Source of the DNA: Frankia sp. AgB32
GTDB lineage: Bacteria; Actinomycetota; Actinomycetes; Frankiales; Frankiaceae
Direction: 5' to 3'
Length of the DNA: 39,770 nucleotides
Assembly (NCBI RefSeq): GCF_023243045.1
Contig: NZ_JALKFX010000032.1
Location: forward strand, 1 to 39,770
The number at the start of each line of letters is the position of its first letter. Within the stretch, counting starts at the first letter, position 1. This document shows positions 1 to 39,770 of this stretch, one piece after another. The notes beneath the pieces were generated by a model. The model was not told where the DNA came from, ran no database searches, and saw only the letters and a list, made by a program, of their open reading frames with translations. Position numbers and translations under genes: made by a program.

Positions 1-1
1 G

Positions 2-700
<699 letters not shown>

Positions 701-707
701 CAGGCAT

Positions 708-737
708 CCGGCGGCCGACCCCGGGGTCGGTCGCCGG
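708..737. terminator. Bidirectional hairpin between convergent genes
   Basis: The 15-nt arms 708-722 and 723-737 are reverse complements with one mismatch and together form a GC-rich hairpin. It lies 7 nt after the pgl stop and 56 nt after (minus strand) the stop of the SHOCT gene, so it could end transcription from both sides. No U-tract is present, which is usual in high-GC actinomycetes. Confidence 0.6.
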
Positions 738-793
738 TGCGCCGTCCGTACGGGCCGGCGAGACACTGTTCGGCCCGTGCGCACGGCGACCAG

Positions 794-1183
794 TCAGGCG
801 AGGATCTTCGTCTTGCCGCGCTCGAACTCGGCGTCGGAGATGACGCCGCGGTCGTGCAGGTGGGCGAGCTTGCCGAGTTCGTCGGCCCCGCTGCCCGACC
901 CCGCGGCCTCCTGCAGGTAGGACCGCCAGGCCCGCTCATCACGTTCGGCCACCGCCTGGTTGCGATCGTGCATGCTCCCACCCCGGACGATCAGATAGGC
1001 GATCACCCCGACCCAGGGCAGGATGATGATGGCCGCGGTCCAACCCGCCTTCCCCCAGCCGGACAGGTCCTTGCTGCGGAACACGTCTGTGATCACCGCG
1101 AACAGCAACCACAGCCACAGCACAAAGGCGAAGAACCACAGCATGTAGAGAAAAACGCTCAGAAGCGGGAAGTCTGGATCCAT
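794..1183 (-). CDS. Small membrane protein with PLDc_N-like and SHOCT domains
   Basis: A 129-residue protein of unknown role. Two membrane segments are visible at about residues 8-31 and 46-66. The stretch from WLLFAVITDVF to LPWVGVIAYLIVRG matches the phospholipase D N-terminal-like membrane domain common in actinobacterial small proteins. Residues 100-129 (DELGKLAHLHDRGVISDAEF..KTKIL) form a SHOCT domain, a short C-terminal helix-turn motif. The start at 1183 is chosen because GGAGGT lies 5 nt before this ATG; an upstream in-frame start at 1282 would add an Arg-rich segment with no such support. It follows the kinase gene in the same direction but after a strong hairpin, so it is probably transcribed separately. 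SHOCT proteins often look like membrane-associated regulators or scaffolds, but nothing here fixes a function. Confidence 0.8.
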   Translation of the reverse strand: MDPDFPLLSVFLYMLWFFAFVLWLWLLFAVITDVFRSKDLSGWGKAGWTAAIIILPWVGVIAYLIVRGGSMHDRNQAVAERDERAWRSYLQEAAGSGSGADELGKLAHLHDRGVISDAEFERGKTKILA

Positions 1184-1336
1184 CGCGCACCTCCAGTTCG
1201 CGCGGCCGCGCGGTTCCGTGACCACCCGTCCCGAGCCGACCGCACGGCGGCCGGCGAACGCGCCCGGTTTCCGGCACGACACGCTGACGCGCCGCTCATA
1301 CCCGCCCTAGCAGCGCGGATGCTGCCAGCCCGGACC

Positions 1337-1357
1337 GCTCACCCGCCGCGGGTGAGC
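1337..1357 (-). terminator. Hairpin terminator after the kinase gene
   Basis: Perfect 9-bp arms (1337-1345 and 1349-1357) with a 3-nt loop lie 10 nt downstream of the kinase stop codon. Position and symmetry fit a factor-independent or RNA-stabilising terminator lacking a U-tract. Confidence 0.65.
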
Positions 1358-1367
1358 CAGCCGGAGC

Positions 1368-2957
1368 TCAGCCCGCGAGGCGCCGCAGGGTGCCGTGGCC
1401 GGCGGTGGACTGCGGCGACGCCGGATAGTCGAAGTCGAGGGTGCCGTCCTGGCGCAGCGCGAGGACGTCGACGCCGTTGGCGACGCAGGGCGGCGTCCCC
1501 GCGGTGAGCCGTTCCGTGAACTGCGCCGTGCCGCCCTGCGCGGAACGCAGCAGCAGATCGCTCGTGCAGCCGTCGTTCGGATTGCGCCCGCTGCCGACCG
1601 TCTCCCCCACGCGGCCGGCACGCAGCGTCAGCTCCAGGGGAAAGGACAGCGAACCCTGGGCGACGGTCCCCCACCACCGCCCGACCATGCCCGCCGGCAG
1701 GCTCGCGCCACCCGAACCCGGCACGACCCCGGCGCCGCCCGAGGAGGCGGTGGGCGCCGGCCCGGCCCGCCGCCCACCGCTCTCGCCCAGCTGACGTCCG
1801 ACGACCGCGACCGCGGCGACCACGACGGCAACCACCACGACGGCAACCACCGCGCCGAGCACGGTCACGGAACGCCGCGCCGACCGATCGCCAGGCATGA
1901 ACTCGGCGTCGCCGAACCCTGCGGCGTTGGCGTCCTCCGCGCGGACCTCGCCGACATCCACCGGCGGTCGGGCCGGTACGCGTGGGCGCGGAAAAGTGCC
2001 CGCGGGGGGCGGTACCTGCGGCGGCAACCGTGGGGCGGCGGAGACGCGCGGGCCGGCGGAGGCACGCGGGCGTTGCCCGGCCGGGGTGAGCGCCCAGCGC
2101 AGCAGCGCGGCCGCGCCGTCGGCGTTCAGGCGGGTCGCCGGGCTCTTCGCGAGCAGCCCGGCGATCACGGGGGCGAGCGGACCGGCCCTCGACATCGGCG
2201 GCGGCTCCTCGTGCACGACCGCGCCGATGGTCAGCGCCAGGCTGTCCCGGGTGAACGGCGAGGCGCCCTCGACCCCGAAATACAGCACGGCGCCGAGGGC
2301 GAACAGGTCCCCGGACAGCGTCGCGGCCCCGCCGAGCAACCGCTCGGGGGCCATGTAGGCGGGCGTCCCGCCCCGGCTGGCCAGCAGGTCGACCGCCGCG
2401 TGGACGAGTGGCGCCCCGCCGACACGCCGCTCGGGCAACGTCGGGTCGGACATGTGGGTCGCGATGCCGAAGTCGGTGAGCAGCACCCGGCCGTCGTGCG
2501 CCAGCAGGATGTTCGAGGGTTTCACGTCCCGGTGCAGCACACCGAGGCGCCGCCCGGCGGTCAGCGCGTCGAGGACGGCCAGACCGATCTCCCCGACCCG
2601 GGCCACGGGCAGCGGCCCTTCCCGCTCGACCGTCGCGGCCAGTGTGTCGGCGGGCACGTGGTCCATCACGATCCACGGCAGCCCGTCCTGCTCGACGGCG
2701 TCGTGCACCGTGACGACGTGCGGGTTGCCGCGCAGCCGGGCGGCGTTGCGGGCTTCCCGCATCGCCGCGTCGACCTGCCCGGCCCGCTCGTCACCGTCGA
2801 GGTCCGCCAGAAAACGGATCTCCTTGACAGCGACGTCGACCCGCAGCACCTCGTCGTACGCCCGCCAGACCGTGCCCATGCCGCCCGCGCCGAGCTGGGC
2901 GCGCAGCCGGTACCGCCCCGCGACCAGCCGGCCGGCACCGACGTCCTTCACGGTCAC
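1368..2957 (-). CDS. Transmembrane Ser/Thr protein kinase (PknB/Hanks type)
   Basis: A 529-residue receptor-like kinase. The cytoplasmic kinase domain spans about residues 16-290: glycine loop LGAGGMGTV (22-30), lysine 45 in VAVKEI, catalytic HRDVKPSN with Asp144, DFG at 162-164, and an unusually long activation segment before GTPAYMAPE (APE 203-205). All residues needed for activity are present. A Pro-rich linker leads to one membrane span at about 364-386. The extracytoplasmic tail (about 424-529) begins GRWWGTV and has two cysteines (464 and 491) likely to form a disulfide, resembling the small sensor domain found on other actinobacterial kinases. The GTG start gives MTVKDV; AGGATGG precedes it. 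It lies downstream of rbpA across a hairpin. Ligand and substrates cannot be told from sequence. Confidence 0.92.
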   Translation of the reverse strand: MTVKDVGAGRLVAGRYRLRAQLGAGGMGTVWRAYDEVLRVDVAVKEIRFLADLDGDERAGQVDAAMREARNAARLRGNPHVVTVHDAVEQDGLPWIVMDHVPADTLAATVEREGPLPVARVGEIGLAVLDALTAGRRLGVLHRDVKPSNILLAHDGRVLLTDFGIATHMSDPTLPERRVGGAPLVHAAVDLLASRGGTPAYMAPERLLGGAATLSGDLFALGAVLYFGVEGASPFTRDSLALTIGAVVHEEPPPMSRAGPLAPVIAGLLAKSPATRLNADGAAALLRWALTPAGQRPRASAGPRVSAAPRLPPQVPPPAGTFPRPRVPARPPVDVGEVRAEDANAAGFGDAEFMPGDRSARRSVTVLGAVVAVVVVAVVVAAVAVVGRQLGESGGRRAGPAPTASSGGAGVVPGSGGASLPAGMVGRWWGTVAQGSLSFPLELTLRAGRVGETVGSGRNPNDGCTSDLLLRSAQGGTAQFTERLTAGTPPCVANGVDVLALRQDGTLDFDYPASPQSTAGHGTLRRLAG

Positions 2958-2976
2958 GGCGCACCATCCTCGGGTC

Positions 2977-3006
2977 GGGCCGGCCAGGCCCAGGGGCGGC
3001 CGGCCC
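2977..3006 (-). terminator. Hairpin between rbpA and the kinase gene
   Basis: Perfect 9-bp arms 2977-2985 and 2998-3006 with a 12-nt loop lie 13 nt downstream of the rbpA stop. This probably separates rbpA transcription from the kinase gene, which starts 20 nt further on. Confidence 0.55.
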
Positions 3007-3019
3007 GGCCCAGCCCAGG

Positions 3020-3355
3020 CTAGGAGGCGCCCCGCAGCTTCGCGAGCGCTTCGGCGAGAATCGCCTCCCCGTCCTTCTCGTTGCGCCGCTCACGTACGTA
3101 CGCGAGATGCGTCTTGTACGGCTCGGTCCGCGGCGGGGCCGGGGTGTTCTCCCGGTCCTGGCCGGCGGGCAGGCCGCAGCTCGGACAGTCCCACGTGTCG
3201 GGGATCGACGCCTCGACGGCGAACGACGGTCTGGTCTCGTGCGCGTTGGCGCACCAGAAGGAGACGCGCTGCCTGGGCGCGGTCTCGCCCCGCTCCGCCT
3301 CTCCCATCGGGCCAGCCCCGACCCGGCTCCCCCGAATGGCGTTGCCACCTGCCAC
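3020..3355 (-). CDS. rbpA: RNA polymerase-binding protein RbpA
   Basis: RbpA binds RNA polymerase and the principal sigma factor and helps open promoters in actinobacteria. The protein has the whole family pattern: a basic N-terminal arm GNAIRGSRVGAG, the core APRQRVSFWC, a zinc-ribbon-like set Cys35, His39, Cys57 and Cys60 (DCPSCGLPAGQDREN), then PRTEPYKTHLAYVRERR, the sigma-interacting helix. I chose the GTG at 3355 (111 residues) because AAGGAG lies about 10 nt upstream and the family begins near here; a GTG at 3400 would add 15 residues but overlaps that ribosome binding site. About 245 nt upstream is noncoding and should hold its promoter. A TACACT hexamer is visible near 3516-3521, but no convincing -35 accompanies it. 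I did not find the sigma-R type promoter known for Streptomyces rbpA. Confidence 0.94.
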   Translation of the reverse strand: MAGGNAIRGSRVGAGPMGEAERGETAPRQRVSFWCANAHETRPSFAVEASIPDTWDCPSCGLPAGQDRENTPAPPRTEPYKTHLAYVRERRNEKDGEAILAEALAKLRGAS

Positions 3356-3558
3356 GGTCCGCGTGCTCCTTCGTCTCGTCCCATTGGTGTCCCCGGACAC
3401 CTGCCCGGAGGTCGGGTGCCGTGGGGACCACTGCGTGGACCACCGGTCGGCTCCGCAAGCATGACCTTCCCGGCACTACCCCCCGGTTGTCCCTCCGGGT
3501 ACGTCCTGGAGGGAGTGTAGGCCGCGAGGGCCCAACGTGGATGCACCGACCACCCCGA

Positions 3559-3578
3559 CCCGGCCATGCGCAGCCGGG
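3559..3578 (-). terminator. Weak hairpin after the solute-binding protein gene
   Basis: Arms CCCGGC (3559-3564) and GCCGGG (3573-3578) with an 8-nt loop lie 22 nt downstream of the solute-binding protein stop. The stem is only 6 bp. The region 3356-3600 otherwise shows no gene. Confidence 0.35.
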
Positions 3579-3600
3579 ACGAACGGGGACAGCTCGCCGC

Positions 3601-5406
3601 TCACCCGGATCCCAGCGCCACGGCGGTCGGATCCGCCGTCCCGATCGAGGGGACGACGGTGAAGGTGGTGACGGCGCCGCTGTGGAACGTCGGGGTGTGG
3701 GTGACGGCCAGCGGGATGACGGCGGCGCTGCCGATGACGGTCTGTTCCACGTCGCTCCAGTCGTCGGCCGCGGTGGCGTCGCTCGCGTCCCGTAGGGCCG
3801 TGTCGAGCTGGCGCAGGGCCACCGGATCCCGGTAGCCGCCGTCGGCGGGCCGTGGACCGGTCCACTCGTCGTCCAGCAGCGGCTGGAACACCGTGCGCCC
3901 GGCGTCGCCGTACCAGGCCGGGGTGATCCACGTGAGCGCCAGGTCCCAGAACTGGCCGGCGGGGGCGACGGCCGCGGCGGCGAGGCGCTCGCCGGTGCGG
4001 ATCCGGACGTCGAGGCGGATCCCGGCGCGGGCGAACGCGGTGCGCAGCGCCTCGGCGACGGCGGCGTCGGTGGCGCTGTCGGAGGCCAGCAGGGACAGCG
4101 CCGTCACGGGTCCGCCCGGGGTCTGGGCGAGCGCCTGCCGGCACCGGTCCGGGTCACCGGCCTCACCGAGGCTCGGGAACGGGTCCACCGCCCGGTAGCC
4201 GGTCATCGGCGACTGCAGCAGGCTGCCGGTCGCGGTCGCGAAGTCCGGGCCACCGAGGGCCTCGGCGAGGCTGCGGCGGTCGACGCAGTAGGGCAGCGCC
4301 TGGCGGATCGTCGACTCGCGCAGCGCGGCGGCGGAGGGCCCGTTCAGGCCGACCGTGAGCGCCAGCGTCGACCCCACCGGGTCGACGGTGAGCCGCGGGT
4401 CCTTGGCCTTCTCCAGCTCCTCCGCCCGGGTCGTGGGCAGCACGCCGTCGAGTGACATGTCCGCGTCGCCGCGTTCCAGTTCCTGCTGCATCTCCTCGGA
4501 CGACAGCCCGTCCGTGATCGTGATGTGGTCCGGCAGCGCGCGGCGGATACCGTCGGACGAGGCGCTCCACGACGGGTTGCGGGCGAGGCGGAAGCCGGGC
4601 GCGTCGTCCGGCGACACGGTGAACCGGTAGGGACCCGCGGACACCAGGTTGCGCAGGTACGCGGCCGAGTCGGGCGGGTAGGCGAGCGCCTCCAGCGGCA
4701 CCGGCGCGGCGGCCGGCAGCGCCAGGACGTCCACGAAGTCGTTGACCGGGGCGATCAGGTGGAACGCGACGGTGTCGTCCCCGACGATCTCGACGCCCTC
4801 GATGGTGTTGCTCTCGATGAAGGCTGCGGCGTCGGCGACCGGGGTGTCCGACAGTTCGTCACAGAACCTGCCGAAGCCGACGATCGTCGCGGCGAAGTAG
4901 CCGCGCAGCGGCGACGGGGTCGGCGGGGTGCACAGCCGCTTGATGCCGCGGGCGACGTCGTTGGCGGTGATCCGGCGTTGGTTCGGGGTGTCCCAGCGGG
5001 CCGCCGAGCGCAGCCGCACGGTGTAGACCAGCCCGTTCTCGGTGACGACCGGAGCGCCTACGGCCAGGTCCGGCCGGGGCACGGTCGAGTTCTGCGGGCT
5101 GGGGTCGGTCGGGTAGCTGTAGAGCTGCCGGGTGACGAGCCGGGCCACGGCCTGCTCACCGGGCTGGTCGGCCCAGCCCGGGTCGCCACTGGGCATCTGC
5201 CCGGTGACGATGCGCAGGGTGCCGCCGGGCTTGGCGACGGGAGCGGTGGTGGTCGCGGCGACCGGGGTGGGGCTGGCGGCGAAGGTGGCGCCGCCGGATC
5301 CGCCGCTGCAGGCCGCGGCCACGACGGCGAGGGCGGCGAACAGGGCCGCGAGTCGGAACGCAGCCCGGCCCTGGGCGAGGCACCGGCGCGCGCGCGGTCG
5401 GCTCAA
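3601..5406 (-). CDS. ABC transporter solute-binding lipoprotein, family 5
   Basis: A lipoprotein of about 601 residues of the extracellular solute-binding family 5 (peptide/nickel/opine type). The N-terminus has basic residues, a hydrophobic stretch (AFRLAALFAALAVVAA) and a lipobox-like AAAC with the lipidated cysteine near residue 33, followed by a Gly/Ser/Thr linker. The binding fold starts at GGTLRIVTG and shows the family blocks DLAVGAPVVTENGLVYTVRLR and ITANDVARGIKRL. No permease or ATPase gene is nearby, so it is an orphan receptor here. The start is uncertain: TTG at 5406 overlaps the secG stop (TTGA), implying translational coupling, while an upstream TTG at 5448 would overlap secG by 46 nt. 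The ligand cannot be deduced. Confidence 0.85.
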   Translation of the reverse strand: MSRPRARRCLAQGRAAFRLAALFAALAVVAAACSGGSGGATFAASPTPVAATTTAPVAKPGGTLRIVTGQMPSGDPGWADQPGEQAVARLVTRQLYSYPTDPSPQNSTVPRPDLAVGAPVVTENGLVYTVRLRSAARWDTPNQRRITANDVARGIKRLCTPPTPSPLRGYFAATIVGFGRFCDELSDTPVADAAAFIESNTIEGVEIVGDDTVAFHLIAPVNDFVDVLALPAAAPVPLEALAYPPDSAAYLRNLVSAGPYRFTVSPDDAPGFRLARNPSWSASSDGIRRALPDHITITDGLSSEEMQQELERGDADMSLDGVLPTTRAEELEKAKDPRLTVDPVGSTLALTVGLNGPSAAALRESTIRQALPYCVDRRSLAEALGGPDFATATGSLLQSPMTGYRAVDPFPSLGEAGDPDRCRQALAQTPGGPVTALSLLASDSATDAAVAEALRTAFARAGIRLDVRIRTGERLAAAAVAPAGQFWDLALTWITPAWYGDAGRTVFQPLLDDEWTGPRPADGGYRDPVALRQLDTALRDASDATAADDWSDVEQTVIGSAAVIPLAVTHTPTFHSGAVTTFTVVPSIGTADPTAVALGSG

Positions 5407-5633
5407 TTCTTCAGCAGCAGACCGAGGCCGATGATGCAGATGAACCAAATGCTGCCGACGAGGACCGTCAGGCGGTCGAGGTTCTTCTCCACCACCGAGG
5501 ATCCACCGAGCGAGGAGGACACCCCTCCGCCGAACAGGGTGGACAGACCGCCGCCCTTCGCTCGGTGCAACAGCACGAGCAGAATCATCAGAACGCTCGC
5601 GATTATCAGCGCGATCGACAGACCGACCGTCAT
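5403..5633 (-). CDS. secG: Protein translocase subunit SecG
   Basis: SecG is the small accessory subunit of the SecYEG translocon in the cytoplasmic membrane. The 76-residue product has two membrane helices (about 2-22 and 55-74) joined by the conserved cytoplasmic loop HRAKGGGLSTLFGGG. I chose ATG 5633 because GGGAG precedes it at suitable distance and the first helix follows at once; an upstream start at 5690 adds a charged segment. In actinobacteria secG commonly follows tpiA, as here, but 435 nt with a hairpin separate the two. Its stop codon overlaps the probable TTG start of the downstream lipoprotein gene. Confidence 0.93.
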   Translation of the reverse strand: MTVGLSIALIIASVLMILLVLLHRAKGGGLSTLFGGGVSSSLGGSSVVEKNLDRLTVLVGSIWFICIIGLGLLLKN

Positions 5634-6068
5634 TCGGACCAGCTCCCGCTCCAGGGGAGACGGCATGCCACCGTCACCCGGTCGATCCACCTGCCAGGGC
5701 GTCCGTCCGCACCCACGCGGCGGCCACCGACACTCAGGGGATCAAGAAACCACTTCTTTCGCCATACCCCGTCATACTCGGGCACTTCTTGCCTATGACG
5801 GAGGTAGGACTCCAGGCCAGGTATCGAAAGTACCGCACCCCGGTGGGCGAACCACGGTGCCGGCCCGCCGCAACCGAAGATCCACACGGGAAGTTTTGCC
5901 CCGATGGGGTTACCGACCGGGGCCGTTGGGGGTGCCTTCGCGGAGGGGCCGGCGGCGGACATGCCGAGGGCCCGGCCGCATACTCGACCGGGCCCTGGGC
6001 CACCGCAGCTCTCCGACGACGGCCCGCCGGCCGGGGGGATCCCCGCCCGAGGTCGGGCGCCGCGCGGC
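5634..6068. other. Noncoding gap between tpiA and secG
   Basis: I see no credible gene in these 435 bp; open frames here have no recognisable domain. The segment is less GC-rich around 5740-5900 (stretches such as AAGAAACCACTTCTT), which suits a promoter and leader for secG on the minus strand, but I cannot point to a clear -35/-10 pair. A hairpin downstream of tpiA is listed separately. Confidence 0.6.
5967..5996 (-). terminator. Hairpin terminator after tpiA
   Basis: Perfect 9-bp arms AGGGCCCGG (5967-5975) and CCGGGCCCT (5988-5996) with a 12-nt loop lie 72 nt downstream of the tpiA stop. It probably ends the gap-pgk-tpiA transcript before secG. Confidence 0.6.
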
Positions 6069-6920
6069 TCAGGCCGCCGGGCCGCTGCGCACGATGCCGA
6101 CGAACTCCTCGGCCACCAGGCTCGCTCCACCGACGAGACCACCGTCGATGTCAGGCATGGTGAACAGCTCGCCGGCATTGGCCGCCTTCACCGAACCGCC
6201 ATAGAGCACCCGGATGCCGGCGGCGATCTCGGCGCCGTACAGCTCGGTGAGCTTGCCCCGCACGGCGGCGCACATGTCCTGGGCGTCCTGGGCCGACGCG
6301 GTACGGCCGGTGCCGATCGCCCACACCGGCTCGTAGGCGATGACGATCGTGGCGGCCCGCTCGGCGGTGATGCCCGCGAGCGAGCCGGCGAGCTGGCCCA
6401 GCACGTGCTCGACGTGGGTGCCCGCGACCCGGATCTCCTCGACCTCGCCGACGCACAGGATCGGCGTGAGGCCGGCGGCGTAGGCCGCCCGCGCCTTCGC
6501 GGCGACCACCGCGTCGTCCTCGTGGTGGTCGGCGCGGCGCTCCGAGTGGCCGACGACGACGTAGGTGCAGCCGAGCTTCGCGAGCATCCCGCCGCTGATG
6601 TCACCGGTGTGGGCGCCGGAGGAGTGCGGGGAGAGGTCCTGCCCGCCGTAGGCGAGGGCGAGCTTGTCGCCGTCGATGAGCGTCTGCACGCTGCGCAGGT
6701 CGGTGAACGGCGGCACGACGACGACCTCGACGGTCTCGAGCTCGGCGGGCTTGAGGTCGAAGGCGATCTTCTGCACCAGTGCGATCGCCTCGAGGTGGTT
6801 GAGGTTCATCTTCCAGTTGCCGGCGACCAGCGTGCGGCGCCCGCCCTTGCCCGCCTTGTTCGTGCCCGCTTTGTCGGTGCCCACGGTGTTGCCCTTTCGT
6901 CCGCGTCCCAGCGGTGCCAT
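6069..6920 (-). CDS. tpiA: Triosephosphate isomerase
   Basis: Interconverts dihydroxyacetone phosphate and glyceraldehyde 3-phosphate (cytoplasmic glycolysis/gluconeogenesis). Family signatures are intact: GNWKMN with Asn35 and Lys37, GHSERR with catalytic His125, [11 protein letters not shown] with catalytic Glu197, and the phosphate-binding RVLYGGSVK and GLVGGASL. With the ATG at 6920 the protein has 283 residues, about 25-30 more than usual because of a Lys/Gly-rich N-terminal arm; the ATG lies 13 nt after the pgk stop with GAGGAC upstream. An internal GTG at 6884, preceded by AAAGGG, gives a length nearer the family norm and is a real alternative. Co-transcribed with pgk and probably gap. 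Confidence 0.95.
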
Positions 6921-6933
6921 GTCGGTGCCGTCC

Positions 6934-8136
6934 TCAGACGTCGAGCGCCGCGAGGCCGGGTAGAGCCTTGCCCTCGAGGTACTCCAGGCTCGCCCCACCG
7001 CCGGTGGAGATGTGGCTGAAGCCGCTGTCCGGCAGGCCGAGGGTCCGCACGGCCGCGGCGGAGTCGCCGCCGCCGACGACGGAGAAGCCCTGCCCGGCGG
7101 CGATCGCCTCGGCGACCCCGCGGGTGCCGGCGGCGAACGGTGCCATCTCGAACACGCCCATCGGCCCGTTCCAGAACACCGTGGCGGCGTCGGCCAGCCG
7201 GCTCGCGAACAACGCGGTGGACTGCGGGCCGATGTCCAGGCCCAGCCAGCCCTCGTCGATGGCATCGACGGCGACGGTGGCGGTGGCGGCGTCGGCCGCG
7301 AACCGGTCGGCGACGACGACGTCGGTCGGCAGCACGATCCGGTCGCCGCCCTCGGCGAGCAGCTCCTTGCAGGTGTCGATCATCTCGGACTCGAGCAGCG
7401 ACGCGCCCACCCCGTGGCCGAGCGCGGCCAGGAAGGTGAAGCACATGCCGCCGCCGACGAGCAGCGCGTCGACCTTGGGCAGCAGGGAGCGGATGACGCC
7501 GAGCTTGTCGGAGACCTTCGAGCCGCCGAGCACGACCGCGTACGGGCGCTCCGATGCCTCGCTGAGGCGGCGCAGCACCTCCAGCTCGGTGAGCACCAGC
7601 CGGCCGGCGGCGTGCGGCAGCCGCTTGGGCACGTCGACGACGCTGGCGTGCGCCCGGTGGACCGCGCCGAAGGCGTCCCCTACGTAGAACTCGGCGAGCG
7701 CGGCCAGCGCGTCGGCGAACGCCGCCCGCTCGACGGCGTCCTTGCTGGTCTCCCCCGGCGAGAAACGCAGGTTCTCCAGCAGCGCCACCTCGCCGTCGGC
7801 GAGGCCGCCGACGATCTCGCGGGCGCGCTCCCCGGCGATGTCCCCGCCCCCGTCACCGGCGAAGACGACCGGGCGGCCCAGCAGCTCCCCGAGCCGCGCC
7901 GCGACCGGGCCCAGCGAGTACTTCGGGTCGGGCTCGCCCTTGGGACGGCCCAGGTGGGAGGTCACGATCACCCGGGCGCCGCGGTCGAGCAGCGCGGCGA
8001 TCGTCGGGACGCTGGCGCGGACCCGGCCGTCGTCGGTGATGCGCGGGGTGTCGCCCGACCGGTCCAGCGGCACGTTGAGGTCACTGCGGACCAGGACACG
8101 GTGCCCGGCGACCTGCAGGTCGTCGATCGTCCTCAC
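6934..8136 (-). CDS. pgk: Phosphoglycerate kinase
   Basis: Transfers phosphate from 1,3-bisphosphoglycerate to ADP. The 400-residue protein has the N-terminal substrate site [12 protein letters not shown], the basic-patch motif [10 protein letters not shown], the hinge region [12 protein letters not shown] and the C-terminal nucleotide-binding motifs [10 protein letters not shown] and [11 protein letters not shown], all intact and of normal length. The GTG start at 8136 is supported by CTGGAG 9 nt upstream. It lies between gap and tpiA on the minus strand, only 13 nt from tpiA. The roughly 190 nt to gap are dominated by G/C homopolymers, so the true intergenic sequence there is uncertain. Confidence 0.96.
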
Positions 8137-8329
8137 TCTTCGTAACTCCAGGGTTCGGGGCCGGCATGGGGAGGAGGGGCGCGGTGGGGACCCACGGCGG
8201 GGCGGGCCCCCCGCGGCCGCCCCCCGCGGGGCCCCCCCGCCGGGGGGGGGGGGGGGCGGGGGGGGCCCCCCCGGCGGGCCGGCCCCGGGTCCGCCGCGCG
8301 TGGCGGCACCCGGGGCCGGGGGATGGCCG
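8137..8329. other. gap-pgk intergenic region with G/C homopolymers
   Basis: The 193 bp between gap and pgk contain a 15-G run (8242-8256), an 8-G run, a 7-C run and many shorter ones between about 8196 and 8280. Complementary G and C blocks could fold into a strong stem, which may have broken the base calling. No gene is visible. Only the pgk ribosome binding site (about 8146-8151) can be supported. Confidence 0.6.
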
Positions 8330-9349
<1,020 letters not shown>

Positions 9350-9377
9350 CTACCGTCGTGTGTGACGTCGAATCGTT

Positions 9378-9408
9378 GGGTCATGACGCCGATCGGGTCA
9401 TGACGCCG
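9378..9408. promoter_or_regulatory. Tandem GTCATGAC palindromes in the gap leader
   Basis: The 14-mer GGGTCATGACGCCG occurs twice, at 9378-9391 and 9395-9408, a 17-bp period. Each copy contains the 8-bp palindrome GTCATGAC. Related TGACG boxes are at 9363-9367 and 9432-9436. The array lies 41-71 nt before the gap start codon and downstream of the likely -10, a position where a bound protein could block elongation. The binding protein is unknown. Confidence 0.5.
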
Positions 9409-9449
9409 TCCGGGTGGTGGCCCGAACGCTATGACGTTGTCGAGGGAGG

Positions 9450-9455
9450 AGCCTA
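9450..9455 (-). promoter_or_regulatory. Candidate gap promoter -10 box (TAGGCT)
   Basis: On the minus strand TAGGCT, a frequent actinobacterial -10 hexamer that also precedes uvrC and the thioesterase gene here, lies 112 nt upstream of the gap start. No good -35 is seen 16-18 nt upstream. If real, transcription starts near 9443 and the leader carries the tandem palindromes. Confidence 0.4.
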
Positions 9456-9683
9456 ACGAGTTCGCACTTCATCGGCGGTAATCCGAAGCGTGCGGTGTTG
9501 GTCTCCTCACAACATGCCACCCGCCTGCCGGGCGGACTGCCTCATTCCGACCACGACGACCCGCCGCGGCCGGAGGTTCCCCCACTGCGCCCGCCCGTGC
9601 TCCGGGCCAGGTACGACCCGGTCAGGACGGGGGCACCGTCCGGCGGAACGCCCATGCGGGCGACCGCACGGCCTTGTCCGAAC

Positions 9684-9701
9684 ATCGCCCGCACGGGCGA
9701 T
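9684..9701. terminator. 18-bp palindrome downstream of whiA
   Basis: ATCGCCCG (9684-9691) and CGGGCGAT (9694-9701) are perfect reverse complements separated by CA. It lies 170 nt after the whiA stop on the minus strand. It could be a terminator stem or a dimeric operator; the sequence alone does not decide. Confidence 0.35.
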
Positions 9702-9871
9702 CCCGATGGTGCCACCGGTGATTATTCCATGCGGCCAGGAACCGTTGATCAGGCCCCGGCCGGCCACGGCGCGCTCGGTCGCCCGCCATCACCCACCGGC
9801 GCCGGATCGGCAATTCCGGCCATGTAGGTAGTGAAATGCCCAAAATTGTCCAAGCGACCTATTATCCGGGT

Positions 9872-10858
9872 TCAGGCGTTCTCCAGGAGGTCCGGTGAGA
9901 CGCTTGCCTCGGTGTTGGGGATGCCAAGGGCATTGGCGCGCTTGTCGGCCAGCGCGAGCAGCCGGCGGATACGCCCGGCGACCGCGTCCTTGGTCAGCGG
10001 CGGGTCCGCCAGCGCGCCGAGTTCCTCCAGCGACGCCTGGGCGTGCTCGAGGCGCAGCCGACCCGCGGCCAGCAGGTGCTCGGGCGCGTCATCGCCGAGG
10101 ATGCGCATCGCCGCCTGCACCCGGGCACCGGCCGCGACCGCCGCTCGGGCCGAGCGGCGAAGGTTGGCGTCGTCGAAGTTCGCCAGCCGGTTCGCCGTCG
10201 CCCGGACCTCCCGGCGCATCCGCCGTTCCTCCCAGGCCAGCAGGCTCTCGTGGGCGCCGATGCGGGTCAGCAGCGCGCCGATCGCGTCGCCGTCGCGGAT
10301 CACCACCCGGTCCACACCGCGCACGTCCCGGCTCTTGGCCTGCACACCGAGCCGACGCGCCGCACCGACCAGGGCGAGCGCCGCCTCCGGCCCCGGCGAG
10401 GTGACCTCCAACGAGCAGGAGCGCCCGGGCTCGGTCAGCGACCCGTGCGCGAGGAACGCCCCCCGCCACGCCGCCGCCGCGTCGCACGCCGAGCCGGTCA
10501 CGACCTGCGGCGGCAGCCCGCGCACCGGGCGGCCCCGCTGGTCGAGCAGGCCGGTCGAGCGGGCGAGCTGCTCGCCGTCGCGCTCCACCCGGACGATGTA
10601 GCGCACCGACCGACGCAGTCCACCGGCGGCGAGCACCGCGACCGTGGACGGGAAGCCGAACACCTCGGCGACCTCGCGGCGCAGCCGGCGCGCGGTCGCA
10701 CCCGTGTCCAGCTCGGCCTCGACGACGATTCGACCCCCGACGATGTGAAGTCCCCCGCCGAACCGCAGCAGGGCGGCCATCTCGGCCCGCCGGCAGCAGG
10801 GCTTCGCAACCCGTAGCCGGCTCAGTTCGTCCTTGACGGTGGCCGTCATCGCCGCCAC
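9872..10858 (-). CDS. whiA: DNA-binding protein WhiA
   Basis: WhiA is an actinobacterial sporulation regulator that, in Streptomyces, works with WhiB to control cell division genes; the family also exists in non-sporulating Gram-positives. The protein begins [11 protein letters not shown], followed by the family block [23 protein letters not shown]; the N-terminal two thirds form the homing-endonuclease-like (LAGLIDADG-type) fold without catalytic use, and the C-terminus ([26 protein letters not shown]) is the HTH DNA-binding domain. I chose the GTG at 10858 (328 residues) because AAGGAG lies 6 nt upstream; GTG 10867, overlapping the yvcK stop, and ATG 10849 are alternatives. It is translationally close-coupled to yvcK in the conserved uvrC-rapZ-yvcK-whiA order. 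Confidence 0.95.
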
Positions 10859-10863
10859 ACCGA

Positions 10864-12198
10864 TCACTCCTTGGCTTCACCGGATGAGGTCCGGCGGTCA
10901 GCACCGCCGGACGATGGGTACGTGGTGACCGGCCGCCTGGCACCGTCCACGGACGGCCGCCGTGACGTCGCCGCGCCGGCCGGGGTGGTCCCGGCAGTCC
11001 TCGCGGCGGGTGGCACGGGCGCGGCCGTGCCGGTCGAGGCCGCGGCCTGCGCCGGTGGCGGCAGGCCGGTCGCGGCCGTCCTGGACGCCGCGTCCAACGG
11101 CGCCGGCTCCAACGGCGCCGCCGCGGGCTGCGACGCGCCGAGCGACGCGGCACCCGACGGCGCCGGGGGACGGTCGGCCCGCCCCGCGAACACCGCCTGG
11201 AAGGCCGCCGCGAGCCGAACCGGGTCGTGCACGGGCACGCCGGGCACCCGCACCGGCGCCAGGTGCAGGCGGGCCCCGAGTTCCGCCGCCGCCCGGGCCA
11301 GTGGCTCGGGCTCGGGCACGGCCGTGGGATCGGCGAGCACGACGTCCACGCGCAGGCCGGGAACGTGCCGGCGCAGCGCGTCCAGGTGCGCCTGCGGGGT
11401 GTAACCCGCGGTCTCGCCGGGCTGGGCGGCCAGGTTGAGGACCATGAGCACCCGCGCCCGGGAACTCGTGATCGCCTGACGCATTCCCGGTACCAGCAGG
11501 TGCGGCAGCATGCTCGTGTAGAGCGAGCCGGGACCGAGGACGAGCCAGTCGGCGACGCACGCCGCCGCGACCGCCTCCGCGCAGGCCACCGGCTCCGCGG
11601 GCGACAGCCGGACGCCGAGGACCCGCCCGGCGGTGGTCGCCACCGCCGCCTGCCCGCGCACCTCGCTCGTCGCGTCCGGATCCTCCGGGTCCAGTCCGGC
11701 GACGTCCGCGACGATGTCGATGCCCTCCGTGGCCAACGGCAGCACCCGACCCCGCACCCCGAGCAGGCCGGCCGCCAGGTCCAGCGCGGCCACCGGCGAG
11801 GAGGTGCGCTCGGCGAGACCCGTCAGGACCAGGTTCCCCACCGCGTGCCCGGCGAGCGGGCCCGGGCCACCGAAGCGGTGCTGGAACAGCTCCGCCCAGG
11901 CCGCCGGGTCACCGTCCGGCCCGGCCAGCGCGGCCAGCGCCATCCGCAGGTCGCCCATGGGCAGCGCGCCGAGTTCGGCCCGCAGCCGACCCGACGAACC
12001 ACCATCGTCACCGACTGTCACCACGGCGGTGAGCGCCGGGGTGAGCCGACGCAGCGCGGAAAGGGACGCCGCGAGTCCGTGGCCGCCGCCGAACGCGACG
12101 ACGGCCGGCGCGACCCGGGGCGGATCCACCGGGCCCACGGCCGCCGCGGGTGCGCCGGCGGCGCTGGGCCGGCGGGGATCGGTTGGCCCCACGCTCAC
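10864..12198 (-). CDS. yvcK: YvcK/CofD-like gluconeogenesis factor
   Basis: YvcK proteins bind UDP-sugars and, in Bacillus and mycobacteria, affect growth on gluconeogenic carbon sources and peptidoglycan synthesis. The conserved core starts [19 protein letters not shown], followed by [61 protein letters not shown] and [14 protein letters not shown], all family hallmarks. At 444 residues it exceeds the usual roughly 320-340 because of an Ala/Pro-rich C-terminal tail of about 100 residues and a short N-terminal extension. The GTG at 12198 overlaps the rapZ stop (GTGA), with GGGACGGGAG just before it. The tail ends at the whiA start. The long tail looks disordered and may be lineage-specific. 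Confidence 0.94.
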
Positions 12199-13064
12199 TC
12201 CCGTCCCAGGTCGCGGTGGACGACCCGGACCCCGACGCCGTCGGCGGCGAGGCGCGAACCGATCTGCTCGGCCATCGCGACGCTGCGGTGCTTGCCGCCG
12301 GTGCACCCGACGGCCAGGGTCAGGTACCGCTTGCCCTCCCGCGCGTAGCCCTCCCCCACCAGCCGCAGCAGCGCCGCGTACTGGTCGAGGAACGCCACCG
12401 CGCCGGGCTGGGCGAGGACGTAGTCGCGCACCTGCGGATCCCGGCCGGTGTACGGGCGCAGCTCCTCCACCCAGTGCGGGTTGGGCAGGAACCGGCAGTC
12501 GGCGACGAGGTCGGCGTCCAGCGGCAGCCCGTACTTGTAGCCGAACGAGACGATGGTGGCGTTGAGCCGCCGGGCGTCCGGCTGCCCGAACGCCGCATCG
12601 ATCTTGGCCCGCAGCTCGTGCACGTTCAGGTCCGTCGTGTCGAGCACCAGGTCCGCCTCGCCGCGCAGCTCGGCGAGCAGCGCCCGTTCCCGGCCGATGC
12701 CGTCGACGACCCGCCCGTCGCCCTGCAGCGGGTGCGGCCGGCGGACGTGGTCGAACCGGCGGATCAGTGCGTCGTCGCTGGCCTCCAGGAACAGCATCCG
12801 CGGGTGCATGCCGCGCGCGTCGAGGGCGGCGACCGCGGCCCGCAGGTCCGAGAAGAACGCCCGGCCGCGGACGTCGACGACGACCGCGATCCGGCTGACG
12901 GCGCCGCCGGAGCGATGGCCGAGCTCGGCCATCGTGGACAGCAGCGCGGGCGGCAGGTTGTCGACGACGAACCAGCCGAGGTCCTCCAGGCATTTCGCCG
13001 CCGTGCTGCGCCCGGCGCCGGACAGGCCGGTGATGATGGCGAGGTCCAGGGTGGGAGTGGTCAT
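12195..13064 (-). CDS. rapZ: RNase adapter protein RapZ (YvcJ family P-loop protein)
   Basis: A 289-residue P-loop protein. The E. coli member binds small RNAs and guides RNase E in amino-sugar control; the role in actinobacteria is not established. The N-terminal nucleotide motif is GLSGAGRST (residues 13-21), with Arg where Lys is standard, followed by [12 protein letters not shown]. Further family blocks are [26 protein letters not shown]-like [38 protein letters not shown] and the C-terminal [19 protein letters not shown] 13064 overlaps the uvrC stop by 4 bp (ATGA), and its own stop overlaps yvcK by 4 bp, so the three genes are one translationally coupled operon. Confidence 0.95.
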
Positions 13065-15343
13065 GGTGTCCGTCCCGCGTCGACGTGGTCGGGACCACCG
13101 GCCGCGTCGCCGGCGGTGCCGCCGCCGTGGTCACCCGGCGGCGCGTCGTCGAGGATCTCACCGGTGGCCGCGTTGACGGCGGGCGCGGGTGCGTCGGCGC
13201 CGCCCGGCGCGGAGCGGGCGAGCGCCGCGACGACCGCCTGCGCGGTCCGCGGACCGATGCCGGGCACCCCGGCGATCTCCTCGGCGCTCGCCGCGCGCAC
13301 CTTCGCCACCGAGCCGAACGTCTTCAGCAGCGCCTTGCGCCGGGTCTCGCCGAGCCCCGGCACCTCGTCGAGCGCGGAGGCCACCATCGCGGCGGAGCGC
13401 TTCTGCCGGTGATAGGCGATCGCGAAGCGGTGTGCCTCGTCCCGCACCCGCTGCAGCATGTACAGCGCCTCGGAGGTGCGCGGCAGGATCACCGGCTCGG
13501 CGTCGCCCGGCAGCCAGACCTCCTCCAGGCGCTTCGCCAACCCGCACAGCGCCACCCCGCCCGGGCCGGCGTCGATCCCGAGCTCGTCGAGGGCGCGGGC
13601 GGCGGCGGCGACCTGCGGCGGCCCGCCGTCGACGACCACGAGGTTCGGCGGATAGGCGAACCGGCGGGGCCGGCCCGTCTCCGGGTCGATCGGCTGCCCG
13701 CGCCCGGCCTCGTCCGGGTCCGTCGCGGTCGCGCTGCCGGTCGCGGGCGCCGTTGCGTCGTCGTCGCCGGCCGCGTCGGTGATGTCGCCGAGTTCGCCGG
13801 TGCGGACCCGCTCGGCAAGGTAGCGGGAGAACCGCCGGTGGATCGTCTCGTACATGCTCGCGACGTCGTCCTGGGCGGCGCCGCGGATGGAGAACCGGCG
13901 GTACTCGGACTTGCGGGCCAGCCCGTCCTCGAAGACGACCATGCTCGCGACGACGTTGGCGCCCTGGATGTTCGACACGTCGTAGCACTCGATGCGCAAC
14001 GGCGCGTCCGGCAGTTCGAGGGCCTCCTGCAGCTCGGCCAGCGCGCGGCTGCGCGCCGTCAGGTCGCTGGCCCGCTTCGTCCGGTGCAGCGCCAGCGTCT
14101 GGCGGGCGTTGCGCTCGACGGTGTCGAGCAGCGTGCGTTTGTCTCCCCGGCGGGGCACCCGCAGTTCCACCCGGCCGCCGCGGATCTCCCCGAGCAGCTC
14201 GGCCACGGCGTCGGCGTCCGGCGGCAGGACGGGCAGCAGGATCTCCCGCGGCAGGCCGGTGCCGGCGAGATCCGCCGCCGCGACTCCGGGTGGGCGCGGC
14301 GCGTCGCCGCGCACCCGCCGGCCGGCCGCCGTGGAGCCGTCGCCGGCCTCGCCGGTGCTGTCGGTGCCGCCCGCCGTGACGGCGGAGAGGCCGGTGGTCG
14401 GCGCGGTTCCGTCGAGATACTCCTGGGTGAGGAACTGTTCGACGAGGTCGGCGGTGGTGACCTCGTCGAGCCGGTCGACGACCCAGCCGCGCTGGCCGCG
14501 CACCCGGCCACCCCGGACGTAGAAGATCGACACGGCGGCTTCCAGCTCGTCCTCGACGAGGGCGACCACGTCCGCGTCGGTGCCGTCGGGCAGCACGACG
14601 GCCTGCTTCTCGATGGCCCGGCGCAGGGCGCTGGCGTCGTCACGCAGGCGGGCGGCCCGCTCGTACTCCTGCGCCTCGGCGGCCTGGCGCATGTCCTGCT
14701 CCAGCCGGCGCAGGTAGCGACCGGTCTGGCCGGACATGAAGTCGCAGAAGTCCTCGACGATCTCGCGGTGGGCGGCGGCGTCGACGCGGCCGACGCACGG
14801 CGCCGAGCAGCGGTCGATGTAACCCAGCAGGCAGGGCCGGCCGACCTGGCCGGCCCGCTTGAAGACCCCCGCCGAGCAGGTTCGCGCCGGGAAGACGCGC
14901 AGCAGCAGGTCCAGGGTCTCCCGGATGGCCCAGGCATGGGCGTACGGCCCGAAGTACCGCACGCCCTTTCGCTTCGGTCCCCGCATGACCTGCAGGCGCG
15001 GGAACTCCTCGTGGAGGGTCACCGCGAGACTCGGGTAGCTCTTGTCGTCGCGATACCGGACGTTGAACCGCGGGTCGAAGTCCTTGATCCAGGTGTATTC
15101 GAGCTGGAGGGCCTCGACCTCGGTGGAGACGACGGTCCAGTCCACGACGCTCGCGCTGCGCACCATGTGCTGGGTGCGGGGGTGGAGGGTGTACGGATCG
15201 GCGAAGTAGTTGGCGAGCCGGGCCCGCAGGTTCTTGGCCTTGCCGACGTAGAGCACACGGCCGTGCTCGTCGCGGAATCGATAGACGCCGGGGGTCTCGG
15301 GAATCGAGCCCGGAGCGGGCCGGTAGGACGCCGGATCAGCCAT
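13061..15343 (-). CDS. uvrC: Excinuclease ABC subunit C
   Basis: UvrC makes the two incisions flanking DNA damage in nucleotide excision repair. At 760 residues it is longer than the usual 610-690. Domains in order: GIY-YIG nuclease ([26 protein letters not shown], about 16-95), the cysteine cluster around [15 protein letters not shown], a UVR UvrB-binding helix pair ([25 protein letters not shown]), the RNase H-like endonuclease ([12 protein letters not shown] and [12 protein letters not shown]) and tandem helix-hairpin-helix at the C-terminus ([31 protein letters not shown]). Extra length comes from Gly/Thr/Asp-rich inserts near residues 315-345 and 530-560 and from the tail. On the minus strand TAGGCT ends 6 nt before the ATG, suggesting a leaderless mRNA. 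First gene of the uvrC-rapZ-yvcK-whiA operon. Confidence 0.97.
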
Positions 15344-15349
15344 GGACCG

Positions 15350-15355
15350 AGCCTA
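15350..15355 (-). promoter_or_regulatory. Probable uvrC -10 box, leaderless start
   Basis: The minus strand reads TAGGCT, then 6 nt (CGGTCC), then the uvrC ATG. Transcription would begin at or beside the A of ATG. No ribosome binding site fits between. No clear -35 is seen, and no LexA-type box is visible here. Confidence 0.55.
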
Positions 15356-15510
15356 CGGCGACCATCATCCCGGCCGAGCTGCACCTGCACGTAACCATTT
15401 CATCACGCATAGCGTGCGGGCTCTACGGCGGGGCCCCCGTACCGTTGTCGCGGGATGACAGACGGCGCTCACCCGGAGAACGTAAGGTGACCATATACAC
15501 ACTTTCCGCT

Positions 15511-15531
15511 GCCAGCGGTGACCCCGCTGGC
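15511..15531 (+). other. Hairpin in the leader of the SsgA-like gene
   Basis: GCCAGCGG (15511-15518) and CCGCTGGC (15524-15531) pair perfectly around a 5-nt loop, 62 nt before the gene start. It may be a leader hairpin or an operator. A TAAGGT hexamer at 15483-15488 is a possible -10, without a good -35. Confidence 0.35.
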
Positions 15532-15592
15532 GCCGGGGGCGAGGGGCTGCGACCCTCGACACATCGGGCAAGCGAACCGAGGGAGCCAGCTC

Positions 15593-16006
15593 GTGCTTGG
15601 AAAGGACGTGACGGCGGAGTTCGTCGTCGACGACGGCGCAGGCCGTGGACGGGTCACGGTGCTCCAGCTCTGCTGGCGCGCCTGCGACCCGCTGGCCGTG
15701 TCGATGTCGCTGGTGTCCAGGCCGGAGCACCCCGCGCTGCCCCAGGGCAGCTGGGTGGCGCCCCGCGATGCGCTGCGTACCGGCCTGGAGCAGGCCGTCG
15801 GTGATGGAGACGTGCGGATCGGGCCGGACCAGGGCCACCGCGGCGTCCGGCTGGACCTTGTCGACGGCGACCGCCGCTCGGTGGTCGTCGTCTCGACCAC
15901 GTCGCTGCGGCAGTTCCTGGACCGCACCGAACGCCTCGTGCCCACCGGCCAGGAGCACACCGAACAGGAACTGGACTCGGTCCTGGCCACCCTGCTGGAG
16001 ACCTGA
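15593..16006 (+). CDS. SsgA-like sporulation/cell division protein
   Basis: A 137-residue protein of the SsgA-like (SALP) family, found in sporulating actinomycetes, where SsgA and SsgB position the septum and recruit FtsZ. Family features: an opening beta strand VTAEFVV, the DPLAVSMSL segment matching the DPYAV block, W at GSWVAPRDALRTGLEQAVGDGDVRI aligning with the V-F-A-R-DLL-EGL-GDVR block, then LDLVDGDRRSVVVVSTTSLRQFLDRTERLVPTGQE, matching the C-terminal L..FL.RT..VP.G.E pattern. GTG 15593 is chosen because GGGAG lies 7 nt upstream and the length fits the family. It is divergent from uvrC and convergent with uvrA. I cannot say which SALP subgroup it belongs to. Confidence 0.82.
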   Translation: MLGKDVTAEFVVDDGAGRGRVTVLQLCWRACDPLAVSMSLVSRPEHPALPQGSWVAPRDALRTGLEQAVGDGDVRIGPDQGHRGVRLDLVDGDRRSVVVVSTTSLRQFLDRTERLVPTGQEHTEQELDSVLATLLET

Positions 16007-16040
16007 CCGGCCCCAGCGCTCGGACCGGCCGCGGAGCCGC

Positions 16041-18953
<2,913 letters not shown>

Positions 18954-19143
18954 CGTCGAATCCTCATGATCTTCCGAAAATCGGACCCGGGCAGGTGCCG
19001 CCATGCTACGGATGGGGTCCGACAGTTTTCGCACGGCCGTTCGCCCGCATCGCCTCGCCGGATCGCGCGCGGGCGGAGCCTTCCGACGCACCGCAACCAC
19101 GTGCGAAAGGATGGTGTTCCCTTCGATGCCCGGGAGACCACCC

Positions 19144-19824
19144 ATGAGCAACGACAACGGACCCGGAGCCGCGTACACCGGAGAGGTCACCGTGGGTGGC
19201 CCGGCGGATGTGCGGGTCCTGCCCGGACTGACGGTGACGAAGGTGGCCGTCGGCTCCCTGAACAACAACGCCTACCTGCTGCGCTGCACCGAGACCGGCG
19301 AGCAGCTGCTCATCGACGCCGCCAACGAACCGGCGACGCTGCTCGGGCTGATCGGCGACGCCGGCCTCGCGACGGTCGTGACCAGCCACCGGCACCACGA
19401 CCACGTGCAGGCCCTCGCCGAGGTGACCGCCGCCACCGGCGCCACCACCGTCGCCCACGCCGACGACGCCGAGGCGATTCCCGTGCCGACGGCCCGGATC
19501 GTGCACGACGGCGACGAGATCGCCGTCGGTCGGGTCACCCTGCGGGCGATCCACCTCGTCGGCCACACCCCGGGCTCGATCGCCCTGCTCCACGACGCCG
19601 ACCCGGCCCACCCGCACCTGTTCACGGGCGACTGCCTGTTCCCCGGCGGTCCCGGCAACACCCGCGGCAACGCCGCCGACTTCACCTCGCTGCTGGACGG
19701 CCTGGAGGAGAAGGTGTTCGGTCCGCTACCCGACGCGACCTGGATCTACCCCGGCCACGGCCACGACACGACCCTCGGCGCGGAACGACCCCACCTCGCC
19801 GAATGGCGCGCCCGCGGCTGGTGA
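19144..19824 (+). CDS. Metallo-beta-lactamase-fold hydrolase
   Basis: A 226-residue MBL-fold enzyme of the glyoxalase II-like group. The zinc-binding motif HRHHDH (residues 82-87) matches HxHxDH; further metal ligands are in [22 protein letters not shown] and the late YPGHGHDT. The family includes thioester and other hydrolases; the substrate cannot be told. The ATG at 19144 follows GGGAG by 7 nt; in-frame starts further upstream (19003 and 19111) lack conserved sequence. It is divergent from uvrA across 190 bp. An MBL gene next to uvrA is common in actinobacteria as I recall, but no DNA-repair role follows from sequence. No signal peptide, so probably cytoplasmic. Confidence 0.9.
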
Positions 19825-19883
19825 TCCAGCGCGATCGACGGGAGCTGCGGCAGCACTCCCCGCGCCGAGGCGAGAGCCCGCGG

Positions 19884-20220
19884 TCAGGACCGGGGCCGCG
19901 GGGCCGATCCGCCCGGACCCGGGCAGGTGTCGACGTAGCGCGTGGCACCCACGTCACGCATCCATTCCGACCTGGACAGCCCGCCGCCCGTGATGGCGCA
20001 GGCGAACGCCGCGGGGTTGGCTCGTGCGGCGCGCAGGGCGGTGAGGTCCCAGCGGAGGATCGAGCCGTCCGCCGCCCCCGCGGCGACCATGGTCGTCCCG
20101 TGACGTCCCACAGGGTGACCGAACCGGAGTAGTAGCCGACCGCGAGCCGGGCCGCGTCCGCGCTGAGTGCGGACCGCAGTCAGGTCCGCCCTGCCCGCCA
20201 CACCCCGATTACGCTCCATA
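19884..20220 (-). pseudogene. Decayed C-terminal fragment of a WD40-repeat protein
   Basis: On the minus strand two blade fragments lie in different frames. The first reads ALSADAARLAVGYYSGSVTLWDVT (about 20172-20101) with an in-frame stop just upstream; the second reads VAAGAADGSILRWDLTALR (about 20088-20034) and runs into ACAITGGGLSRSEWMRDVG...YVDTCPG, the standard C-terminal tail of actinobacterial WD40 proteins, ending at 19884. At least one frameshift separates them, and a third-frame piece DLTAVRT lies just upstream. No kinase or N-terminal region remains. Such genes often belong to NACHT, TIR or kinase-WD40 proteins, so this may be the tail of a lost signalling or conflict protein. A sequencing indel could explain the frameshift but not the missing N-terminus. 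Confidence 0.7.
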
Positions 20221-20421
20221 CGCGCCCCCGAAGCCGTACCGGTGCGCGCACAGATTACCGGCTCGCCGGCCCCGCCGAGCGCCACCGGTTCCCGGCAGAC
20301 CGCGCCGGCCGGGTCCCGACCGCAGTGCGCGCGGCCGCCCGGGCTGCGACGTCGGGCCGGCCGTCACCGTGTGGTCGCGAGGTCGGCCCGGATGCGGACG
20401 ACACCCTGGTGAGCGGGCCGG

Positions 20422-21600
20422 TCAGCGGGAGCGGGTGTCGCCGATCCCGGCCGGGCTGTCCGGTCCGGCGGTCGAGGCAGCCCGCGAGCCAGAGCGCGCC
20501 GCCTCCGCCGGCCACGCCGCCTCCGACCTGGCGGCGCCGAAGGGCGGTTGCGGCCGCGCGGGAACCGCGACCCGACTGGCGGCGGTCTCGGCGCCGGCGG
20601 CGCCCGGACGCCCTGCCTCCGCCCTCGGACCGGTCGAGGCAAAGGCCACCGGCAGACTGCGCGCGGGAAGGCGGCCGATCCCTTCGCGGGCCGGTGCGGC
20701 GACCGCCCGCCAGCGGGAGCGGACCGCGGGCTCCCAGGCCGGCCGGGCCAGACCTCCGGCGAGGCCGGCGAGGATGCGGGCGGCGCGCAGCGCGTCGTGC
20801 GGACGGCCGGTGGCCAGCTTTCGCACGGTCAGCAGGCCAAGTTGGCCGGCGTGCACCGCCGGCCAGCTCCAACCGACGTTCAGGCGGTGCCGGCGGGCGT
20901 AGAGCGCGGCCGCGCGGCCCAGTTCGGCGTGCAGCAGGCCGGAGCGGCCGACGGTCTCCCCGCCGACGTGCACGACCGGCCACTCCTCGTCGGCCCAGGC
21001 GATCCGCCCGCCGGCCGCGTGCAGCCGGGCGAACAGGTCGGTCTCCTCGTAGTACATCCAGAAGGCCGGGTCGAAGCCACCGAGGCGGACGAACGTCTCC
21101 ATCCGCACGGCGAAGAACGCGCCGACGGGGTACCGCAGTCGCGGCCAGCGGGCCAGTGCGGCGGTCTCACCCCGAAGGGCGATGAACGCGCTGGTCCGCG
21201 GGGTGGGCAGGACCGCCTGGGAGCGGGCCGCCACGCCGCCGGGCGTCGCGAGGAACGGGAACCCGACCACGTCGATGGACGGCGGGTACCAGGACAGGAG
21301 CTTGGGTAGCACCTCGGCGGTGTCGTCGGGAATCGTCACGTCGCTGTTGACGACCAGCAGCCAGTGTGCCGGCGTACCGGACTCAACGGCCTCGCGGACG
21401 GCGAGGTTGACGGCGGTGCCGTAACCGACGTTGCCCTGCCCCTCGATCACGCGGACACCGGCAGGGACCGGCGGCCCGGCGAGCGGGCCGTTCTCCACCA
21501 GGGTGACCTGGCAGCCCCGAATGGCGGCCAGCCCGGACAGCAAATGGTGCAAATGGGTGGAGCCTCCGTGGGAAACGACGACCGCCAACAGACTATGCAT
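20422..21600 (-). CDS. Glycosyltransferase family 2 (rhamnosyltransferase-like)
   Basis: A 392-residue cytoplasmic or membrane-associated glycosyltransferase. The GT-A fold starts LLAVVVSHGG, continues with VTLVENG, GNVGYGTAVNLAVREA and the metal-binding NSDV (85-88, the DXD equivalent), and has the acceptor-site segment GFDPAFWMYYEETDLFARL (about 176-193) typical of the WbbL/rhamnosyltransferase group that decorates cell-wall or O-antigen-like polymers. Beyond residue 320 the protein is an Ala/Pro/Arg-rich tail with no clear fold. ATG 21600 has AAAGGCGG upstream and is the only sensible start. It stands alone between a WD40 remnant and a WYL regulator, with no sugar-nucleotide genes beside it. 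Donor and acceptor are unknown. Confidence 0.88.
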   Translation of the reverse strand: MHSLLAVVVSHGGSTHLHHLLSGLAAIRGCQVTLVENGPLAGPPVPAGVRVIEGQGNVGYGTAVNLAVREAVESGTPAHWLLVVNSDVTIPDDTAEVLPKLLSWYPPSIDVVGFPFLATPGGVAARSQAVLPTPRTSAFIALRGETAALARWPRLRYPVGAFFAVRMETFVRLGGFDPAFWMYYEETDLFARLHAAGGRIAWADEEWPVVHVGGETVGRSGLLHAELGRAAALYARRHRLNVGWSWPAVHAGQLGLLTVRKLATGRPHDALRAARILAGLAGGLARPAWEPAVRSRWRAVAAPAREGIGRLPARSLPVAFASTGPRAEAGRPGAAGAETAASRVAVPARPQPPFGAARSEAAWPAEAARSGSRAASTAGPDSPAGIGDTRSR

Positions 21601-22264
21601 TATCCGCCTTTACTGAGGAATCAGACGCCGAGCAACCCGGAGCGTCATCGAGTCCGACACATATCCGGACGCATGCGCCGCCACATCGGGCAATGGTTAC
21701 CAATCGGAGATCCGGTAGTGCCGCCATATCGACGGCCGGTCAACGGTTCGTGGGCGGTCAGGGGGGTCGACCCGTCCCGGTCGACCAGCCCGGACACCGA
21801 TCGCCACCAGAGTAACGACCTCGCCGGGATGGTCCGCGTTATTCCTACCCGGCGAGTCGCGCGACACTCTTCCGCCCCCCTCACCGAAGCGCTATCGAGA
21901 TGACATCAGCAGGTACCGGAAAGTCGCTCGAAATGAGCCGCCAGGGATCACCTTCTGCCCACTGCGAACACAATTTACGGACGACTGACTCGGCCACATG
22001 TGGTGACGTCGAAAAGAACCGTGAAAGCGGGCGACCTGACCATCCCCGGCAGCGCCCGGCAGGGGATGGCCGACTCGGCCGCCAGCGGCGCCGGCGCCGA
22101 CCCGCCGGGGCGGGCGCGGAGAATCACGGGCGGTTCCGGGCCAGAGCTGCCGGTGCGGCGACCCGGCGACCGCGCCGGCGCGGGCCGCGCTCCGGCGGCA
22201 GCGAGATTGCGGAAGTCCGCCGTTTCGCCATCGGTCGTGACAACGCCCTGTCAACGTGGAAACT
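21601..22264. other. Divergent noncoding region between GT2 and WYL genes
   Basis: About 660 bp without a credible gene. Its first half is less GC-rich than the surroundings and contains scattered AT-rich patches suited to promoters. It holds two GGTCGACC palindromes, at 21765-21772 and 21779-21786 (14-bp period), and, next to the WYL gene, a TGACA-N6-TGTCA inverted repeat. Small open frames here lack domains. Confidence 0.55.
22238..22253 (+). promoter_or_regulatory. Inverted repeat upstream of the WYL regulator
   Basis: TGACA (22238-22242) and TGTCA (22249-22253) form a perfect dyad with a 6-bp spacer, ending 11 nt before the ATG. Its position suits an autoregulatory operator for the HTH-WYL protein, although binding is not shown. 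Confidence 0.5.
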
Positions 22265-23002
22265 ATGCCGCACCCAGATCGACTGACCGCGATCGTCGAG
22301 GAGTTGCGCCGGGCCGGACCCGCCGGGCGCACCGCAGCCAGCCTCGCCGCCCGACTGGACGTCAGTGTACGGACGATCCGGCGGGACCTGCTCGCCCTTC
22401 AGGGCGTCGGCGTGCCCGTCAGTGGGATCTCCGGACCGGGCGGTGGATACGTCCTGGCGGAGCACGCGACGTTGCCGCCGCTGGCGTTCACCCAGGGCCA
22501 GGCCGTGGCGGCCGCCGGCGCGCTGACCATGGCCGCGGCCGGCCCGCTGAGCCGCGACGGCGCGACCGCGCTGGAGAAGCTGCTCGACGCCCTGCCGCCC
22601 ACCGAGCAGCGGCAGATCGCCGAGGTCGCGTCCCGGGGGCGGTCCGGGCCACCGGCCCTGGTGCGCTCCGCCCTGACCGCCGCCGTCGAGGAGGCGCTGC
22701 GGAGCCACCGGGTGCTGGCGATCGACTACCAGGATGCCGCTGGCAGCCGCACCCTCGGCCGTCGCGTCGAGCCGCACATGCTCGCCCTCACCGGCGGGCA
22801 GTGGTATCTGCTCGCCTGGTGCCTGGAGCGGCGGGGCCCACGCTGGTTCCGCTGGGACCGCATCTCCCGGGCGGTGAACACCGGGCTGCCCATGGCCGAA
22901 CGCGATCCGTTCATGTTCTTCACCGCTCCCCCGCCGGGTCCGCGCCGGCTCCGGCGGCCCGCCGCGCCGGGCGCGCACAGCGAGCCGTCCCTGCCCACCT
23001 GA
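22265..23002 (+). CDS. HTH-WYL domain transcriptional regulator
   Basis: A 245-residue regulator of the DeoR-like/YafY group. Residues 3-60 form a winged HTH (RTAASLAARLDVSVRTIRRDLLAL) with the typical wing SGPGGGYVL. Residues about 135-210 form a WYL domain: VLAIDYQDAAG, VEPHMLALTGGQWYLLAWC and RWFRWDRISR carry the usual aromatic and basic residues. WYL domains are ligand- or nucleic-acid-sensing modules in many bacterial regulators. ATG 22265 is preferred; a GTG at 22256 is in frame. The C-terminus is short, with no WCX extension, and ends in a Pro/Arg-rich tail. A dyad just upstream may be its operator. Neighbours (divergent glycosyltransferase, convergent TerC-like gene) do not reveal a target. 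Confidence 0.88.
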   Translation: MPHPDRLTAIVEELRRAGPAGRTAASLAARLDVSVRTIRRDLLALQGVGVPVSGISGPGGGYVLAEHATLPPLAFTQGQAVAAAGALTMAAAGPLSRDGATALEKLLDALPPTEQRQIAEVASRGRSGPPALVRSALTAAVEEALRSHRVLAIDYQDAAGSRTLGRRVEPHMLALTGGQWYLLAWCLERRGPRWFRWDRISRAVNTGLPMAERDPFMFFTAPPPGPRRLRRPAAPGAHSEPSLPT

Positions 23003-23008
23003 CAGCTC

Positions 23009-23024
23009 TCCCCCACCAGGGGGA
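23009..23024. terminator. Hairpin between convergent WYL and TerC genes
   Basis: TCCCCC (23009-23014) and GGGGGA (23019-23024) pair around a 4-nt loop, 6 nt after the WYL stop and 28 nt from the TerC-like stop on the other strand. It is short but well placed as a shared terminator. Confidence 0.5.
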
Positions 23025-23052
23025 CCCGGCCGCACGGACAGCGCGGGCGCGG

Positions 23053-24126
23053 TCAGCGGTCCGCCGCTCGGGCGGGCTGCTCCTGCGCCGCGCCCGCGCC
23101 GTCCTCCTCGTCCTGGAACTCCGAATCCTGGACCTCCGAATCCTGGAACTCCGAGTCCTGGACCTCCGAGTCCTGGACCTCCGACCCGGCCTCGCCCGGG
23201 CCGGGCAGCTGCGCCGGCGCCGGGGGCTCGGTGCGCAGGGACCAGATCACCGAGACGGCCAGCGCCACGGCGATCACTCCGAGGGACAGCGCGATCGGCA
23301 TGTGCCACACGTCGGTCAGCAGCATCTTGACGCCGATGAACGCAAGCACGAAGGCCAGACCGGTCGCCAGGTGGTGGAAGCGTTCCAGCAGGCCGGACAA
23401 CAGGAAGAACAACGACCGCAGCCCGAGGATCGCCAGTGCATTGCTGGTGAACACGAGGAACGTCTCGTCGGTGACGCCCAGCGCGGCCGGCACCGAGTCG
23501 ACGGCGAACAGCACGTCCGCCGTCTCGATCGCGACCAGGACGGCAAGCAGCGGCGTCGCCGTGAGCCGACCCGCGCGCCGAAGGAGGAACCGCTGCCCCT
23601 GGTATTCGTCGGTCACCGGCATGACCCGGCGCAGTGCCCTGACGGCCCGGCTTTTCCCGGGATCCAGCTCCACCCCGTCGTCGCGCAGCATCTTCAGCGC
23701 GGTGAAGATCAGGAAGGCGCCGAACACGTAGATGACGAAGCTGAACCGGTCGAGCAGCGCGATGCCGGCGGAGATGAAGAAGAAACGCAGTACCAGCGCA
23801 CCGAGCACGCCGTAGAACAGCACCCGGTGCTGATAGGCGCGCGGTACCCGGAAATACGAGAAGATCAGGGCGAAAACGAACAGGTTGTCGACCGACAGGC
23901 TTTTTTCCAGCAGCCAGGCCGCGGTGTACTGGCCGGCGGCGTCCGGACCCTGCCAGGCCCAGATCACCGCGGCGAAACCCAGCCCCAACGACACCCACAG
24001 CAGGCTCCACCAGGCGGCCTCCCGGAAACCGATCACATGGGCCTTGCGGTGCGCGAGGAGGTCGACGGACAGCAGGACCAGAAGCGCGCCGAGAAAGGCG
24101 ATCCAGGCCCACAGGGGCACGTGCAC
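23053..24126 (-). CDS. TerC family integral membrane protein (Alx-like)
   Basis: A multi-pass membrane protein with about eight hydrophobic segments. The TerC family includes tellurite-resistance-associated proteins and Alx/MeeF-type manganese exporters. Family acidic motifs in the membrane are present: LLSVDLLAHRK, LEKSLSVDNLFVFALIFSYF and AIETADVLFAVDSVPAALGVT, plus the conserved YFRVP and FTSNALAILGLRSLFF. The C-terminal cytoplasmic tail has five near-identical pentapeptides (E-[VF]-Q-D-S type) followed by an acidic end. The start is uncertain: GTG 24126, just before the first helix (HVPLWAWIAFLGALL), has GGAG 6 nt upstream; the open frame extends to 24312 but that part is Arg/Pro-rich and unlike the family. 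It stands alone. Confidence 0.87.
   Translation of the reverse strand: MHVPLWAWIAFLGALLVLLSVDLLAHRKAHVIGFREAAWWSLLWVSLGLGFAAVIWAWQGPDAAGQYTAAWLLEKSLSVDNLFVFALIFSYFRVPRAYQHRVLFYGVLGALVLRFFFISAGIALLDRFSFVIYVFGAFLIFTALKMLRDDGVELDPGKSRAVRALRRVMPVTDEYQGQRFLLRRAGRLTATPLLAVLVAIETADVLFAVDSVPAALGVTDETFLVFTSNALAILGLRSLFFLLSGLLERFHHLATGLAFVLAFIGVKMLLTDVWHMPIALSLGVIAVALAVSVIWSLRTEPPAPAQLPGPGEAGSEVQDSEVQDSEFQDSEVQDSEFQDEEDGAGAAQEQPARAADR
23111..23185 (-). repeat. 15-bp tandem repeat, five copies, in the TerC-like tail
   Basis: The unit TCCTGGA[A/C]CTCCGA[A/G/C] occurs five times without gaps at 23111, 23126, 23141, 23156 and 23171. Being a multiple of three, it adds pentapeptides to the protein tail without breaking frame, so copy number could vary between strains. 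Confidence 0.9.
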
Positions 24127-24373
24127 GGGCGTCTCCAACGTGGTGCCCCGTACTGGCCGGGGCGGACGGGTCGGGCGGAGGGTTCGCCCGAGCGGCCGGG
24201 CTGCGTTGCCAGCGGCCGGTCGGGGCATGCTCTTTCGGGTCACGGTCGCCACCGATCCACATCGCGTAGCGACTGGACGGTGACTTTTGGTAGCTAGGGG
24301 TGGCCGCGTCAAGGCAGACCGCCTGCGCTGGCCTGGCGGTGACGGTCTGCGGGAACGACAGGAGAGCGTCGAT

Positions 24374-24403
24374 CGGTGCGGGCCGGGCGACCGGCCCGCA
24401 CCG
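24374..24403 (-). terminator. Strong hairpin terminator after the CBS gene
   Basis: A perfect 13-bp stem (24374-24386 with 24391-24403) closed by a GCGA tetraloop begins 5 nt downstream of the CBS gene stop. It is the strongest simple terminator in the window. Between it and the TerC-like start (24127-24373) I see no gene. Confidence 0.75.
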
Positions 24404-24408
24404 GTTGA

Positions 24409-25722
24409 TCAGCGCCAGATGTTGCCGGGACGCAGGGCCCCGGCGGCACGGCCGCGCAGCGGCGCGGTCTCGATCGCCTGGCTGAGCTCGGCCGGGCCGA
24501 CGGTGCCGATCATCCGCGAGCCGCCCGCGTCGGTCCGGTCGACCACGATCACGCAGCCGGCGGCCGGCCGCTCGATCAGGCGCGCGGGCAGGTCGGCCAG
24601 CGGGTCCGTCGCCTCGGCCGTGGCCACCATGGACAGCGGGACGACGACCCGGTTGACCCGGACCAGGTCGCGATCGTCCATGGGCACGGCGGCGAGGTCG
24701 CGCAGCAGGGCGATCCCGGCCAGGGCACCGTCGAAGTCCACCACCCCGAACACGGCGCGGTGGGCGGGTAGCACGACCTCATCGAGGGCATCGTCCACGG
24801 TCGACCAGGACGACAGCGTGGGCGGCGCGGGTGTCATCACGTCCCGCGCGACGAGGCCGGCGAGCGCCGCCTCGGTGCGCTGCTGGGACTGCGCCAGCCG
24901 GGACGTGCCCAGGGCGAGCCAGCCGAGCAGGGCCGCCCACAACGCCACGAAGCCGACGACGAACACGCCCACGGCGCCGGCGATGATCAGGGCCCAGCCG
25001 GTGGCGACGCCGGCACGGGAGACGGCCCGCTCGGCCCGCTCCCGGCTGCCGGTGCGGCGCAGCACCCGAGCGGCGATCAGCCGCCCGCCGGCGCTGCGCG
25101 GCGAGGGCAGCGCGTCCACGACCGTCACCAGCAGGGCGAACGTTCCCACCCACAGGGCCACCTGGGCGGCCAGGGCGAGGGTGCCGCTCGGCGCGAGCGC
25201 GCCGAGGGTCATGAGCACTGCGCCGGCGAGCGCGGTGACCGCCAGCCCGGCGCGGGCCAGCCTGGCCTCGATGCGGATGGCGTCCTCCGGCCCCCACGGG
25301 CGGGTTCCGGCAGGAAGGTCCGCACCGGTCGGCGAGACGAGGTCGACGCCGATGCCGAGCGAGTCCCTGCCGCCCACCCCCCGCACGCCGGCCGGGTGCG
25401 CCGCCGCGAGCTGCGGGGCGGGCGCCGGCGGAGCCACCGCCAGCCGGCTTCCGAAGGCGCCGAGGGTGATGCCGACGACCGAGAGTCCCGCCCGGCGGGC
25501 GGCACGCGCCCGCACCAGATCGGCGCCCATCAGGATGCCGACGAGCAGCACCGCGCCGATGAGCCCACCGCAGAAATAGGCGAAACCGGGGCGGTCAGGA
25601 ACGGTCGCCGGCAGGGTGAGGGCACCGAGCAGGACGGTGACGACGGTCGCCGAGACGGCGAGTCCCGGACGCACCGTGATCGGCGGAAGCCCTCCCCGCC
25701 TGGTCGCGTCGTGGGTGGCCAT
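24409..25722 (-). CDS. CBS-domain membrane protein resembling a catalytically dead site-2 protease
   Basis: A 437-residue protein with about six membrane segments and two C-terminal CBS domains (ARDVMTPAPPTLSSWSTVDDAL from about 292, and VNRVVVPLSMVATAEATDPLADLPARL from about 355). The layout follows CBS-containing M50 site-2 proteases: a helix pair, then ARRAGLSVVGITLGAFGS where active enzymes read ARRxGvxvxxITLWLFGG, an amphipathic insert, and DALPSPRSAGGRLIAARVLRRTG where enzymes read NLLPxLPLDGGRVL. The expected HExxH positions are ADLVR (67-71) and the LDG aspartate is Ala (211), so it should not be a zinc protease. ATG 25722 has AAAGGAG about 11 nt upstream. It is divergent from a PucR-type regulator. 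The family assignment is my reading of the alignment, not a search result. Confidence 0.75.
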   Translation of the reverse strand: MATHDATRRGGLPPITVRPGLAVSATVVTVLLGALTLPATVPDRPGFAYFCGGLIGAVLLVGILMGADLVRARAARRAGLSVVGITLGAFGSRLAVAPPAPAPQLAAAHPAGVRGVGGRDSLGIGVDLVSPTGADLPAGTRPWGPEDAIRIEARLARAGLAVTALAGAVLMTLGALAPSGTLALAAQVALWVGTFALLVTVVDALPSPRSAGGRLIAARVLRRTGSRERAERAVSRAGVATGWALIIAGAVGVFVVGFVALWAALLGWLALGTSRLAQSQQRTEAALAGLVARDVMTPAPPTLSSWSTVDDALDEVVLPAHRAVFGVVDFDGALAGIALLRDLAAVPMDDRDLVRVNRVVVPLSMVATAEATDPLADLPARLIERPAAGCVIVVDRTDAGGSRMIGTVGPAELSQAIETAPLRGRAAGALRPGNIWR

Positions 25723-25865
25723 GTCCGCTCAGACTCCTTTCGGTGCTGCTCGGGGCCGACTTCGACGGCCGGCCCCGGTTCGGTCCAACTGTTCTTTCCA
25801 ACGTCTAGCGTGCCCTTCGTCGTCCCGGCAGACACCGCACGAAGTGCGCGAGTTCGCCTATGATT

Positions 25866-25888
25866 TCGCTGCCGAGCTTCGGCAGCGA
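25866..25888 (+). promoter_or_regulatory. Perfect 10-bp inverted repeat before the PucR-type gene
   Basis: TCGCTGCCGA (25866-25875) and TCGGCAGCGA (25879-25888) are reverse complements around GCT. The element ends 5 nt before the ribosome binding site GGGAG (25894-25898) and lies between divergent genes. It could be an operator or an RNA hairpin controlling ribosome access. Confidence 0.5.
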
Positions 25889-25906
25889 TCTGCGGGAGAC
25901 ACACAG

Positions 25907-27394
25907 GTGGATGAAGCGGACGAAACGGTTGATGTGACCACGTTCGACGAAGATCTTCCCCTGGGCCTGCCGGAAACGAGCCTGACCCGGCTGCCCCGCG
26001 CGGCCGTCCTCGCGGCTGCCGACTCCCGGCTGCATGCCGGGCTCCTCGGCGACTATCTCGACGTCCTCGCCTCCGCGGCGCACAGCGGACGGCGGCTCAC
26101 CCGCGCCGAGCTCGACGCGTTCCGGGCCCTGGGCCAGGCGGCCGCCGAGTCCGGGGCGTCACTGCGGGCCCTGGTCGACCTCTACCTGTCCGCGACCTGG
26201 CGGATCTGGCCATCACTGCCGGCGGTGCGCGCCGCCGACCGCACCGCCCGCGAGGCGAGCCGTGCCTGGGACACCCTGCTGGAGCCGGCGGAGCTCGCCG
26301 CGGCGCGGCGCTCGGCCGGCGAGTCCGTCGGCGCCGTGTCCCGGACCCGGGCCGCCGCCTCGGCCGTGCTGCGGGCCAGCGACGACGCGGTCGCGGCGGT
26401 CTGCGAGGGTTACGAGGCGGCGCGGACCGCGCGCGCCCGCTCGGAGGAGGCGCTGCGCCGCGAGCTGGTCGACGACCTGCTGACCGGCACCTCCGCGGTC
26501 GGCCAGCTACTCGAACGGGCCGGGGCGTTCGGCCTGCGGCTGGAGGCACCGCACACGGTGCTGGTGGTCGCCGGCAACCGCCGATTTCTCGACGGCCGCG
26601 CGCTGACCAGGGCCGCCGAGGGCATCCTGCGCGACCGCAGCGCCACGGAGCCGCTGGTCGCGACCCGCGACGGCCTGCTCGTCTGCGTCGTCCACGTCCC
26701 GTCCGAGCTCCTCCTCGACCCGCCGCCCGCCGCCGTCAGCCGCTCGAGTGCCGCGAGCTCGGCAGCCGACGGGGACCCGGCCGGACCGGCGCCGCGGCGG
26801 TCCACCCGGCCGTCGGGACGGCGCCGGGCGGACGGACCGGACACCGGCCGACCCGGTTTCTCCCCACTGCCCGCGTCCGTTCCGCCGCCCGGGTCGATGG
26901 CACCCGTGGCGGCGCTGGCCAGCAGGCTGCGGGCGGAACCGGGGCTGGTCTGGCGGATCGGGGTGAGCCGCGCGCGCAGCGGCGTAGCCGGCGTGCGCAT
27001 CGGGTTCGAGGAGGCCCGCTCCGCCGCGGAGCTGGCCGGCAGCCTCGGCCTGGACGGCACCGTGGTGCACACCGACGATCTGCTCATCTACAAGGTGCTG
27101 GCCCGCGACCGGGAGGCCCTGGCGGAGCTGGTGGAGGCGGTGCTCGCGCCGCTGCGTGCCGCGCGCGGCGGCGCCGGCCCGCTGATCGACACCCTCGACG
27201 CCTACTTCACCACCGGCGGGGTCGCGCTGGCCGCGGCGCGCCGACTGCACCTGTCGGTGCGGGCGTTGACCTACCGGCTCGACCGCATCCACGCCCTGAC
27301 CCGGCACGACCCGACCTCGCCGACGGACCGTTACGTCCTGCAGACCGCGGTGCTCGGCGCCCGGCTGCTCGGCTGGGATCCGGCCGGCGCCTGA
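25907..27394 (+). CDS. PucR-family transcriptional regulator
   Basis: A 495-residue regulator. The N-terminal helical part (residues about 10-160) resembles the RsbR-like/PucR N-terminal domain of actinobacterial members. The middle carries a GGDEF-like CdaR domain, from LLTGTSAVGQLLERAGAFGLRLEAPHTVLVVAG through GVSRARSGVAGVRIGFEEARSAAEL, interrupted by a Ser/Pro/Arg-rich linker of about 70 residues. The C-terminal PucR HTH is clear: LIDTLDAYFTTGGVALAAARRLHLSVRALTYRLDRI, ending LQTAVLGARLLG. GTG 25907 is chosen because GGGAG lies 8 nt upstream; the open frame further up overlaps the divergent CBS gene. It precedes uvrB by 57 nt in the same direction, but a repair link is not implied. PucR relatives often govern purine or nitrogen catabolism; the signal here is unknown. 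Confidence 0.9.
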   Translation: MDEADETVDVTTFDEDLPLGLPETSLTRLPRAAVLAAADSRLHAGLLGDYLDVLASAAHSGRRLTRAELDAFRALGQAAAESGASLRALVDLYLSATWRIWPSLPAVRAADRTAREASRAWDTLLEPAELAAARRSAGESVGAVSRTRAAASAVLRASDDAVAAVCEGYEAARTARARSEEALRRELVDDLLTGTSAVGQLLERAGAFGLRLEAPHTVLVVAGNRRFLDGRALTRAAEGILRDRSATEPLVATRDGLLVCVVHVPSELLLDPPPAAVSRSSAASSAADGDPAGPAPRRSTRPSGRRRADGPDTGRPGFSPLPASVPPPGSMAPVAALASRLRAEPGLVWRIGVSRARSGVAGVRIGFEEARSAAELAGSLGLDGTVVHTDDLLIYKVLARDREALAELVEAVLAPLRAARGGAGPLIDTLDAYFTTGGVALAAARRLHLSVRALTYRLDRIHALTRHDPTSPTDRYVLQTAVLGARLLGWDPAGA

Positions 27395-27451
27395 GCCGGC
27401 CACGGGCAAGCCGCGGGGAAACTGTCGGAGGTCTGTGGTGTTCTGGAGGAC

Positions 27452-29584
27452 GTGAGCACAACGTTCGAACGGCCCACCACCGACCTCGAGCGGACGCGCG
27501 CCCCGTTCGAGGTCATCTCCGACTACGCCCCGGCCGGTGACCAGCCGGCCGCCATCGACGAGCTGGCCAGACGGATCGAGGCCGGCGAGTCCAACGTGGT
27601 CCTGCTCGGTGCCACCGGCACGGGCAAGTCCGCGACGACGGCCTGGCTGGTCGAGCGGCTGCAGCGCCCGACGCTGGTGATGGCTCCGAACAAGACGCTC
27701 GCCGCCCAGCTCGCCAACGAGTTCCGCGAGCTGCTGCCGAACAACGCCGTCGAGTACTTCGTCTCGTACTACGACTACTACCAGCCCGAGGCGTACATCG
27801 CGCAGACCGACACCTACATCGAGAAGGACTCGTCGATCAACGAGGAGGTCGAGCGGCTGCGTCACTCGGCCACGATGAGCCTGCTCACCCGCCGCGACAC
27901 GATCGTCGTCGCCAGCGTCAGCTGCATCTACGGCCTCGGTACGCCGCAGGAGTACATCGACCGGATGGTCCGCCTGCGGGTCGGTGACGTGATCGAGCGG
28001 GACGTGCTGCTGCGCCGCTTCGTCGACGTCCAGTACGCCCGCAACGACCTGGCCTTCACCCGGGGCACCTTCCGCGTCCGCGGGGACACCGTGGAGGTGT
28101 TCCCGGTCTACGAGGAACTCGCCGTCCGCGTCGAGATGTTCGGCGACGAGATCGAGCGGCTGACCTACCTGCACCCGCTCACCGGCGAGATCGTCCGCGA
28201 GGTGCCGGAGATCTTCGTCTTCCCGGCGACCCACTACGTCGCCGGACCGGAGCGGATGGAGCGGGCGATCGCCGGCATCGAGGTGGAGCTGGAGGAACGC
28301 CTCGCCACGATGGAGCGCCAGGGCAAGCTGCTGGAGGCCCAGCGCCTGCGGATGCGGACCACCTACGACATCGAGATGATGCGCCAGGTCGGGTTCTGCT
28401 CCGGGATCGAGAACTACTCGCGGCACATCGACGGCCGGGCGGGCGGCACCGCGCCGCACACCCTGCTCGACTACTTCCCCGAGGACTTCCTGCTGGTGAT
28501 CGACGAGTCACACGTGACCGTCCCGCAGATCGGCGGGATGTACGAGGGCGACATGTCCCGCAAGCGCAACCTGGTCGAGCACGGCTTCCGGCTGCCCAGC
28601 GCGATGGACAACCGCCCGCTGCGCTTCGAGGAGTTCCTGGAGCGCATCGGCCAGACCGTCTACCTCTCCGCCACCCCCGGGCCGTACGAGCTGGGCCGGG
28701 CCGACGGCGTGGTCGAACAGATCATCCGGCCCACTGGCCTGCTCGACCCGGAGGTGATCCTCAAGCCGACGAAGGGGCAGATCGACGACCTCGTCCACGA
28801 GATCCGGCTGCGCGCCGAGCGCGACGAGCGGGTCCTGGTCACCACGCTGACCAAGAAGATGTCCGAGGACCTGACCGACTACCTGCTCGAACACGGCATC
28901 CGGGTCCGCTACCTGCACAGCGAGGTGGACACGCTGCGCCGGGTGGAGCTGCTCACCGAGCTGCGCCGCGGCGAGTTCGACGTCCTCGTCGGGATCAACC
29001 TGCTCCGGGAGGGCCTCGACCTGCCCGAGGTGTCGCTGGTCAGCATCCTGGACGCGGACAAGGAGGGCTTCCTGCGCTCCGACAAGTCCCTGATCCAGAC
29101 GATCGGGCGCGCGGCCCGCAACGTCTCCGGTCAGGTGCACATGTACGCCGACAAGGTCACCCCGTCGATGCGGCACGCGATCGAGGAGACGAACCGGCGC
29201 CGCGTGAAGCAGATGGCGTACAACGCCGAGCGGGGCCTGGATCCGCAGCCGCTGCGCAAGAAGGTCGTCGACATCCTCGACGACATGGTCCGCGAGTCGG
29301 CCGAGGGTGAGCTGGTCGGCGGCGGCGGGCGGGCGCGGTCCCGTGGCAGGGCTCCGGTGCCCGGGATGAAGTCCCGCGGCGGCCGCGACGACCTGGTCGG
29401 CAGGTACGCCGCCGAGCTCGCCGGCATGCCGTCGCACGAGCTGGCCCAGCTCATCCGCCAGCTCGACGACCAGATGCACGAAGCGGCCCGGGAGCTGCAG
29501 TTCGAGCTGGCCGCCCGACTGCGCGACGAGATCGGCGAGCTGAAGAAGGAACTGCGCGGCATGGGCGCCGCCGGCGTCCAGTAG
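27452..29584 (+). CDS. uvrB: Excinuclease ABC subunit B
   Basis: UvrB is the helicase-like subunit that verifies damage and recruits UvrC. The 710-residue protein has the Walker A GATGTGKS (53-60), the damage-probing beta-hairpin [11 protein letters not shown], the DEAD-type DESH box, helicase motifs [41 protein letters not shown] and QTIGRAARN, and a C-terminal UVR domain ([31 protein letters not shown]) that pairs with UvrC. The GTG at 27452 is the first start compatible with the family N-terminus, but its GGAGGA ends only 1 nt before the GTG, too close for a standard site. No LexA-type box is evident upstream. It converges on coaE with a 24-bp gap. Confidence 0.97.
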
Positions 29585-29608
29585 GCGGGCGCCGGTGCGG
29601 CGCGGGGT

Positions 29609-30220
29609 CTAACCGGCGGCGACCTTGGCGTCGCGGCGGGTCAGCAGCTCCCCCCACACCTCGGCGACGCGGGAGTCGAGGTCGTCCAGGCTGCCGCCGT
29701 TGTCGATGACGAGATCGGCGGCGGCGCGGCGCTGCTCGTCGCTCGCCTGCGACGCCATCCGGGCCAGGGCCTCCTCCCGCGGCAGGCCGCGCTCGGCGAG
29801 CCGGCTCAGCCGCAGCTCGCACGGCGCCTCGACGACCAGCACCAGATCGTAGGTGCCGGTCGCCCCCGTCTCGACGAGCAGCGGAATGTCGTGCACGGCG
29901 ATCCCGCCCGGGGCAAGCCCGGCGATGCGCCGCTGCGTCTCCGACCGGATCAGCGGATGGACGATCGCCTCCAGCCGGCCGCGGGCCGCGGGGTCGGCGA
30001 ACACGACCCGGCCGAGCGCCGGACGGTCCAGGCTGCCGTCCGGCGCCGCGACGTCCGGGCCGAACTCGGCGAGCACCGCGGCGAGCCCGAGGGTGCCCGC
30101 GGCGACCACCTCCCGCGCGATCCGATCCGCGTCGATCACTGCCGCTCCGCGGGCAGCCAGGCGCGCCGACACCGCGCTCTTGCCCGAACCGATCCCACCT
30201 GTCAGGCCCACCGTGAACAC
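29609..30220 (-). CDS. coaE: Dephospho-CoA kinase
   Basis: Phosphorylates dephospho-CoA at the ribose 3'-hydroxyl, the last step of CoA synthesis. The 203-residue protein opens with the P-loop GLTGGIGSGKS (5-15), then IDADRIAREVV, the LEAIVHPLIR segment, HDIPLLVETG and the lid-region RLAERGLPREEALARMASQ, all typical, and has normal single-domain length without the GrpB-like extension of some actinobacteria. GTG 30220 fits the family start. On the minus strand CAGACT stands 7 nt before this GTG with no obvious ribosome binding site, suggesting a leaderless mRNA. It is divergent from the membrane gene at 30307. In many actinobacteria rpsA lies near coaE; here it is not in the window. Confidence 0.95.
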   Translation of the reverse strand: MFTVGLTGGIGSGKSAVSARLAARGAAVIDADRIAREVVAAGTLGLAAVLAEFGPDVAAPDGSLDRPALGRVVFADPAARGRLEAIVHPLIRSETQRRIAGLAPGGIAVHDIPLLVETGATGTYDLVLVVEAPCELRLSRLAERGLPREEALARMASQASDEQRRAAADLVIDNGGSLDDLDSRVAEVWGELLTRRDAKVAAG

Positions 30221-30227
30221 CCTGCCG

Positions 30228-30233
30228 AGTCTG
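30228..30233 (-). promoter_or_regulatory. Probable coaE -10 box, leaderless
   Basis: The minus strand reads TGGCAGACT, then 7 nt, then the coaE GTG. CAGACT fits the TAnnnT-like -10 with an extended TGn before it. The -35 region is GC-rich and weak. A mirror copy serves the divergent gene. Confidence 0.45.
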
Positions 30234-30293
30234 CCAGTCCGGTGGGCCGCGCGCGCCGACGGATCGGCGTGCCGACTCCGCCGCTGCCGTTGG

Positions 30294-30299
30294 CAGACT
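30294..30299 (+). promoter_or_regulatory. Probable -10 box of the divergent membrane gene, leaderless
   Basis: The plus strand reads TGGCAGACT (30291-30299), then GAGGGCC, then the GTG at 30307. The 9-mer is identical to the one before coaE on the other strand and at the same distance. GAGG is also present but only 3-4 nt from the GTG. Confidence 0.45.
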
Positions 30300-30306
30300 G
30301 AGGGCC

Positions 30307-31110
30307 GTGGACGACGCCGGCGCGGGAGTCACTTCCGGCGTCGCGCTGCCCCCGGCCGCCCCGCCCGCGCCCCAGACCGCCGCCGCCGGCAGGCTGGGGC
30401 GGGTCGCGCGGGTCATCCATCATCTGTGGCCCGTGCTGCTCACCGGGACACTGCTGGGGCTCGGCTGGCTGGGGCTCGTGCTGCTGCCGGTCCTCGTCGG
30501 GCCGGCGCCGTTGCTGCTCATCGCCCTGCGGCCGACGTGGGGGGTGCTGGTGCTGGTCGGCGGTTCGGTGCCGTTCCTGCCAGCGCTGCTGATCGCCACG
30601 GTGCTGCGCTGCCTGCTCGACGTCGGGTACTACGCCCTGGCCCGCAACAACGTTCGCTCGCTGCTGCTTCGGTCGATGGGAGGCGGCCGGCTGGTCGCCG
30701 CGCTCACCCGGCCGAGCACCCAGACGCCGCTGCTGTGGTTCTGCCTGGTGAACACCAACGTCGCCGTGGACGCGGCGCTCGGTGCCGCCGGCGTGCCGAT
30801 GCGGCGTTTCCTGCGGTTTCTGGTGCCGGGCTCGGCACTGTCCAGCCTGGTCTACCTGAGCGCGGCACGGGCGGTGACGCCGTGGATGCGTGACGGCGTC
30901 GACTGGCTGGACGCGCGCATGACCTGGTTCGTACTCGGCGGGCTCGCCCTCGCGATCGTCCGACTGGTCGGCGGTCGGGCCCTGCGTCTCCTGCGATCGC
31001 GGCGCCACGGCGCCGACCGCCCGCTGGGTAGTGCTCACGCCACGCCGTACCCCGACAACCACTTCCCGCATGCAAACCGTGACTCTCTGGACATGTCAGC
31101 GGAGGAGTAG
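30307..31110 (+). CDS. Multi-pass membrane protein, possibly VTT/DedA-like
   Basis: A 267-residue protein with an Ala/Pro-rich N-terminus and about five hydrophobic segments (near residues 40-65, 70-95, 145-165, 175-195 and 200-225). The central part, with VLRCLLDVGYYALARNNVRSLLLRSMGGGRLVAAL followed by a small loop and VPMRRFLRFLVPGSALSSLVYL, has the order expected of a VTT/SNARE-associated (DedA-like) domain: substrate-facing glycines, R-rich turn, then amphipathic re-entrant helix. The match is loose and I saw no decisive motif, so DedA-like undecaprenyl-phosphate transport is only a possibility. The C-terminus is hydrophilic. Its GTG start pairs with a leaderless-type promoter mirroring that of coaE. 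Confidence 0.65.
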   Translation: MDDAGAGVTSGVALPPAAPPAPQTAAAGRLGRVARVIHHLWPVLLTGTLLGLGWLGLVLLPVLVGPAPLLLIALRPTWGVLVLVGGSVPFLPALLIATVLRCLLDVGYYALARNNVRSLLLRSMGGGRLVAALTRPSTQTPLLWFCLVNTNVAVDAALGAAGVPMRRFLRFLVPGSALSSLVYLSAARAVTPWMRDGVDWLDARMTWFVLGGLALAIVRLVGGRALRLLRSRRHGADRPLGSAHATPYPDNHFPHANRDSLDMSAEE

Positions 31111-31197
31111 CAGGGGCGAACGCGGGTGGCCTCAGCCAGGCCGCCCGCAGGTCACCGGGTTCCACCCGGTCGTCGCCCCCTACCCCCGGAGCCGACC

Positions 31198-32259
31198 ATG
31201 CACCGACTGCGCCCCACCGCGGCGTGCGCCGTTCCGCCGCACGTCCTCGAACGAATCGTCCGCAACGGCAGCGACCAGCAGCGGTCCTGGGCGTTGTCCA
31301 CCCTGATCCAGGACGGCTCGCACCGCACTCTTCGCGACCACAACGCCCGGCTGCGCGCCGCGCGCCGAGGCGTCGAGCCGCGTTGGCCCGTGGCGCAGGC
31401 CGGCCCGCGCCGGTCCGTCTCCGACGCTGCGGGCGCCGAGACGCTGCCAGGGCGGCTCGTGCGCGTCGAGGACGGTTCCGCCGTGGCGGATACCGCGGTC
31501 AACGAGGCATACGAGGGACTCGGCGCGACCTTCGCCTTCTTCTCCGCCGTCCTCGGCCGCGACTCCATCGACGACGAGGGAATGGCCCTGCTGGCCACCG
31601 TGCACTACGGCGACCACTACGACAACGCGTTCTGGAACGGTCGGCAGATGGTCTTCGGCGACGGGGACGGGGAGCTGTTCCGCAGCTTCACCGGCTCGCT
31701 GGACGTCATCGGGCACGAGCTGACCCACGGCGTGACCGAGGACGAGGCCGCGTTGATGTATCTCAACCAGTCCGGAGCCCTCAACGAGTCCATCAGCGAT
31801 GTGTTCGGTTCCCTGGTGAAGCAGTACGCCCGGGGCGAGAAGGCCGAGGAGGCCGACTGGCTGATCGGCGCGGGACTGCTGACCGACGCGGTGCGCGGCG
31901 TGGCCCTGCGGTCGCTGAAGGCCCCCGGCACCGCCTACGACGATCCGGTACTCGGGGATGACATCCAGCCCGCGCACATGGACGACTACGTGCGGACGAC
32001 GATGGACAACGGCGGGGTGCACATCAACTCCGGCATCCCGAACCACGCCTTCTACCTTGCCGCGACCGCTCTCGGCGGCTTCGCGTGGGAGAAGGCGGGC
32101 CGGATCTGGTATGAGAGCCTGCGCGCCGGCCAGGTGCGGCCGAACGCGACCTTCCGGACCTTCGCCGCCGCCACCAGCCGCCAGGCCGGGGTGCTGTTCG
32201 GCGCGCCGGAACGCGCGGCGGTCGATGAGGCGTGGCGTGCTGTCGGCGTCACAGGTTGA
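31198..32259 (+). CDS. M4-family metallopeptidase, protealysin-like
   Basis: A 353-residue zinc protease of the thermolysin family. HELTH (173-177) supplies two zinc histidines and the catalytic Glu; NESISDVFG places the third zinc ligand at Glu197; GGVHINSGIPNHAF carries the transition-state His275. The N-terminus is short with the PPHVLERI motif of the protealysin-type propeptide instead of a long FTP/PepSY propeptide, and there is no signal peptide, so it is either cytoplasmic or exported by a non-Sec route. ATG 31198 has GGAG 6 nt upstream. The usual emfourin-type inhibitor gene that often follows protealysin genes is absent; instead the stop codon overlaps the convergent GGDEF-EAL gene by 11 bp. 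Confidence 0.93.
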   Translation: MHRLRPTAACAVPPHVLERIVRNGSDQQRSWALSTLIQDGSHRTLRDHNARLRAARRGVEPRWPVAQAGPRRSVSDAAGAETLPGRLVRVEDGSAVADTAVNEAYEGLGATFAFFSAVLGRDSIDDEGMALLATVHYGDHYDNAFWNGRQMVFGDGDGELFRSFTGSLDVIGHELTHGVTEDEAALMYLNQSGALNESISDVFGSLVKQYARGEKAEEADWLIGAGLLTDAVRGVALRSLKAPGTAYDDPVLGDDIQPAHMDDYVRTTMDNGGVHINSGIPNHAFYLAATALGGFAWEKAGRIWYESLRAGQVRPNATFRTFAAATSRQAGVLFGAPERAAVDEAWRAVGVTG

Positions 32260-35200
32260 GGGCCGAGCCCGTGGGTGGCTGGCCCGCGTCCGCGAAGGCG
32301 GGGAGGCTCGTCTCGTCCTGGCCGGCACGCAGCCGGATGAGGGTGTGAGCCGCCTGGCGGGCCAGCACGGTGAGCGCACGGACGGTCAGCGGATCGACGT
32401 TCTCGCGGATGCTGTCCCAGCGGGCTCCGATCACGCCGAGCAGGCCACCCTCACCGGGCAGGGGCAGCACGAACACCGAGCCGATCTTGAGTGGATCCAG
32501 GAACTCGGGCGTCATCAACGGAGAGGCACACGCGTCCCGGAGAAAGACCGGGCACTGCGTGCGCATCACCTGCTCCATCATGACGGTGTGGTCGCGGTGG
32601 TGCTGCTCGCCGACGGCGACCATCGGCACCGTGCCGGGAGCGGCGCTGCACCCGACCACCTGGTAGAACGTCGAGCCCGGCACCTTCGCCGTCATCAGCG
32701 AGACCTCGGTCGCGTCGAGCAGCGCCCGGGCGACGGTGGTGATGATCCTGCCGGCCCGGTCCAGGTCGTGGGGGAACGAGAGGCGGTCGAGATCGGCCAG
32801 CGCGCCGGCGACGGCCCGGAAGGCCGTGGCCTCCCGGCGGGCGTCGAGCAGAGACATCACCTGGCGGGACAGGTCGACCAGGTTGGCCCGCTGTTCGGAC
32901 GTGAGCCGGCGCGGCATCCGGTCTACCACGACCAGCGCGCCGACGACCTGCCCGTCCGTCGCCGCGATGGGCATGCCGGCCGCGAACCTGATCTGTTCGT
33001 CGGCCGCGTAACGGCGATACCGTCGGCCGGCGCCGGCCGCGAGGTCCTGGATCTCCACGATCGCGCGCTCGGCGACGACCCGGGCGCCGATGCCGCACTG
33101 TTCCGCGAGGATCGACGAGGCATGTCCGACGCGCGTCTTCGACCACACCCCCTGGCTGCCGTGAAAGACGATCGCGGCCGCCGAGCAGCCGGTGGACCGC
33201 GCCGCGATCGACGCGAGGTCATCGAAGGCCGGCTCCGGCGCGGCGCGCAGGACATGGTGATTACCCAGAGCCACAAGCTTGGTGTGATCGGACAGATCGC
33301 TCGCAGCCGGGCCGCAGGCAGCGGACTCGGCGGCGCAGTCGGCGGCTCTGTCGGCCCGGACGGATCGCTCCGGCTCGCCCGGCCGGGACTGCGCCGCCTG
33401 GTCCGGGCCGCAATGAGCCGCTCGCCGGTCCGGAGCGGCCGCGGCCGCCGTGGCGGCGGACCCCGTGGCGGCGGACCCCGTGGCGGCGGACCCCGTGGCG
33501 GCGGACCCCGTGGCGGCGAACGGAGCGCGGGAGCGCAGCAGGGCCGACAGCCGCGCCGCTGGCAGCGGGTCCGACACGGCCTCGCCCTGAAGCAGGTCAC
33601 ACCCCAGATCGATCATCATGGCGAGGGTGCGCTGGCTCGCCACACCTTCGCAGACCACCCGCAGCCCAAGCCGGTGTCCCAGGTCGACCACGGAGCGCAC
33701 GATCGCCGCGGCGGGCAGGTTGCCGCTCGCGTCGGTGACGAAGCCGCGGTCCACCTTGACCTCGTTGAAGGGCAGCGCGTTGAGGATCTCCATCGAGCTG
33801 TAGCCGGTGCCGAAGTCGTCCAACGACAGATTGATTCCTTTCGCCCGCAGCTCACGCAGGATCGTCGCCGCCCGGGCCGGGTCGGCGACCAGCACACTCT
33901 CGGTGATCTCCAGCGTGAGGGACCGGCCGGCCAGACCGTGCGCGGACAGGGCACCGACGATGCGTTGCGGCAGATCGTCGAGCACCAGCATGCGCGGGGA
34001 GAGGTTCACCGAGACCACCAGGTGCAGACCCGCCCTGGCCCAGGCCGCGCACTGCCGGCACGCTTCGTTGAGGACCCAGCCGGTCAGATCCGAGATGATC
34101 GTCGAGCGCTCGGCCATCGGCAGGAACGCTCCGGGTGGAAGCAGCCCACGCGTCGGATGCTGCCACCGCAGCAGCGCCTCGGCCCCGACGATCGTGCCGG
34201 AATGCGCCGACTGCAGCGGCTGGTAGTACAGGACCAGCTCGTTGCGTTCGATCGCGACGCACAGGTCGGCGTACAACGCGATCTCCTCAGGCTGCACGCC
34301 GACGATCGCCGGGTCCCAGACCCCGATGCTCTCCCCCGTTCGCCTGGCCCGCGCCAACGCCGAGTCGGCGAAGGCCAGCAGTTCCGCCACCGTCGTGCGG
34401 GCGTGCGGGGCGACGACGATTCCGGCCGACGCATCGACGGCGACGTCGACCCCGTCCACCTCGAACGGCCCCTGCAGGTCGCGAAGAATCTGCTGGCCGA
34501 GCGCGCGGCATTCCTTCGATCCGGCCGTTGCCGCCGCCGAGGTCATGGCCGGTGCCTCATAGATGAGCACGAACTCGTCCCCGCCTGCCCGGCCGACGAT
34601 GGCGGGGCTGGGAGTGAGCCGGCCCAGCGCCCCCGCGACGGACTGCAGGAGCCGGTCTCCGCCGGCGTGCCCCAGCGCGTCGTTGAACTCGCGGAAGTGA
34701 TTGATGTCGACCAGGACGAGAACCGCATCCCGCCCGGAGGCCCGAATGGCCGCCACCGCGCGCTCGCCCCGCTCAAGAATTCCCCGGCGGTTGGGCAGCC
34801 GGGTGAGAGTGTCCGTCTCCTTCGGTGGCAGTCGCACCCGGAACAGGCCCTTCACGATCACGCCGACCATGATCGTGCACAGCGCGCCGGAGATCGCCAG
34901 TGCGCCCATGCCGACGACATCGCCATGGGCGGCCGTGCCGGCCAGCAGGGCGACGACGATCAGGCCCACGACCAGCACGGCAGCGCCCGTCCGGATGAGG
35001 GCGACCGATGCGCACAGCGGTGGGAACCACAGCAGGTACATTCCGGCGGCGCCTGGCGACGGGGCTTCGGCGACGCCCAGCGCGAGCACCGCCGCGAAGG
35101 TGAGGGCCGCCACCGGGGCGACCCAGATGCGTCGTGGCTGCGCGACCAGCCCGGCGACCACGTTGGCCACCGCCACCACGACCGCGACGGTGCTCTGCCA

Positions 35201-35317
35201 GCGCAGGCGACCCGGCGAACCTGGCACCAACAGCACCAGCAGAAACAACATGACCCCGCCGAGCGGCACAAGGATCAGCAGCCGCGCACGGTCAACGTAG
35301 GCATGGTCGCTGTACAC
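32249..35317 (-). CDS. Membrane cyclic-di-GMP enzyme with GGDEF, EAL and two GAF domains
   Basis: A 1022-residue protein. About six membrane helices (12-160) form an N-terminal membrane domain. GGDEF domain: DTLTRLPNRRG and an intact GGDEF (245-249), without an RxxD product-inhibition site (TPSP at that place). EAL domain: EALLRW (380-385), Asn438, Glu470 in LEITES, DDFGTGYSS (500-508), Lys521 and Glu558, so the metal and catalytic residues look complete. After a four-copy AATGS repeat linker (601-620) come two GAF-like domains (about 690-850 and 870-1005). Both synthesis and breakdown of c-di-GMP are possible. GTG 35317 is chosen for the strong GGGGGGAGGGG before it; GTG 35425 is an alternative. 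It follows polA by 399 nt. GAF domains placed after EAL are unusual. Confidence 0.92.
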   Translation of the reverse strand: MYSDHAYVDRARLLILVPLGGVMLFLLVLLVPGSPGRLRWQSTVAVVVAVANVVAGLVAQPRRIWVAPVAALTFAAVLALGVAEAPSPGAAGMYLLWFPPLCASVALIRTGAAVLVVGLIVVALLAGTAAHGDVVGMGALAISGALCTIMVGVIVKGLFRVRLPPKETDTLTRLPNRRGILERGERAVAAIRASGRDAVLVLVDINHFREFNDALGHAGGDRLLQSVAGALGRLTPSPAIVGRAGGDEFVLIYEAPAMTSAAATAGSKECRALGQQILRDLQGPFEVDGVDVAVDASAGIVVAPHARTTVAELLAFADSALARARRTGESIGVWDPAIVGVQPEEIALYADLCVAIERNELVLYYQPLQSAHSGTIVGAEALLRWQHPTRGLLPPGAFLPMAERSTIISDLTGWVLNEACRQCAAWARAGLHLVVSVNLSPRMLVLDDLPQRIVGALSAHGLAGRSLTLEITESVLVADPARAATILRELRAKGINLSLDDFGTGYSSMEILNALPFNEVKVDRGFVTDASGNLPAAAIVRSVVDLGHRLGLRVVCEGVASQRTLAMMIDLGCDLLQGEAVSDPLPAARLSALLRSRAPFAATGSAATGSAATGSAATGSAATAAAAAPDRRAAHCGPDQAAQSRPGEPERSVRADRAADCAAESAACGPAASDLSDHTKLVALGNHHVLRAAPEPAFDDLASIAARSTGCSAAAIVFHGSQGVWSKTRVGHASSILAEQCGIGARVVAERAIVEIQDLAAGAGRRYRRYAADEQIRFAAGMPIAATDGQVVGALVVVDRMPRRLTSEQRANLVDLSRQVMSLLDARREATAFRAVAGALADLDRLSFPHDLDRAGRIITTVARALLDATEVSLMTAKVPGSTFYQVVGCSAAPGTVPMVAVGEQHHRDHTVMMEQVMRTQCPVFLRDACASPLMTPEFLDPLKIGSVFVLPLPGEGGLLGVIGARWDSIRENVDPLTVRALTVLARQAAHTLIRLRAGQDETSLPAFADAGQPPTGSALNL
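33450..33518 (-). repeat. 15-bp tandem repeat in the c-di-GMP enzyme linker
   Basis: The unit GTGGCGGCGGACCCC occurs four times exactly (33450, 33465, 33480, 33495) plus a partial fifth copy. It encodes AATGS pentapeptides linking the EAL and GAF modules. Exact copies imply recent expansion. Confidence 0.92.
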
Positions 35318-35716
35318 GAAATGCGCCCCTCCCCCCGTCACCCAGGCCCGGTGGGGCAGCGCCCCACGAATGTCGACCACGGGGGCCAGGTCCGCGGAAC
35401 CGGGCTTGAGCAGGCGTCGCTCCACGCCAACCGGGCGACGGCGCCCAGCCAGCGACGGATGCGAATCCCAGCGGGCGTCGCAAGGGGCCTACCCACTGGG
35501 GCGACATCTTCCACCGTGCTCGGACGATTCGTGGTGCGAGCATTGTTCGCGAATCGGCACTTCACCGACCAGCGACGACGAACATGCCGCGTAACAAATC
35601 CCGCGGAAGTCGCGAATACCGGAGCGAGCTCCATCCCACCGCCGGCGCCGGTCGTGCAGGAACACATCACGATATTCGCGGTATCCCGCCCGCCGGCCCG
35701 TTGCGGCGCGCCCCGG
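35318..35716. other. polA to GGDEF-EAL intergenic region with repeated TTCGCGAA-like motifs
   Basis: 399 bp with no supported gene. It is less GC-rich than the flanks at 35520-35680. Three related motifs occur: TTCGCGAA (35545-35552), CGCGAATA (35611-35618) and its reverse complement TATTCGCG (35673-35680). It should hold the promoter of the GGDEF-EAL gene and the polA 3' end, but I see no clear terminator hairpin for polA. Confidence 0.5.
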
Positions 35717-38581
35717 TCAGTGGGCGGCGTCGTCCCAGGTCCGGCCGGAGCCGACGCTGACGTCCAGGGGTACCGACATGGTGTAGGCGGAGGTCATCTC
35801 CGCCCGGACGAGGCGCTCGACGTCCGCGTACTCGCCGGGAGCGATCTCCAGGACGAGCTCGTCGTGTACCTGCAACAGCAGCCGGGAGACGTGACCACCA
35901 GCCCGCAGCGCCCGGTCCACCCCGAGCATTGCAATCTTGATGATGTCGGCGGCCGAGCCCTGGATCGGGGCGTTGAGTGCCATCCGTTCGGCCATCTGCC
36001 GGCGCTGGGAGTTGTCGCTGGTCAGGTCGGGCAGGTAGCGGCGACGCCCGAGAATGGTCTCGGTGTAGCCGTCGCGTCGGGCCTGCTCGACGACCCCGCG
36101 CAGGAAGTCCCGCACCCCGCCGAAACGGGAGAAGTAGGCGTCCATGTGTTCGCGGGCCTCGTCCGGGGCGATGCCGAGCTGCGAGGCGAGCCCGAAGGCA
36201 CTCAGCCCGTAGGCGAGCCCGTAGGACATGGCCTTGATCCGTCGGCGAAGTTCCGGATCGACCTGGCTGACGGGCAGGCCGAACGCCTCCGCCGCGACGA
36301 AGGTGTGCAGGTCCTCGCCGGAGCCGAACGCCTCGATGAGGCCCTCGTCCCCGGACAGATGCGCCATGATCCGCATTTCGATCTGGGAGTAGTCGGCGGT
36401 CAGCAGCGTCTCGTAGCCGGCGCCGACGACGAAGGCCTGGCGGATCTGGCGACCCTCCGCGGTGCGGATCGGGATGTTCTGCAGGTTCGGGTCGGTGGAG
36501 GACAGCCGCCCGGTCGCCGCGATGGTCTGGTTGAACGTGGTGTGGATGCGGCCGGCATCGTCGATCATCGGCAGCAGCGAGTCGACTACGGTCTTGAGCC
36601 GGGCCACGTCGCGGTGCCGCAGCAGCACCGGCAGCAGCGGGTGGTCGGACTGGACCGCGAGCCAGGCCAGCGCGTCGGCGTCAGTGGTGTAACCAGTCTT
36701 GATCTTCTTGGTCTTCGGCAGGCCGAGCTCGTCGAAGAGGATCTGCTGGAGCTGCTTGGGCGAGCCGAGGTTGAACGTCCGCCCGACGATCTCGTGAGCC
36801 TGCGCGGCGACGTCCGCGACCTCGCCGCTGTAGTGCTTCTGCAGCTCGCTCAGATGGTCGTGGTCGGCGCCGATCCCGGCCCGCTCCATTCCGGCGAGCA
36901 CCGTGACCAGCGGAAGTTCCATGTCGCGCAGCAGCATCGCGGCGGAACGCCGTTCGAGGTCCGCGTCCAGCTCGTCGGCGAGTTCGAGGCAGGCACGGGC
37001 GCGCAGCGCGTCGGCATGGGACTCCTCGGCCTCGCCGGAGCCGTCGAGGGTGAGCTGGCCGTTGCCGGCGGGCTCCCCGGCCAGGTCACGGTGGAGGTAG
37101 CGGGCCACCAGGTCGGCCAGGTCGAACGAGCGCTGGCCGGGCAGGGCCAGGTAGGCGGCGAGCGCGGTGTCGCTGGTGACCCCGGCCAGCGGCAGGCCCA
37201 GCTCGGCCAGCGCGAGCATGGAGCCCTTGACGTCGTGCGCGGCCTTCGGCTGGTTCGGGTCGGCGAGCCAGTCACCGAGGGCCGTGAGATCCGCCGGGGT
37301 GAGCCCGGTCGGATCGATCGCGGCCGCGGCGCCGTCGGCCGAGGCCAGGGCCAGGCCGGTCAGCACGCCGGTGCCGCGGCCCCAGCTCCCGCGGGCATGC
37401 AGGCCGGTGCGGCCGACCCCGCGCGCATGCCGCGCCAGCCAGCCAGCCACCCCGTCCGGTTCGAGAATGCTCAGGTCGACCTCGAATCCCTCCTCGACCG
37501 GCGGCGGGGTCGTGGCCAGCGCCGCGTACAGCCGCTCGCGCAGCACGCGGAACTGCAGGGTGTCGAAGAGCTGGTGGACCGCCTCCCGGTCCCACGGGCG
37601 CAGCCGCAGCTCGTCCGGGCCGACCGGCAACGGCACATCCCGCGCGAGCTCGGTCAGCGACCGGTTGCGGATCACCGAGGACAGGTGGGTGCGCAGGGAC
37701 GCGCCGGTCTTCCCGCCGATCTCGTCGACCCGGTCGACCAGCTCGGCGAGGGAACCGAACTGCTGGATCCACTTGGTGGCGGTCTTCTCCCCCACGCCCG
37801 GCACGGAGGGCAGGTTGTCGGATGGGTCCCCGCGCAGCGCCGCGAAATCCGGATACTGCACCGGCGACAGGCCGTACTTGGCCTGGACCTCCTCCGGGGT
37901 GAACCTGGTCATGTCAGAGATGCCCTTGCGGGTCATCAGCACCGTCACCCGGTCGTTGACGAGCTGCAGCGCGTCCCGGTCGCCGGTCACGACCAGGACC
38001 TCCATCCCCGCGGCGGCGCCGGCCGTCGCCAGAGTGGCGATCACGTCGTCGGCCTCGAAGCCGGCGGCGCTCACACCGGGCACCGCGAGGGCGTCGCAGA
38101 CCTGGTGGATGAGGCTGACCTGGCCGGTGAAGTCGGCCGGCGTCTCGGCCCGGCCGGCCTTGTACTCGGCGTACTGGGTGTGACGGAAGGTCGGCGTCGG
38201 CAGGTCCCAGGCGACCGCCACATGGCTCGGCCGCTCGTCCCGCAGGGCGTTGATCAGCATCGAGGTGAAGCCGTAGACGGCGTTCGTGGGCTGCCCTGTG
38301 GACGTCGAGAAGTTCTCCACCGGCAACGCGTAGAACGCCCGGTACGCCAGCGAGTGCCCGTCGAGCAGCAGCAGGCGCGGCACCGCCGGGTCCGGTGCCG
38401 GCCGCGCGGAGCTCGCCGCGGCGGCGGGGCGGCGCGTGGCCCGGGGCCTTGCCGGACGCTTGCCGCCGCCAGGCACGCCGGCCTCGGCGGGATCGGCCTG
38501 CGCGGGAGCTGCCTCGGCGAGGGCGGCCTCGGCGGGGGCGGCCGGCTGGTCGGCGGACGAGTTTGGCGTGGTGACGGACAC
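35717..38581 (-). CDS. polA: DNA polymerase I
   Basis: Fills gaps in excision repair and removes RNA primers. The 954-residue protein has an N-terminal Ala/Pro-rich extension of about 65 residues, the 5' nuclease domain (LLLLDGHSLAYRAFYAL, FEADDVIATLA, VTGDRDALQLV, RGDPSDNLPSVPGVGEKTA), a middle 3'-5' exonuclease fold that lacks the usual carboxylate set and is probably inactive, as in other actinobacteria, and the polymerase domain with DYSQIEMRIMAHLSGD, RRRIKAMSYGLAYG, APIQGSAADIIKIAM and LLQVHDELVLE. The GTG at 38581 has no ribosome binding site; TAAACT ends 6 nt upstream on the minus strand, which points to a leaderless mRNA. Divergent from a thioesterase gene. Confidence 0.97.
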   Translation of the reverse strand: MSVTTPNSSADQPAAPAEAALAEAAPAQADPAEAGVPGGGKRPARPRATRRPAAAASSARPAPDPAVPRLLLLDGHSLAYRAFYALPVENFSTSTGQPTNAVYGFTSMLINALRDERPSHVAVAWDLPTPTFRHTQYAEYKAGRAETPADFTGQVSLIHQVCDALAVPGVSAAGFEADDVIATLATAGAAAGMEVLVVTGDRDALQLVNDRVTVLMTRKGISDMTRFTPEEVQAKYGLSPVQYPDFAALRGDPSDNLPSVPGVGEKTATKWIQQFGSLAELVDRVDEIGGKTGASLRTHLSSVIRNRSLTELARDVPLPVGPDELRLRPWDREAVHQLFDTLQFRVLRERLYAALATTPPPVEEGFEVDLSILEPDGVAGWLARHARGVGRTGLHARGSWGRGTGVLTGLALASADGAAAAIDPTGLTPADLTALGDWLADPNQPKAAHDVKGSMLALAELGLPLAGVTSDTALAAYLALPGQRSFDLADLVARYLHRDLAGEPAGNGQLTLDGSGEAEESHADALRARACLELADELDADLERRSAAMLLRDMELPLVTVLAGMERAGIGADHDHLSELQKHYSGEVADVAAQAHEIVGRTFNLGSPKQLQQILFDELGLPKTKKIKTGYTTDADALAWLAVQSDHPLLPVLLRHRDVARLKTVVDSLLPMIDDAGRIHTTFNQTIAATGRLSSTDPNLQNIPIRTAEGRQIRQAFVVGAGYETLLTADYSQIEMRIMAHLSGDEGLIEAFGSGEDLHTFVAAEAFGLPVSQVDPELRRRIKAMSYGLAYGLSAFGLASQLGIAPDEAREHMDAYFSRFGGVRDFLRGVVEQARRDGYTETILGRRRYLPDLTSDNSQRRQMAERMALNAPIQGSAADIIKIAMLGVDRALRAGGHVSRLLLQVHDELVLEIAPGEYADVERLVRAEMTSAYTMSVPLDVSVGSGRTWDDAAH

Positions 38582-38587
38582 GCGGCG

Positions 38588-38593
38588 AGTTTA
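38588..38593 (-). promoter_or_regulatory. Probable polA -10 box, leaderless
   Basis: TAAACT on the minus strand is followed by 6 nt and the polA GTG. Spacing implies transcription starting at the start codon. The -35 is not obvious. Confidence 0.5.
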
Positions 38594-38704
38594 GGCCGTG
38601 GGTCCGACGGTTTCGTGGCCCGTGGGCGGTCCGTCGCGGTGGTCGCGCCACCACGGGCCGGGACGGGCCGGGCCATAGCGGCGCGAAGCCGCCACGGCAG
38701 ACCC

Positions 38705-38732
38705 TTCAACCCCACGCACGGCGCACTAGGCT
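38705..38732 (+). promoter_or_regulatory. Promoter of the thioesterase gene, leaderless
   Basis: TTCAAC (38705-38710), a 16-nt spacer and TAGGCT (38727-38732) form a plausible sigma-70-type promoter. The ATG follows after 7 nt and no ribosome binding site is present. Confidence 0.6.
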
Positions 38733-38739
38733 CATTGCC

Positions 38740-39342
38740 ATGACCGCGGCCGACGCGACCCCGGCAGCCGACCTCCCGCCCGCTGCCAGCCGGGCATCCG
38801 ACCAGCGGGCATCCGACCCGCCTGCGAGCGACGAGCCCGCGGCGGACACCCCTGGGGCCGCCGCCGGCACCCCCACCGCGGGGCCCACGGCCGGTGGCGG
38901 CGCGGTCGCGCCGGATCCGGCCGCGGTCCAGCTCGCGGCGCAGGTCAACGCGGCGCGCGGAGAGGCTGAGCGGCGATTGGGTATCCTGCTCACCGAGGCC
39001 AGCGCGGCCCGGTTGGTGGCGACGATGCCGGTCGAGGGCAATCGTCAGCCGTTCGGTCTTCTGCACGGCGGGGTCTCCGTGGTGCTCGCCGAGACGCTGG
39101 GTTCGGTCGGCGCGATGCTCGGTGCGCCGCCCGGCAGCATCGCGGTCGGCATCGAGGTCAGCGCGACCCACCACCGCTCGGCCACCTCCGGCGTCGTCAC
39201 CGGCGTCGCCACCAGGGTTCACGGCGGACGCACCCTGACCACCTACGACATCCGGATCACCGACGAGGCCGGCCGCGCGGTCTGCACCAGCCGGCTGACC
39301 TGCATGATCATCCCTGCGCCACCGGACGCCGAACGCCCATAG
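38740..39342 (+). CDS. Hotdog-fold thioesterase (PaaI family)
   Basis: A 200-residue protein whose residues about 62-195 form a hotdog domain of the PaaI/4-hydroxybenzoyl-CoA thioesterase group: PFGLLHGGVSVVLAETLGSVGA contains the HGG motif (109-111) and a catalytic acid Glu118, and VGIEVSATHHRSATSGVVTGVATRVHGGRTLTTYDIRITDEAGR is the characteristic strand region. It probably hydrolyses acyl- or aryl-CoA in the cytoplasm; the substrate is not deducible. The first 60 residues are Ala/Pro/Asp-rich and probably disordered; I keep the ATG at 38740 because a TAGGCT promoter ends 7 nt before it. A hotdog gene divergent from polA is common in actinobacteria as I recall. Confidence 0.9.
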   Translation: MTAADATPAADLPPAASRASDQRASDPPASDEPAADTPGAAAGTPTAGPTAGGGAVAPDPAAVQLAAQVNAARGEAERRLGILLTEASAARLVATMPVEGNRQPFGLLHGGVSVVLAETLGSVGAMLGAPPGSIAVGIEVSATHHRSATSGVVTGVATRVHGGRTLTTYDIRITDEAGRAVCTSRLTCMIIPAPPDAERP

Positions 39343-39502
39343 AACGGATTCACCCGGCCTCGCGGCACCACACCGCGCCCGATTACGCGAACCGCAATAC
39401 AGCGCACTGATCTACTTGTCTAACGCAATTTTCGATTTACGGTGTCCCGCGCCACCCACGCGAGGGATATCCGAACGGACACACCGGATTCCACCCGCGA
39501 GA
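39343..39502. other. Spacer after the thioesterase gene
   Basis: 160 bp with no gene I can support. A minus-strand open frame that spans it and the RNA candidate (39412-39627) has no domain and no ribosome binding site. The segment has a relatively AT-rich patch near 39410-39445. Confidence 0.5.
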
Positions 39503-39531
39503 TTGACCTGGTGGGACAGGGGGCCTAATCT
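39503..39531 (+). promoter_or_regulatory. Strong sigma-70-type promoter for the RNA candidate
   Basis: TTGACC (39503-39508), a 17-nt spacer and TAATCT (39526-39531) make the best -35/-10 pair in the window. Transcription should begin near 39536-39539. No open reading frame with a ribosome binding site follows before the window ends. Confidence 0.7.
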
Positions 39532-39538
39532 CATCGCC

Positions 39539-39668
39539 GGTGGCACCCGGGATGTGGCGAGTAGACAACGCACGGACGCGGGGAAGGTCCGTACGGCACC
39601 AAAGCCGTTCCCGGGTGCCGCAATCACGAATAGGCCGCCTGGTCGGCCGATCCCAGGATCGGCCGACC
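39539..39668 (+). ncRNA. Candidate structured RNA: sRNA or riboswitch-like leader
   Basis: Directly downstream of a strong promoter. P1 is an 11-bp perfect stem (39542-39552 with 39609-39619). Inside it are a 19-nt single strand, P2 ACGGAC/GTCCGT (39572-39577 with 39587-39592, 9-nt loop) and P3 ACGGC/GCCGT (39593-39597 with 39604-39608, loop ACCAAA). P2, P3 and the closing strand of P1 abut with no linker nucleotides, a compact three-way junction. About 20 nt later a 12-bp hairpin (39641-39652 with 39657-39668) could be a terminator. I do not recognise it as any known RNA family. Without the downstream gene it could be a free small RNA, a leader with attenuator, or an autoregulatory leader of a ribosomal gene such as rpsA. 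Structure was found by eye. Confidence 0.5.
39641..39668 (+). terminator. Hairpin after the RNA candidate
   Basis: GGTCGGCCGATC (39641-39652) and GATCGGCCGACC (39657-39668) pair perfectly around a 4-nt loop. It is followed by GC-rich sequence, not a U-tract. It may end the RNA or act as an attenuator for a gene beyond the window. Confidence 0.6.
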
Positions 39669-39680
39669 GGCCCCGGCCCG

Positions 39681-39770
39681 GGGCCCCCCGCCCCCCCCGC
39701 CCCCCCCCCCCCCCCCCCCCCCCCCCGGCCGGGGGGGGGGGCCGACCCGGCCCCGCCCGCCCCCCGGGCC
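39681..39770. repeat. G/C homopolymer end of the window, probable artefact
   Basis: C runs (27 C at 39700-39726) and an 11-G run (39731-39741) dominate the last 90 bases. As at the start, this looks like failed base calling at a contig end. Nothing here can be annotated. Confidence 0.75.

Follow-up and report, generated by a model that had tools for sequence, protein, structure and literature searches.

A family of small structured RNAs in Actinomycetota, absent from Rfam 15, with a member beside polA in Frankia sp. AgB32

Introduction

To our knowledge, few RNA regulators are common to Actinomycetota apart from the housekeeping RNAs. In E. coli a small RNA gene, spf, lies next to polA; its product, Spot 42, is a gammaproteobacterial base-pairing RNA that uses Hfq. 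The RNA of Frankia sp. AgB32 described here shares this adjacency to polA, which may be a coincidence of place; the two were compared only through Rfam scans.

Ms1 is an actinobacterial RNA that binds core RNA polymerase. It measures ~230 nt in Streptomyces coelicolor, has a HAD hydrolase as its telling neighbour and was not detected in Frankiales, according to the parts of PMC9130861 consulted. Like Ms1/6S, the Frankia RNA is small and structured, and its conservation in Actinobacteria is as much one of genomic position as of sequence. It differs in being ~80 nt long with one internal loop. The length of at least ~160 nt expected of Ms1/6S and the HAD-hydrolase synteny expected of Ms1, both from the same parts of that paper, were not found: the folded unit spans 67-93 nt in 157 copies of the polA-locus kind (type A), and copies lie by polA or lnt. 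An Ms1/6S assignment was therefore rejected.

ANTAR target RNAs form two adjacent hairpins with six-base loops that carry A1 and G4 (PMC8164766, in the parts consulted). The Frankia RNA resembles them in that many genomes have pdtaR, a gene for an ANTAR protein, close to the structured RNA, but it forms one stem with an internal loop of 10/8 nt and a nine-base apical loop, and an ANTAR-target assignment was rejected. The msiK, mraW and Actino-pnp motifs are structured RNAs of Actinobacteria found by comparison, and the parts of PMC2864571 consulted mark all three as cis-regulatory. The Frankia RNA, by contrast, has no same-strand gene after it, and none of these three motifs appeared in Rfam 15 scans of the RNA loci.

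The preliminary description had called the RNA an unrecognised structured RNA and had proposed an Rfam scan. At the end of the window, which is the whole 39,770-nucleotide stretch of DNA analysed, no Rfam 15 family matched the RNA (E up to 10 or 5). With permissive limits there was equally nothing at the RNA in 14 loci (one of which, L127, is a chance match to our own pattern), in 8 loci of which 7 lie outside the class, or in 11 mostly lnt-type loci. For a copy on a phage contig the sole match was MIR1437, which scored 17 bits (E 3.8, chance level) where the gathering score is 168, and no Rfam 15 family was matched at its gathering score. With only chance-level matches in Rfam, and with the covariation and promoter conservation reported below, the description as an unrecognised structured RNA is supported. 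We rate the RNA as a member of a new family of small structured RNA, absent from Rfam 15.

We found no description of it in the open literature, including the parts consulted of PMC9130861, PMC8164766, PMC6429828, PMC2864571, PMC8780764 and PMC3765725; the scope was open text, and a copy of the second kind (type B, below) may stand unnamed in the supplementary lists of Streptomyces small RNAs. One RNA in that literature, scr1434, has a C-rich loop (PMC3765725, in the part consulted).

Results and discussion

The RNA gene and its neighbours in Frankia sp. AgB32

A promoter and an RNA gene of ~80 nt occupy positions 39503-39619, at the 3' end of the window. The features of the locus are as follows.

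35717..38581, minus strand: polA (DNA polymerase I), divergent neighbour; recognised from sequence and tblastn synteny
38740..39342, plus strand: thioesterase-superfamily gene (4HBT), upstream of the RNA on the same strand
39503..39508, plus strand: -35 element TTGACC of the RNA promoter; read in sequence, promoter-like pair common in type A copies
39526..39531, plus strand: -10 element TAATCT (TANNNT), after a 17-nt spacer; read in sequence, promoter survey
39538..39621, plus strand: predicted RNA gene; covariance model match 39542-39619, both ends inferred
39542..39552, plus strand: P1a, 5' arm, GGCACCCGGGA; fold, covariation in A3 and A4
39556..39558, plus strand: P1b, 5' arm, GGC, an extension of P1; RNAalifold, covariation
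39559..39568, plus strand: internal loop, 5' strand, GAGUAGACAA, with conserved core AGUAGANAA; AGTAGA count in model-found copies
39569..39577, plus strand: P2, 5' arm; fold, covariation
39578..39586, plus strand: apical loop, GCGGGGAAG; GGGGAAG kept in type A copies
39587..39595, plus strand: P2, 3' arm; fold, covariation
39596..39603, plus strand: internal loop, 3' strand, GCACCAAA, with conserved core NNCCAAA; alignments, motif count
39604..39606, plus strand: P1b, 3' arm, GCC (drawn as P3 bases in the preliminary description); RNAalifold, P3 count, covariation
39609..39619, plus strand: P1a, 3' arm, UCCCGGGUGCC; fold, covariation in A3 and A4
39641..39668, no strand assigned: 12-bp perfect hairpin (arms 39641-39652/39657-39668) between the convergent RNA and livK-like genes; present in sequence

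Past the poly-C stretch, the same contig continues beyond the window with 10 N and a livK-like gene, which lies on the minus strand and converges on the RNA. Past this gene come a second substrate-binding protein gene and then pdtaR, both also on the minus strand. The names livK-like, ppm1 and pdtaR are our own assignments; Pfam gives Peripla_BP_6, glycosyltransferase 2 and response regulator plus ANTAR, respectively. Positions 39669-39770 are nearly pure C/G, with further G/C runs beyond the 10 N, and the stretch between the RNA and the livK-like gene is probably a poorly assembled scaffold joint.

The preliminary description had left open a small RNA or a riboswitch-like or autoregulatory leader, possibly of rpsA. 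No rpsA was found beyond the window, where the three genes named above lie instead, and an rpsA leader was rejected. No same-strand gene lies directly downstream, and the next gene, livK-like, is on the opposite strand, which speaks against a leader at the Frankia locus. The small RNA option fits, there being promoter sequence of its own and no same-strand gene downstream.

Two other explanations were also rejected. The stems are not part of a dispersed repeat, a possibility that had been raised beforehand: the genome holds one full-length match, the 44 others (E <= 10) are all short, and each of the 63 model-positive genomes of the class has one match. A protein-coding explanation was dropped because close relatives differ by single bases in length and show compensatory changes.

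Fold and covariation

The minimum-energy fold of the single sequence is the structure drawn in the preliminary description, in which an 11-bp P1 enclosed two hairpins, P2 and P3, at a three-way junction. On the plus strand, positions 39536-39680 fold better than all 200 shuffles (z -4.9); the minus strand also folds better than its shuffles (z -4.0). Relatives were collected by blastn of 39480-39690 and 26 were taken up (L009-L034), giving a first alignment of 27 rows with the window included. Alignment A2 (26 rows) omits L032 and was not fitted to a model; A3 (100 polA-type copies) and A4 (100 copies including other types) are alignments fitted to the covariance model.

All three alignments contain an excess of compensatory change. 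In A2, double changes (on both sides of a pair) affect 47 cells (16.5 shuffled), 87.7% of cells are paired (79.9% shuffled) and 14 pairs carry a double change (7.8 shuffled). The corresponding double-changed cells number 525 against 156 in A3 and 659 against 197 in A4. Paired cells in A4 amount to 93.0%, compared with 63.8% in shuffles and 26-47% in slid controls. Counting the pairs that have at least one double change discriminates less, as 140 of 500 shuffles reach the 22 such pairs of A3 and 18 of 500 reach the number in A4. Some 195 of the 2301 cells in A4 are G-U (our own sum), and the plus strand is therefore taken as the RNA.

Compensatory changes had been called for in P1 to P3. P1 (39542-39552/39609-39619) and P2 are both in the sequence and covary, whilst P3 does not. 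Amongst the 26 relatives, P3 (39593-39608, ACGGC-ACCAAA-GCCGU) has no double change in the four of its five pairs counted, the outermost A-U being outside the count, and the paired cells of these four pairs (72.0%) equal the shuffled value (72.2%). RNAalifold assigns its 3' bases to an extension of P1. In this extension, P1b, double changes occur in three of four pairs in A2 and in all four in A3 and A4; the Frankia sp. AgB32 sequence forms three of them. P3 is thus not a conserved helix, and the three-way junction gives way to one long stem with an internal loop. The RNAalifold consensus and our own pair count agree on P1a, P1b, internal loop and P2.

The internal loop, AGUAGANAA / NNCCAAA, lies below P2 and has 10/8 nt in the consensus, with an apical loop of nine bases above. 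It is kept on both sides throughout the family while the stems change freely. AGTAGA occurs in 57 of 60 copies found by the covariance model rather than by pattern; these 60 include L276, L277 and L286, which lack the core, are perhaps degenerate or false, and were retained in A4 and in model R3. Loop conservation counted on pattern-scan stretches would be partly circular, and the 60-copy count rests on model matches. The most conserved bases fall in the 19-nt strand that the preliminary description drew as unpaired, and its suggestion of a binding site there fits the conservation, as far as sequence can tell. A loop kept while stems vary is what would be expected of an RNA that presents a fixed three-dimensional loop to a protein or ligand.

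Distribution and the polA locus

The covariance model from A2 found the RNA in 63 of 393 genomes of the class (E <= 0.01), and at this threshold in 30 of 35 genomes of Frankia's own family. The five family genomes without a match (E <= 0.01) are G007, G010, G015, G018 and G023. In G007, polA sits at a contig end. G010 is a complete genome of the same genus in which livK and polA stand side by side (locus L364) and the RNA is gone; it has no thioesterase match at E <= 1e-10, and an unfiltered model search returned only a 19-bit palindrome. G010 thus lost the RNA together with the thioesterase, and the RNA is therefore dispensable there. Some relatives have kept the RNA but not the thioesterase (L104).

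A pattern scan of named genomes gave at least 116 stretches. Frankia, Parafrankia, Streptosporangium, Actinomadura, Nonomuraea, Microbispora, Microtetraspora and Thermomonospora are among the matches listed, as are unnamed Actinomycetota. A match in Gloeocapsa (L127) was set aside as chance, its flanks looking dnaJ-like in our reading. With a second model and a limit of E <= 0.1, 70 out of 396 genomes in the phylum had a match; most of these lie outside the class and some have two copies. Models R2 and R3 were each built from matches to the preceding model, and the genome searches overlap and miss weak matches, so that these tallies are not frequencies. The family is spread through Actinomycetota, in many families. 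A search of plasmids gave no match for the Frankia sp. AgB32 RNA.

Type A copies keep their place. Divergent polA and/or a same-strand thioesterase lies upstream of 122 of 142 distinct copies; when only the 118 copies whose upstream sequence reaches 1.2 kb or more are considered, the count is 111. The seven exceptions among these 118 are L080, L127 (the chance match), L129, L183, L203, L208 and L222. Downstream the arrangement is looser: the first gene recognised with ten query proteins after the 142 copies is convergent in 95, on the same strand in 29 and absent in 18.

Amongst Frankia relatives, the RNA is flipped relative to its neighbours in L183 and L208, and lies at the 3' side of polA in L193 and L203.

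The exception L222 is a viral contig with an intact type A copy at 9213-9289 (84.0 bits with model R2; fold z -5.9). The copy sits between genes for a DnaB-like helicase and a transglycosylase-like protein, and the contig also carries exonuclease and Gp3-like recombination directionality factor genes. Bacterial copies that share its core have a different P1, yet the phage P1 is self-complementary, suggesting that the copy is maintained as a separate fold and is not a piece of a host site. Phage records gave no match for this copy. Across viral contigs, a wider core pattern found L222 alone again and the type B pattern found none.

Promoter, transcript ends and a stand-alone RNA

The promoter named in the preliminary description, TTGACC-N17-TAATCT, is present and is conserved in sequence among type A copies. 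Of 158 distinct copies, 116 have a promoter-like pair in the 75 nt that precede AGUAGA, compared with 5 of 4538 control windows; the pattern was composed after inspection of the copies and is missing in the other 42. After removal of similar copies the count was 80 of 110, with the end of the -10 hexamer 19-32 nt ahead of AGUAGA in those 80. This promoter-like sequence is at the right distance for a putative independent small RNA gene. Transcription would start at ~39538-39540, i.e. 7-9 nt past the -10 element, and the 3' end is predicted directly after P1.

Signals at the 3' end are less uniform. Among 163 type A copies, 25 have a T-rich tail (at least 5 T in the 8 nt after P1), where two control positions give 1 and 9; under a looser measure the tail count is 55 and the control counts are 13 and 17. 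Over all type A copies the T fraction is 0.22-0.31 in the first six positions after P1 and 0.10-0.24 further on, a weak difference. Frankia sp. AgB32 has no T run after P1, where the 12-bp hairpin comes instead. T-rich tails thus back the stand-alone reading only in part of the copies.

Since the Frankia RNA has promoter sequence of its own and no same-strand gene downstream, it is read as a stand-alone RNA acting in trans. Sequence evidence from the promoter, from downstream genes of either orientation and from the phage copy indicates a stand-alone small RNA. We hold, with slightly more confidence than doubt, that the Frankia copy is an RNA of ~80-85 nt from an Actinomycetota family, made from its own promoter and acting in trans via the internal loop. 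In the proposed mechanism, a sigma-70-type promoter at 39503-39531 would start the RNA, which would be transcribed alone and end just after P1, with P1 and a T-rich tail serving as terminator in part of the copies. It would fold into the long P1a/P1b stem, the two-sided internal loop, P2 and the GGGGAAG apical loop. The stems may only hold the internal loop in shape, and the loop would be offered in trans to a protein partner or ligand, which it putatively binds. The invariant loop would serve as a bait for finding the RNA's partner.

Copies before same-strand genes

Copies in other lineages precede a same-strand gene (lnt/ppm1, DUF4193 or flavin oxidoreductase) by ~0.1-0.8 kb, though not at every locus. 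We term copies before lnt/ppm1 or DUF4193 genes type B. Those before lnt/ppm1, in part with DUF4193 between, are L308-L327, L268-L271 and L287-L290. From the 46 class matches weaker than 1e-8, 22 were drawn blind to context, and all 22 are followed within 1.9 kb by lnt or ppm1 in the same orientation; L268 was counted through its own glycosyltransferase, which served as query, and the 24 left out include 64-nt matches at 26.1 bits. Searching in the other direction, from lnt, found a copy just upstream in 10 of 30 loci (E <= 1). Four of these ten come from genomes with a type A copy as well (G044, G050, G087 and G184). The remaining 20 loci, including all seven of Frankia's own family, have no copy at E <= 1.

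A group of eight copies has dapA divergent upstream in seven or eight cases and flavin amine oxidoreductase downstream in six; L261 is without the latter and L291 ends at a contig edge. In the six (L258-L260, L262, L284 and L285) the RNA is less than 0.2 kb before the oxidoreductase gene, with dapA divergent and a T-rich tail after P1. The T fraction after P1 is 0.50, against 0.17, in the eight dapA copies and 0.37 in the DUF4193 group. DUF4193 was assigned by Pfam in two proteins (one barely above cut-off) and by tblastn in the others.

Further arrangements were seen at individual loci. In L252-L257, L263-L267, L282 and L283 a DUF4193-like acidic gene starts 0.13-0.34 kb from the RNA's middle, and L263-L266 have a Thy1-type (thyX) gene upstream. 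In L275 and L278 the RNA is followed after 44-90 nt by a same-strand gene that we read as a PaaI-like thioesterase, the opposite of the Frankia order. L316 holds a c-di-GMP-II-GAG riboswitch at 1812-1937 that exceeds the Rfam gathering score.

A leader is possible at these loci, where the same-strand gene after the RNA is easier to reconcile with a leader than with action in trans. The family might then be an orphan riboswitch, with the internal loop as a small-molecule aptamer, the P1 hairpin and T-rich tail as a ligand-set attenuator before lnt/ppm1, DUF4193 and flavin-oxidoreductase genes, and the Frankia copy as a detached relative. A single, compact and invariant internal loop would suit an aptamer, and the uniform lnt/ppm1 context of the 22 weak matches, the ten lnt loci with a copy and the T-rich tails of the dapA and DUF4193 groups are all in its favour. 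We nevertheless consider it rather improbable. At the Frankia locus the downstream gene is convergent, as it is in 95 of 124 type A loci where one was recognised, two thirds of the lnt loci show no copy at E <= 1, the downstream genes have no evident metabolite in common, and the phage copy is beside no such gene.

Type B copies could be leaders and still be compatible with a free RNA if both share one partner. A tentative wider reading, which we regard as possible more than probable, is an ancient phylum-wide module. In it, the type B copy at the head of lnt/ppm1-DUF4193 and the free polA-side RNA (type A) would compete for the same protein or ligand, and the phage copy would presumably act on that partner in its host. 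The functions of lnt/ppm1 concern lipoprotein acylation and lipid-linked mannose. Copies before these genes link the RNA to both by place, in an antibiotic-producing group. The family looks like an apparently undescribed regulatory RNA, and its strong covariation, two linked settings, phage copy and spread beyond the class make it a concrete target for study.

The apical loop and the remaining alternatives

The apical loop raises the alternative of a base-pairing small RNA, with GGGGAAG as the seed for CUUCCCC stretches of mRNAs. The motif is present in all 27 rows of the first alignment while the stem beneath it changes. It is however a feature of type A copies and found in only 11 of the 60 model-found copies, 57 of which have AGTAGA; lnt/DUF4193 copies are without it but retain the internal loop. 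The most conserved bases sit in that closed internal loop, and we consider a base-pairing RNA of this kind unlikely.

A decoy for the ANTAR protein PdtaR is less likely still, to the point of being very improbable. Its gene is convergent and 0.1-0.4 kb from the RNA in a number of genomes and more distant in others, but the RNA is without the two-hairpin A1/G4 pattern of ANTAR targets given in the consulted parts of PMC8164766.

That the feature is only a terminator separating convergent genes, or that GC-rich DNA folds this way by chance, is scarcely credible: the RNA does lie between convergent genes, such DNA folds readily and the opposite strand beats its shuffles as well, yet the stems covary, unpaired bases are invariant, promoter sequence is conserved and the family is widespread, all of which contradicts it.

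The 12-bp hairpin past the RNA is present at 39641-39668, as the preliminary description had it, but its sequence is not conserved. Among ten genus relatives, only L009 forms a perfect hairpin there, with a different sequence, and the other nine fold more weakly. It is perhaps a two-way terminator between the convergent genes.
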